Part shown: positions 1 through 49,988 of the stretch, piece by piece | Layout: each line of letters starts with the position of its first letter | Position numbering within the stretch: the stretch's first letter is position 1 | Source: an uncultured Actinomycetes bacterium | Lineage (GTDB): Bacteria > Actinomycetota > Actinomycetes > Nanopelagicales > Nanopelagicaceae | DNA: 49,988 nucleotides | Direction of reading: 5' to 3' | NCBI GenBank assembly: GCA_937888825.1 | Contig: CALBFE010000019.1 | Coordinates: 1-49,988, forward strand | The notes under the pieces: generated by a model | Seen by the model: only the letters and a program-made list of their open reading frames with translations | Told to the model about the DNA's origin: nothing | Database searches by the model: none | Position numbers and translations under genes: made by a program

Positions 1-1133
1 CGTAGTAGATGTGCTTGTGCACGCGTGCGAGCATCATCTTCTAGAGCACTGACATCAGCTAAATCTCGCAGAGTTTTCGGTGAATCTTTCTCAAGATCTT
101 TCACAACGGCGGTAATTACTTCCACAATAGATTTAAATTGCAGCTTCTTTGATATAAATGCAGCAACGGCCGCCTCGTTAGCAGCATTGAATATCGCAGG
201 CAATCCTCCACCAATTTCACCGCAATGGCGCGCTAAATCAATGCTTGGGAACTTTCTGACATCAATAGGTGCAAAACTCCATGAATGTGGGGTGGACCAA
301 TCAATCGGCGGAGTTGAATTACTTAATCTATTCGGCCAGTTCATTGCATATGCAATAGCACCTCTCATATTAGGTGGACTGGCCTGGGCAATAGTTGAAC
401 CATCATTGAACTCAACAAGTGAGTGAACAACAGATTGTGGATGAATCACAGCTTCGATACTTGAGTATGGCAAACCAAATAAGTAATGCGCCTCAATGAT
501 TTCAAGGCCTTTGTTAACAAGGGTTGCTGAGTTAATCGTAACAACGGCCCCCATTGACCATGTCGGATGCTTAAGTGCTTCTTCCACAGTAATTCCATCA
601 AGATTGGAGCGATCTCTAAATGCTCCTCCGCTAGCTGTTAATACAATCTTCGTTATTTCAGATTGCTTGCCAGCTAAGGCAGACTGAAAAATCGCACTGT
701 GCTCAGAGTCAACAGGAATAATCTGGTGTTCTCTAGCCCTAGACATAACCAAATCGCCAGCAGCAACTAGTGATTCTTTATTGGCAAGAGCTAGCGTGTT
801 ACCGGCATCTAAAGCGGCAAGGGTTGGGCCAAGACCAATTGAACCTGTTATTCCATTGAGTACAACATCACAGTTTATTGCTGCGATTTCCGTAGAAGCG
901 TTGGCTCCATCAATGACTGTGATCCCAGGTAATGCTTTGCCCACCATATCTGCATTATTTACAACCCCAACATATGAAACCTCAAATTGCTTAGCCTGGG
1001 CAATAACTAATTCCGGGTTACTTCCTGCCGATGAAATTGCGACAACTCTAAATAGATGCGGATTACTTGCAATGACTTCAAGGGCCTGAACACCAATTGA
1101 GCCTGTTGAGCCCAAAATAACTACATCACGCAT
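1..1133 (-). CDS. dxr: 1-deoxy-D-xylulose 5-phosphate reductoisomerase, 3' end cut by window edge
   Basis: Second step of the MEP isoprenoid pathway: NADPH-dependent rearrangement and reduction of DXP to MEP, in the cytosol. The translation starts MRDVVILGSTGSIG, with the NADPH-binding GSTGSIG at residues 8-14. NKE (118-120) and the metal/substrate segment DSEHSA (142-147) follow, then HPQSVVHS further on. About 377 residues are visible; the family is usually 380-400, so only the last few are lost beyond base 1. The ATG directly abuts the TAA of the upstream ureohydrolase gene, so translation is probably coupled. In related genomes dxr lies near cdsA and rlmN; here a polyamine cassette separates them. 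Confidence 0.95.
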   Translation of the reverse strand, partial: MRDVVILGSTGSIGVQALEVIASNPHLFRVVAISSAGSNPELVIAQAKQFEVSYVGVVNNADMVGKALPGITVIDGANASTEIAAINCDVVLNGITGSIGLGPTLAALDAGNTLALANKESLVAAGDLVMSRAREHQIIPVDSEHSAIFQSALAGKQSEITKIVLTASGGAFRDRSNLDGITVEEALKHPTWSMGAVVTINSATLVNKGLEIIEAHYLFGLPYSSIEAVIHPQSVVHSLVEFNDGSTIAQASPPNMRGAIAYAMNWPNRLSNSTPPIDWSTPHSWSFAPIDVRKFPSIDLARHCGEIGGGLPAIFNAANEAAVAAFISKKLQFKSIVEVITAVVKDLEKDSPKTLRDLADVSALEDDARTRAQAHLL

Positions 1134-2132
1134 TTATCGATCCAGAAGATTTTGTGTTGGTGAGTACTTAGTTCCTGAACGACGTTTTGCAATCGCACTC
1201 AGCGCCTCTAAAACAACGCGATTAGCCAAGATTGCAGTTATATCTGCGCTATCAAAAGCAGGTGCAACTTCAACAATATCAATACCCACAACTGGTAGTT
1301 CAAGACAGATTCTGCGCACAGACTCCAAAAGTTCGCGACTCGTCATTCCCCCTGGTTCAGGAGTTCCCGTTCCTGGCGCCATTCCTGGATCAACAACATC
1401 GATATCAACTGATAAGAAAACGCCATCGCACTCATTAGTTAGAATTGAAAAAGATTCATCTAGGACAGTATTGAGTCCGCGGTGGTGAATCTCAGTCATT
1501 TCATATGAGCGCATTCCTTGATCGCGCATCCAATCTAGTGTCTTTGCATCTGGCCAATAGCCGCGCAGACCTAACTGTAAGAAACGATCTCCGCGCACTG
1601 TGCCCGTGTCAATTAAACGACGCATAGGTGTGCCATGGCCAACTAAGGCACCCCATTGATCTTCTCCTGTGTCGGCATGTGCATCAAAATGAATCATTGA
1701 AATCTTGCCCATGCCCCGATGGCGTGCAATTCCCGCAACATCTGCAGATGCAATTGAATGATCCCCACCAAGAATTACTGGAATCGCACCAGCTCGTGAA
1801 ATCTTCTCTGTTGCTTGAGCCAACACTTCTAGCGATGCAATTAAATCACTACCGGGCATTAATAGATCTCCGGCATCAACAACTTTCATCTCCTTTAATG
1901 CATCAATGCGCAAAGCTAAATGTGGACGCTCGGCATCATGTGGTAAATAGTCGCCCCCGCGAATTGCCTGCGGACCAAACTTTGCACCTGATCGATGTGA
2001 TGTTCCGCTATCAATAGGAGCACCAACAATGACCACATCAGCGTCGGCATAGGAGGAAGGAATATCTAAATCACAGCGCTCGATTCCAAGAAATGTGAAA
2101 TCGGGGCCATACATATTGCCGTGATTGGTCAT
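1134..2132 (-). CDS. speB: Agmatinase / guanidinobutyrase-type ureohydrolase
   Basis: Arginase/agmatinase family enzyme that hydrolyses a guanidino group to urea plus an amine, using two manganese ions. Metal ligands are all present: H125 in GGDHS (122-126), D150/H152/D154 in HFDAHAD (148-154), and D243/D245 in SVDIDVVDP. The C-terminal PGTGTPEPGG segment is also typical. Length 332 fits the family. It follows the FAD oxidoreductase by 22 bases and precedes dxr with no gap. Substrate is not settled by sequence: agmatine (giving putrescine) and 4-guanidinobutyrate (giving GABA) are both consistent with the neighbouring polyamine transporter and aminoaldehyde dehydrogenase. The symbol follows the commonest annotation of the family. 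Confidence 0.88.
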   Translation of the reverse strand: MTNHGNMYGPDFTFLGIERCDLDIPSSYADADVVIVGAPIDSGTSHRSGAKFGPQAIRGGDYLPHDAERPHLALRIDALKEMKVVDAGDLLMPGSDLIASLEVLAQATEKISRAGAIPVILGGDHSIASADVAGIARHRGMGKISMIHFDAHADTGEDQWGALVGHGTPMRRLIDTGTVRGDRFLQLGLRGYWPDAKTLDWMRDQGMRSYEMTEIHHRGLNTVLDESFSILTNECDGVFLSVDIDVVDPGMAPGTGTPEPGGMTSRELLESVRRICLELPVVGIDIVEVAPAFDSADITAILANRVVLEALSAIAKRRSGTKYSPTQNLLDR

Positions 2133-2138
2133 GGCTTA

Positions 2139-2144
2139 AGAATA
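2139..2144 (-). promoter_or_regulatory. Candidate -10 box (TATTCT) for leaderless ureohydrolase mRNA
   Basis: TATTCT ends 6 bases before the ATG at 2132 and there is no Shine-Dalgarno between them. A weak -35-like TTTGAT lies 16 bases upstream. Inference from the TANNNT pattern only. Confidence 0.35.
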
Positions 2145-2154
2145 GAGGTAAAGC

Positions 2155-3567
2155 TTAAGAATCAAAGCCCAAGCCTAAAACATCAAGCAATCTCAGCCAT
2201 AAATTACGCTTGCCCTGATTTTGATCGGCCCTATTGATTGACCACTGCGTAATACGGATAAAAATAAACTTCAAAGGCTCAGGGGGAAATGGCAACGGCT
2301 TCTTTCGTACCATCTTTAAACGAGTGCGTTCGTTGTCAACCTTATCCAGAAGATCTAACATCACTTGTGCACCAAATCGAGTTGAGCCAACACCTAGCCC
2401 GGTAAAGCCCAATACATATGCCACGCGTCCACCATAGGCTTTACCCCAAAATGGTGAGAATCGTGAACACGTATCAATTGCTCCGCCCCAACCATGTGTG
2501 AACTTAATACCCTTCAACTGCGGGAAAGTTTCTAAGAATGCTTGTGCCAAGTGCGCATACGTTTCAGCATCTGTTTCATACTCTTGGCGTACTTTGCCAC
2601 GGAAGTTATAAATTGCATCATAACCACCCCATAAAATCTCATTGTCTTTGGTTAAACGGTAATAATGGAATTGGTTTCCAGCCTCTGACAGACCTTCACG
2701 GCCATCCCAACCAATAGATTTCATTTGCGCTTTAGTCAATGGTTCTGTGACTAGTTGAAAGTCATACACCGGAACAACATATTTGTGAGCACGCTTAACC
2801 AGAGATTTAAATACATTCGTTGCAAGTGCAACTTTTTGTGCATAAACAGAACCATATGGTGTGTGAACAATCATTCCGCCACTTGTGCGCTCTAACCATT
2901 CCACATGGGTATTTTCAAAAATCTTCACACCCAACTTCAAACATGCTCTCTCTAATCCCCATACCAACCGCGCTGGATCAACTAGTGCAGTTCCGTCTGG
3001 ATCCCACAACGCTGCCTTGGATAACGGAGAGTTAACGCGTGCCTGTATCTCATCTTGACCCAGAACTTCAACGTTGTCTCCAAAAGAGTTTCGAAGATTT
3101 GCCTCATCTACTAAGCCTTGAATCTGCCACTCTTCATTGGCGATGCGTAGCTCACCCGTCCATTCAAATTGGCAGTCAATCCCATATCGTTTGATAGTCT
3201 CTTCAATGAGATCTAAATTCTCTCGACCCAAACGTTCAATAACGGCCATCTCATCTTTAAATCTGCTGTATCCATTCATGAAGCCGTGGGTCAATGAATA
3301 GCTACAAAATCCGCCATTTCGCCCAGATGCCCCCGCGCCAGTTTCACGTTGTTCAACAATGATTACTTCGCGTTCTGGATTTTGTTCTTTTGCAATGAGC
3401 GCGGTCCACAAACCGGTATAGCCAGCACCCACCACACATAAATCTGTGGTGACATCACCAATTAATGTTGGATTTGGTTGTGGTTCAAGGGGGTCTTCAT
3501 CTAGCCAATACAAAGCTGGCTGCATATGTGAAAGATGCTTGAGAACGTGAGGGTCGATGGTTGCCAT
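2155..3567 (-). CDS. FAD-dependent amine/amino-acid oxidoreductase (DAO family, PuuB-like)
   Basis: FAD-binding oxidoreductase of the glycine/D-amino-acid oxidase superfamily. The dinucleotide-binding VVGAGYTG is at 45-52, and GAGASGRNGGF at 77-87 is the segment typical of gamma-glutamylputrescine oxidase (PuuB) and related amine oxidases. Near the C-terminus is a GFTGLGVGSTRFG FAD-contact segment. Length 470 is slightly longer than PuuB (about 426). It lies between potC and the ureohydrolase gene, so a polyamine or guanidinoamine is a likely substrate, oxidised to an aminoaldehyde for the dehydrogenase at 7750-9174. No gamma-glutamylputrescine synthetase (PuuA) is visible here, so it may act on the free amine. 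Exact substrate unknown. Confidence 0.8.
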   Translation of the reverse strand: MATIDPHVLKHLSHMQPALYWLDEDPLEPQPNPTLIGDVTTDLCVVGAGYTGLWTALIAKEQNPEREVIIVEQRETGAGASGRNGGFCSYSLTHGFMNGYSRFKDEMAVIERLGRENLDLIEETIKRYGIDCQFEWTGELRIANEEWQIQGLVDEANLRNSFGDNVEVLGQDEIQARVNSPLSKAALWDPDGTALVDPARLVWGLERACLKLGVKIFENTHVEWLERTSGGMIVHTPYGSVYAQKVALATNVFKSLVKRAHKYVVPVYDFQLVTEPLTKAQMKSIGWDGREGLSEAGNQFHYYRLTKDNEILWGGYDAIYNFRGKVRQEYETDAETYAHLAQAFLETFPQLKGIKFTHGWGGAIDTCSRFSPFWGKAYGGRVAYVLGFTGLGVGSTRFGAQVMLDLLDKVDNERTRLKMVRKKPLPFPPEPLKFIFIRITQWSINRADQNQGKRNLWLRLLDVLGLGFDS

Positions 3568-3697
3568 CGCGCTATCCGGCCTTGACCGGAATCACCCCTT
3601 CAATCATTACTCGTAGTTGGCCCGGGTCCTCCGGAACCTAACCCCACAGCGCAGATTTTCTTAAACAACCTGTAGTTCGCTCTGGACTAGCAAAATA
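3568..3697 (-). other. 130-base gap between potC and the FAD oxidoreductase gene, with small hairpins
   Basis: The largest gap inside the polyamine cassette. It contains a perfect 5-bp inverted repeat, TCCGG (3575-3579) and CCGGA (3586-3590), with a 6-base loop about 8 bases before the oxidoreductase ATG, and a weaker GC-rich repeat around 3620-3635. No convincing -35/-10 pair, T-tract terminator or known riboswitch consensus was recognised. It could be an mRNA processing or translation-control leader. No open frame of interest lies within it. Confidence 0.3.
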
Positions 3698-4534
3698 CTA
3701 GCGGGTTCTCTTGCGTTTTACTAGTTGCGCCGCAATAACTATGGCTAATGCCAAGAAAAACATTGCAGAACCAATCACGTTAGCTTGTGCGGGAATGCCG
3801 CGTGCGGCAGAAACATATACAAATTTAGGGAAGGTAATCAGCGTTCCTGAGTTGAAATTAGTAATAATAAAATCATCAAAAGACAGACTAAAGGCTAATA
3901 AAGCAGCCCCTGCAATACCTGGTGCTACTAATGGCAAAGTAACTCTACGGAATGTTTCAAGTTCATTGGCATAGAGATCCATTGCAGCTTGTTCAAGACG
4001 TGGGTCAAGGGATGCAATACGGGCCTTGACGGTTACCACCACAAAGGAAATACAAAACACTACGTGTGCAATAACTGTTGGCCAGAATCCTGGATTGATT
4101 TTAAATACCAAAAACAATGAAAGAAGTGAAGCGCCAAGAACAATTTCAGGTGTTGCCATCGGCAAAAAGATGAGCAGGTTTGAACTTGAGCGGCCCTTAA
4201 ACTTATATCGCCCAATTGCAAAGGCAATCATTGTGCCTAAGATTGTTGAAAATATTGTGGCAAGCAACCCAATTTTTATTGAATTACCAAGGGCCTTACA
4301 AACTTCCGGTGCTCCGCAAGGGTTTTGCCAATTACTTAAGGTAAATCCCTTCCAGATTAAATTGCTCTTGCCTGAGTCATTAAATGAGAATACAAATGTG
4401 TAAGCAACTGGAATAAAGAGATAGGTAAAGCCGAAGATCATGTAAATACGCAGCAAGTTGCGCCCAAACCAACGTGAGAATCTGGCCTTAACTGGAATGG
4501 TTGGGATGGAGGCGTCCTTAATCTTCTGGCTCAT
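3698..4534 (-). CDS. potC: Spermidine/putrescine ABC transporter permease PotC
   Basis: Inner-membrane permease of a polyamine ABC importer. About six hydrophobic segments are seen, starting with one near residues 30-52. The EAA motif that contacts the ATPase is at EQAAMDLYANELETFRRV, followed by TLPLVAPGI. Length 278 fits PotC (about 260-280). Its ATG overlaps the potB stop by four bases (ATGA), so the two are translationally coupled and probably form a heterodimer. It is last of the four transporter genes in transcription order. The substrate (putrescine, spermidine or a guanidino-amine) is inferred from the family and neighbours. Confidence 0.92.
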   Translation of the reverse strand: MSQKIKDASIPTIPVKARFSRWFGRNLLRIYMIFGFTYLFIPVAYTFVFSFNDSGKSNLIWKGFTLSNWQNPCGAPEVCKALGNSIKIGLLATIFSTILGTMIAFAIGRYKFKGRSSSNLLIFLPMATPEIVLGASLLSLFLVFKINPGFWPTVIAHVVFCISFVVVTVKARIASLDPRLEQAAMDLYANELETFRRVTLPLVAPGIAGAALLAFSLSFDDFIITNFNSGTLITFPKFVYVSAARGIPAQANVIGSAMFFLALAIVIAAQLVKRKRTR

Positions 4535-5385
4535 ACCAACTCCTCCGTTCCTGCTTTGCGAATATATAAAGTAACGAGAACCAAGATAGCTGCCATCAAA
4601 GTGAAAGAAAGGGCAGCAGCCGTTGGATAATCAACAATCTTGAAATAACGTGACTCAATCACATTACCGATCATCTTTGTATTAGGACTTCCCAAAATCG
4701 CAGCGTTAACATAGTCGCCAGCCGCTGGAATAAATGTCAAAAGAGTTCCGGCAACCACACCTGGCAATGAAAGGGGAACAGTAACCCGTCGAAAAGCTGT
4801 TATTCCATTGGCATAGAGATCACCGGCTGCCTCAATGGTACGAGGATCAATGCGCTCTAGTGATGCATATAGCGGCAGGGTCATAAATGGTAAGAAGTTG
4901 TACGTCATACCTGCCACCACTGCTATTGAAGTCGAAGTCAGCGTGGTCTGCTCCCCGATGATGTGCAGGCTGCGAAGGCCAGGAACAACGAAACCTTCTT
5001 CACCGAGAATCTGCTTCCAAGCAATCGTGCGAAGGAGGAAAGAAGTGAAGAAAGGAGCAACAACTAAAACAAGAAGAATATTTTTGAATTTTCCTGATTT
5101 GAAAGCAATTGCATAAGCCAGTGGGTAAGCGATTGCTAAGGCAAATACAGTGGCCAAGGTGGCATATAAAAATGATCGACCAAACTGTTCCTTATTATCA
5201 ACAAATGCTTGGATGTAGTTACCAAAGGCAAGAGTTTGCTCGTATTCACCAGTATCACCACCTGCTACCCGAGTCTGGGTTGATGTTTGTGCAAGGTTAA
5301 TAATCGGCAGGATAAAGAAAGTAAATAGAAAAGCAAAACCTGGGAGAAGGAGCAGATAAGGAACGCGTACCTTTGGGAAGGACAC
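4531..5385 (-). CDS. potB: Spermidine/putrescine ABC transporter permease PotB
   Basis: Partner permease of PotC. The first hydrophobic segment (about residues 8-28) is followed by a periplasm-facing loop and about five further membrane segments. The EAA motif is IEAAGDLYANGITAFRRV followed by TVPLSLPGV. Length 284 matches the family. The start is a GTG at 5385 preceded by a strong GAGGAG Shine-Dalgarno, four bases after the potA stop. Its end overlaps the potC start. The short spacings indicate one transcript potD-potA-potB-potC. Confidence 0.92.
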   Translation of the reverse strand: MSFPKVRVPYLLLLPGFAFLFTFFILPIINLAQTSTQTRVAGGDTGEYEQTLAFGNYIQAFVDNKEQFGRSFLYATLATVFALAIAYPLAYAIAFKSGKFKNILLVLVVAPFFTSFLLRTIAWKQILGEEGFVVPGLRSLHIIGEQTTLTSTSIAVVAGMTYNFLPFMTLPLYASLERIDPRTIEAAGDLYANGITAFRRVTVPLSLPGVVAGTLLTFIPAAGDYVNAAILGSPNTKMIGNVIESRYFKIVDYPTAAALSFTLMAAILVLVTLYIRKAGTEELV

Positions 5386-5389
5386 TTTA

Positions 5390-6535
5390 TTACTCCTCTA
5401 ATTCCTCAGGATTAACTTCTGTACCTGCGTCAACATCCTCATCCCCGCGCAGGCCAAATGTAAAGTTTGGCTCCCATGAAATATTTACTTCATCACCTTT
5501 ATTAAAGGGTGCAACACCATCATCATTTTGCTCAAAGACCATTAATTCCTGGCCCCAAGGCATAGCAACTACATACTGCGTACTCACGCCAATATATGAA
5601 ACATCTTCAATCCGCCCGCCAGATAATGTATTGCCTCTCACGGGAGTTCCAAGACGTGAAATTCTAAATTTCTCTGGACGAATTCCTGCATAGAGTGAGT
5701 TATCAACTGCATGGCTGCGCTTTTTAGACATAGAAATCTTTTGGCCATAGAGGTCGACAACTAAATTATCTCCATCATTTGCATCAATTTTGCCCTTAAT
5801 CAAATTAGATTGACCAAGGAAGTTGGCAACAAATGCTGTTTCAGGATCGTCATAGAGATCTGCTGGAGAGCCCATTTGCTCAATCTTGCCCTCATTCATA
5901 ACCGCGATCGTGTCAGCCATAGTCATAGCTTCTTCTTGATCGTGTGTTACGTGAACGAAAGTTAAGCCCACTTCACGCTGAATCCACTTGAGTTCGATCT
6001 GCATCTGGCGACGTAGCTTGAGATCAAGTGCACCTAACGGTTCATCAAGAAGCAAAAGGGCTGGGCGGTTAACTATTGCGCGAGCAAGTGCAATGCGCTG
6101 TTGTTGACCACCTGATAACTGCATTGGCTTGCGCTCTGCTAAATGTGGAAGCTCGACAAGATTGAGAACCTTTTCGACCTGTTCCTTCACATCTTTGATT
6201 CCGCGACGGCGAAGACCAAAAGCGATATTTTCAAAGATAGTTAAATGAGGAAATAGCGCATAATTTTGAAAAACAGTATTAATTGGACGCTGATACGGAC
6301 GCGTAGTTGTAATGTCCGTATCACCCAAGTGAATACTTCCACCTGTTGGTTCCTCTAATCCTGCAACCATACGAAGCGTTGTAGTTTTGCCACAACCTGA
6401 AGGGCCAAGCAATGCAAAGAAAGATCCTTTTGGAATCGTAAGAGTTAAATCATCGACCGCAGTGAAGTCACCATATGACTTCGTAATGCGAGTTAGACGT
6501 AGATCTCCCCTTGCAGAAATTGAATCTTTCGCCAC
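5390..6535 (-). CDS. potA: Spermidine/putrescine ABC transporter ATP-binding protein PotA
   Basis: ATPase that powers the polyamine importer from the cytosolic side. Walker A GPSGCGKT is at 44-51, the ABC signature LSGGQ at 140-144, Walker B LLLLDEP at 160-166, and the switch histidine H198 in THDQ. The remainder (about 240-370) is the TOBE-type regulatory domain usual in PotA/MalK-like proteins. Length 381 is typical. The start is a GTG at 6535 that shares one base with the potD TAG, so termination and reinitiation are coupled. The acidic tail after residue 360 is not a recognised domain. Confidence 0.93.
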   Translation of the reverse strand: MAKDSISARGDLRLTRITKSYGDFTAVDDLTLTIPKGSFFALLGPSGCGKTTTLRMVAGLEEPTGGSIHLGDTDITTTRPYQRPINTVFQNYALFPHLTIFENIAFGLRRRGIKDVKEQVEKVLNLVELPHLAERKPMQLSGGQQQRIALARAIVNRPALLLLDEPLGALDLKLRRQMQIELKWIQREVGLTFVHVTHDQEEAMTMADTIAVMNEGKIEQMGSPADLYDDPETAFVANFLGQSNLIKGKIDANDGDNLVVDLYGQKISMSKKRSHAVDNSLYAGIRPEKFRISRLGTPVRGNTLSGGRIEDVSYIGVSTQYVVAMPWGQELMVFEQNDDGVAPFNKGDEVNISWEPNFTFGLRGDEDVDAGTEVNPEELEE

Positions 6536-7710
6536 TAGTTTCCTTGAGCTTGTTGGAACGCCTCAGCCCACTTTGTCTCTTCATCTGGTGTGAGAGAGCG
6601 GAAAACATTAAGGCGAGATGAAGTCTTTTCAGTTGGGAAGATGTACTCACTTGTAGCAAGCTCTGGAGCAATCTTTTCCATCTCAGCTTGTGCACCCTTT
6701 ATTGGACACACATAGTTCACATAAGCAGCTACTTCTGCCGCAACTGCAGGCTCATAGTAGTAATTAATCAACTTTTCACCATTTGCCTTGCCAGCAGCAG
6801 ATGCAGTCGATGGAATTATCAAGTTATCACCAGAGATAGTTCCGCCTGATTCTGGAATTGCGAAGTCAAACTTTCCTTCATTTTCAGATGCAAGGATGAA
6901 CATATCGCCAGACCAGCCAATGACTGCAGTTGCATCTCCTGATGTAAGGTCTTCTGCATATTCATTACCCTTAACGCCACGAATCCATCCATCAGAGATC
7001 TTCTTAGCCATGAAATCAACAGCATTCATAAACTCGTCTTCGGTGACCTTAGTGATATCAACACCTTGACCCAACAAAATTATTCCGATTGTGTCGCGCA
7101 TTTCAGTAAGAACAACGATTTTTCCTTTGTTTTGAGGTGCAAAGAGATCATCAAGTGTGCGAATTCCCTTTGGATTCTTTTCAACATTCCATCCGAAACC
7201 GCCCATGATGCCCTGCCATGTAAGAGTTGATCCACGGTTAGGGTCATATGAAGGTGATGCAAGTGAATCAAGAATATTTACTTTATTTGGAATATTCGCA
7301 GTGTCAAACTTTTGCGTATAGCCTAAACGAATCCAACGAGCTGCCATCCAGTCAGTTGGTGTAACAACGTCATAACCAATATCTTCGCCAAGCTTTAGCT
7401 GAGCCTGGACTTTTCCATAGAACTCATCATTGTCGTTGTAATCTTCAAAATACTTTGCATCGATTCCGCTTTGTTCTGAGAACTTAACAAGAGTTGGGTA
7501 CGTCTTTGAATCTTCATCAAAATCTAAATACAAAGGCCAGTTACCCCAGCGCACAGTGTTTTCTGCAGAGGCACTATCTCCACCACCACCGCATGCCGCT
7601 AAGAGTCCTGCTGCACCAACACCACCTGCTCCTGCTAAAACGGTACGACGTGAAATCTGAGTTCTAAGTATGGAACGTGCTTCAGGTGAAAGTGATCGCT
7701 CTTTTGCCAT
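6535..7710 (-). CDS. potD: Polyamine ABC transporter substrate-binding lipoprotein (PotD/PotF family)
   Basis: Extracytoplasmic binding protein that delivers the amine to PotBC. The N-terminus has a twin-arginine signal (SRRTVLAGAG, R21-R22) ending in a lipobox LLAAC with the lipidated cysteine at 40, followed by a glycine-rich linker. It is therefore probably a Tat-exported, membrane-anchored lipoprotein. The mature part has VRWGNWPLYLDFDE near its start, in the style of spermidine/putrescine-binding proteins. Length 391. A good Shine-Dalgarno (AAGGAGC) precedes the ATG. It lies 39 bases after the aminoaldehyde dehydrogenase gene and directly before potA. The ligand could be putrescine, spermidine, agmatine or another cationic amine. 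Confidence 0.9.
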   Translation of the reverse strand: MAKERSLSPEARSILRTQISRRTVLAGAGGVGAAGLLAACGGGGDSASAENTVRWGNWPLYLDFDEDSKTYPTLVKFSEQSGIDAKYFEDYNDNDEFYGKVQAQLKLGEDIGYDVVTPTDWMAARWIRLGYTQKFDTANIPNKVNILDSLASPSYDPNRGSTLTWQGIMGGFGWNVEKNPKGIRTLDDLFAPQNKGKIVVLTEMRDTIGIILLGQGVDITKVTEDEFMNAVDFMAKKISDGWIRGVKGNEYAEDLTSGDATAVIGWSGDMFILASENEGKFDFAIPESGGTISGDNLIIPSTASAAGKANGEKLINYYYEPAVAAEVAAYVNYVCPIKGAQAEMEKIAPELATSEYIFPTEKTSSRLNVFRSLTPDEETKWAEAFQQAQGN

Positions 7711-7749
7711 TGATGTGCTCCTTATTGTGTTGGGTCCTTGGGCGAAATA

Positions 7750-9174
7750 CTACGCCCCGAGGTTGGTCATGACGTGCTTGATTCGTGTGTAATCTTCAAA
7801 TCCATAGGCAGAAAGATCCTTGCCATAGCCTGAGCGCTTGAATCCGCCGTGAGGCATCTCGGCAACCACGGGGATATGGGTGTTGATCCAGACGCAACCA
7901 AAGTCAAAGGCCTTGGCCAGTCTCATCGCACGGCCATGGTCCTTAGTCCAAATGCTCGAGGCCAAGCCATACTCGACCCCATTGGCCTTTGAAATGGCAT
8001 CGGCCTCATCGCTAAATTTCTGAACAGTAATAACCGGTCCAAAGATTTCACTCTGGATCATCTCGTCATCTTGATTCAAGTCGGCAACAACAGTTGCTGG
8101 GAAGAAGAATCCTGGCTTATCCAGAGCTTTTCCACCGGTCATAACTCTGGCGTGGGAAGGAAGACGATCAAAGAATCCGCTCACGCGAGCTAACTGATTA
8201 GCATTATTAACTGGCCCCAAGAAAACATCCTCTGACGGAGACCCAATAGCAATGCCCTTAGCCTGCTCAGTTAAAAGAGCGACAAAATCATCATAAACAC
8301 TGTCTTCAACGATGACTCGTGTTGCAGCAGTGCAGTCTTGACCGGCATTGAAATAACCAGCAATGGCAATCCCCTCAGCTGCAGCTGCAAGATCTGCATC
8401 AGCAAAAACAACGACAGGAGCTTTGCCACCTAGTTCAAGGTGAACACGCTTGAGTTGTGTGGCTGCAGATTGAGCAACTTGTATTCCAGCACCTACTGAA
8501 CCAGTAATTGAAACCATGTCAGGACGTTTGTGTTCAACAAGCATGCGTCCAGTTTCACGTTCACCGCAGACAACATTAAAAACACCAGCTGGTAAAAACT
8601 CTGACATTAGATGTGCCATCCACACAGTTGATGCTGGTGTTGTATCACTTGGCTTTAAAACAACAGCATTGCCCGCAGCAATTGCTGGAGCCCACTTCCA
8701 CACAGCCATCATCATGGGATAGTTCCATGGGGTTACTTGTCCAATAACTCCCACAGGTTCGCGGCGAATCATTGAAGTCATACCTGGCATGTATTCACCA
8801 GCAGATTTTCCTTCTAGGTTTCGTGCAGCACCTGCGAAGAATCGAATCTGATCAACCATAGGTGGAACTTCTTCAGAAGTTGTTAAGGAGATTGGTTTGC
8901 CGGTATTTGTCGTTTCAATTGCAATAATTTCATCGGCGCGAGATTCAATAGCATCTGCGATTTTTAACAAAGCTTTTTGACGCTGTGATGGTGTTGAAGC
9001 ACGCCATCCCGGGAATGCATCACTTGCAGCTTTAAAGGCTGAATCAACATCGGTGGCATTAGATTTAGGTGCACGGGCGTACTCTTTGCCAGTTGCTGGG
9101 TTGATAAGTGGCGAAGTTTCACCGGAAGTTGAATCGACGGCCTTGCCATTAATGAAGTTAGTTAACTTTTCCAT
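7750..9174 (-). CDS. patD: Gamma-aminobutyraldehyde dehydrogenase (PatD-like)
   Basis: NAD(P)-dependent aldehyde dehydrogenase expected to oxidise 4-aminobutanal (or 4-guanidinobutanal) to the acid. The catalytic pair is E247 in LELGGKAP and C281 in FNAGQDCTAATR, with W150-N151 of the oxyanion region in TPWNYP. The length of 474 equals that of the E. coli PatD family, and the DCTAATR context favours aminobutyraldehyde over betaine-aldehyde enzymes. It is the first gene of the polyamine cassette, 29 bases after rlmN, and lacks a clear Shine-Dalgarno. Its product would be GABA or guanidinobutyrate; the ureohydrolase could act on the latter. Confidence 0.88.
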   Translation of the reverse strand: MEKLTNFINGKAVDSTSGETSPLINPATGKEYARAPKSNATDVDSAFKAASDAFPGWRASTPSQRQKALLKIADAIESRADEIIAIETTNTGKPISLTTSEEVPPMVDQIRFFAGAARNLEGKSAGEYMPGMTSMIRREPVGVIGQVTPWNYPMMMAVWKWAPAIAAGNAVVLKPSDTTPASTVWMAHLMSEFLPAGVFNVVCGERETGRMLVEHKRPDMVSITGSVGAGIQVAQSAATQLKRVHLELGGKAPVVVFADADLAAAAEGIAIAGYFNAGQDCTAATRVIVEDSVYDDFVALLTEQAKGIAIGSPSEDVFLGPVNNANQLARVSGFFDRLPSHARVMTGGKALDKPGFFFPATVVADLNQDDEMIQSEIFGPVITVQKFSDEADAISKANGVEYGLASSIWTKDHGRAMRLAKAFDFGCVWINTHIPVVAEMPHGGFKRSGYGKDLSAYGFEDYTRIKHVMTNLGA

Positions 9175-9181
9175 GGAATTG

Positions 9182-9187
9182 AGCCTA
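9182..9187 (-). promoter_or_regulatory. Candidate -10 box (TAGGCT) heading the polyamine cassette
   Basis: TAGGCT ends 7 bases before the dehydrogenase ATG at 9174, the spacing expected if transcription starts at the A of the start codon. No clear -35 was found. It would let the cassette be transcribed independently of rlmN. Confidence 0.4.
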
Positions 9188-9203
9188 CCAATTCCATCCT
9201 TGG

Positions 9204-10331
9204 CTAACCAGTAGGGCTTTTACCTTTTTCTGCAGCCGCTAGCTGACCACAGGCCCCATCAATTTCACGGCCTCTGGTATCGCGCACTGTGACTGGAACC
9301 CCGTAACTTTCCAAGATGCGGACAAATTCGGCTTCATCTTCGCGACGAGAAGCAGTCCATTTGGAACCTGGAGTGGGATTGAGGGGAATTAAATTGACAT
9401 GGGCATTACGGTTTTTCAGCAAACGGCCAAGCAAATCTGATCTCCAGGATTGATCATTGATATCTCGGATCATGGCATATTCAATTGAATAACGGCGGCC
9501 CGTCTTCTTCTCATAAGCATCTGCTGCTGCCAGTACTTCCTTAATTTTCCATCTGGAGTTGATAGGAACCAGCGTGTCACGAAGTTCATCATCTGGTGTG
9601 TGAAGTGAAACGGCCAATGTAACCGAGAGGCCTTCTTCAGTAAGTTTTTCAATTCCATTTACAAGACCAACAGTTGAAACCACCACAGATCGTGCACTAA
9701 TTCCAAGTCCATCTGGGTTTGGGTCAGTGATATTTCGCAAAGTGCGAATTACTGCGTTGTAGTTGGCTAAAGGTTCACCCATACCCATAAAAACGATATT
9801 TGAAAGGCGGGCTTCTCCGCCAGGTAGTTCTCCATTTGCACATGCTCTTGCTGCTGCAACGATTTGTTCTGTAATTTCACCAGCACTTAAGTTTCGAGTA
9901 AGTCCTGCTTGCCCAGTTGCACAGAATGGACAGTTCATCCCACATCCTGCTTGGGATGAAATACATACTGTTACACGATCGGTATATCGCATTAAAACTG
10001 ACTCAACTAAAACTCCATCATGGAGCTTCCAGAGATCTTTACGCGTCATTCCCCCATCGCACTCAACAGAGCGCACGAGCTCAATGAGTTTAGGAGTGAA
10101 TTGCTCTGAGATTGTCTGACGCATCTCTGCAGGGATATCTGTCCAATTCTCTGGATCATTAGACAGGTGTGTGAAGTAATGGGTCGCTACTTGACTAGCA
10201 CGAAATGCTGGCAGCCCTAGAGATTTAGCGAGTTCACGTCGCTCTTCAGGTGAATAGTCAGCTAAATGCTTGGGGATTTTCTTGCGCTGAACTGGCTCAT
10301 CAAAAACTAATTTAATTTCAGGAACGCTCAT
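9204..10331 (-). CDS. rlmN: Dual-specificity rRNA/tRNA adenine-C2 methyltransferase RlmN
   Basis: Radical-SAM enzyme that methylates C2 of A2503 in 23S rRNA and A37 in certain tRNAs. The 4Fe-4S cluster cysteines are C130, C134 and C137 in CGMNCPFC, followed by GMGEPLANY. The methyl-carrying cysteine of the family corresponds to the one in GACGQL near the C-terminus. I chose the ATG at 10331 ([10 protein letters not shown], 375 aa), because it overlaps the cdsA stop as ATGA; an upstream in-frame ATG would reach 33 bases further into cdsA. It follows cdsA in the conserved rpsB-to-rlmN string. Confidence 0.95.
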
Positions 10332-11173
10332 AACCAACGCTTCACTAGCTCTAGTGCAAGCCATAGGGCTGGGGCTGAAATCAATACTGAATCAAGACGA
10401 TCCAATACTCCGCCATGGCCTGGAAGCAGAGTTCCCATGTCTTTTAAGTGAAGGTCGCGCTTCATTGCACTCTCAATCAAATCACCACAGGTTGCGGTGA
10501 AAACAATCATTAATCCAACTATCGCGCCAATCCACCAGTGCATGTCCATGATGTATTTAAATGCAAAGGCCCCGCCAATTACTGTGAAGACTAGTGAGCC
10601 GATTAAACCTTCCCAGCTCTTCTTTGGGCTAATCAGTGGAACAAGTGGATGCTTTCCCAATAGAACTCCCACGATGTAACCAAATGTGTCGTTACAGCCA
10701 ACTAAAACTACAAAAGTCATTACACGCTCTAAACCAGTGCTAGGTTTGGCTAGAAGAATAAGGAAGCCACCTAGAAATGGCAGATAGAGAAGTGAAAAAG
10801 TAGTTGCCGTTGCACTTTGCACAAAGCCCTCCGGGCCTTTAGTTAAAAGTTGAATAAGCAAAAGCGGAATAGCGATAGCCGTAGCAATAGCTAGTCCAGC
10901 TGCCCCACCATTCCAGGTTGCATAGGTAAGGACTACGGCTCCTGCAGCAAGTGAAACAACTGAGATATAAATTCCGCGCACGCTGAAAGCTCGAACAATT
11001 TCACGAATACCTAAGAGCACAGCCACTGCGACTACAACTGCAAAGACTTCGCGGCGATATGCCAGAGCAAACCAAATGAGAGCAACAAGGGATAGCGAAA
11101 CAATTATTGAAGGCCCCAGCTTTCGCCCGGCCTTCTTGTTAATAGCCTCGTTTAACGATTGAAAATCAGACAT
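10328..11173 (-). CDS. cdsA: Phosphatidate cytidylyltransferase (CDP-diacylglycerol synthase)
   Basis: Integral membrane enzyme that makes CDP-diacylglycerol from phosphatidate and CTP, the precursor of acidic phospholipids and phosphatidylinositol. About seven to eight hydrophobic segments are seen, then the family signature [12 protein letters not shown] and, near the C-terminus, the CTP-transferase signature with [16 protein letters not shown]. The start used is the ATG at 11173 (MSDFQSL, 281 aa): an AAGGAG lies 10 bases before it, which is too close to a TTG three codons upstream. It sits 14 bases after frr and overlaps the rlmN start by four bases. Confidence 0.93.
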
Positions 11174-11187
11174 CAGTGACAAACTCC

Positions 11188-11751
11188 TTAGACTTCTAGG
11201 AGTTCGGCCTCCTTGTGCTTTAACAATTCATCAATTTTTGCAACGTGATCAGATGTTACTTTCTCGAGCTCTTTCTCACCACGAGCTAAATCATCTTTTC
11301 CGATATCTCCATCTTTTTCCATCTTCTCCATCGCCTCTTTTGCCGCGCGACGGATGTTTCGCATAGAAATCTTTGAATCTTCAGCCTTTCCCTTTGCAAC
11401 CTTAATAAATTCTTTACGGCGCTCTTCAGTTAACTGAGGGAAGTTGATACGAATGACAACACCATCATTACCTGGGTTGACACCTAGGTCTGATTCACGG
11501 ATAGCTTTTTCAATACTTGCCATTGAACCCTTATCAAATGGTGCGATCGTGGCCATACGGGCATCGGGAACTTGAATAGAAGCTAGTTGTGAGAGCGCTG
11601 TATAGGTACCGTAGTAATCAACCATGATTTTATTAAACATCGATGGGTGTGCACGGCCAGTTCTGATAGAAGCAAAATCATCCTTTGCAACTTCAACGGC
11701 TTTGCTCATTTTCGTGTCAGCGTCCTTAAGGGCGCTTGCTACATCTGCCAT
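11188..11751 (-). CDS. frr: Ribosome recycling factor
   Basis: Splits post-termination ribosomes together with EF-G. From the chosen ATG at 11751 the protein begins MADVASALKD and is 187 residues, matching the usual 185. It includes the conserved SIRTGRAHPSMF segment, and its long helices are rich in Lys and Glu. The start is supported by a GGGAGAAG Shine-Dalgarno 4 bases upstream; an in-frame ATG 15 codons further upstream would add a lysine-rich stretch absent from the family. It lies between pyrH and cdsA in the standard order. Confidence 0.96.
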   Translation of the reverse strand: MADVASALKDADTKMSKAVEVAKDDFASIRTGRAHPSMFNKIMVDYYGTYTALSQLASIQVPDARMATIAPFDKGSMASIEKAIRESDLGVNPGNDGVVIRINFPQLTEERRKEFIKVAKGKAEDSKISMRNIRRAAKEAMEKMEKDGDIGKDDLARGEKELEKVTSDHVAKIDELLKHKEAELLEV

Positions 11752-11825
11752 GACTTCTCCCTTGGGGTTTTCCTTATTCTTTGATTCTATCGGCAATACC
11801 CGACCTGGCTCTATGAAATCTTGAA

Positions 11826-12548
11826 CTAAGAAACTAGCGTTCCTATTGTTTCCCCACGCACTGCGCGAGCGATATTGCCGTTCTTCATCAAGTCAAAGAT
11901 GACTATCGGAAGTTGATTTTCACGACAAAGGGCAAAAGCGGCGGCATCTGCCACTGCCAGAGATTTACTTAAAACCTCATCATATGAAATCGCATCAAAT
12001 TTAACTGCAGACTTATCCTGCTTAGGATCTGCGCTATAAACACCATCAACACCACTCTTAGCAAGAAGCAGAGCTTCGGCTCCTATTTCAAGTGCGCGCT
12101 GGGCTGAAACGGTATCCGTTGTGAAGAATGGCATTCCTGCACCTGCACCGAAAATTACTACGCGCCCCTTTTCAAGGTGGCGAATTGCGCGAAGTGGGAT
12201 GTATGGCTCTGCAACTTGGCCCATGGTGATTGCCGTCTGAACACGGGTTTGCACACCTTCTTTTTCTAGAAAATCTTGTAAGGCTAAACAATTCATCACT
12301 GTTCCAAGCATTCCCATGTAGTCAGCGCGTGAGCGATCCATACCGCGCTGAGAAAGTTCTGCTCCTCGGAAATAGTTACCGCCACCAACAACTATGGCTA
12401 CTTGTACCCCGCTTCGGGCAACATCTGCGATTTGTTTAGCGATGTCTTGCACAACATCAGGATCAACACCGATGCCTTTAGTTCCGCCAAAAACTTCTCC
12501 AGAAAGTTTAAGGAGCACCCGCCGATACGTTCCTCTTGTACCGGGCAT
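11826..12548 (-). CDS. pyrH: UMP kinase
   Basis: Phosphorylates UMP to UDP with ATP; an amino-acid-kinase-fold protein acting as a hexamer in the cytosol. Visible motifs are [12 protein letters not shown] at the N-terminus (phosphate loop), [10 protein letters not shown], the nucleotide segment [13 protein letters not shown], and [12 protein letters not shown]. Length 240 is typical. An AAAGGAG precedes the ATG. It is between tsf and frr with spacers of about 60-75 bases, the normal actinobacterial order. Confidence 0.96.
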
Positions 12549-12607
12549 GAGTGCTCCTTTAACTTCTAGTTGGAATATCTAAATTCTAAGCGATGTCGCC
12601 TTTGAAC

Positions 12608-13438
12608 TTATTGACCCACGCGGAAGCGATTGAACGCCTTAACGGCTGTTCCTGCCTCATCGAGGATCTGCTTCACAGTCTTTTTCGCATCTTTAGCAAA
12701 AGATTGCTCAATCAAGGAAACTTCCTTGACGAAGCCTGTTACGCGACCTTCAACGATCTTAATGAGGGAAGCTTCAGGCTTACCCTCTTCGCGTGCAGTT
12801 TCTTCAGCGATACGACGTTCGTTTTCTATGAGTTCTGCAGGAACATCTTCGCGATTTACAAACTGTGGTGCAAACGCTGCGATGTGCTGTGCAATGTCCT
12901 TACCAACTTCAGCTGCATCCTTAGTTAATTGAACTAGAACGCCAACCTGTGGTGGCAAATCTGGGCTAGTGCGGTGCAAGTAAATTCCAACTGGAGAATC
13001 CTTGAGCACTGCAATTCGGCGAACTTCAATCTTTTCGCCAAGAGTTGCATTTGCCTCATCAACAGTTGCCTGAACGGTTTTACCGCTAGCCATTGTTGTT
13101 GTAAGAAATGCTTCTAGGGAATCTGATTGTGCATTTTGTAGGTGAGCAAGAAGCTCATCAGCAAGAGTAAGGAAACGTTCACCCTTGGCCACGAAATCTG
13201 TTTCGCAGTTAAGTTCAAGCATCACGCCAAGATTTCCTTCAACCTTTGCAACTACCGCACCATTTGAAGTTAAACGCCCTTCACGCTTAGTGACTCCCTT
13301 GAGTCCCTTAACACGAATAATGTCGATCGCCTTGTTGTAATCGCCTTCTGCTTCATCCAAAGCCTTCTTGCAATCAAGCATTCCAGCAGCGGTTGCTTCA
13401 CGAAGATTCTTAACGTCTTGCGCTGTATATGCAGCCAT
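12608..13438 (-). CDS. tsf: Translation elongation factor Ts
   Basis: Nucleotide exchange factor for EF-Tu. The N-terminal UBA-like domain (about 1-45) contains LREATAAGMLDCKKAL, followed by the TDFVAK motif (CETDFVAKGERF) that disrupts the Mg site of EF-Tu. Length 276 is normal for Actinobacteria. It starts four bases after the rpsB stop with an AAGGAG Shine-Dalgarno, so it is co-transcribed with rpsB. Confidence 0.97.
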   Translation of the reverse strand: MAAYTAQDVKNLREATAAGMLDCKKALDEAEGDYNKAIDIIRVKGLKGVTKREGRLTSNGAVVAKVEGNLGVMLELNCETDFVAKGERFLTLADELLAHLQNAQSDSLEAFLTTTMASGKTVQATVDEANATLGEKIEVRRIAVLKDSPVGIYLHRTSPDLPPQVGVLVQLTKDAAEVGKDIAQHIAAFAPQFVNREDVPAELIENERRIAEETAREEGKPEASLIKIVEGRVTGFVKEVSLIEQSFAKDAKKTVKQILDEAGTAVKAFNRFRVGQ

Positions 13439-13442
13439 TTAA

Positions 13443-14261
13443 TTAAGCTCCTTCTGTGACAGTTGTTGCTTCTGGTGATACTTCAGCTGTTCCAGCAATT
13501 TCTTTTTCCCAATCAGCTAAAGGCTCACCGGCTGCAACTGCAGGGGCTTCATCCTTTACCTCACTCTTAGCCTGTGCTGAACGTGCAGCAAGACCAGCAG
13601 CGATTGCATCAGTGATAACGCGAGTTAGTAGTCCGATTGAACGGATTGCATCGTCGTTACCAGGAATCTTGTAATCAACTTCATCTGGGTCACAGTTAGT
13701 GTCCAAGATTGCGATAACTGGAATACCAAGTTTCTTGGCTTCCTGCACAGCAAGGTGCTCCTTCTTGGTATCAACAACCCAAATTGCTGAAGGCAACTTA
13801 GTCATGTTACGGATACCGTTGAGGTTCTTAAATAGTTTTTCGCGTTCGCGGCGAAGAACAAGAAGTTCCTTCTTAGTTAGAAGTAGATCGTTCTTCTCTT
13901 CTAGAGCTTCTAACTCCTTCAGACGCTGAATACGCTTGTAGACAGTTGGGAAGTTTGTAAGCATTCCACCTAACCAGCGCTCAGTCACTGTTGGCATGCC
14001 AACGCGTGCTGCTTGCTCGATGATTGGTTCCTGTGCTTGCTTCTTTGTTCCAACGAACAAAACGTGACCGCCTTTTGCAACTGTGTCCTTAACGAACTCA
14101 TATGCATTGTCGATTAACGCTAGTGATTGCTGGATATCGATGATGTAGATGCCATTGCGCTCTGTGAAAATAAAACGCTTCATCTTTGGGTTCCATCGAC
14201 GAGTCTGGTGTCCGAAGTGGACTCCGCTGTCGAGAAGTTCTCGCATTGTTACTACTGCCAT
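13443..14261 (-). CDS. rpsB: 30S ribosomal protein S2
   Basis: Small-subunit ribosomal protein. From the ATG at 14261 it reads [27 protein letters not shown] and is 272 aa. RHGQ-free S2 motifs such as [20 protein letters not shown] and [14 protein letters not shown] are clear. An AAGGAG Shine-Dalgarno lies eight bases upstream; a longer in-frame extension to 14363 would run through the leader hairpins and is rejected. The C-terminal tail (last 40 residues) is acidic and Ala-rich, a variable region in this family. First gene of the rpsB-tsf-pyrH-frr-cdsA-rlmN string. Confidence 0.97.
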
Positions 14262-14483
14262 GACGGCATACTCCTTCTTAGGTTTATTTACGTGCGCAGC
14301 ACAATAAAAAACCCGCTCGGTTTTGGCCAAACAATTTGTTAGGCCCGTCGCACTGAAATTCATCTACCGATTTAACGGACCGAGATGATTCACCGACCAG
14401 ATGGTCAGGCAGTGCTGAGATGTCACCGGCTGAATTACTTCAACTGGTGCGGGGCAAATCTTACCTGAGCCGTGAGCGTGCAA
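14262..14483 (-). promoter_or_regulatory. Structured rpsB leader region
   Basis: The 222-base gap upstream of rpsB holds several inverted repeats. In transcription order: a dyad CTGACCA/TGGTCGG near 14393-14408; TCATCT/AGATGA arms (14383-14388 and 14360-14365) enclosing a small CCG/CGG stem; a GC-rich hairpin GGCCTAAC/GTTTGGCC (14325-14345); then a terminator (14302-14324). A ribosomal-protein autoregulatory leader is a plausible reading. A promoter must lie here or upstream, but no confident -35/-10 pair was found. No coding frame is supported. Confidence 0.5.
14302..14324 (-). terminator. Intrinsic terminator / attenuator in the rpsB leader
   Basis: On the minus strand AAAACC (14324-14319) pairs with GGTTTT (14313-14308) around a GAGCG loop, and the U-run continues into TTATTGT. 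It lies about 45 bases before the rpsB ATG. The stem is short. It could end read-through from the upstream mannosyltransferase gene, act as an rpsB attenuator, or both. Confidence 0.55.
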
Positions 14484-15176
14484 TTACCGCCGGACTATGC
14501 GCAAAAGCCCCCAAGCGGTGATACGCAGCACGGCTTCTAGGGCAATATCAAAGCTCATCTTGCTGACCCCATTTTCGCGCTCGATAAAAGTAATAGGGAC
14601 TTCAGCGATAGATCCGCCTCTGGCAAGGGCCCTTCGAGTCATCTCTATTTGAAAGCAATATCCCTCACTAGCAATTGTTTGAATCTCCATCTTATTTAGT
14701 AATGAGGCTGAATAAATTCGAAATCCAGCAGTTGTATCGGCCACTCCAAGGGATAAAACAGTGTTTGCATAACGATTGGCAGCTTTTGAAAGCAGCTCAC
14801 GAAACTTGCTCCAGTTTCGAATCTGTCCATCGGCCACCCAACGCGAACCAATTAATAAGTCAGCTGAACCTATCCACTGCATCATCGCCACTAAATCACT
14901 GACTTGGTGTGATCCGTCTGCATCCATCTCAATGATATTTTCATAACCACGTTCGAGTGCAATCTGGAAGCCAACCCGATAGGCGCTACCCAAACCAAGC
15001 TTTGCGCTTCGCTCAACTACTTCAACTCCATGGGCTTTGCAGATTTGAGCGGTGCCATCTGGTGAGCCATCATCAATGACTAAAACATCAAGATCGAGTG
15101 TGGCTAACTCATCGAGGAGTGAACCAATACTCTCAACTTCGTTATATGTTGGAATTACTACGATTGATTTACTCAT
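14484..15176 (-). CDS. Polyprenol-phosphate mannosyltransferase (GT2 family, Ppm1-like)
   Basis: Family 2 glycosyltransferase resembling dolichol/polyprenol-phosphate mannose synthase, which moves mannose from GDP-mannose to a membrane lipid carrier for lipoglycan or protein mannosylation. Motifs are VVIPTYNEVESI at the N-terminus, VIDDGSPDGTA, the metal-binding DADGSHQ, and SRWVADGQIRNWSKFRELLSKAAN. At 230 aa it is the soluble catalytic domain only, without the C-terminal membrane part of some bacterial fusions. Its ATG overlaps the xerC stop by four bases. The sugar is inferred from the family; glucose cannot be excluded. Confidence 0.85.
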   Translation of the reverse strand: MSKSIVVIPTYNEVESIGSLLDELATLDLDVLVIDDGSPDGTAQICKAHGVEVVERSAKLGLGSAYRVGFQIALERGYENIIEMDADGSHQVSDLVAMMQWIGSADLLIGSRWVADGQIRNWSKFRELLSKAANRYANTVLSLGVADTTAGFRIYSASLLNKMEIQTIASEGYCFQIEMTRRALARGGSIAEVPITFIERENGVSKMSFDIALEAVLRITAWGLLRIVRR

Positions 15177-16087
15177 GCGCGAGGATGCGCCTGTTTAAAA
15201 GCTTTTTGTAAACGCTCAGTGGAGACGTGTGTATAAATCTGTGTTGTCGCAAGTGAAGCATGCCCCAAAATCTCTTGCACTGTGCGCAAATCAGCGCCAC
15301 CTTCTAATAGATGTGTTGCTGCAGAATGGCGCAAGGCATGTGGTCCCATGCGCTCTATTCCTTCAATGGCAGAGAGTGCTTCATAGACAACCGTGCGCAC
15401 AGCGCGCTGATCAATTCTCTTTCCACGGGCTCCAAGAAAAACTGCCTTTTCAGATTTTTCATTAAGAAGTAGTTGGCGTCCATCATCTAGCCACTTCTTT
15501 AATGCCCGCATCGCTGGGTTACCAAGGGGAATAACTCGCTCTTTATTTCCTTTACCCAGCACTTGAATTGTCTGACGGTTGTAATCAATATCGCCTAGAT
15601 CTAAACCACACAGTTCTGCCACGCGAGCACCTGTTGCATACAACAGTTCCACCATCGCAACATCGCGCAATGTCATCGGGGTTTCATCCTCTGTTGCCCT
15701 AGTTGCCATTGAATCCATTGCAGTTTTTGCATCCTCAATACCTAAGACTTCAGGCAGAGTGCGATGGCCCTTAGGTGTTGCAAGAGATGCACCCACATCA
15801 CTAGTGATGTATTTGTTTTTTAACGCCCATTTTGTGAATAAGCGCACTGAGACTGCTCTGCGTGAAATTGTTGTGCGAGAAGCACCTTTGACTTGTTGGT
15901 TAGCTAGCCATGAGCGCAGGTGTACTAACTGCAGCTGTGAAATATCTACTAGGCCTATGTTTTCTAAATGTTCTAGTAATGAGGTCAAGTCCCCCATATA
16001 TGCACGAACAGTGTGAACTGAGAGGTTGCGTTCAACTTCTAAATGGCGCTGAAAAGTAATCAGTAACTTTTCAAAATCTTCGCTCAC
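15173..16087 (-). CDS. xerC: Site-specific tyrosine recombinase XerC
   Basis: Resolves chromosome dimers at dif with a partner recombinase. All six active-site positions are present: R155 (ATGARVAEL), K179 (VLGKGNK), H250 and R253 (GPHALRHSAATHL), H276 (LGHASL) and the nucleophile Y285 (QIYTHVS). The N-terminal SAM-like core-binding domain covers about 1-95. Length 304 is typical for XerC, and this location near rpsB is common in Actinobacteria, so it is the housekeeping copy and not an element integrase. The start is a GTG at 16087, 9 bases after the cimA stop. Confidence 0.93.
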   Translation of the reverse strand: MSEDFEKLLITFQRHLEVERNLSVHTVRAYMGDLTSLLEHLENIGLVDISQLQLVHLRSWLANQQVKGASRTTISRRAVSVRLFTKWALKNKYITSDVGASLATPKGHRTLPEVLGIEDAKTAMDSMATRATEDETPMTLRDVAMVELLYATGARVAELCGLDLGDIDYNRQTIQVLGKGNKERVIPLGNPAMRALKKWLDDGRQLLLNEKSEKAVFLGARGKRIDQRAVRTVVYEALSAIEGIERMGPHALRHSAATHLLEGGADLRTVQEILGHASLATTQIYTHVSTERLQKAFKQAHPRA

Positions 16088-16093
16088 GCGCCA

Positions 16094-16099
16094 ACTTTA
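16094..16099 (-). promoter_or_regulatory. Candidate -10 box (TAAAGT) for leaderless xerC mRNA
   Basis: TAAAGT, which includes the cimA TAA stop, ends 6 bases before the xerC GTG. No Shine-Dalgarno separates them. Single-motif evidence. Confidence 0.3.
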
Positions 16100-17686
16100 C
16101 TCGGGTTTGCGTCCCTGACGCAGAAGGCCGAAGGTAACTGCGTCCTCAAGTGCCATTGCAGAGGCTGCAATAACGTTTTCATGAACACCCACGGTGTTCC
16201 ATTCACCCTTGCCATCACTTGTTTCAACTAATACGCGCGTAACAGCGCCTGTGCCCAGGCGTCCTTCAAGGATGCGGACCTTGTAATCAGTGAGTTCTAG
16301 AACTTCTAACTCTGGATAAAGCTCCTTTAGCCCAGTACGCAAAGCATTATCAAATGCGTTAACAGGACCATTTCCAGTACCTGAACAAGAAATCTGCTTA
16401 CCCTTTGCGGTTACTTTAACTTCAGCCTTTGTAAGAATGCTTTGATCTTCAGAGCGCTCAACTGTTGTTAACCAATGATCAATAGTGAAGAAAGATGGTC
16501 GCTTGCCATTCATTTCTTCATGAACAAGAAGTTCAAAAGAGGCATCTGCTGCTTCAAAGGTAAATCCGCGTGATTCCATCTCTTTCACGCGATCAACAAT
16601 GCGCCCGATGAGTTCTTTATCCCCACCAAGGTCAACGCCAAGTTCTTGTGACTTTAATTCGATGGAGGCTCGCCCGGCCATATCAGAGACCAACATGCGC
16701 ATATCGTTTCCGACAGATTCAGGATCTTCATGTTGGTAGAGAGATGGATCAACCTTGATTGCACTGGCATGCAGACCTGCTTTGTGAGCAAAGGCTGAAA
16801 CGCCAACATAAGGTTGGCGCGCACTTGAAGAGACATTTGTAACTTCAGCTACAGCGTGTGAAATTCTGAAAGCTTCACGCAATGCATTCTTTGGCAAAAC
16901 TAATTGATGCTTCTTTAACTCAAGGTTAGCAATGATTGTTACTAGGTCGGCATTACCTGTGCGCTCACCATATCCATTAAGTGTTCCTTGAACATGTGTA
17001 GCACCGGCTGCAACTGCTGCCATTGAGTTAGCAACTGCGCAACCAGTGTCGTTGTGGCAATGAATACCAAGACGCGCAGAGCTTGCAGTTAAAACATCAT
17101 GGACAACTTGGGAAAGCTCATCCGGCAACATTCCACCATTGGTATCGCACAACGCAATTACATCTGCCCCTGCTTCAGCGGCCACACGCACAACCTCTAG
17201 CGCATAGGCACGGTTGCTGCGATACCCATCAAAGAAGTGCTCAGCATCAAGAAATACGCGTTGTCCTTCTGCAATTAAGTGGCTAACAGAGTCACGAATC
17301 ATCTCTAGATTCTCATCAAGAGATGTCTTGAGTGCTAAATCAACATGGCGATCAAAAGCCTTTGCTACCAAAGTAACAGCTGGTGCACCTGAATCACGAA
17401 GTGCGCCAAGTAATACATCATCAGCAGCTTTAACTTTTGGACGACGTGTGGCACCAAAGGCTACAAAAGTAGCGTTCTTTAGGGTTAATTCTTTTTTAGC
17501 ACGAGCAAAAAACTCAGTGTCCTTAGGGTTTGCACCTGGCCATCCGCCTTCAATAAATCCAACACCAAGATCATCTAAGTGCCGCGCAATAGTCAACTTG
17601 TCATGGACAGAGAGATTTAATCCTTCTTGCTGGGCACCATCGCGCAGAGTGGTGTCATAGATATGAAATGCGTCAGAGACTGGCAT
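16097..17686 (-). CDS. cimA: (R)-citramalate synthase CimA
   Basis: Condenses acetyl-CoA with pyruvate to (R)-citramalate, opening a threonine-independent route to 2-oxobutyrate and isoleucine. The N-terminal HMGL/IPMS-type TIM barrel shows YDTTLRDGAQQEG (10-22) and a divalent-metal site in HCHND, followed by NGYGERTGNADL. A C-terminal LeuA-type regulatory dimerisation domain occupies roughly 390-520. Length 529 fits CimA; the GAQQEG variant and missing Leu-specific features argue against LeuA or homocitrate synthase. Its ATG overlaps the ilvE TAA by one base. LeuB next door can carry out the following dehydrogenation. Confidence 0.9.
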   Translation of the reverse strand: MPVSDAFHIYDTTLRDGAQQEGLNLSVHDKLTIARHLDDLGVGFIEGGWPGANPKDTEFFARAKKELTLKNATFVAFGATRRPKVKAADDVLLGALRDSGAPAVTLVAKAFDRHVDLALKTSLDENLEMIRDSVSHLIAEGQRVFLDAEHFFDGYRSNRAYALEVVRVAAEAGADVIALCDTNGGMLPDELSQVVHDVLTASSARLGIHCHNDTGCAVANSMAAVAAGATHVQGTLNGYGERTGNADLVTIIANLELKKHQLVLPKNALREAFRISHAVAEVTNVSSSARQPYVGVSAFAHKAGLHASAIKVDPSLYQHEDPESVGNDMRMLVSDMAGRASIELKSQELGVDLGGDKELIGRIVDRVKEMESRGFTFEAADASFELLVHEEMNGKRPSFFTIDHWLTTVERSEDQSILTKAEVKVTAKGKQISCSGTGNGPVNAFDNALRTGLKELYPELEVLELTDYKVRILEGRLGTGAVTRVLVETSDGKGEWNTVGVHENVIAASAMALEDAVTFGLLRQGRKPE

Positions 17687-18765
17687 TAGCAGACCTTACG
17701 TACCCAACCGTGTATATCAGGGGTTGTTCCATGTTGAATTGCAAGTAAGTGGTTGCGGATCTGCATGGTTATCACACCAGGTTGTCCATCACCTGTTACC
17801 CATGTACCCATGGTTGATTTTGCAGAACCGACAGATGAAACAACAGCTGCGGTACCGCAAGCAAAGATTTCAGTGATTTCACCTGATGCAACGCCATCGC
17901 GCCAATCATCAATGCTCAGCATTACTTCTTCAGTTTTATATCCAAGGTCCTTAGCAACAGAGAGAATTGAATCGCGAGTGATTCCTGGAAGCAATGTGCC
18001 AGTTAATTTAGGAGTGATAACTCTTGCTTCGGCGCCTTTACCCTTTACGAAATAAAGGTTCATGCCACCCATCTCTTCAACCCACTTGCGCTCTTTTGCA
18101 TCAATCCACACAACTTGATCACAGCCCTCTTTTGCAGCAGCTTTTTGTGCAACTAGCGATGCTGCGTAGTTTCCCCCGCATTTTGCTTCACCTGTTCCAC
18201 CTTGCACAGCACGGACATATTCAGTTGAAATCCAGACTGAAACAGCCTTTGATGGATCAAAATAAGCACCTGCTGGTGTTGCAATAAGAATGTATGTCGC
18301 CTTATTGGTTGGGCGAACACCTAAGCCAACTTCAGTAGCAATCATGAATGGACGGATATATAGAGATTCACCCACTTTATTTGGAACCCAACCCGCATCT
18401 TGTTTAACCAAAGCTTCAACAGTTTCTAGAAACAGAGATTCTGGCATTTCAGGTAGAGCTAAACGCTTAGCAGAGTTAGCAAAGCGCTTTGAGTTTGCAT
18501 CAGGACGAAACAGTGAGATTGACCCATCAGGTTGGCGATATGCCTTCATGCCTTCAAAGATTTCCTGACCGTAGTGAAAAACCGCTGTAGCTGGATCTAG
18601 TGAAAGTGGGCCATAAGGTTGTAACTCTGGTTCTCCCCATCCATCTTTTTCAGTCCACTCACAGACAACCATGTGATCGGTGTAGTACTTACCGAAACCA
18701 CCTTCAGCAACAAGTGCATCACGTGTTGGCGCATCTTTTGCATTGGGGTTAAGAGTAATTTTCAT
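17686..18765 (-). CDS. ilvE: Branched-chain amino acid aminotransferase
   Basis: PLP enzyme that makes the final transamination for Val, Leu and Ile. The PLP lysine lies in EAKCGGNYAAS, and the N-terminal FHYGQEIFEGMKAYR and the later EEMGGMNLYFV segments are characteristic. Length 359 fits the actinobacterial form (about 360-368). It lies three bases after leuB and overlaps cimA by one base. No strong Shine-Dalgarno is seen, so translation is probably coupled. Confidence 0.95.
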   Translation of the reverse strand: MKITLNPNAKDAPTRDALVAEGGFGKYYTDHMVVCEWTEKDGWGEPELQPYGPLSLDPATAVFHYGQEIFEGMKAYRQPDGSISLFRPDANSKRFANSAKRLALPEMPESLFLETVEALVKQDAGWVPNKVGESLYIRPFMIATEVGLGVRPTNKATYILIATPAGAYFDPSKAVSVWISTEYVRAVQGGTGEAKCGGNYAASLVAQKAAAKEGCDQVVWIDAKERKWVEEMGGMNLYFVKGKGAEARVITPKLTGTLLPGITRDSILSVAKDLGYKTEEVMLSIDDWRDGVASGEITEIFACGTAAVVSSVGSAKSTMGTWVTGDGQPGVITMQIRNHLLAIQHGTTPDIHGWVRKVC

Positions 18766-18768
18766 GGT

Positions 18769-19799
18769 TTATAGCGCTGCGACTAGCGCATCTCCCACTT
18801 CACTAGTGCTTCGTTTTTTGTCTCCGCGAGTAAGCAAATCAGCAGCAACTGCGCGCTCAACATCACGTGCAGCATCGCTATAGCCTAAATGATCAAGCAT
18901 CATGGCCACCGACATAACGGTTGCGGTGGGATCTGCAATGTTTTTGCCTGCAATATCTGGAGCGGAACCATGTACTGGTTCAAACATTGAAGGGAACTTT
19001 CCAGTTGGGTTGATATTGCCTGATGCAGCCAAACCAATTCCCCCACAGATAGCAGCTGCTATGTCTGTCAAGATATCGCCAAAGAGGTTATCTGTTACAA
19101 CAACATCAAAGCGCTCTGGGTTAGTTACAAAGAACATAGAAGCGGCATCAACATGTAAATAATCTGTTGCAACCGATGGGTATTCCTTAGCAACTTCATT
19201 GAAGGTGCGAGTCCATAGACCACCGGCACGGGTTAATACGTTGTTTTTATGCACCAACGTCAGCTTCTTACGATCACGCTTGGACGCGCGCTCAAATGCA
19301 TCACGGATGACTCGCTCTGCACCGCGTCGAGTATTCAAACTTTCCTCAGTTGCAATCTCTGCATCAGTACCTTCTGCAAGGACTCCCCCGGCGCCAACAT
19401 ATGGACCCTCAGTTCCTTCGCGCACAACAACAAAATCAATTGGGGCCTTTGTTGATAATGGTCCGGTAACACCGGGCATTAAACGTGCGGGGCGCAAATT
19501 AATATAGTGATCAAAGGCAAAACGAAGCTTCAATAAAAGTCCGCGCTCTAATACTCCAGATGGAACCGTCGGATCACCAACTGCGCCGAGCAAAATAACA
19601 TCCTTCGTCGCAATCTCATCCAAAATAGCTTGTGGAAGAACTTCACCAGTGCGGTGCCAATACCCAGCACCTAAGTCATATGAGGTGCGCTTAAAGCTCA
19701 CGTCATACTTCTTTGCAACAACATCAAGAACTTTTAAGCCTTCGTTAACGACCTCAGGTCCAATGCCATCACCGGCAATTACAGCTAAGTTGATAGTTT

Positions 19800-19803
<4 letters not shown>
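18769..19803 (-). CDS. leuB: 3-isopropylmalate dehydrogenase
   Basis: NAD-dependent oxidative decarboxylation of 3-isopropylmalate in leucine synthesis; also able to use 3-methylmalate in the citramalate route. Motifs: GDGIGPEVV near the N-terminus, [10 protein letters not shown], and [27 protein letters not shown]. Length 344 is typical of actinobacterial LeuB. The ATG overlaps the serA stop by four bases. leuA, leuC and leuD are not in this window. Confidence 0.94.
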
Positions 19804-22437
<2,634 letters not shown>

Positions 22438-22725
22438 TTAGTTCTGGTAATCGGGTTGAGTGTCGTGTACTGCTGGTGCTGTCTTATTTGGAATTATCTC
22501 TTTAATAGAAATGACATTGATCAACTTATCGAGCTGAGCAATTACTTGCTCGAGCGCATGGCCTTCCAAATTAACCACAATGTCCATCTGTGAGATGGAT
22601 GGGTCAGTTGTTGGTCCAACAGATAAGCGTTCAATGTTGTATGCACGGCGAGAAAAGAGGCCAGCAACGCGGGCCAATACACCAGGTGAGTTTTCTACTA
22701 AAACTTCGAGTATGTGTTGGGCCAT
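22438..22725 (-). CDS. ilvN: Acetolactate synthase small subunit, short single-ACT form
   Basis: Regulatory subunit of acetohydroxyacid synthase that mediates valine feedback. The N-terminal ACT domain is intact: LEVLVENSPGVLARVAGLFSRR and YNIERLSVGPT. The protein stops at 95 residues, whereas actinobacterial IlvN is usually about 160-175 with a second C-terminal domain. The stop is followed after 12 bases by ilvC, so no frameshifted remainder can be hiding. E. coli IlvN and IlvM show that short forms can work. A GGAGC Shine-Dalgarno lies before the ATG, two bases after the ilvB stop. Confidence 0.92.
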   Translation of the reverse strand: MAQHILEVLVENSPGVLARVAGLFSRRAYNIERLSVGPTTDPSISQMDIVVNLEGHALEQVIAQLDKLINVISIKEIIPNKTAPAVHDTQPDYQN

Positions 22726-22727
22726 AT

Positions 22728-24464
22728 TTATAGCTCCTGTGAATCCCAGTCAGGCGTGGTTTCACGCGCGATCATGATGTCGTCATTTGATGTTCCGGCA
22801 GCAACCATCGGCCACACCATTGCGTCGCGATGAACGCGAAAATCAATAACAACAGGTTGATCATTAATTCCCATTGCTTTTTCAATAGTTGCATCAACAT
22901 CTTCTTCTCGTTCACAGCTCAAACCAACACAGCCCATAGCTTCTGCAAGCATTGGGAAGTTTGGAACACGTTTTGATTCAAGGTTTGTATTTGAATATCG
23001 ACCTTCATAGAACATGGTTTGCCACTGACGAACCATGCCAAGAGATTCATTATTAATGATTGCGACCTTGATTGGAATATTGTTGAGTGCACAAGTTGTG
23101 AGCTCTTGATTAGTCATCTGGAAACAACCATCACCATCAATTGCCCACACAGTTGTATCTGGTGCTCCAACTTTTGCTCCCATTGCAGCAGGAACGGCGT
23201 AACCCATTGTTCCAAGACCACCTGAGTTAAGCCATGTGCGCGGGTTTTCATATGAAACAAATTGAGAAGCCCACATCTGATGTTGTCCAACACCTGCAGC
23301 AAAAATAGCTTCAGGACCTGAGATTTTTCCAAGTCTTTCAATTACATACTGTGGAGATAATGTCCCATCATTTGGTTTGTCATAACCCAATGGATAAGCA
23401 GCTTGAAGTGAATTCATCTGGTTCAACCATGGGGTTAAATCTGGTTGATTCTTTGCAAGAGCGCTTTTAAGGGCTGGAATCAGCGCAGAGATAGTGTTTT
23501 TGAGATCACCCAACACGGCAACATCAGCAAAGCGGTTCTTACCAATTTCAGCAGGATCAATATCTGCGTGAAGAACCTTGGCATTAACTGCAAATGTTGA
23601 AAGCTTGCCTGTAACACGGTCATCAAAGCGGGCACCTAAAGTAATGAGAAGATCTGCTTTTTGTAGCGCTGTAACTGCAGCAACCGTTCCGTGCATACCA
23701 GGCATTCCAAGATGCAATGGATGGCTATCAGGGAATGCACCACGGGCCATAAGAGTTGTTACAACCGGTGCGCCGAGTAGCTGTGCGAGTTCTAGTAGTT
23801 CGCGTGATGCATTTGCTTTAATTACTCCGCCACCAACATAAAAGACTGGCTTACTAGATTGCGTAATCAATGCAGCTGCATCCAGGATGGACTGATTATC
23901 TGGGATTGACTTTGGCTTATATCCAGCCAAGTTAACAGAAGTTGGATATTTAAAATCTGTCATTGCTTGCAGGGCATCTTTTGCAATATCGACCAGTACT
24001 GGACCCGGACGGCCTGTACTGGCGATATAGAATGCTTCAGCGATCGCGCGTGGAATATCGGCAGGGTTAGTTATTAGATAATTGTGCTTTGCAAATGGCA
24101 TTGTGATGCCACGAATATCAGCTTCTTGAAAAGCATCGGTTCCAATTGCAACTGAAGGAACCTGGCCTGTAATTGCAACGACTGGAACTGAATCCATTGC
24201 AGCATCTGCCAATGGTGTTACAAGATTTGTTGCACCTGGACCTGATGTAGCAATACACACACCAACGCGACCAGTTACTTGGGCATAACCTGTTGCAGCA
24301 TGTCCCGCGCCTTGTTCGTGGCGAACAAGAATGTGGCGGATAGAGCTAGAAAAAATTGGATCATAGGCTGGAAGAATTGCACCACCTGGGATTCCGAACA
24401 TGACATCAACGCCTGCAGCTTCAAGGGATGCGACAAGTGAACTCGCCCCATTCATCTGACTCAT
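22728..24464 (-). CDS. ilvB: Acetolactate synthase large (catalytic) subunit
   Basis: Thiamine-diphosphate and FAD enzyme making acetolactate (for Val/Leu) and acetohydroxybutyrate (for Ile). The catalytic glutamate is in [15 protein letters not shown]. The FAD segment lies mid-protein and the TPP-binding motif is [14 protein letters not shown] through NNES. I used the ATG at 24464 ([11 protein letters not shown], 578 aa) with AAGGGAGAAG upstream; an ATG nine codons earlier would consume that ribosome-binding site. It follows the leader peptide and terminator at 24508-24592 and is the first structural gene under that control. Confidence 0.95.
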
Positions 24465-24507
24465 AGTTCTTCTCCCTTCGTTGCCTTGCATTTATAGTGA
24501 TGAAACG

Positions 24508-24531
24508 AAAAAACCCCCAGATAACTGAGGG
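24508..24531 (-). terminator. ilvB attenuator terminator
   Basis: Minus-strand arms CCCTCAG (24531-24525) and CTGGGGG (24520-24514) pair fully with one G-U, enclosing TTAT, and are followed by six T residues (24513-24508). It lies about 44 bases upstream of the ilvB ATG and 32 bases after the leader-peptide stop. Together with that peptide it forms a textbook amino-acid attenuator. Confidence 0.88.
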
Positions 24532-24533
24532 CG

Positions 24534-24560
24534 GCGCATGATCATTGTTAGATCACGCGC
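24534..24560 (-). promoter_or_regulatory. Hairpin between leader peptide and ilvB terminator
   Basis: GCGCGTGATC (24560-24551) pairs with GATCATGCGC (24543-24534) over ten positions with one G-U, around a 7-base loop. It starts two bases after the leader-peptide TAG and ends two bases before the terminator stem. It is the natural candidate for the pause or 1:2-type structure of the attenuator. A competing antiterminator pairing was not resolved by eye. Confidence 0.7.
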
Positions 24561-24562
24561 TG

Positions 24563-24592
24563 CTAAATCACCACCACAAATGTTGTGCTCAT
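24563..24592 (-). CDS. ilvB leader peptide (Val-Val-Val-Ile)
   Basis: Nine-residue open frame ATG to TAG encoding MSTTFVVVI, with GGAG about 10 bases before the ATG. Three consecutive GTG valine codons plus ATT isoleucine, placed just ahead of a hairpin and a terminator upstream of ilvB, are the hallmark of a ribosome-stalling attenuator peptide sensing charged tRNA-Val and tRNA-Ile. No leucine codon is present, so regulation should answer to Val/Ile rather than Leu. Similar leader peptides are known ahead of ilvBNC in Corynebacterium. Confidence 0.85.
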   Translation of the reverse strand: MSTTFVVVI

Positions 24593-24632
24593 GGGGATAT
24601 TCTCCAATGAATTACGCATAAGAGTCAAGGCA

Positions 24633-24648
24633 TGAGATGCACATCTCA
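24633..24648. promoter_or_regulatory. Inverted repeat upstream of the ilvB leader peptide
   Basis: TGAGATG (24633-24639) and CATCTCA (24642-24648) form a perfect 7-bp inverted repeat with a 2-base centre, 15 bases after the ilvD stop and about 40 bases before the leader peptide. It lacks a T-tract, so it is not a standard terminator. It may be a regulator operator or the start of the leader RNA fold. A TTGACT lies just downstream, but no convincing -10 box follows at the right distance. Confidence 0.4.
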
Positions 24649-24663
24649 CAATTTGAGCCAGCT

Positions 24664-26337
24664 TTACTCGCAGACCGCGCCTTTGGATGCAGATCCCACC
24701 AGTTTTGAATACTTGGCCAATACCCCGCGGGAGTATTTGTGACCCAATGGCTTCCAGCCAACTTTTCTAGCCTCAAGCTCTTTGGGGTCAACAAGTAAAT
24801 CCAATGTGCGATGAGTGATGTCGATTCGAACTAAATCGCCATCTTTAATAAATGCAATCGGTCCACCGTCAACAGCCTCTGGTGCGACATGACCAACACA
24901 CAATCCAGTTGATCCACCAGAGAAACGTCCATCAGTTAAAAGCAGAGTTGATTTGCCAAGACCCGCGCCTTTTATTGCGCCAGTAATCATTAACATTTCT
25001 CGCATTCCAGGACCACCCTTAGGTCCTTCATAGCGAATTACAACTACATCACCAGCTTGAATTGTTCCGTTCTCAAGTGCATCCATTGCAGCTTGTTCAC
25101 GTTCAAACACTCTGGCAGGTCCTTCAAATGATTCAATTCCAATACCTGCGGTTTTACAAACAGCACCCTCGGTGGCAAGTGAGCCACCCAAAATAGTAAT
25201 TCCAATATCTGTTGAGATTGGTGAAGAAACTGCGCGCAAGATCTGCCCGTCTGGATCTGGTGGTGCAATATCTTTCAAATTCTCTGCCATTGTTTTGCCT
25301 GTAACAGTTAAAACATCACCGTGAAGCAGGCCAGCATCGAGTAATCCCTTTAATACAACTGGAATTCCACCAACTTTATCGACATCACTCATTACAAACC
25401 TACCGAATGGCTTGAGGTCCCCCAGCAGTGGAACCTTTGAACCAATGCGATGAAAGTCATCCAGTTCAAGATCTACTTCTGCTTCATAGGCAATAGCTAG
25501 CAAGTGCAGAACTGCGTTAGTAGAACCACCTAATGCCATCAATATTGTGATCGCATTTTCAAATGCTTGTTTCGTCAAAATATCGCGAGTAGTAATTCCT
25601 TGGCGGATGAGTTCAACCACGGCAGCACCTGATGCAATTGCATAAGTATCACGGCGGCGATCAACGGCAGGAGGCGCAGCTGATCCAGGAAGTGAGAGCC
25701 CAATAGCCTCACCAATACTTGCCATGGTGTTTGCTGTATACATACCGCCGCAAGCACCTTCGCCAGGACAGATTGCACGTTCAATTTGATCCACGCGCTC
25801 TTGGGTAATTAACCCACGAGCACAAGCTCCAACAGCCTCAAAGGCATCGATGATTGTTACATCTTTTCCATCAACTTGGCCTGGCAGTGTTGAACCTGCA
25901 TAAACAAAAACACTTGCAACATCGATGCGAGCTGCTGCCATCATCATTCCTGGAAGAGATTTATCGCAACCGGCAAAAGTTACCATGCCATCTAAACGCT
26001 CTGCTTGCATAACAGCTTCAACTGAGTCTGCAATAACTTCACGTGAAACTAATGAAAAGTGCATTCCTTCATGGCCCATTGAAATTCCATCAGAGACAGA
26101 GATAGTTCCAAACTGCATGGGGAATCCGCCTGCATCAATGACACCTTGCTTTGATGCCTTAGCTAGACGATCTAAAGATAAATTGCAGGGAGTAATTTCA
26201 TTCCAAGAAGATGCAATACCAATTTGGGGTTTAACCCAATCATCATCACCCATTCCAACTGCACGTAACATTCCTCGTGCAGGGGCGCGCTCTAATCCAT
26301 CAGTTACAACTCCCGAGCGCGGCTTCATGTTTGGCAT
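24664..26337 (-). CDS. ilvD: Dihydroxy-acid dehydratase
   Basis: Fe-S enzyme dehydrating dihydroxy acids to 2-oxo acids in Val/Ile/Leu synthesis. Cluster cysteines are recognisable in [21 protein letters not shown] and [16 protein letters not shown]; the C-terminal half has [11 protein letters not shown] and [12 protein letters not shown]. Length 557 fits. It starts 9 bases upstream of the last coding region of gatB without a Shine-Dalgarno, and has a candidate -10 directly upstream. The ilvB leader follows, so ilvD lies outside attenuator control unless the transcripts are joined. Confidence 0.95.
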
Positions 26338-26343
26338 GTGATT

Positions 26344-26349
26344 AGTCTA
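26344..26349 (-). promoter_or_regulatory. Candidate -10 box (TAGACT) for leaderless ilvD mRNA
   Basis: TAGACT ends 6 bases before the ilvD ATG and includes the gatB TAG stop. No Shine-Dalgarno and no clear -35. Confidence 0.38.
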
Positions 26350-27855
26350 GCCTTCTGATTGTCCTAGATGAGCTAATAAAAGCGCACGAACTTTAGCTGC
26401 ATCGGCTTGTCCCTTTGTATCTTTCATAACCATTCCAATTAAAGCACCGGCAGCTGGTAAGTGACCATCTCGCACCTTTTGCGTAGTCTCGGGTTGTCCA
26501 GCACATGCACGCTCGATAGCAGCCATCAACGCTGAATCATCATTGACAACTTTAATTCCACGAGCTGCAATAACTGCCGCAGGCTTTCCTTCTCCAGCAA
26601 TTACGCCTTCAACAACTTGGCGAGCTAACTTATCTGTTAGATCCCCAGCATTAACAAGGGCAACAATCTCAGCCACATCTGATGCTGCAATAGGCAAATC
26701 TTTAATTGCTACATCTTTTTCATTAGCAATTCGAGAAATCTCACCTAACCACCAACCGCGTGCTTTTGCAGGATCTGCCCCAAGTGCGACAGTTGCTTCA
26801 ACAACATCTAGCACGTCAGCATTAATCATCGCTGACATTTCCTTATCTGGAACTGCCCACTGTTCTTGCAAACGCTTGCGGTGAATTGAAGGGCGCTCGG
26901 GCAAAGTCGCGCGTAGTTGTTCAATCCAAGCTGCATCTGGTGCTACTGGAACTAAATCTGGTTCTGGGAAATAACGGTAATCCTCAGCCTGTTCCTTTGA
27001 ACGGCCAGAGCGAGTTAATCCTGTGTCTTCTTGGAAGTGACGAGTTTCTTGTACAACTCGCTCGCCATTATTTAAGCGTTCAGCATGACGAATCATTTCA
27101 CCGCGAATTGCCCGCTCCACAGAGCGAAGAGAGTTAACGTTCTTAGTTTCTGAGCGAGTTCCAAGAACATCAGAGCCAATTAAGCGCAGTGAAACGTTTG
27201 CATCACAGCGAAGTGATCCCTGCTCCATTTTCACATCACTGACACCAAGTGAGCGCAAGATGTCGCGCAGTTCTGCCACGTAAGCCTTTGCGACCTCAGG
27301 GGCATATTTGCCTGTGCCAGGAACAATCTTGGTAACAATTTCAACCAATGGAATTCCTGCACGGTTGTAATCAAGAAGTGAATACTCGGCGCCATGAATA
27401 CGGCCAGTAGCACCGCCGACGTGTAGAGACTTTCCCGTGTCTTCTTCCATGTGAACGCGCTCTACTTCAATACGAAAAACCTTTGGACCCTCATCAGTTT
27501 CGATCTCAACATCAACATATCCGTTGACGCAGATTGGCTCGTCATACTGTGAAATCTGGAAGTTCTTTGGCATATCTGGATAGAAGTAGTTCTTGCGAGC
27601 AAAGCGACTAAAAGGTGCAATAGAGCAGTTCAGGGCAAGACCGATTTTGATTGTTGATTCAATCGCCTTCTCATTAACAGTTGGCAACGCACCTGGCAAA
27701 GCTAAACACACTGGGCAGGTTTGTGTATTTGGCTCTGCACCGAAAATAGTAGAACAGCCACAAAACATCTTTGATTTTGTGTTGAGTTCAACGTGAACTT
27801 CAAGACCCAAGACTGGTTCATACTTTGCTACAACATCATCATACGTCAGGCTCAT
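26347..27855 (-). CDS. gatB: Asp-tRNA(Asn)/Glu-tRNA(Gln) amidotransferase subunit B
   Basis: tRNA-binding and kinase subunit of GatCAB, which converts misacylated Glu-tRNA(Gln) or Asp-tRNA(Asn) to the amide form. N-terminal [21 protein letters not shown], then [15 protein letters not shown], and the [14 protein letters not shown] segment are diagnostic; the C-terminal YqeY-like helical domain covers about 350-500. Length 502. The ATG overlaps the gatA stop by four bases. Confidence 0.96.
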
Positions 27856-29348
27856 TTGCTACCTGCTAACGCTGGAATTGTTGAAAGCAATGGTGCGCCC
27901 CACTTTGAAAGCAAAGCTGCTTCAAGGGCTGCGCCTACTGAATACATTCGATCATCTTTCATCACAGGTGACATGATCTGGAAACCAACTGGTAGGCCAT
28001 CTTCTTCTGCAACACCGGAAGGTAGTGACATTCCACCGATACCAGCCATGTTCACAGGAATTGTTGCAATGTCATTGAGATACATAGCTAGAGGGTCATT
28101 AGCCTTTTCGCCGATTTTGAAAGCTGTAGTTGGGCAAGTGGGTGAAACTAATACATCAGCCTTTTCAAATGCTTTGTTGAAATCTTGAGTAATGAGTGTG
28201 CGAACTTTTTGCGCGCTGCCGTAATAGGCATCGTAGTAGCCAGATGAAAGTGCATATGTTCCAAGAATGATGCGGCGCTTTACTTCACGGCCAAAACCAA
28301 CTTCACGGGTCAAATTCATTACTAATTCAGCAGATGCTCCCTCGCTATCACCCACGCGAAGGCCATAACGCATGGCATCAAAGCGAGCTAAGTTGGATGA
28401 GCATTCAGATGGTGCAATTAAGTAATATGCAGCAAGGGCATATTCAAAGTTAGGCGCAGATACTTCAACGATTTCAGCTCCGGCAGCTGCAAGTAATTCG
28501 AGTGATTCTTCAAAACGAGTCCGCACACCCTTTTGGTAGCCATCACCATTGAGCTCTTTCACAACACCAATCTTCAATCCCTTAACGTTGCCTGACTTTG
28601 CAGCCGCAACTACTGCTGGAACTGGAGCGTTAATAGAAGTTGAATCTTTTGGATCATGACCAGCGATTGCTTCATGCAATAGCGCAGCATCTAAAACAGT
28701 ACGTGCGCATGGGCCTGCTTGATCAAGGGATGAAGAGAAAGCAACAAGGCCATATCGCGATACGCCGCCATACGTTGGCTTCACTCCCACTGTTCCAGTA
28801 ACGGCAGCAGGTTGGCGAATAGATCCACCAGTATCTGTCCCAATTGCAAGCGGTGCTTCAAAGGCTGCAAGTGATGCAGCAGATCCGCCACCAGAACCGC
28901 CAGGAATGCGAGTTAAGTCCCATGGATTATGCGTTGGACCATAAGCAGAGTTTTCTGTAGAAGAACCCATTGCGAATTCATCCATATTTGTCTTACCTAA
29001 AATAACAATGTCATTCTTCTTTAAGTTCACAACAACAGTTGAGTCATAAGGTGGACGCCAACCTTCAAGAATCTTGGAGCCACATGTTGTTGGAATACCC
29101 TTTTGTGTCATTACATCTTTGAGAGCAAGTGGTACTCCAGCCAAAGGTGAGAGCTTCTCCCCGCTTTTGCGCTTCGCATCAACGGCTGCAGCTTGAGCAA
29201 GTGCGCCTTCTGTATCAACGTGTAAGAAAGCATGCACATCTTTATCTACAGCAGAAATCTGATCTAGGTGGGCTTGTGTGAGAGCAACCGAAGTAATTTC
29301 ACCACTAGCTAATTTGCTGGCCATCTCTGATGCAGAGTTGCGAATCAT
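27852..29348 (-). CDS. gatA: Asp-tRNA(Asn)/Glu-tRNA(Gln) amidotransferase subunit A
   Basis: Amidase-signature subunit that hydrolyses glutamine and feeds ammonia to GatB. The Ser-cisSer-Lys triad is present: Lys in LALKDVM, the serines in [12 protein letters not shown] and the adjacent [13 protein letters not shown]. Length 498 fits. It overlaps gatC and gatB by four bases at each end, so the three subunits are made in coupled fashion. Confidence 0.96.
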
Positions 29349-29641
29349 TCTTCACCCAAAATCTGAGGAACGCGAAAACGCTGTTCTTCTTGGGCAGGTG
29401 CACCAGAAAGAGCATCAGCTGGTGAGAGCGATGGAATAACTACATCGGGGCGAAAAACATTACGAAGTGGCAAAGGATGAGAAGTTGCCGCCACATCAGC
29501 ACCAGCAACTTCTTGCACGCGAGCCACAGCATCCAAGATGACTGTGAACTCATTAGAGAGTGCGACTAGCTCTTCATCGCTCATTTCAATACGAGCAAGG
29601 CCAGCAAGCTTTGCTACATCATCGCGGGAAAGGCTGGTCAT
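29345..29641 (-). CDS. gatC: Asp-tRNA(Asn)/Glu-tRNA(Gln) amidotransferase subunit C
   Basis: Small scaffold subunit that clamps GatA to GatB. The start [25 protein letters not shown] and the later [11 protein letters not shown] are typical, and the length of 98 is standard. The ATG lies 26 bases after proA with no Shine-Dalgarno but a TAGACT box 7 bases upstream. Overlaps gatA by four bases. Confidence 0.95.
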
Positions 29642-29648
29642 GGGTGTG

Positions 29649-29654
29649 AGTCTA
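29649..29654 (-). promoter_or_regulatory. Candidate -10 box (TAGACT) for leaderless gatCAB mRNA
   Basis: TAGACT ends exactly 7 bases before the gatC ATG, in the short proA-gatC gap. Same hexamer as before ilvD. No clear -35. Confidence 0.42.
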
Positions 29655-29667
29655 ATTAACTTCGCGC

Positions 29668-30927
29668 TTAACTGCGAATTTGCCCGTCTCCAGTAACGAT
29701 CCAGGTAGTCGTTGTCATAGCTTCAAGACCCATAGGGCCACGGGCATGGAGTTTTTGATTTGAGATTCCAATTTCTGCACCAAATCCCATTTGCTCACCA
29801 TCGGTGAATCGCGTTGAAGTATTGACCATCACTGCCGCACAATCACTCAGCGCAATAAATCGAGCAGCGTTAGCCTTATTTTCAGTGATGATCGCTTCAG
29901 TGTGCTTAGTGCCATATGTAGCAATGTGCTCACTGGCGGCATCAACTGAATCGACAATTGCAACATTCATTTCAAGAGTTCCGTATTCAGTGCACCAGTT
30001 CTCCTCTGTTGCCACACTCATAGGAATTGCGCCCGCTAACGCTAAAACTTGTGCATCTCCATGCAGAATAACTCCAGCATCATGTAGAGCTTTTAATACA
30101 ACTGGAACAAAATCCTTTGCAATTGTTGTGTGAATCAAAACAGTCTCGGCTGCATTACAGACGCTAGGGCGCTGAACTTTAGAGTTGATAATAATTGGAA
30201 GTGCCTTAGCCAAGTCTGCAAATTCATCGATATATACATGGCACACTCCTGCGCCAGTTTCGATTGTTGGAACCGTGGATTCATCCACAACCATGCGAAT
30301 AAGAGATGCACTCCCCCGTGGAATTACTAGATCCACTTTGCCACGAGCATTTAAAAGAGCCTTAACTGTGTCGCGATCATCGGATGGCACAAGTTGGATT
30401 ACATCTGGTGAAATCTTTGTCGTCTTAAGTGCATCACGCATGACTGTTACAAGAATTTGATTGCTTGCAGCAGCGTTTGAAGATCCACGCAAAAGGGCAG
30501 CATTACCTGACATTAATAAAATGACAGCAGCATCAACTGTCACATTTGGACGCGCCTCATAAACCATTCCAATTACGCCAAATGGCACAGTGATTTGCTG
30601 TAAATCGATTCCATTAGGCAAAGTTGAATGGCGCAATGTGATTCCAAGTGGGTCAGGCAATTTACTTACTTGGCGCGCGCCATTGGCAATTCCTTCTACT
30701 CGAGCCGGAGTCAGTGACAATCGATCAAGTAAAGAGGAATTAATCTGTGCTGCACGAGCGCGCACCATATCCTCTTCATTGGCGGCAATAATTTCAGCAC
30801 TTCTAGCAATAATTGCATCTGCAATTGCATTAAGGGCAGCGCTGCGTTCTGCTCCTGTGGCAACGTTCAAAGTGCGTGCAGCTATGCGTGCAGTATCTGC
30901 CATTTGATTTACTAGTTGTTGGCTCAT
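29668..30927 (-). CDS. proA: Glutamate-5-semialdehyde dehydrogenase (gamma-glutamyl phosphate reductase)
   Basis: Second step of proline synthesis, reducing glutamyl-5-phosphate with NADPH. Motifs: FGVIGMVYEARPNVTVDAA, the RGSSNAAASN segment, and the catalytic cysteine in PSVCNAAETVL. Length 419 is typical. It starts directly after the proB stop with no gap, so proBA are coupled. It is followed by gatC. Confidence 0.95.
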   Translation of the reverse strand: MSQQLVNQMADTARIAARTLNVATGAERSAALNAIADAIIARSAEIIAANEEDMVRARAAQINSSLLDRLSLTPARVEGIANGARQVSKLPDPLGITLRHSTLPNGIDLQQITVPFGVIGMVYEARPNVTVDAAVILLMSGNAALLRGSSNAAASNQILVTVMRDALKTTKISPDVIQLVPSDDRDTVKALLNARGKVDLVIPRGSASLIRMVVDESTVPTIETGAGVCHVYIDEFADLAKALPIIINSKVQRPSVCNAAETVLIHTTIAKDFVPVVLKALHDAGVILHGDAQVLALAGAIPMSVATEENWCTEYGTLEMNVAIVDSVDAASEHIATYGTKHTEAIITENKANAARFIALSDCAAVMVNTSTRFTDGEQMGFGAEIGISNQKLHARGPMGLEAMTTTTWIVTGDGQIRS

Positions 30928-32043
30928 TTAAATCAACACCAAATCATCTCGGTGGACAAGTTCGCGCTCATACTCCGCGCCCATTTCTGCAGCGAGTTCT
31001 TTTGTGGAACGGCCCAGCATTTTTGGTAGATCCTCTGAATCAAAGGCAACTAAACCACGTGCAATCACAGTACCGTCTGGTCCTACTAATTCAATAGCAT
31101 CGCCAGCAATGAATTCACCTTCAACTGCAGTGACACCTGCTGGAAGCAATGAAACACCGCGCTCCAAAATTGCCTTAACTGCACCAGCATCTAAAACTAA
31201 CTTGCCATGTGGCTTAGTTGCATGCGCCAACCATAATAGGCGTGATGTTGTCTTGCTTGCATGTGCATGAAAGTGAGTACCAAAATCTTGACCAGCCAAA
31301 GTTTTATCGGCATCTTCTAGAGATGTCAGCAGCATTGGGATACCGGCAGAAGTTGCAATGCGCGCAGCTTCAACTTTAGTAACCATTCCCCCGCTGCCAA
31401 CTCCAGCAGAGCCTGCGCCACCCAGAGTTTCGTTTTCGATATCTGCAACAGATGTAACTTCGTGAATGCGCTTAGCACCAGCCTGTGTTGGTAGGGCGTC
31501 ATATAGTGCGTCAATATCAGAGATTAGAACCAATAAATCTGCATTAATCAAAAGTGCGACTAGGGCAGCAAGGCGATCATTGTCGCCAAAGCGGATTTCG
31601 CCAGTTCCTACTGTGTCATTTTCATTAATGATTGGAACAACACCAAGTTGCAACAAGCGATAAAGGGTGCGCTGCGCATTTTGATAATGCGAGCGTCGCA
31701 CAACATCTTCAGTTGTTAGCAATACCTGTGATGCAGTAATTGAATGACGGTTAAAGCTTTGGGTGTATTGAGCAATCAAAAGTCCTTGGCCCACTGATGC
31801 TGCAGCTTGCTGTGTTGCTAAATCCTTTGGACGAGTGGTTAAACCCAATGGCGCAAGACCAGCAGCAATGGCACCAGAAGAAACGACTACTACTTCAGAT
31901 CCGCGCTCTTTGCATGCGGCAACAACGTCAACAAGTTTATTGACCGCATCAGCATCTAGTGCAGAACCGGCTTTACCGGTGAGAGAGGATGAGCCAATCT
32001 TGATGACGATTCGCTTTGCAGAGGTAATCTGCGCTCGGCTCAC
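30928..32043 (-). CDS. proB: Glutamate 5-kinase with PUA domain
   Basis: First step of proline synthesis, phosphorylating glutamate. The amino-acid-kinase domain (about 1-260) has [43 protein letters not shown] and GTGGM-like [14 protein letters not shown]. The last 85 residues are a PUA domain. Length 371 fits the long form. The start is a GTG overlapping the obgE stop (GTGA). Confidence 0.95.
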
Positions 32044-33548
32044 TTGTCATCTCCATCCTCTGATTCATTAACTTCAACAACTGAAATCTTAGGTGTATGT
32101 GGGTCTTCAACGTTGTATTCCCACTGCTTTGCAATCTCATCATCGCTTAGAACATCATCAACACGCTCGGTCTGCTGCCATGTTGATTCAAGACGTGAAT
32201 CCTCACCACGGCGATGCAAGTGACCAGCTAACTGCTCTGCCCCAGCTTCAATTGTTGGCTCCCAATCAAATACAACTTGTGTGAGGCCATCACCGATTCG
32301 GACTTCACTTCCGGCAACAGCGCCCTTTTTAAAGAGATCTTTTTCAACACCTAATTGCGCCAAGCGATCAGCTAAGTAACCAATTGCCTCTGCGTTCTTA
32401 AAGTTGGTTTGGCGGACCCAGCGCTCAACCTTTTTACCGCGAACATTAAATGAACCATCGGCATTAGCTTTAACTTCAAAGCCTGAATCATCAACTGCAA
32501 CTGGACGCAAAATAATGCGTGTGCGAACTTCTATTGCTGCTGTAGCAGCACGATCTTTTTGAATCAAGCGAGCCATTGCATAGGTCAATTCCTGTAAGCC
32601 TGCACGAGATGCCGCAGAAACTTGATAGACCTCATACCCTCGATTGCGTAGTTCGTCCTCAACCATATCTGCCATAGCTTTGCCATCAGGAATATCAGTT
32701 TTATTGAGCGCGATGATTCGCACTCGATCTTCTAGACCACCATAGAGGGCTAATTCATTTTCAATGATTTCAAGATCTTGCACTGGATTGCGATCTGTTT
32801 CCAGAGTTCCACAGTCCAATACATGCACGAGTGCAACGCAGCGCTCCACATGGCGCAAGAATTCAAGGCCTAAACCTTTTCCTTGGCTTGCACCTGGAAT
32901 TAAGCCTGGAACATCGGCAACGGTAAATCGTGTTTCACCAGCTTGAACAACACCTAGATTTGGCGCAAGAGTTGTGAATGGATAGTCAGCAATCTTTGGG
33001 CGTGCTGCAGAAATAGCTGCAATAAGAGATGACTTTCCAGCACTTGGATAACCAACAAGTGCTATATCTGCAACTGATTTTAGTTCAAGGAAAAGCGTGC
33101 GCTCTTCACCTGGTTCACCCAATAATGCAAAACCTGGTGCACGTCGCTTTGATGAGGACAAAGCCATGTTTCCAAGGCCACCGAAACCACCTTGGGCTGC
33201 AATAAAAGTTGTGCCGGTTCCAACGAGGTCAGCAATCTGTTCACCTGCAGCATCAAAGATAACTGTGCCGTTTGGAACGCCAAGGATTAAATCTTCACCT
33301 TGATGACCATCTTTGCGGTCGCCATAACCTTGATGACCTGAGGTTGCTTTGCGGTGTGGTGAATGATGGAAATCAAGCAGGGTTGTAACACTTGGATCAA
33401 CAACGAGAATTACATCGCCACCGCGTCCACCGTTACCGCCATCTGGTCCGCCTAGTGGCTTGAATTTTTCGCGCTTAACAGAAACGCAACCATCTCCTCC
33501 TTTTCCGGCAGAGGCGTAGAGAGTCACACGATCAACAAATGTTGTCAT
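32040..33548 (-). CDS. obgE: GTPase Obg/CgtA
   Basis: Essential GTPase in 50S ribosome assembly and stress control. The glycine-rich Obg fold covers residues 1-158 ([13 protein letters not shown] and similar repeats). The GTPase domain has G1 GYPSAGKS (166-173), G3 DVPG and G4 NKTD, and the C-terminal OCT domain with an acidic tail follows. I used the ATG at 33548 (MTTFVDRV, 502 aa) with GGGAG eight bases upstream, in place of a GTG six codons earlier. It begins 24 bases after a terminator-like hairpin that follows rpmA. Confidence 0.95.
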
Positions 33549-33571
33549 GTCATTAACTCCCTTCACTGCAG

Positions 33572-33606
33572 AAAATAAAAAAGCGAGCCGTGTGATTACG
33601 GCTCGC
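33572..33606 (-). terminator. Intrinsic terminator after rplU-rpmA
   Basis: A perfect 8-bp stem GCGAGCCG/CGGCTCGC (33583-33590 and 33599-33606) with an 8-base loop, followed on the minus strand by TTTTTTATTTT. It lies between rpmA and obgE, just 24 bases before the obgE ATG, so it must either be leaky or have a regulated read-through to serve obgE-proBA. Confidence 0.85.
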
Positions 33607-33624
33607 CCTTTTTAGAGAAACCTT

Positions 33625-33885
33625 TTATAGAGCTACCGGAACCACAACATTCACTACGCGACGTCCGCGAGCGCGACCGTATTCAACTGCACCAGCTGCT
33701 AATGCAAATAGTGTGTCGTCTTTACCGCGTCCAACGTTCTTACCTGGGTGAAAATGTGTTCCGCGCTGGCGAACTAGAATTTCGCCTGCATTTACTTCTT
33801 GTCCGCCAAAGCGCTTAATACCGAGGTATTGCGCATTGGAATCGCGACCGTTTCGTGTCGAGGAGACACCCTTCTTACTTGCCAT
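33625..33885 (-). CDS. rpmA: 50S ribosomal protein L27
   Basis: Large-subunit protein near the peptidyl-transferase centre. [28 protein letters not shown] and the [11 protein letters not shown] segment are diagnostic; length 86. No cleavable N-terminal extension of the Firmicutes type is present. AAAGGA precedes the ATG, and it follows rplU by 11 bases. Confidence 0.97.
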
Positions 33886-33896
33886 TTATTTATCCT

Positions 33897-34211
33897 TTAC
33901 TTCGCGCCGTTGATGGCGGTAATTTTTACGAGAGTCTGCTTAGCGCGAAATCCCTGGCGACGACGGTGACCTGTCTTGTTCTTGTAACGCAAAATATCGA
34001 TCTTTGGGCCCTTAGTCTCTTCAAGTACTTCGCCTGTGACCTTAACGCCAGAGAGAAGCTTTGGATCTGAGGTAACAGATGCACCATCTACTACGAGCAC
34101 TGCAGGAAATGAAACAGTGGCGCCAACAGCAGCATCGATACGATCGACGGTGACTGTGTCTCCAACTGCCACTTTTTCCTGATGGCCGCCAGCTTTAACG
34201 ATTGCGTACAC
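33897..34211 (-). CDS. rplU: 50S ribosomal protein L21
   Basis: Large-subunit ribosomal protein. It begins with a GTG decoded as M, then [17 protein letters not shown], and has the C-terminal [18 protein letters not shown] typical of L21; length 104. GGAG lies 6-7 bases upstream of the GTG. It heads the rplU-rpmA unit and has its own promoter at 34275-34303. Confidence 0.96.
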
Positions 34212-34274
34212 GTGTAACTCCAGTTCATTTTTAGCCCATGGCGCAGAACCAAAGGTTCCTTCGGGCAGAGGCTA

Positions 34275-34303
34275 AGGGTACGCAGCCTCTAGGCCAGGGT
34301 CAA
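34275..34303 (-). promoter_or_regulatory. rplU promoter with overlapping dyad
   Basis: TTGACC (34303-34298) and TACCCT (34280-34275) are separated by 17 bases on the minus strand, a good -35/-10 pair. A 7-bp inverted repeat AGAGGCT/AGCCTCT (34267-34273 and 34284-34290) spans the -10 and expected start site. The roughly 60-base 5' leader contains a second small hairpin, GAACC/GGTTC, near 34247-34259. Confidence 0.65.
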
Positions 34304-34313
34304 ATTGCGATTT

Positions 34314-35255
34314 CTAGCCCTTTTGGGTGATTCGAGTCAATGCCTTTTCTAGGGCGTAAATCGGATCACTAGCCGCGCCTTTGACTTGGGCATCGGCCCG
34401 GGCGATAGCCCCAACGGCATCGGCAATTTGAGCTGGTGTCCATCGATTTAACTGTCTGCGGGCCTTATCAATTTGCCATGGCGCCATACCTAATTGCCCC
34501 GCTAGTTCAAAAGACTTAACGCCACGATTTACACCTGAAACTTTGGCAAGAGAACGAAGTGATGAAGCAATAGCACTTGTAATCATTACTGGATCAGTTC
34601 CCGTTTCTAGTGCGCTGCGAAGAGCAATCAGTGCTGCCGGCAAATTACCATCCAAAGTTGCATCAGCAACATCAAATCCAGTTGTTTCAACTCTGCCTTG
34701 ATGAAACTTATCAATCATTACTTCATCGATTGTTCCTGCTGGTGCATCTGCTGCAATCTGCCCAACTGCTGATTGAAGTTCACGCAAATCATTTCCAAGT
34801 GCACCAACTAGAGCTGTGATAGCACCCGGGGTTGCCTTGCGTTGTAAATCAAGAAAAAGGTTACGAACAAACTCTTCTTTCTCTGCTTCTTTCTTAATAG
34901 GCTCACATGCAATTATCTCTGGCTTAAGCTTTTTTATTGCATCTAATAGCCCTTTGCCTTTCACACCACCTTTATGAACAAAGACCACTGTCGTTGAAGG
35001 ATCTGGGGAATCTAAATATCGAGTGACTTCATCTTTAGATTCTTCTGGCAAATCCTGTAAATCGCGGATGATTAATCCACGGCGCTCTGAAAACAATGAC
35101 GGAGCAAGTGAGTCTGCAATATCGCCAACAATGACATCTGCTGCAAAGAGATTGGTAATTTCACATTTCTCGTCTTTAAGTTGGGCGGTGAGCTTGCTTA
35201 ATGCTCTATCTGCAAGAGCGGCCTCTGATCCCAGAATAAGGTAGAAGGAATTCAC
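34314..35255 (-). CDS. holA: DNA polymerase III delta subunit
   Basis: Clamp-loader subunit that opens the beta sliding clamp. The start FYLILGSEAALADRAL, the VVFVHKGGVKGKGLLDAIKK segment, and the C-terminal LAKVSGVNRGVKSFELAGQLGMAPWQIDKARRQL region match actinobacterial HolA; length 313 is normal. The start is a GTG 7 bases after the comEC stop. Co-location with comEC is common in this phylum. Confidence 0.9.
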   Translation of the reverse strand: MNSFYLILGSEAALADRALSKLTAQLKDEKCEITNLFAADVIVGDIADSLAPSLFSERRGLIIRDLQDLPEESKDEVTRYLDSPDPSTTVVFVHKGGVKGKGLLDAIKKLKPEIIACEPIKKEAEKEEFVRNLFLDLQRKATPGAITALVGALGNDLRELQSAVGQIAADAPAGTIDEVMIDKFHQGRVETTGFDVADATLDGNLPAALIALRSALETGTDPVMITSAIASSLRSLAKVSGVNRGVKSFELAGQLGMAPWQIDKARRQLNRWTPAQIADAVGAIARADAQVKGAASDPIYALEKALTRITQKG

Positions 35256-35262
35256 GTAGCAT

Positions 35263-37455
35263 CTACCCCCATCTAATGAGATTAAACCGACCTTTGGCTC
35301 TACGTATAGTGAAATGATGATTTCGTACTACAACTGCAATTGCGCCATCTAAATCAGTACGTACAACCTCTGAGCCCAGTCTAGCCAGCGCGTCCAGAGT
35401 TTGCACCGCTGGGTGACCATAAGTATTTCCTGCCCCCACCGAAATTATTGAAATACGTGGGTGCAAAGCGGCCATGAAAGCTAGATCCTGGTACCTAGAG
35501 CCGTGATGAGAGACTTTATATATATCAACGGGGACAACATCCTTAACTAGAAGTTCCTGAACTGGTGGCTCTATATCCCCACCTGCAAAGATTGAAAATG
35601 CATCACCTGTTATTAAGGTGGCAATGCTGGAGTTATTTATTTGAGAACCATCACCTGGCATTTCTGCAAAACTAGTTGCGCTCAAAGTGGGCCAAAGAAC
35701 ATTTATTGTTATTGGACCAACTCTTGAACTCATTCCCCGCACCGCCTTAATCATCTCAACTCCTTTTAAGGCCGATTGAGCCATAGCGCTTTCAACAAGT
35801 GGCGCTGAGTTGACACTGACCCAGACTTGTCCAACTGTGCGCTTCTTTATTGCCCCCGGTAATCCCGCAACATGGTCTGCATGAAAGTGCGAAAGAATTA
35901 AAAGTGGAATCTCATTTATCCCTAAAGCTTTCAAACAACGATCTTCAGCAATTGGATCAGGTCCAACATCTATAACTAAGCCCCGGTGATTACCCAAATT
36001 AATCACCATCGAATCGCCTTGGCCGATATCGCAGTTTGCCACCTGCCAATCCCCTCCTGGCCAACGTTGCAGCCAAGTAATGGATATGAGAACCACCAAG
36101 GTAAAGATAATGATCTGTTTGAACCATTTCTTTAGCAACCATGAAATAAGAGTGAAGCTAGCGACGATAATGAAGCCAATTTTTCCCGTTCGCAAAGTTA
36201 AAACCGGAAAAGTTGATGCCCAATGTGCAATGAGTGCAATTGCCCCTGCTGGAAATCTAATGAACCAAATCAACACTGCGGAAAGCAAAGGTGCAAAAGG
36301 CGAAAAGAGTGCTGCAATAAAGCCCACGATTGTGATGGGTGCAACAAAGGGAGCTGCCAATAGATTTGCGATAACACTCATGGGAGCCAGATATCCAGAG
36401 AGTGCCACGATGATGGGTGAGCAGAAAACAATCGCTGCAATCGGTGGCGCTAGCGCCTGCGCTAGCTTTTCTGGCATATGTGTTGATAGTTTTTCAATGA
36501 GCACAGGTGCAAAGAGAAGAAGGCCTGCAGTTGCTAACACCGAGAGTGCAAAACCTGCATCACGCGCCTGCCATGGATCAACGATGACAACGGCGGCCAT
36601 TGCAAAACCAAGTGCAGGCAGTGAATCTCGGCCCCTCTTGGTGCCCTGTGCAATTAGTAAAACTGCAGCCATCGCTGCTGCCCGCAGTACTGATGGGGAA
36701 GGACGCACAAGTGCAATAAATGCGATGAGAGATATTGCTGTTGCTGTAAGACGGAATTTCATTCTTGCAAATAGAAACTGCATCATCCATAAGACAAAAG
36801 CTGAAACAAGTGCAAAGTTGGCACCGCTGACAGCAACTAAGTGGGTTAATCCAGAGCGCTTCATGGAGTTTTTGAACTCAGCGCTTTGTTTGGAAGTATC
36901 CCCCAACACCATTCCAGGGATGAGAGCTCCGGCATCTCTATCACCAGAAAGTGAGCGAAGGCCTAAGCGAATTGCACCTAATGCACTAGCCCAATGCGAG
37001 GGCTGTGTTTGAATCTCGATGTCATTTTTTACTACAACTAACGCCGCCACCCGCGCTTCTTTACTTGCAACTATTCGCCCCTCAACGCTAAATCTTTGTC
37101 CCGGTAAGAGTTTTGTCACGCTTTGATTTGATGTCATCACGCGTATTGGTACGCGCAGATTGTAATGAATAGAGCTGTTGTTTACTAAAACTGCGCGCGC
37201 AATAAATGAATAGTTGCCAGTACTAGTTTTATTTGGATCGGTAACAACTTCGGCTGTAATCTTTGCACTTTGTAGAAAGAATCTAGAAATCTGGCTATGA
37301 GCCAGAGATGCTTGGCGAATAGACATCACCGTTGAACCTAAAAGAAGTGCACAGATAATCACCATGAATCGAAGTTTTCGACTAATAAAGGAGACTGCAC
37401 CCAAAGCCAGGGCAGCAATTGCGATACGCCATGGTGCGGTCGCACTTTGAAACAA
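35263..37455 (-). CDS. comEC: DNA-uptake channel protein ComEC/Rec2
   Basis: Polytopic membrane protein forming the channel for single-stranded DNA during natural transformation. N-terminal membrane segments and an OB-like soluble part lead to a Competence domain (about 190-450, many hydrophobic helices, beginning near HLVAVSGANFALVSAF). A C-terminal metallo-beta-lactamase-like domain with HFHADH follows. Length 730. Start is uncertain: 37455 is a TTG, the only usual start codon in frame, yet family-like hydrophobic sequence (DYRAIALGGAIWAGAL) continues upstream in the same frame into the end of comEA. The true start may be a rarer codon there. Confidence 0.9.
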   Translation of the reverse strand: MFQSATAPWRIAIAALALGAVSFISRKLRFMVIICALLLGSTVMSIRQASLAHSQISRFFLQSAKITAEVVTDPNKTSTGNYSFIARAVLVNNSSIHYNLRVPIRVMTSNQSVTKLLPGQRFSVEGRIVASKEARVAALVVVKNDIEIQTQPSHWASALGAIRLGLRSLSGDRDAGALIPGMVLGDTSKQSAEFKNSMKRSGLTHLVAVSGANFALVSAFVLWMMQFLFARMKFRLTATAISLIAFIALVRPSPSVLRAAAMAAVLLIAQGTKRGRDSLPALGFAMAAVVIVDPWQARDAGFALSVLATAGLLLFAPVLIEKLSTHMPEKLAQALAPPIAAIVFCSPIIVALSGYLAPMSVIANLLAAPFVAPITIVGFIAALFSPFAPLLSAVLIWFIRFPAGAIALIAHWASTFPVLTLRTGKIGFIIVASFTLISWLLKKWFKQIIIFTLVVLISITWLQRWPGGDWQVANCDIGQGDSMVINLGNHRGLVIDVGPDPIAEDRCLKALGINEIPLLILSHFHADHVAGLPGAIKKRTVGQVWVSVNSAPLVESAMAQSALKGVEMIKAVRGMSSRVGPITINVLWPTLSATSFAEMPGDGSQINNSSIATLITGDAFSIFAGGDIEPPVQELLVKDVVPVDIYKVSHHGSRYQDLAFMAALHPRISIISVGAGNTYGHPAVQTLDALARLGSEVVRTDLDGAIAVVVRNHHFTIRRAKGRFNLIRWG

Positions 37456-37502
37456 CGCCCCAGCCCAGATCGCACCGCCAAGGGCAATGGCCCTGTAATC
37501 AG

Positions 37503-38111
37503 TTAAACGCGAATTTTGCTTTTGATTTGCGAGAATTTTGCCGCACCGATTCCACTGACATTTTGGAGATCTTCTATTGTTATAAAGGGACCATGAGTTT
37601 TTCTATAAGCAACTATGCGGTTTGCAATGACCGGACCAATTCCATCAAGTGAATCAAAATCACCAACTGTTGCACGATTAATATTGATTGGACCACTTCG
37701 CTTTGGTGTAGCAACGCGAACACCTTTGCTATTTGTAGTTGCAGCGTCCACATAGATCTGTTCACCATCGGCCAAAACTCTGGCTAAATTTATAGTGCTC
37801 AAATCCGCTCCCGATGCTGAACCTCCAGCGGCTTTGATTGCATCGATTACTCGAGAGCTGGCGGTGAGTGAGTAAACACCTGGGGTATTAACTGCGCCGG
37901 TGACATCTACAAATATCTGTGGAGCTTGCACTTGCTCAACAATTATGGGAGGTGGTGTTATTTCATCAGTGTTACCTCTGATGACAATAAATACAGAGAC
38001 AATGACCACGATTGCCGACATTGCAAGGAGAGCGCGTTTTTGAATGGGTGTGAAATTTAGGTCAAACCACCAGGTAGCAAGCTTTTCAAAGATCTGTGAG
38101 AAATATTCCAT
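37503..38111 (-). CDS. comEA: Competence DNA-binding protein ComEA
   Basis: Membrane-anchored double-stranded DNA receptor for transformation. One N-terminal membrane helix (about residues 28-45, ALLAMSAIVVIVSVFIVI), an SLBB domain (about 66-120, FVDVTGAVNTPGVYSL), and a C-terminal tandem helix-hairpin-helix (about 140-202) with ININRATVGDFDSLDGIGPVIANRIVAYR. Length 202. It is directly upstream of comEC. No pilus genes are in this window, so DNA uptake ability would depend on genes elsewhere. Confidence 0.93.
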   Translation of the reverse strand: MEYFSQIFEKLATWWFDLNFTPIQKRALLAMSAIVVIVSVFIVIRGNTDEITPPPIIVEQVQAPQIFVDVTGAVNTPGVYSLTASSRVIDAIKAAGGSASGADLSTINLARVLADGEQIYVDAATTNSKGVRVATPKRSGPININRATVGDFDSLDGIGPVIANRIVAYRKTHGPFITIEDLQNVSGIGAAKFSQIKSKIRV

Positions 38112-38172
38112 GTCCCAATAGTTCAGGGCATTGTTAAATCACTGCGGAGATGAGGCTAAAGGGTGTGGATAT

Positions 38173-39057
38173 TTACTTCTTAATCCAATAGTCATTGATG
38201 TACTTCTCGCCCTCATCACAAAAGAAAGTAACTACGTTTTCAACACCGTACTGCTCCTTCAATCTCTTAGCAGCAATCAAATGTGCCCCTGATGATGGGC
38301 CCACGAAAATGCCATGAACTCTGGCTATGCGGCGCATTTCGGCAATTGATTCCTCGGAGCCCACATCAATAACTCCATCTAATTCATGATGGTGGCGAGT
38401 AACAATGCCTGGGATAAAGCCGTCGGCAATTCCTTCAATTAAGTGCTTTGACACTTCTCCACACAAAATTGTGCAGGATTCAGATGGTTCCAGAGCAATA
38501 ACTTTGCAGTTAGGGTTTGCCGCTTTGAGTGCTTGTCCCACACCAATAATTGTTCCTCCAGTTCCAACTCCACCAATCACTAGGTCTGGCAGAACTGGCA
38601 TCTGTTGCAAAATCTCTTGACCTAGCCATTGGCGGTTCTCTTCCACGTTCCATTCATTATCAAATTGCTGTGGTGCAAAGAATCCTGGCATTGCTCCGCG
38701 CCGGCGTGCTTCTTCTAGCGCATCATTAACATGGAAATCTCCCATGGTATGAACTTCTGCGCCAAATGCTTCAGAGATTGCTGTGCGCTCAGGACTCATT
38801 CCATCGGGCATGATTACCAACATCTTGTAGCCCTTAACCGCTGCAACCATACTCATTGCATTTCCGGTATTACCGCTACTTGCTTCAACAATTGTGTCGC
38901 CTGGCTTTAGTAAGCCTTCAGCTTCTGCACGCTCAATCATGTATTTTGCAATTCGCGCTTTAATAGAACCAGAAGGGTTCATGAATTCCATCTTGACCCA
39001 GATACCTTCAATATTTATTAAAGGTGTGTTACCGATGGCGTCTAGAATTGTCTTCAT
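38173..39057 (-). CDS. PLP-dependent cysteine synthase family protein
   Basis: Fold-type II PLP enzyme related to cysteine synthase and cystathionine beta-synthase. The PLP lysine is in NPSGSIKARIAKY, the phosphate and amide loops in EASSGNTGNAMS and GVGTGGTIIGVG, and GPSSGAHLIAA near the C-terminus. At 294 aa it is a little short. Unusually, the residue two after the lysine block is Ala (KAR) where most cysteine synthases have KDR, so substrate preference (O-acetylserine, O-phosphoserine or other) is uncertain. AAAGG lies before the ATG. It follows leuS, with a perfect palindrome in the gap. Confidence 0.8.
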   Translation of the reverse strand: MKTILDAIGNTPLINIEGIWVKMEFMNPSGSIKARIAKYMIERAEAEGLLKPGDTIVEASSGNTGNAMSMVAAVKGYKMLVIMPDGMSPERTAISEAFGAEVHTMGDFHVNDALEEARRRGAMPGFFAPQQFDNEWNVEENRQWLGQEILQQMPVLPDLVIGGVGTGGTIIGVGQALKAANPNCKVIALEPSESCTILCGEVSKHLIEGIADGFIPGIVTRHHHELDGVIDVGSEESIAEMRRIARVHGIFVGPSSGAHLIAAKRLKEQYGVENVVTFFCDEGEKYINDYWIKK

Positions 39058-39083
39058 TGACAGGGCCTTTCATATTGTGGAAC

Positions 39084-39097
39084 TACTCACGTGAGTA
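39084..39097. promoter_or_regulatory. Perfect 14-bp palindrome between leuS and cysteine synthase gene
   Basis: TACTCACGTGAGTA reads the same on both strands. It begins immediately at the leuS stop and ends 27 bases before the ATG of the next gene. It has no T-tract, so an operator for a dimeric regulator is more likely than a terminator. Confidence 0.5.
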
Positions 39098-41581
39098 TTA
39101 AGCGACGATATTAACTAGTTTTGGCGCGCGCGCAATGACCTTTTTCGGTGCGTTTGTGCCCAGTTCGGCAACAATGGTTGGGTGTGCAAGGGCTAACGCC
39201 TCAAGTTCTGCATCAGTAATTGTTGGTGAGACATCAATACGCTCTTTTATCTTGCCGTTAATTTGAATAACAGCTTCCACTGAATCTGCCACAAGAAGTT
39301 TTGGATCCACCGCTGGCCAGCCGGCAAGTGCCACAGCAGGCTTATGTCCTAAGCGCTCCCACATTTCTTCGGCAGTAAATGGTGCTACCAGAGAGACCAT
39401 GATTGCAATAGCTTCAACGGCTTCGCGAGCTGCAGGATCTGCCGGCCCGCAACCAGAATCAACCGCCTTACGTGTTGCATTTACTAGCTCCATTACACGG
39501 GCAACTGCAACGTTGAATCGGAATGACTCAACGGCAAATCCTGCATCGTTTAGAGCCTTGTGTGTTGCTTTACGAAGTGAGAGATCTCCCTTAGAAAAAT
39601 CTACTCCTGGAGCACTTGTGACATCTCCAGATAAACGCCAAGCACGCGTTAAGAATTTAACTGAACCTGATGGTGAAACATCAGACCAATCAACGTCATC
39701 CTCAGGTGGACCAGCAAAAACCATCGACAAACGAATTGCATCAACGCCGTGCTTTTCTAGTTCATCAGAGAGTGCAACAAGGTTGCCACGACTCTTAGAC
39801 ATTGCCGAACCATCCATGACAACCATTCCTTGGTTAAGCAAACGGGTAAATGGTTCATTGAAATTAACCATGCCCATGTCGCTGAGGACCTTAGTAAAGA
39901 AACGGCTATAGAGAAGGTGCAAAATCGCATGTGTTACGCCACCAACATATTGATCAACGGGCAACCAAGTTTCAATATCTTCCTTTAAAAATGGTTGATC
40001 GTGGACAGTAGATGATGGATATCGCAGGTAATACCACGATGAATCCACGAAGGTATCCATCGTGTCGGTATCTCGCTTTGATGCAGCCCCACACTTAGGA
40101 CAGGCAACATTGACCCAATCAGTTGCAGCACCCAGAGGTGATGTTCCCTTTGGTTTTAAATCTAAACCTTTAGCATCTGGCAAGGTAAGTGGAAGCTGAT
40201 CTGCTGGAACTGGAACCTCACCACATGATGGGCAGTGAATAATTGGAATAGGAGTTCCCCAGTAACGCTGGCGAGAGACTAACCAGTCGCGCAAACGGTA
40301 GTTACGGGCGGATTTTCCAAGACCATCTTTTTCGAGTTGGCTGTTAATGGCAGCGATTGCATCAGCCTTATTGAGACCATTGAGTGCCCCTGAATTAACT
40401 AACTTTCCATCACCAGTTGTTGCCACACCGCTTTTATTGGGATCTTCTTCCCCAGTTTCAACAACAACAACTACAGGTAATTTGAATGCTTTTGCAAAAT
40501 CTAAATCTCGCTGATCGTGGGCTGGAACAGCCATGATGGCACCCGTGCCGTAATCAGCTAGAACATAATCACTGGCCCAGATTGGTAGCTTTGCACCATT
40601 AACTGGGTTTATTGCATAGCGATTTAAGAAAACACCGCTCTTAGGGCGATCTGTAGCCAGGCGATCGATATCGCTATCAGCCTTAATCTTTTCAAGATAA
40701 GAATTGAACTCTGTTTCAACACCAGTTCCCACAACTAACTCAGCAGCTAGTTCACTATCGGCAGCAACAACCATAAATGTTGCGCCATACAAAGTATCTG
40801 GTCGGGTTGTATAGATAGTTACTGGCTCTGTGCGGCCCTCAATAACAAATGAAACGTTGGCACCGGTTGAGCGTCCAATCCAGTTGCGCTGCATCATCAA
40901 AACTTTTTCAGGCCATTTACCTTCTAATTGAGCCATGTCATCGAGCAAACGATCGGCATAGTCAGTGATCTTGAAATACCACTGATTCAACTTCTTTTTC
41001 GTAACAGCAGAATCACATCGCTCACATAATCCAGCAATAACTTGTTCATTAGCCAAAACAGTTTGGCAACCAGGACACCAGTTCACAGCTGAATCTTTTC
41101 GATAGGCAAGTCCGCGCTCGTGCAGCTTTATAAACAACCATTGATTCCATTTATAGTATTCAGGATCGCACGTATTAAAAACACGGTCCCAGTCGAATGA
41201 ACATGCGAAACGACGCATTGATGCTTTTTGAACTGCAATATTTTCATACGTCCAGATACGCGGATCAGAGTTACGCTTGATTGCAGCATTTTCAGCAGGT
41301 AAACCAAAAGCATCCCAAGCAATCGGGTGCATAACGTTAAAACCTTTTTGAACCCAGTAACGGGCAATCACATCACCTAATGCATAGGCCTCGGCATGGC
41401 CCATGTGAAGATCACCGGATGGATAAGGAAACATATCCAAGACATATTTCTTCTCACGCGTGTCATCTGCACGCCCTGACTTAAATGGCTGTACTTCATC
41501 CCAAATGGGCAGCCACTTTTCCTGCACGTAGGCAAAGTCGTATGCCGCGTGCTCGCGCTCGTCATTCACGTTCTTATTCAT
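39098..41581 (-). CDS. leuS: Leucyl-tRNA synthetase
   Basis: Class I aminoacyl-tRNA synthetase. The HIGH motif is HMGH in [13 protein letters not shown], the KMSKS-like motif is MSKSR in [12 protein letters not shown], the CP1 editing domain contains [12 protein letters not shown], and zinc-type cysteines occur in CPGCQTV and CERCD. I used the ATG at 41581 ([11 protein letters not shown], 827 aa); a longer open frame to 41626 would be encoded by the tRNA gene. There is no Shine-Dalgarno, because the start lies 3 bases after the mature 3' end of tRNA-Ala. Confidence 0.95.
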
Positions 41582-41584
41582 ACG

Positions 41585-41657
41585 TGGAGCTAAGGGGATT
41601 TGAACCCCTGACCCCCTGCATGCCATGCAGGTGCGCTACCAGCTGCGCTATAGCCCC
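41585..41657 (-). tRNA. tRNA-Ala (anticodon GGC)
   Basis: 73-base cloverleaf. Acceptor GGGGCTA pairs with TAGCTCC (one G-U), the D arm contains AGCTGGTAGCGC, the anticodon stem CCTGC/GCAGG encloses ATGGCAT with anticodon GGC, and the T loop is GGTTCAAATCC. The discriminator is A73 and the CCA tail is not encoded (CGT follows). An ACCGCA/TGCGGT hairpin (41680-41697) precedes it. It lies between the histidine phosphatase gene and leuS. Confidence 0.97.
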
Positions 41658-41701
41658 ATTTACTTCAAGTGCAGACCTTACCGCATACATGTGCGGTGGT
41701 T

Positions 41702-42352
41702 TTAAACGAAAGTTGCTCCACTTTCTTCGCCATAGACAGGTTCTGGAATAGATCCAGCGTTGTGTTCTACTAAATTCCACTGGCGGGGATTTCTTTGCAG
41801 GACAGACCACGATGCATTTGAAAGTCCGCCTAAAACTCCCCAATGAGAAAGTGGAAGTTGTAGCAATTCACCTAGGACACATCTGGCAGTTCCGCCATGT
41901 GTTGCGACAACTAAGAGTTGTTCAGTTTTTCCTTCTAAGGCTTTTAGGATTTCGCCAACTGCGCGGGATGCAACTTCACTACGTCGCTCTCCTATTGTTC
42001 CAGCGGGATTATCTTCGCCATCAATCCAGCGAATAAAATTGTGAAAATCTTCTGCTCGATTTTGTGAACCGGTTTTTCCTTCCCACAAACCACCATTAGT
42101 TTCACGCAGCGATTCATGTGAAGAAAAACCTAAGCCAGTTAAATCTGCGAGAGCTTGCGCAGTTTCTTTAGCTCGACCTAAATCACTTGCAATAATCTGT
42201 GTTGGATTCATTCCTGCTAACACTTGTGCTGCACGAGTTACTTGTACTTTTCCAACTTCATTGAGCGCAATATCAGAGTGACCTTGAAATCGATTGATCT
42301 TATTCCAGTCTGTTTGTCCATGGCGCCAAATAACTATGCGATTACCTACCAT
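41702..42352 (-). CDS. Histidine phosphatase (phosphoglycerate mutase) family protein, GpgP-like
   Basis: Phosphatase of the branch-1 histidine acid phosphatase superfamily. The phosphorylated histidine is H11 in WRHGQTDWN, with LRETNGGLWEG, and the second histidine in VATHGGTARC. Length 216. The order nadD-rsfS-phosphatase is the same as in Mycobacterium, where the phosphatase is glucosyl-3-phosphoglycerate phosphatase (GpgP), so a similar role in glucosylglycerate or methylglucose polysaccharide precursor formation is possible. The substrate cannot be read from sequence. The ATG overlaps rsfS by 11 bases, with AAGGAAG upstream. Confidence 0.8.
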   Translation of the reverse strand: MVGNRIVIWRHGQTDWNKINRFQGHSDIALNEVGKVQVTRAAQVLAGMNPTQIIASDLGRAKETAQALADLTGLGFSSHESLRETNGGLWEGKTGSQNRAEDFHNFIRWIDGEDNPAGTIGERRSEVASRAVGEILKALEGKTEQLLVVATHGGTARCVLGELLQLPLSHWGVLGGLSNASWSVLQRNPRQWNLVEHNAGSIPEPVYGEESGATFV

Positions 42353-42719
42353 TTAGTGCAGCTTCCTTCACAGCATCTAGTTCAATCGTTGGGCAATCAT
42401 TCCAAAGACGATCAAGCATGTAGTACTTGCGAAGCTCAACGCTTTGAATATGTACAACTAAATCTGAGTAATCCAGCAAAATCCACTCAGCACCTTTTTC
42501 ACGGCGTGCTGGCTTTTCTCCAATTGCTTGAAGCTTACGTTCAACTTCATCTGCAATTGAATCAACTTGCGCTGAGTTCTGACCTGTTGCAATCAAAAAG
42601 ACTTCGCTTAAAACTAATTGATCTGATAAATCAATAGCGATTAAATCCGTGCCAATCTTTTCAATAATGGCATGGGCGGCTACTTGGGTTATCTCACGGG
42701 TTTTGCTACTGATTGTCAT
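42342..42719 (-). CDS. rsfS: Ribosomal silencing factor RsfS
   Basis: Binds L14 and blocks subunit joining under starvation. The DUF143 core is clear: AIDLSDQLVLSEVFLIATGQNSAQVDSIAD and ARREKGAEWILLDYSDLVVHI. I used the ATG at 42719 (MTISSKTREI, 125 aa), with GAGAG about 10 bases upstream; an ATG three codons earlier is possible. It overlaps the nadD end by 14 bases and the phosphatase start by 11. Standard nadD-rsfS pairing. Confidence 0.93.
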   Translation of the reverse strand: MTISSKTREITQVAAHAIIEKIGTDLIAIDLSDQLVLSEVFLIATGQNSAQVDSIADEVERKLQAIGEKPARREKGAEWILLDYSDLVVHIQSVELRKYYMLDRLWNDCPTIELDAVKEAALNGR

Positions 42720-43257
42720 AGAGCCCATTCTCTCTTATAAATCCCGCGACAATTTCCGGCACATCAGCGCTCAATCCCTGGCGAATCGTTGTTGCGGCAG
42801 TATCAAGGGCCTCAATATCAATTCCAGTGTCTGGATATCCAGGGCGGTTGATGCAGATAACTGAGACCATTTTTTGTAAATCGTGGGCCCTGTGCCACTG
42901 ATCCATCTTTGAAAAAGCATCTGCTCCAACAATCAAGTAAATCTGATCATCTGGAAATGTCTGACTAATCGCTTCAACGGTATCAATTGCATAGCTAGGG
43001 CCTTGGCGCAGGATTTCAATGGGATTTACCTGCACTTTATTCTTAATTTCCTCTGGCAACGTTGAAACTGCTAACTCACACATCTTGCGGCGCTGTTCTG
43101 GAGAAGCAGTTGGCTCGCAACTTCTAAGTAAAGGTTGGCCAGCAGGAATAAGAAGAAGTTGATCAATGAGATCTTTTTTAAATAGTTGGGTAATTACGTG
43201 CAGATGACCACGATGAATGGGGTCAAAGGTTCCGCCGTACATTCCAACGCGGGACAA
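42706..43257 (-). CDS. nadD: Nicotinate-nucleotide adenylyltransferase
   Basis: Makes deamido-NAD from nicotinate mononucleotide and ATP. The nucleotidyl-transfer motif is GGTFDPIHRGHL at the N-terminus and the C-terminal signature appears as TAATTIRQGLS, a variant of ISSTxIR. Length 183 is slightly short of typical (about 190-210). The start appears to be a TTG at 43257, because the first beta strand (SRVGMYGG) is needed; the ATG five codons in would remove it. It follows the small membrane protein gene with one base between. Confidence 0.9.
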   Translation of the reverse strand: MSRVGMYGGTFDPIHRGHLHVITQLFKKDLIDQLLLIPAGQPLLRSCEPTASPEQRRKMCELAVSTLPEEIKNKVQVNPIEILRQGPSYAIDTVEAISQTFPDDQIYLIVGADAFSKMDQWHRAHDLQKMVSVICINRPGYPDTGIDIEALDTAATTIRQGLSADVPEIVAGFIRENGLYDNQ

Positions 43258-43258
43258 A

Positions 43259-43381
43259 TTAGTCCCGGTCTAGGCGAAGAGTTAAATAAAGAAGAAATGA
43301 AAGAACGGAAAAACCAATAATGCCAAATGCATAAGGGGGCATTGGAAGTTCGCGCACAGCCTCGGTTGCTAAATTGATCAT
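43259..43381 (-). CDS. 40-residue single-pass membrane protein
   Basis: Small open frame in the ligA-nadD gap. The peptide has a short polar start (MINLATEAVRELPMPPYAF), one hydrophobic helix (about residues 19-35, GIIGFSVLSFLLYLTL), and a charged RLDRD end, so it probably spans the membrane once with a positive cytosolic tail. A TAGGAT box lies exactly 7 bases before its ATG, and the stop is one base from the nadD start, which supports expression. Small membrane proteins of this style occur near nadD in other Actinobacteria, as far as I recall. Function unknown. Confidence 0.65.
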   Translation of the reverse strand: MINLATEAVRELPMPPYAFGIIGFSVLSFLLYLTLRLDRD

Positions 43382-43388
43382 GGTTGAA

Positions 43389-43394
43389 ATCCTA
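43389..43394 (-). promoter_or_regulatory. Candidate -10 box (TAGGAT) for the small membrane protein gene
   Basis: TAGGAT ends 7 bases before the ATG at 43381, directly after the ligA stop. It could drive a leaderless transcript of the small gene and nadD-rsfS. No clear -35. Confidence 0.4.
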
Positions 43395-46488
<3,094 letters not shown>

Positions 46489-46492
<4 letters not shown>

Positions 46493-47634
46493 GAAAGATT
46501 TGCCGCCCTTCCACGGGTAATTACATCAGGCATTACTGACACCGCGAAATCAACGTCGGCATTTGTGCTTGTGGCACCGAAAGAAAAGCGCAGAGAAGAC
46601 TGAGCACTTACTTCACTGTGTCCCATGGCAAGTAGAACGTGGCTGGCTTCATGCACACCAGCGCTGCAGGCTGATCCTGTTGAACAGGAGATGTTTTGTG
46701 CATCCATGAGCAATAGCAAAGTGTCACTTTGTGTTCCAGGAAAGGTGACATTGACGATTCCAGGCAAGCGATCTGATTTCACACCATTAATAATCACTTC
46801 AGGCAGTGCAGAAGTAATACCTGCAATAAAGGAGTCACGCAGTGCGCTTACGTTCTCTACATCGTAATACTTGCTCTTAGCTGCTGCAGCAAAAGCAACA
46901 ATTGCCGGTGCATTTAAAGTTCCACTTCTAATCTCACGCTCTTGTCCCCCACCATGGAGCAATGCTGGGATTTCAACTGCTCTGCGCAAAATAAGTGCGC
47001 CAATTCCTAGAGGTCCTCCAACTTTATGGGCACTCAATGACATTGCATAAACGCCAAGATCTGCAAATGAAAGCGGAACCTTTTTAAAGCTCTGCGCGGC
47101 ATCGGTGTGAACTGGAATTTCTCCAGCAATTTCAACAACCTTTGCAATCGGTTGAATAACTCCAGTTTCATTATTTGCGTGCATCACGCTAATTACTGCA
47201 ATCTCATTGCCTCTGGCAGTAACAAGTTGAGCAAGAAATTCAATGTCTATTACGCCATTAGCGTTAACCGGGATTTGAATAATTTCAGCGGCCTCATGTA
47301 CTTCAAGCCAATGTGCAGGATCAAGAATTGCATGGTGCTCGATAGCACTGATAACCACAACGTGCTTTCCCTTATCGCGTCCTTGCCAATACAAACCTTT
47401 GAGCGCAGTGTTATTTGCTTCTGTACCTGATGCGGTGAAAATAACTTCACTCGGCAAGCAACCAACTTCTTTTGCAATAACTTCTCTGGCATCTTCTAAA
47501 GTTTTTCGTGTTGCACGTCCATGTGTATGCAAACTTGAAGGATTACCTAAGCGTGCTAACTGGGCAGTCATGGCAATTAACGCTTCTTCAACCATGGGCG
47601 TTGTGGCCGCATGGTCTAGGTAGATAGAGGACAT
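46489..47634 (-). CDS. iscS: Cysteine desulfurase (IscS/NifS family)
   Basis: PLP enzyme mobilising sulfur from cysteine. From the ATG at 47634 it begins [14 protein letters not shown], and PLP binds K204 in [10 protein letters not shown]. The catalytic cysteine is C323 in [12 protein letters not shown]. Length 381 fits. A longer in-frame start (47715) would add 27 residues unlike the family and overlap etfA, so it is rejected. No good Shine-Dalgarno; a TAAGAT box lies 7 bases upstream. Pairing with mnmA indicates tRNA thiolation as one role, and Fe-S assembly may be another. Confidence 0.94.
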
Positions 47635-47641
47635 GGGTCCA

Positions 47642-47647
47642 ATCTTA
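47642..47647 (-). promoter_or_regulatory. Candidate -10 box (TAAGAT) for leaderless iscS mRNA
   Basis: TAAGAT, which includes the etfA TAA stop, ends 7 bases before the iscS ATG. The -35 region lies inside etfA and is not convincing. Confidence 0.38.
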
Positions 47648-48598
47648 GGCTTTGAGGGCTTTAACGCCTTCAGTGGCAGGAGGCAGCACGGCAAAGAGAT
47701 CGCCCACAACACCAAAATCAGCTAATTCAAAAAGTGGAGCTTCTGGATCTTTATTAACCACCACGATGTTCTTGCTTGTTTGCATACCTGCGCGGTGCTG
47801 AATTGCCCCTGAGATTCCGCATGCAACATAGAGCTGTGGGCTCACAGTTTTTCCGGTCTGACCAACTTGGTGAGAATGTGGATACCAACCAGCATCAGTT
47901 GCTGCGCGTGATGCGCCAACTGCTGCGCCTAATGAATCTGCAAATGCTTCCACCGATGCAAAATCTCCGTTAGTTCCACGGCCACCTGAGACAACAATGT
48001 TGGCTTCAGTTAACTCAGGTCGACCACCCTTAACTGGAGGTTGCGAGGAAGTAATTGTTGCTTTCTTAGACGAATCAGAGATTGGCGCAGTTATGTTTTC
48101 AATTAAAGGCGTAGCCGCGGCAAAGTTTGCAGTGATGGTGTTTGGGCGCACAGTAATAATCCCAGTTCCTTCGGCAACCTTTGAGTGCACAGTTGTGGAT
48201 CCACCAAAAACTAATTGAGTCGCTGTGCAATCTGACGCAATATCTACAGCATCAGTAATAATGCCAATCTTTAGCTTCATTGCCACACGTCCAGCAACTT
48301 CTTTGCCAAATGCGTTTGAAACAACTAGAACTGCCGATGGCGTGGTTTGCCCGATGACATGTGCGAGCGCATCTGCGCATGCTGCAACGCCATGCTTTGT
48401 AAAATCATCTGATTCAATCACTAATACTTTTGTGACAGGTCCCTGAGTAATGGAGGCTGCATACGCTGCGCCTTTTCCAACAGGTGCTAAAACAAGAGCG
48501 GTTACTTCACCAATAACTGCGCCAGCAGTTGCTATTTCAACCGTTGCTTTGGTGGCCTTTTCGCCGGCAAAATCAGCGAGAATTAACACAGTGCTCAT
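47645..48598 (-). CDS. etfA: Electron transfer flavoprotein alpha subunit
   Basis: FAD-carrying subunit that passes electrons from acyl-CoA and related dehydrogenases to the quinone pool through ETF dehydrogenase. The C-terminal FAD-binding domain is clear, with VSGGRGTNGDF, GASRAATDAGW, QVGQTGKTVSPQLYVACGISGAIQH and INVVNKDP-like VVVNKDPEAPLFELADFGVVGDL. Length 317 matches the family. Its ATG overlaps the etfB stop by four bases. Confidence 0.95.
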   Translation of the reverse strand: MSTVLILADFAGEKATKATVEIATAGAVIGEVTALVLAPVGKGAAYAASITQGPVTKVLVIESDDFTKHGVAACADALAHVIGQTTPSAVLVVSNAFGKEVAGRVAMKLKIGIITDAVDIASDCTATQLVFGGSTTVHSKVAEGTGIITVRPNTITANFAAATPLIENITAPISDSSKKATITSSQPPVKGGRPELTEANIVVSGGRGTNGDFASVEAFADSLGAAVGASRAATDAGWYPHSHQVGQTGKTVSPQLYVACGISGAIQHRAGMQTSKNIVVVNKDPEAPLFELADFGVVGDLFAVLPPATEGVKALKA

Positions 48599-49380
48599 AT
48601 CAACTTCTTCTCACTCAAGAAATCAACAAGTTTTTGACCAGCTGAGCCATCATCTGTAACAACAACACCTGTGGCACGGGGTGGACGAGGAGCTGCATCA
48701 ATTACTGCAGACCATGACTTTGTGAATTCAGCACCCGTGCTAGCAAAGTCACGAATATCAATTGTTTTTTTCTTCGCGGCCATAATGCCCTTAAAGGATG
48801 GGTAGCGAGGTTCATTAATCTTTTCAACAACGCTAATTACGCAAGGAAATTCTCCATGGACTTCATCAACGCCAGCTTCAGTAACTCGTGTAATCGAGAC
48901 CTTCTTGGCACCTGGATCTACTGTGACTTTGGAGGCAAAAGTTAATTGAGCACATCCCAGCTTCTCACTCATCATCGCTGGCACAACGCTCATACGAGCA
49001 TCCGTTGACTCAGTTCCGCAGATAACAAGGTCATACTCACCTTTAGAGATGACATTGGCTAAAACTTCAGCGGTAACAACAGCATCTGCTCCAACTAGAA
49101 CAGCATCACTAATCAAAATCGCATCATTTGCACCCATCGATAGGGCCTTTCGCACAGCTTCAGTTGCACGCTCTGGTCCCATTGAAATAACTGTGACTGT
49201 GTTAGCGCCACCTTCTTCATTGCCGCCATGTGCTTCTGCAATTCGAAGTGCTTCTTCAACAGCATATTCATCTAAGTCATTGAGAACTGCATCGACGTTG
49301 GCGCGATCGAGTAATCCACCAACCATCTTCTTCTCAGCCCATGAATCTGGGACCTGTTTGATGCAGACTGCGATCTTCAT
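48595..49380 (-). CDS. etfB: Electron transfer flavoprotein beta subunit
   Basis: AMP-binding partner of EtfA. From the ATG at 49380 it begins MKIAVCIKQVPDSWAEKK and is 261 aa, the usual size. The ETF-beta signature region is VVEKINEPRYPSFKGIMAAKKK. An upstream in-frame ATG (49440) would run across the promoter palindrome and is rejected. No Shine-Dalgarno is seen; the -10 box ends 7 bases before the ATG. It is divergent from glgX and heads the long minus-strand run. Confidence 0.95.
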   Translation of the reverse strand: MKIAVCIKQVPDSWAEKKMVGGLLDRANVDAVLNDLDEYAVEEALRIAEAHGGNEEGGANTVTVISMGPERATEAVRKALSMGANDAILISDAVLVGADAVVTAEVLANVISKGEYDLVICGTESTDARMSVVPAMMSEKLGCAQLTFASKVTVDPGAKKVSITRVTEAGVDEVHGEFPCVISVVEKINEPRYPSFKGIMAAKKKTIDIRDFASTGAEFTKSWSAVIDAAPRPPRATGVVVTDDGSAGQKLVDFLSEKKLI

Positions 49381-49387
49381 GTGGCCA

Positions 49388-49417
49388 AGGTTACTGGCCA
49401 GTAACCCGAAAGGCCAA
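49388..49417 (-). promoter_or_regulatory. etfB promoter, leaderless
   Basis: TTGGCC (49417-49412), an 18-base spacer and TAACCT (49393-49388) form a fair -35/-10 pair on the minus strand. The -10 ends 7 bases before the etfB ATG, so transcription should begin at the start codon. Confidence 0.6.
49389..49406. promoter_or_regulatory. Perfect 18-bp palindrome in the etfB promoter (candidate operator)
   Basis: GGTTACTGGCCAGTAACC is identical on both strands. It covers most of the -10 box and the adjacent spacer, a position where a bound dimer would block RNA polymerase. The TTACT...AGTAA shape resembles sites of TetR-type regulators. The regulator is not in this window. Confidence 0.65.
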
Positions 49418-49462
49418 TTAAATGTGCGGGTAAATACCATCTATTAAGGGCAGTATTGCGCC

Positions 49463-49988
49463 GTGCTTGCAGCTGATCCCCGAACCCTTGGTGCCACCGT
49501 CACTGAAGGCGGAACAAACTTTGCCATCTGGTCCAATGCCGCCGATGCAGTGGAGCTGTGCCTTTTTAATGAGGTCAATGGCAAGTTAGTAGAAACCCGC
49601 TTTGCAATGTCACATCGCAACGGACCAATCTGGCACGGCTATCTAGCAGGCGTGCGCCCAGGTCAGCGCTATGGCTACCGCGTCTATGGACCATGGCAAC
49701 CAGAACACGGCGTGCGCTTCAACGCTTCTAAACTTTTGATTGATCCTTATACGCACTCACTTGATGGGCAACTTCATTACGTCCCTGAAATCTATGGCCA
49801 TGTTGCAACCGATGGTGTGGGAACTGGTGATCTAACTATTCGCGATGATCGCGATAGTGCGGGAAAGCTTCCTTACAGCGTTGTTACTGATCACCGCGCT
49901 CGCGAGATCAATCGCCCACTAGTGCCATGGGCTAAGACAATAATTTATGAAGCACACGTACAAGGCTTAACTGCAAAGAATTTAGATA
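49463..49988 (+). CDS. glgX: Glycogen debranching enzyme GlgX, 3' end cut by window edge
   Basis: Isoamylase-type debranching enzyme removing branches from glycogen limit dextrins. The visible 175 residues begin MLAADPRTLGATVTEGGTNF (GTG start) and form the CBM48-type N-terminal domain, with FAIWSNAADAVELCLF and HGYLAGVRPGQRYGYRVYGPW. The catalytic barrel begins at IIYEAHVQGLT as the window ends. AAGGG lies 12 bases before the GTG, a little far. A TACCAT (49435-49440) is a weak -10 candidate. The only plus-strand gene in the window; glycogen use is inferred from the family. Confidence 0.92.
   Translation, partial: MLAADPRTLGATVTEGGTNFAIWSNAADAVELCLFNEVNGKLVETRFAMSHRNGPIWHGYLAGVRPGQRYGYRVYGPWQPEHGVRFNASKLLIDPYTHSLDGQLHYVPEIYGHVATDGVGTGDLTIRDDRDSAGKLPYSVVTDHRAREINRPLVPWAKTIIYEAHVQGLTAKNLD

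Follow-up and report, generated by a model that had tools for sequence, protein, structure and literature searches.

In enterobacteria, the trp, his and ilv leaders follow a three-segment logic as standard. In actinobacteria, leader peptides accompanied by terminators were predicted upstream of ilvB by Seliverstov et al. in 2005 (PMC1262725), and two such leaders have been examined by mutation. In Mycobacterium tuberculosis, induction requires the LVVI codons and was abolished when LVVI was changed to AAAA; a short RNA that ends at the terminator is also present (PMC13236596). In Corynebacterium glutamicum, replacement of VVV abolished the response to valine, mutations in the terminator raised expression, and the transcript starts beside the leader ATG (PMC11857589). 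Codon changes in the ilvB leader of Streptomyces coelicolor were, however, reportedly without effect (PMC1262725), which counts against the attenuation reading. Our literature search found no paper describing an ilvB attenuator in Nanopelagicales.

The ilvD-ilvB Intergenic Region

The genes around the leader all lie on the minus strand of the window, that is, the whole 49,988-nt stretch of DNA that was analysed. The ilvD gene (end at 24664) is located 5' of the leader, and ilvB, ilvN, ilvC and serA are located 3' of it; a 199-nt gap holding the parts of an attenuator separates ilvD from the start of ilvB at 24464. Read along the minus strand, the elements follow in the order palindrome, −35, −10, leader ORF, hairpin A, terminator, GGGAG and ilvB:

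24633..24648, minus strand: 16-bp palindrome TGAGATGTGCATCTCA, immediately 5' of the −35 element, a putative regulator-binding site (conservation)
24623..24628, minus strand: predicted −35 element TTGACT (consensus scan; genus conservation)
24599..24604, minus strand: predicted −10 element GAGAAT (GANAAT in relatives), containing the GGAG of the initial annotation (fixed spacing, 6 nt before the ATG)
24563..24592, minus strand: leader ORF MSTTFVVVI, ending in TAG; the transcript probably begins at or near 24592 (sequence, conservation)
24548..24562, minus strand: in-frame codons past the stop, Q-R-V-I-stop (sequence; compared with relatives)
24534..24560, minus strand: hairpin A, 10 bp, candidate antiterminator (fold; two-sided changes at 7/10 pairs; ribosome-footprint folding)
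24508..24532, minus strand: intrinsic terminator, stem GCCCTCAG/CTGGGGGT and U tract (fold; two-sided changes at 3/8 pairs, 99.9% of cells paired)
24472..24476, minus strand: Shine-Dalgarno sequence GGGAG of ilvB (sequence)
22728..24464, minus strand: ilvB, acetolactate synthase large subunit, the regulated gene (NCBIfam NF005860 and TIGR00118)
22438..22725, minus strand: ilvN, short small subunit of 95 aa, second operon gene (TIGR00119, positions 2-79 of 158)
21388..22425, minus strand: ilvC, ketol-acid reductoisomerase, third operon gene (TIGR00465)

The initial annotation, made from the letters of the window, had placed an MSTTFVVVI frame, a 10-bp hairpin, a 7-bp terminator with six T residues and a GGAG between ilvD and ilvB, and its coordinates and description were correct. 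The assembly measures 1.37 Mb. IlvB relatives at 79-96% identity come from Nanopelagicaceae and from further actinobacterial genomes of uncultured freshwater organisms, and on this basis the source organism is assigned to Candidatus Nanopelagicales, Actinomycetes, as a streamlined freshwater member.

Two observations were made on neighbouring genes. At 95 aa, IlvN amounts to only the first half of a typical small subunit, the ACT domain. Most genus-mates have an IlvN of 91-95 aa, whereas its length is about 156-186 aa in other genera of Nanopelagicales and in further Actinomycetes; these lengths indicate that the C-terminal half was lost in one lineage, and this shortening may alter valine feedback inhibition. 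A second LeuA-like ORF of ~530 aa, with a weak match to TIGR00970, is also found near the ilv genes (about 16100-17100, minus strand) and perhaps encodes a citramalate synthase.

Conservation of the Leader Peptide

The leader ORF (24592-24563) reads ATG AGC ACA ACA TTT GTG GTG GTG ATT TAG. A mini-ORF ending in a run of at least four V/I/L codons and followed by a terminator within 90 nt was detected at this single site in the 50-kb window, and first-order Markov controls gave two such matches in 12 windows of 50 kb. The decisive evidence that the arrangement is more than chance is its recurrence, which passes the test of conservation in close relatives set by the initial annotation: readable upstream DNA was available for 85 of the 86 ilvB loci sampled in the genus, and the Val-Val-Ile core, hairpin A, the terminator and their spacing were found in all 85. 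The leader peptides of the genus differ at the N-terminus and in the position of the stop (MSTTFVVVI, MQKKLALISSSVIVVVIR and MRSSVVIRKRAI, each followed by a stop codon), and despite this variation the VVI codons stand at a nearly constant distance from hairpin A. The Q-R-V-I-stop codons behind the stop of the leader are still in frame and are likely left over from the longer tail (RAI, RVG) that the peptides of relatives have; in this genus, the stop codon has probably moved forward.

The last two Val codons of the leader were GTG in 148 of 150 cases (75 distinct genus leaders), those farther upstream being less uniform; the share of GTG among the Val codons of the long ORFs of the window was 16%. 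In the genome, tRNA-Val genes with the anticodons GAC and TAC were found and none with CAC, so that the leader GTG codons should be decoded by tRNA-Val(UAC). The fixation of GTG may reflect the choice of an isoacceptor or a constraint on the RNA.

At the family level, a covariance model of the leader (R1) matched 186 of 206 genomes, spread over 14 of the 16 genera; the order-level set consisted of these same 206 genomes. That the two remaining genera, g5 and g7, had lost the element was considered and rejected, as R1 had missed divergent copies: these genera carry the leaders MRMLSRISVRLERAS and MARRIIVVMERAD (by-eye translation, each ending at a stop), and behind each leader lie a pair of adjacent hairpins and a T tract. 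The layout is thus present in 16/16 genera. Other Nanopelagicales genera have intermediate leader peptides, such as MSKILVVGQRAI and MATAVVIRKRAI, and across the class ilvB leaders of like layout were found in Kitasatospora (MTTRILVLGGRVG), Kribbella (MRSILLVLVRRAD), Nocardioides (MRQDILVRTRRVS) and Jiangella (VRFGILVLH), all ending at a stop codon and most followed by a GC-rich hairpin beside a CCCCTC... terminator with a U tract. The kinship with these class-wide leaders is drawn from similarities in layout, position and peptide, and not from a tree; the layout, the peptide tail and the promoter spacing are continuous with those of other Actinomycetes, the tail surviving in the window only as a remnant past the stop.

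The MSTTFVVVI ORF of this species contains no Leu codon. The leuA gene of the same genome has its own Leu-codon leader (within G000:C20:6800-7600), MNTRSLLLSCRGGVK followed by a stop, about 154 nt upstream, and then a terminator-like hairpin, GAACCCCTCGCTGCGGGGTTT. A Leu-run leader also stands before leuA at 13 more loci of the family, and in the other family loci our simple search did not find a leuA start or a Leu run. Some genus-mates carry Leu codons in the ilvB leader, e.g., MSTALVVVVVI, so the earlier proposal that Val and Ile, but not Leu, are sensed here applies to this species and to the fixed core. Within these limits, it is backed by the codons and by the separate leuA leader, which points to one operon for the sensing of Leu and another for that of Val/Ile.

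Hairpin A and the Terminator

The arms of hairpin A, GCGCGTGATC (24560-24551) and GATCATGCGC (24543-24534), form 10 bp. The terminator pairs CCCTCAG (24531-24525) with CTGGGGG (24520-24514) over 7 bp (8 with a G-U pair) and is followed by TTTTTT (24513-24508). The minimum free energy of positions 24600-24500 was −38.6 kcal/mol versus −24.4 (sd 3.5) in shuffled sequences (z = −4.0), and 0 of 200 shuffles were as good. Among 97 distinct aligned family leaders, in an alignment that was fitted to the covariance model so that pairing counts favour that model, two-sided changes were observed at 7/10 pairs of hairpin A and 3/8 pairs of the terminator (10 pairs versus 4.5 in shuffles), and 96.9% of cells were paired, compared with 92.1% after shuffling of the columns and 24-54% for slid versions. 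Both hairpins thus covary across related genomes, an outcome in line with the initial annotation, which had named covariation as a check.

Hairpin A touches or overlaps the base of the terminator in all 75 distinct genus leaders (gap of −3 to +1 nt), and the gap is mostly −1 to +1 nt in other genera and in the class; since the scans spanned only about −4 to +3 nt in the genus and up to +5 nt elsewhere, it is the clustering, and not the range, that serves as evidence. The same closeness was obtained independently from alignment A1. The overlap between the two bases amounts to only 0-2 nt in the window and is mostly absent in relatives.

A fold search for a competing antiterminator had also been suggested. 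No third helix or antiterminator sharing the 5' arm of the terminator appeared in the consensus fold or in single folds, so that no further structure was recovered, but hairpin A itself emerged as the candidate. Two other pairings of GUGGUGAU were noted. In some folds this segment pairs with the sequence directly 3' of the U tract, a pairing that was rejected as the downstream partner is absent in other genus-mates. On paper, GUGGUGAU could also pair, with one bulge, to the 3' strand of the hairpin A stem, but the regulatory sign of such a helix would be unclear.

Predicted Promoter and Upstream Palindrome

The GGAG of the initial annotation is indeed present, at 24605-24602, but it probably belongs to a −10 box and is less likely to serve as a Shine-Dalgarno sequence. 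The motif GANAAT, in a search whose pattern itself required GANAA at that place and which 79 of the 83 loci with enough sequence fitted, is constant 6 nt 5' of the ATG; among 77 distinct genus sequences, 68 have G as the N, 6 have C and 3 have some other base. The role as a Shine-Dalgarno sequence is not favoured because the last G thus varies while GANAAT is kept and because, in the examples inspected from outside the order, GGAG is absent there. TTGAC was located 35-37 nt from the start in 73/73 genus loci and 35-38 nt 5' of the start in 32/32 loci of other genera; outside the order, it was present at the same distance in 56/77 loci. As the spacing of −35, −10 and ATG is that expected for a transcript starting at the ATG, the leader ORF is probably leaderless, with a transcript that begins at or near its start codon.

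The palindrome TGAGATGTGCATCTCA has one exact copy in the genome. Its form TGAGA-N6-TCTCA was found 5' of TTGAC in 64/73 genus loci and 26/32 loci of other genera, and in 0/77 loci at the same place outside the order. Because it lies 5' of the predicted promoter, it would act at the DNA level, as the possible site of a regulator able to work in addition to the attenuator. For LtbR/NdgR as the binding protein, our literature search yielded no motif for comparison.

Proposed Mechanism and Alternative Explanations

The effect of ribosome position was modelled in 102 leaders by folding the RNA downstream of a ribosome whose edge was set 15 nt from the P-site. The median number of expected pairs in hairpin A was 10.9, 9.9 and 7.6 with the A-site at the two Val codons and the Ile codon, respectively, and 0.4 with the ribosome at the stop codon, at which 75/102 leaders retained fewer than 3 pairs. 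In this model, ribosome position switches hairpin A as attenuation needs, a stall keeping it and completion of the peptide removing it, and hairpin A is the best antiterminator candidate and probably itself the antiterminator, with no further structure. The terminator was free to fold in every simulated state, so we infer that hairpin A must oppose it through contact, folding order or the few shared bases.

These results make it very probable that a Val/Ile leader-peptide transcription attenuator, in which ribosome stalling sets hairpin A against the terminator, controls the ilvB operon. This is the best-supported reading of the locus and the one put forward by the initial annotation, and it is upheld by the conserved codons and hairpins, by their covariation and by the tested M. 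tuberculosis and C. glutamicum leaders. The transcript would start at or beside the leader ATG, and a ribosome would load on the leaderless RNA end. With ample Val- and Ile-tRNA, the ribosome would reach the stop and its leading edge would block hairpin A by covering the 5' arm; the terminator would then fold and most transcripts would end past the U tract. With Val- or Ile-tRNA in short supply, the ribosome would stall at GUG GUG GUG AUU with its edge near the base of hairpin A, which would form first and hinder the terminator, because it touches or slightly overlaps the 5' base of the latter, and transcription would enter ilvB.

A classical three-segment attenuator, in which a separate antiterminator shares the 5' arm of the terminator and hairpin A is a pause or protector hairpin, is unlikely. 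It would follow the scheme usual for the trp, his and ilv leaders of enterobacteria, and the stem CCCTCAG/CTGAGGG is nearly invariant, beyond what a bare terminator needs, but the consensus and single folds offer no conserved third helix, and hairpin A itself covaries and forms in the right direction according to ribosome position. The chance that a riboswitch, a T-box or a protein-binding leader controls ilvB, the peptide not being the sensor, appears very small. ppGpp riboswitches govern ilvB in some Firmicutes (PMC10272879), and the conserved palindrome could be taken to point to a binding protein; however, a search of Rfam 15, which includes the T-box and the ppGpp riboswitch, gave no family over the leader at the gathering score, nor up to E = 5, the conserved unpaired part falls on the Val/Ile codons, and a palindrome 5' of the predicted promoter, hence acting on DNA, could be an additional control. 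That the element is a mere terminator of the upstream ilvD transcript, with an incidental mini-ORF, is extremely improbable, even though it lies directly 3' of ilvD on the same strand: the Val-Val-Ile codons are kept in every one of the 85 genus loci at constant spacing to hairpin A, a conserved predicted promoter precedes the ORF, and like leaders stand before ilvB across Actinomycetes, so that we consider this explanation refuted by conservation.

Comparison with Known Attenuators

The initial annotation had compared this leader with those of enterobacteria and Corynebacterium. The closest systems are indeed actinobacterial, and the enterobacterial ones are not the closest: the ilv, leu and trp attenuators of enterobacteria share the logic proposed here, in which a codon-dependent stall selects the antiterminator or the terminator, but they use overlapping segments 1:2, 2:3 and 3:4, and no such set was found here. 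The LEU element of actinobacterial leuA (PMC1262725), with its Leu-run leader ORF, is also found at leuA of this genome, and the Nanopelagicales leuA leaders belong to this element of Seliverstov et al.; it differs from the ilvB leader in its gene and its amino acid, in a proposed pseudoknot and in having no clear classical attenuator (PMC1262725).

The attenuator of M. tuberculosis ilvB1NC shares with the present locus an intrinsic terminator and the operon order ilvB-ilvN-ilvC, and its published model, in which a ribosome at the stop masks the antiterminator, resembles in outline the one proposed here; it has been tested experimentally, and its regulatory codons, LVVI, include Leu (PMC13236596). 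The C. glutamicum ilvBNC attenuator, or ilvB-II motif, likewise has a VVV leader, and its start beside the ATG and its adjoining antiterminator and terminator match the predicted start and the candidate antiterminator of the present locus (PMC11857589, PMC10272879); its two hairpins share a GCC boundary (PMC11857589); unlike here, its peptide MTIIRLVVVTARRLP is longer and contains Leu codons, and its hairpins lie partly inside the ORF (PMC11857589, PMC10272879).

A strongly streamlined free-living lineage thus most likely still regulates its main branched-chain operon through codons, and the promoter, leader and terminator together occupy about 120 nt. The element is ordinary in kind and well conserved, and it is suited to a clean study of the exclusion between neighbouring hairpins, which the large natural alignment makes testable in actinobacterial ilvB attenuators. 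A broader joint reading, which we advance only as a tentative and rather doubtful proposal, would be that actinobacterial ilvB antiterminators block mainly by standing against the 5' base of the terminator, without shared pairing, and that in Nanopelagicales the control codons were restricted to GUG, for which tRNA-Val(UAC) is the sole reader, giving an isoacceptor-specific valine gauge.

The ilvB leaders described in Corynebacterium, Mycobacterium and Streptomyces (PMC1262725) combine, as here, a short ORF of branched-chain codons with a U-tract terminator in the same place and order, whereas the run here consists of Val and Ile only and the stop precedes the RxI tail, Nanopelagicales being absent from that study. 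Judged on these shared features, the ilvB leader analysed here is a further case of the known actinobacterial ilvB leader-peptide attenuators, in which the absence of a Leu codon, the early stop, the GTG-only core and the promoter palindrome are features of the lineage.

Follow-up and report, generated by a model that had tools for sequence, protein, structure and literature searches.

Genes and features of the etfB locus

The window, i.e. the whole stretch of 49,988 nt that was analysed, belongs to genome G000 (1.37 Mb, 108 contigs) and carries the genes of the electron transfer flavoprotein (ETF), with a perfect reverse palindrome of 18 bp lying 5' of etfB. The features of the locus are as follows.

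43395..47634, minus strand: tightly packed open reading frames, named earlier as iscS, mnmA and ligA; the ATG of iscS is taken as 47634
47645..48598, minus strand: etfA (alpha subunit), overlapping the etfB stop; a transcript common with etfB is presumed
48595..49380, minus strand: etfB (electron transfer flavoprotein beta subunit), the predicted regulated gene; ATG at 49380
49388..49393, minus strand: -10 hexamer TAACCT, comprising the right half-site and one further base; separated from the ATG by 7 nt
49389..49406: perfect palindrome GGTTACTGGCCAGTAACC
49392..49403, no strand: operator core TACTGGCCAGTA, inside the palindrome; family consensus YTACY-N4-RGTAAC[AC]T
49412..49417, minus strand: possible -35 hexamer TTGGCC, weak (4/6) and assigned by eye; spacing to the -10, 18 bp
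49463..49988, plus strand: divergent gene, read as glgX; its association with the site is not conserved

The hexamer TAACCT, ending 7 nt before the ATG, is consistent with a leaderless etfB promoter, and both coordinates and sequence confirmed the palindrome over the -10 box and spacer of this promoter, as the preliminary description had placed it. A sigma-70 consensus scan of positions 49300-49520 listed no promoter, including no -35 at 49412..49417. A longer etfB reading frame with its start at 49440 was rejected, and the starts of the relatives match the ATG at 49380. Control of iscS, mnmA and ligA by the site would depend on their co-transcription with etfBA, which is possible.

GGTTACTGGCCAGTAACC is the sole perfect palindrome of at least 18 bp within the window. 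In copies of the window generated with a first-order Markov model, such palindromes numbered 0.16 on average, with one or more in 15 of 100 copies, so the perfection is only weakly unusual; perfect palindromy alone is weak evidence for function, and the proof lies in conservation. Among the aligned sites of the relatives the palindrome's outer GG and CC were not kept, and the perfect 18-mer is therefore an extended form of an operator of 12-14 bp. It is, as looked for in a TetR-type operator, a short perfect or near-perfect palindrome over promoter elements.

Conservation and promoter register

In 28 etfB loci of the same genus the TACYNNNNRGTAAC core was located 22 or 23 bases before the ATG, and the conservation in sister genomes that had been called for was found, with a perfect 10/10 core in 26 of the 28 loci, one at 9/10 and one at 8/10. 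The set was extended to 52 non-redundant loci of the family (same-genus and more distant members, duplicates removed), of which 42 scored 10/10, seven 9/10 and two 8/10; the single locus without the site (L089) reached at best 6/10 in the 60 bases searched. Upstream of the thiolase gene fadA, 29 loci showed the core at 10/10 and one at 9/10, these being the best-scoring 30, with a fadA match in 54 of 60 genomes searched; a stricter pass located 26 of these 30 genes and found the core in 25. At class level, cores of at least 9/10 were present in 11 of 21 etfB upstream regions (0.22 expected) and in 11 of 13 fadA upstream regions (0.07 expected). These comparisons support the palindrome as a real, conserved operator, predicted from sequence, before fatty-acid oxidation genes.

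The 79 aligned sites scoring at least 9/10 read YTACY-N4-RGTAAC[AC]T. In the right half the first T and the A were kept in 79 of 79 sites, and the next A, the C and the final T in 78 each. Conservation extends past the symmetric core on the right side alone, as AC[AC]T, giving TAAC[AC]T, which is a -10 box of the TANNNT type oriented toward the downstream gene. In the etfB loci of the family about 7 nt lie between the end of this half and the ATG. Other families have a leader of up to about 200 bases, with a GGAGG-like element, between the site and etfB, and the TAACA half of the site is retained despite this long leader. The operator thus travels together with the promoter, an arrangement that suggests repression through occlusion of the -10 box.

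Targets of the predicted operator

A pattern search with up to three mismatches gave matches in 30 of 61 genomes of the genus, located at etfB, at fadA and once at an enoyl-CoA hydratase gene (L024), while the remaining matches whose loci were inspected were mostly intragenic. In genome G000 the strict pattern was found at etfB, at fadA and at one fabG-like gene (C82:5018). These three distinct sites are not commoner than the control matches (3+3), and the case therefore rests on conservation. A wide regulon in this genome was rejected, the relaxed pattern TACNNNNNNGTAACM giving 5+4 matches against 14+7 for the control; the extra matches inspected were mostly within genes. A search of the genome for further copies had been suggested: the core does recur at fadA, but no second copy of GGTTACTGGCCAGTAACC was found at two or fewer mismatches, the single match with three mismatches being at G000:C31:15625. 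Copies at acyl-CoA dehydrogenase genes, on which that search was to focus, were found in other actinomycete families but not in this genome, in which the two genes checked had no site (best 8/10).

The TACCTAGCGGTAACC site is situated at G000:C82:5018-5032 (L155) and at G015:C1:737535 (L156), just 5' of a fabG-like gene with an enoyl-reductase-like gene after it. G015 is the only one of the four complete relatives examined to have the site, G014, G040 and G051 being without it. If real, this site would couple fatty-acid synthesis to the same switch. In G014 another site (L146:1501-1518) lies between a divergent long-chain acyl-CoA ligase-like gene and a polyketide-cyclase/SRPBCC gene; the latter looks leaderless.

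Among 246 genomes of the class with a completeness of at least 95%, TACYNNNNRGTARCAT was present in 200, with 615 matches against 36 for the reversed pattern. Thirty class loci were studied, one per genome and taken in listing order, not at random. In 22 of them the site precedes an acyl-CoA dehydrogenase, etfB, fadA or DUF4442 gene, and in two of these 22 it is also 5' of fasR. Several gene queries were taken from the loci themselves (L273, L275, L277 and L281) or from L262, and the gene names are based on a Pfam scan of ten proteins, nine of which adjoin a site. The other eight loci were L269, L272, L278, L290, L291, L292, L294 and L296; the neighbour at L290 was, by eye, a mutase-like protein. 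Loci L291, L292, L294 and L296, from four genomes of one family, share at position 1501 an identical TACCGACCGGTAGCAT with conserved flanks, and no recognisable gene was found directly downstream of it. Genome G093 had an unusually high number of motif matches (15), including two pairs 57 bases apart (C35 and C47).

FasR orthologue as candidate regulator

The search for a tetR-type gene, also suggested in the preliminary description, yielded two TetR_N genes in G000, one of them an orthologue of FasR. This orthologue (L157, G000:C106:18984-19592) adjoins a moeZ-like gene. Its closest solved structures, aligned at residues 10-201, over its length, were 6o6p (E 4.3e-56) and 6o6n (E 1.6e-55), which carry only the label of TetR family regulators and which we take to be entries of Mycobacterium tuberculosis FasR, in agreement with the match to the FasR model. 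The score against the NCBIfam FasR model was 236.5 bits, below the equivalog cut-off of 330, and the model name suggests that this cut-off was set for mycobacteria. In the DNA-recognition region 36 of the first 50 aligned residues are identical to those of M. tuberculosis FasR, and the segment VSKPVLYQHF is identical. The acyl-CoA tunnel residues L98, L106, F123, V163 and L185 correspond to L, I, Y, A and M in L157, one being kept and the changed ones being mostly hydrophobic or aromatic. L157 was matched at E ≤ 1e-30 in 35 of 37 genomes of the genus; the exceptions were G018 (74% complete), with no FasR, and G008 (41% complete), with a weak match.

The 25-mer co-crystallized with FasR (DNA from PMC7382501) consists of two abutting 12-bp cores, each matching TACYNNNNRGTA at 7 of 8 positions, and the fraction of random 25-mers with two such matches was 0.00013. 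Its complementary strand begins with TACTGGCGAGT, a sequence to which the fadA site is identical in 6 of the 17 relatives compared. In the crystal study, adjacent dimers are described as lying next to each other on one DNA fragment (PMC7382501).

At L277:1501-1520 (G106) and L279:1501-1520 (G070) the site lies between divergent fasR and acyl-CoA dehydrogenase genes and can be read in either direction as a -10 box. The promoter between a TetR gene and its divergent target is the usual place for TetR autoregulation. The FasR proteins of G106 and G070 have 51% and 50% identity, respectively, to that of G000. In the closest genus no evident site was seen upstream of fasR in the part of 30 loci that was read, the best being at most 9/10 at one locus (L166).

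Almost every genome of the class has FasR, which is present in 222 of the 246 genomes as scored among the best ~12 candidates per genome. The motif was found in 197 of the 222 FasR-positive genomes (610 matches; 32 for the reversed pattern), leaving 25 that are FasR-positive yet motif-free, and in 3 of the 24 FasR-negative ones (5 matches; control, 4), namely G092 (three sites), G107 and G260. The association is confounded by kinship, as 12 of the 24 FasR-negative genomes belong to one family; leaving this family out, the motif is present in 3 of 12. The presence of etfB and fadA in FasR-negative genomes was looked up in G066, where both genes are present and FasR orthologue and site are absent, and in the incomplete G074 (72%), which has no orthologue-level FasR match, yet a perfect fadA site. 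The sites without detected FasR in G092, G107, G260 and G074 could reflect assembly gaps, the limit on candidate number or another binder.

From these data we infer that the FasR orthologue is the best candidate binder. The suggestion that a dimeric repressor, perhaps of the TetR family, controls ETF gains support from the conserved operator, the sites at oxidation genes and the FasR candidate, as far as sequences can tell.

Alternative explanations

The same operator might be bound by another protein, either the second TetR regulator (L158, G000:C95) or a non-TetR one, with FasR merely co-occurring. The binding of FasR to the site is a prediction, the motif is kept in three FasR-negative genomes, and a mycobacterial TetR repressor of fatty-acid catabolism, FdmR, has been reported. 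On the other hand, L158 has no good match to a fatty-acid regulator (best PDB E value 1.8e-6, over the HTH part), FasR is found almost throughout the class, in two genomes the site lies in the promoter of the fasR gene, and the published FasR DNA fits the motif. We consider another binder unlikely.

Control of the divergent glgX by the same site, which would tie fatty-acid oxidation to glycogen use, had also been proposed, and the start codons of glgX and etfB are indeed only 82 bp apart in the window. The divergent gene varies, however, across the 52 non-redundant family loci, being glgX in 11, a GT4-type glycosyltransferase gene in 21, fabD in 6 and, in 14, another gene or none, so that in 41 loci the neighbour is not identified as glgX while the site stays with etfB in nearly all of them; moreover, its -10 half faces etfB. 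This coupling is very improbable, and the claim was not upheld. In G008 (L034 and L004) the divergent neighbours of etfB are a fabD-like and a fabH-like gene, not glgX, and the etfB site is thus placed between oxidation and synthesis genes.

It is also highly improbable that no regulator is involved and that the symmetry is a by-product of a mirror-image divergent promoter with two opposed -10 boxes. Although nearly all sites have a -10 box as their right half and the mirror half of the fasR/fadE sites can also be read as one, the A that would complete a left-hand TANNNT is present in only 9 of the 79 aligned sites, whereas the left half itself is kept (T in 74, A in 79, C in 78 and Y in 79). 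The mirror hexamer of the window is TAACCC, and a promoter rule would not single out etfB, fadA and fadE. A functionless chance palindrome, expected as a perfect 18-mer in about 15 of 100 such windows, was rejected and is practically excluded by the in-register conservation of at least 9/10 in 49 of the 52 family etfB loci and also at fadA.

Proposed mechanism and biological meaning

The palindrome probably serves as operator for a regulon of fatty-acid oxidation, with the FasR orthologue binding to it as a dimer. The mechanism proposed here starts from the site, its conservation, its -10 register, its targets and its co-occurrence with FasR, as read from the sequences, and takes FasR as the putative binder, repression as the presumed effect and acyl-CoA as the presumed signal. 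The ligand-free FasR dimer would sit on TACY-N4-RGTA, covering the -10 box and blocking RNA polymerase, and etfBA and fadA-fadB (G000:C2) would be kept off. Long-chain acyl-CoA would enter FasR and release it from DNA, so that the thiolase/hydratase set and its electron acceptor, ETF, would be switched on together. Release of M. tuberculosis FasR from DNA by long-chain acyl-CoA in vitro has been reported (PMC7382501). Published M. tuberculosis FasR is an activator (PMC7382501), which counts against the proposal; with a single site that covers the -10 box at oxidation genes, repression would be expected here. A role of FasR in oxidation is accordingly a prediction from sequence.

M. tuberculosis FasR (Rv3208) is described as activating the fatty-acid synthase genes, fas-acpS, from three inverted repeats (PMC7382501, PMC7652896). 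It resembles the system described here in being an orthologous TetR protein with the identical VSKPVLYQHF and in its co-crystal DNA of two near-cores, and differs in activation and in its three repeats, compared with one site over the -10 of oxidation genes. Corynebacterium glutamicum FasR, reported to be a TetR-type repressor acting via fasO, is similar in both respects, being a TetR-type FasR and a repressor, but its reported targets, accBC, accD1, fasIA and fasIB, are those of synthesis (PMC6460773). At fatty-acid synthesis genes, the published location of FasR action, the site was found here at the fabG-like gene of G000 and G015 and not in G014, G040 or G051.

Mycobacterial FdmR is similar in being, as reported, a TetR-family repressor of fatty-acid catabolism. 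FdmR senses acyl-CoA. The TetR protein FadR of Bacillus is likewise an acyl-CoA-sensing protein at fatty-acid genes, but a different one, the FadR model giving 45.6 bits on L157 against 236.5 for the FasR model. Sulfolobus FadR is a different protein too, and the operators of Bacillus and Sulfolobus FadR differ from this site. FadR of Sulfolobus acidocaldarius is reported as an acyl-CoA-sensing TetR protein at fatty-acid genes (PMC6449355).

In the open-licence literature searched, a weak basis for a negative result, neither a report connecting FasR with etfB or beta-oxidation genes nor the motif as text was found. The target set comprising etfB, fadA and acyl-CoA dehydrogenase genes appears not to have been described for FasR in that literature.

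The chances are about even that FasR is, class-wide, primarily an acyl-CoA-responsive repressor of beta-oxidation and ETF genes, that its part in synthesis, as published for mycobacteria and corynebacteria, arose when protein and operator were later re-used, and that in the streamlined freshwater lineage only two operons of the regulon, etfBA and fadAB, are left. FasR has been reported as required for the virulence of M. tuberculosis (PMC7652896). A widespread operator and target set are here proposed for this regulator, known in M. tuberculosis for the control of synthesis, and a common freshwater lineage with very few regulators gains a concrete candidate for a fatty-acid switch.
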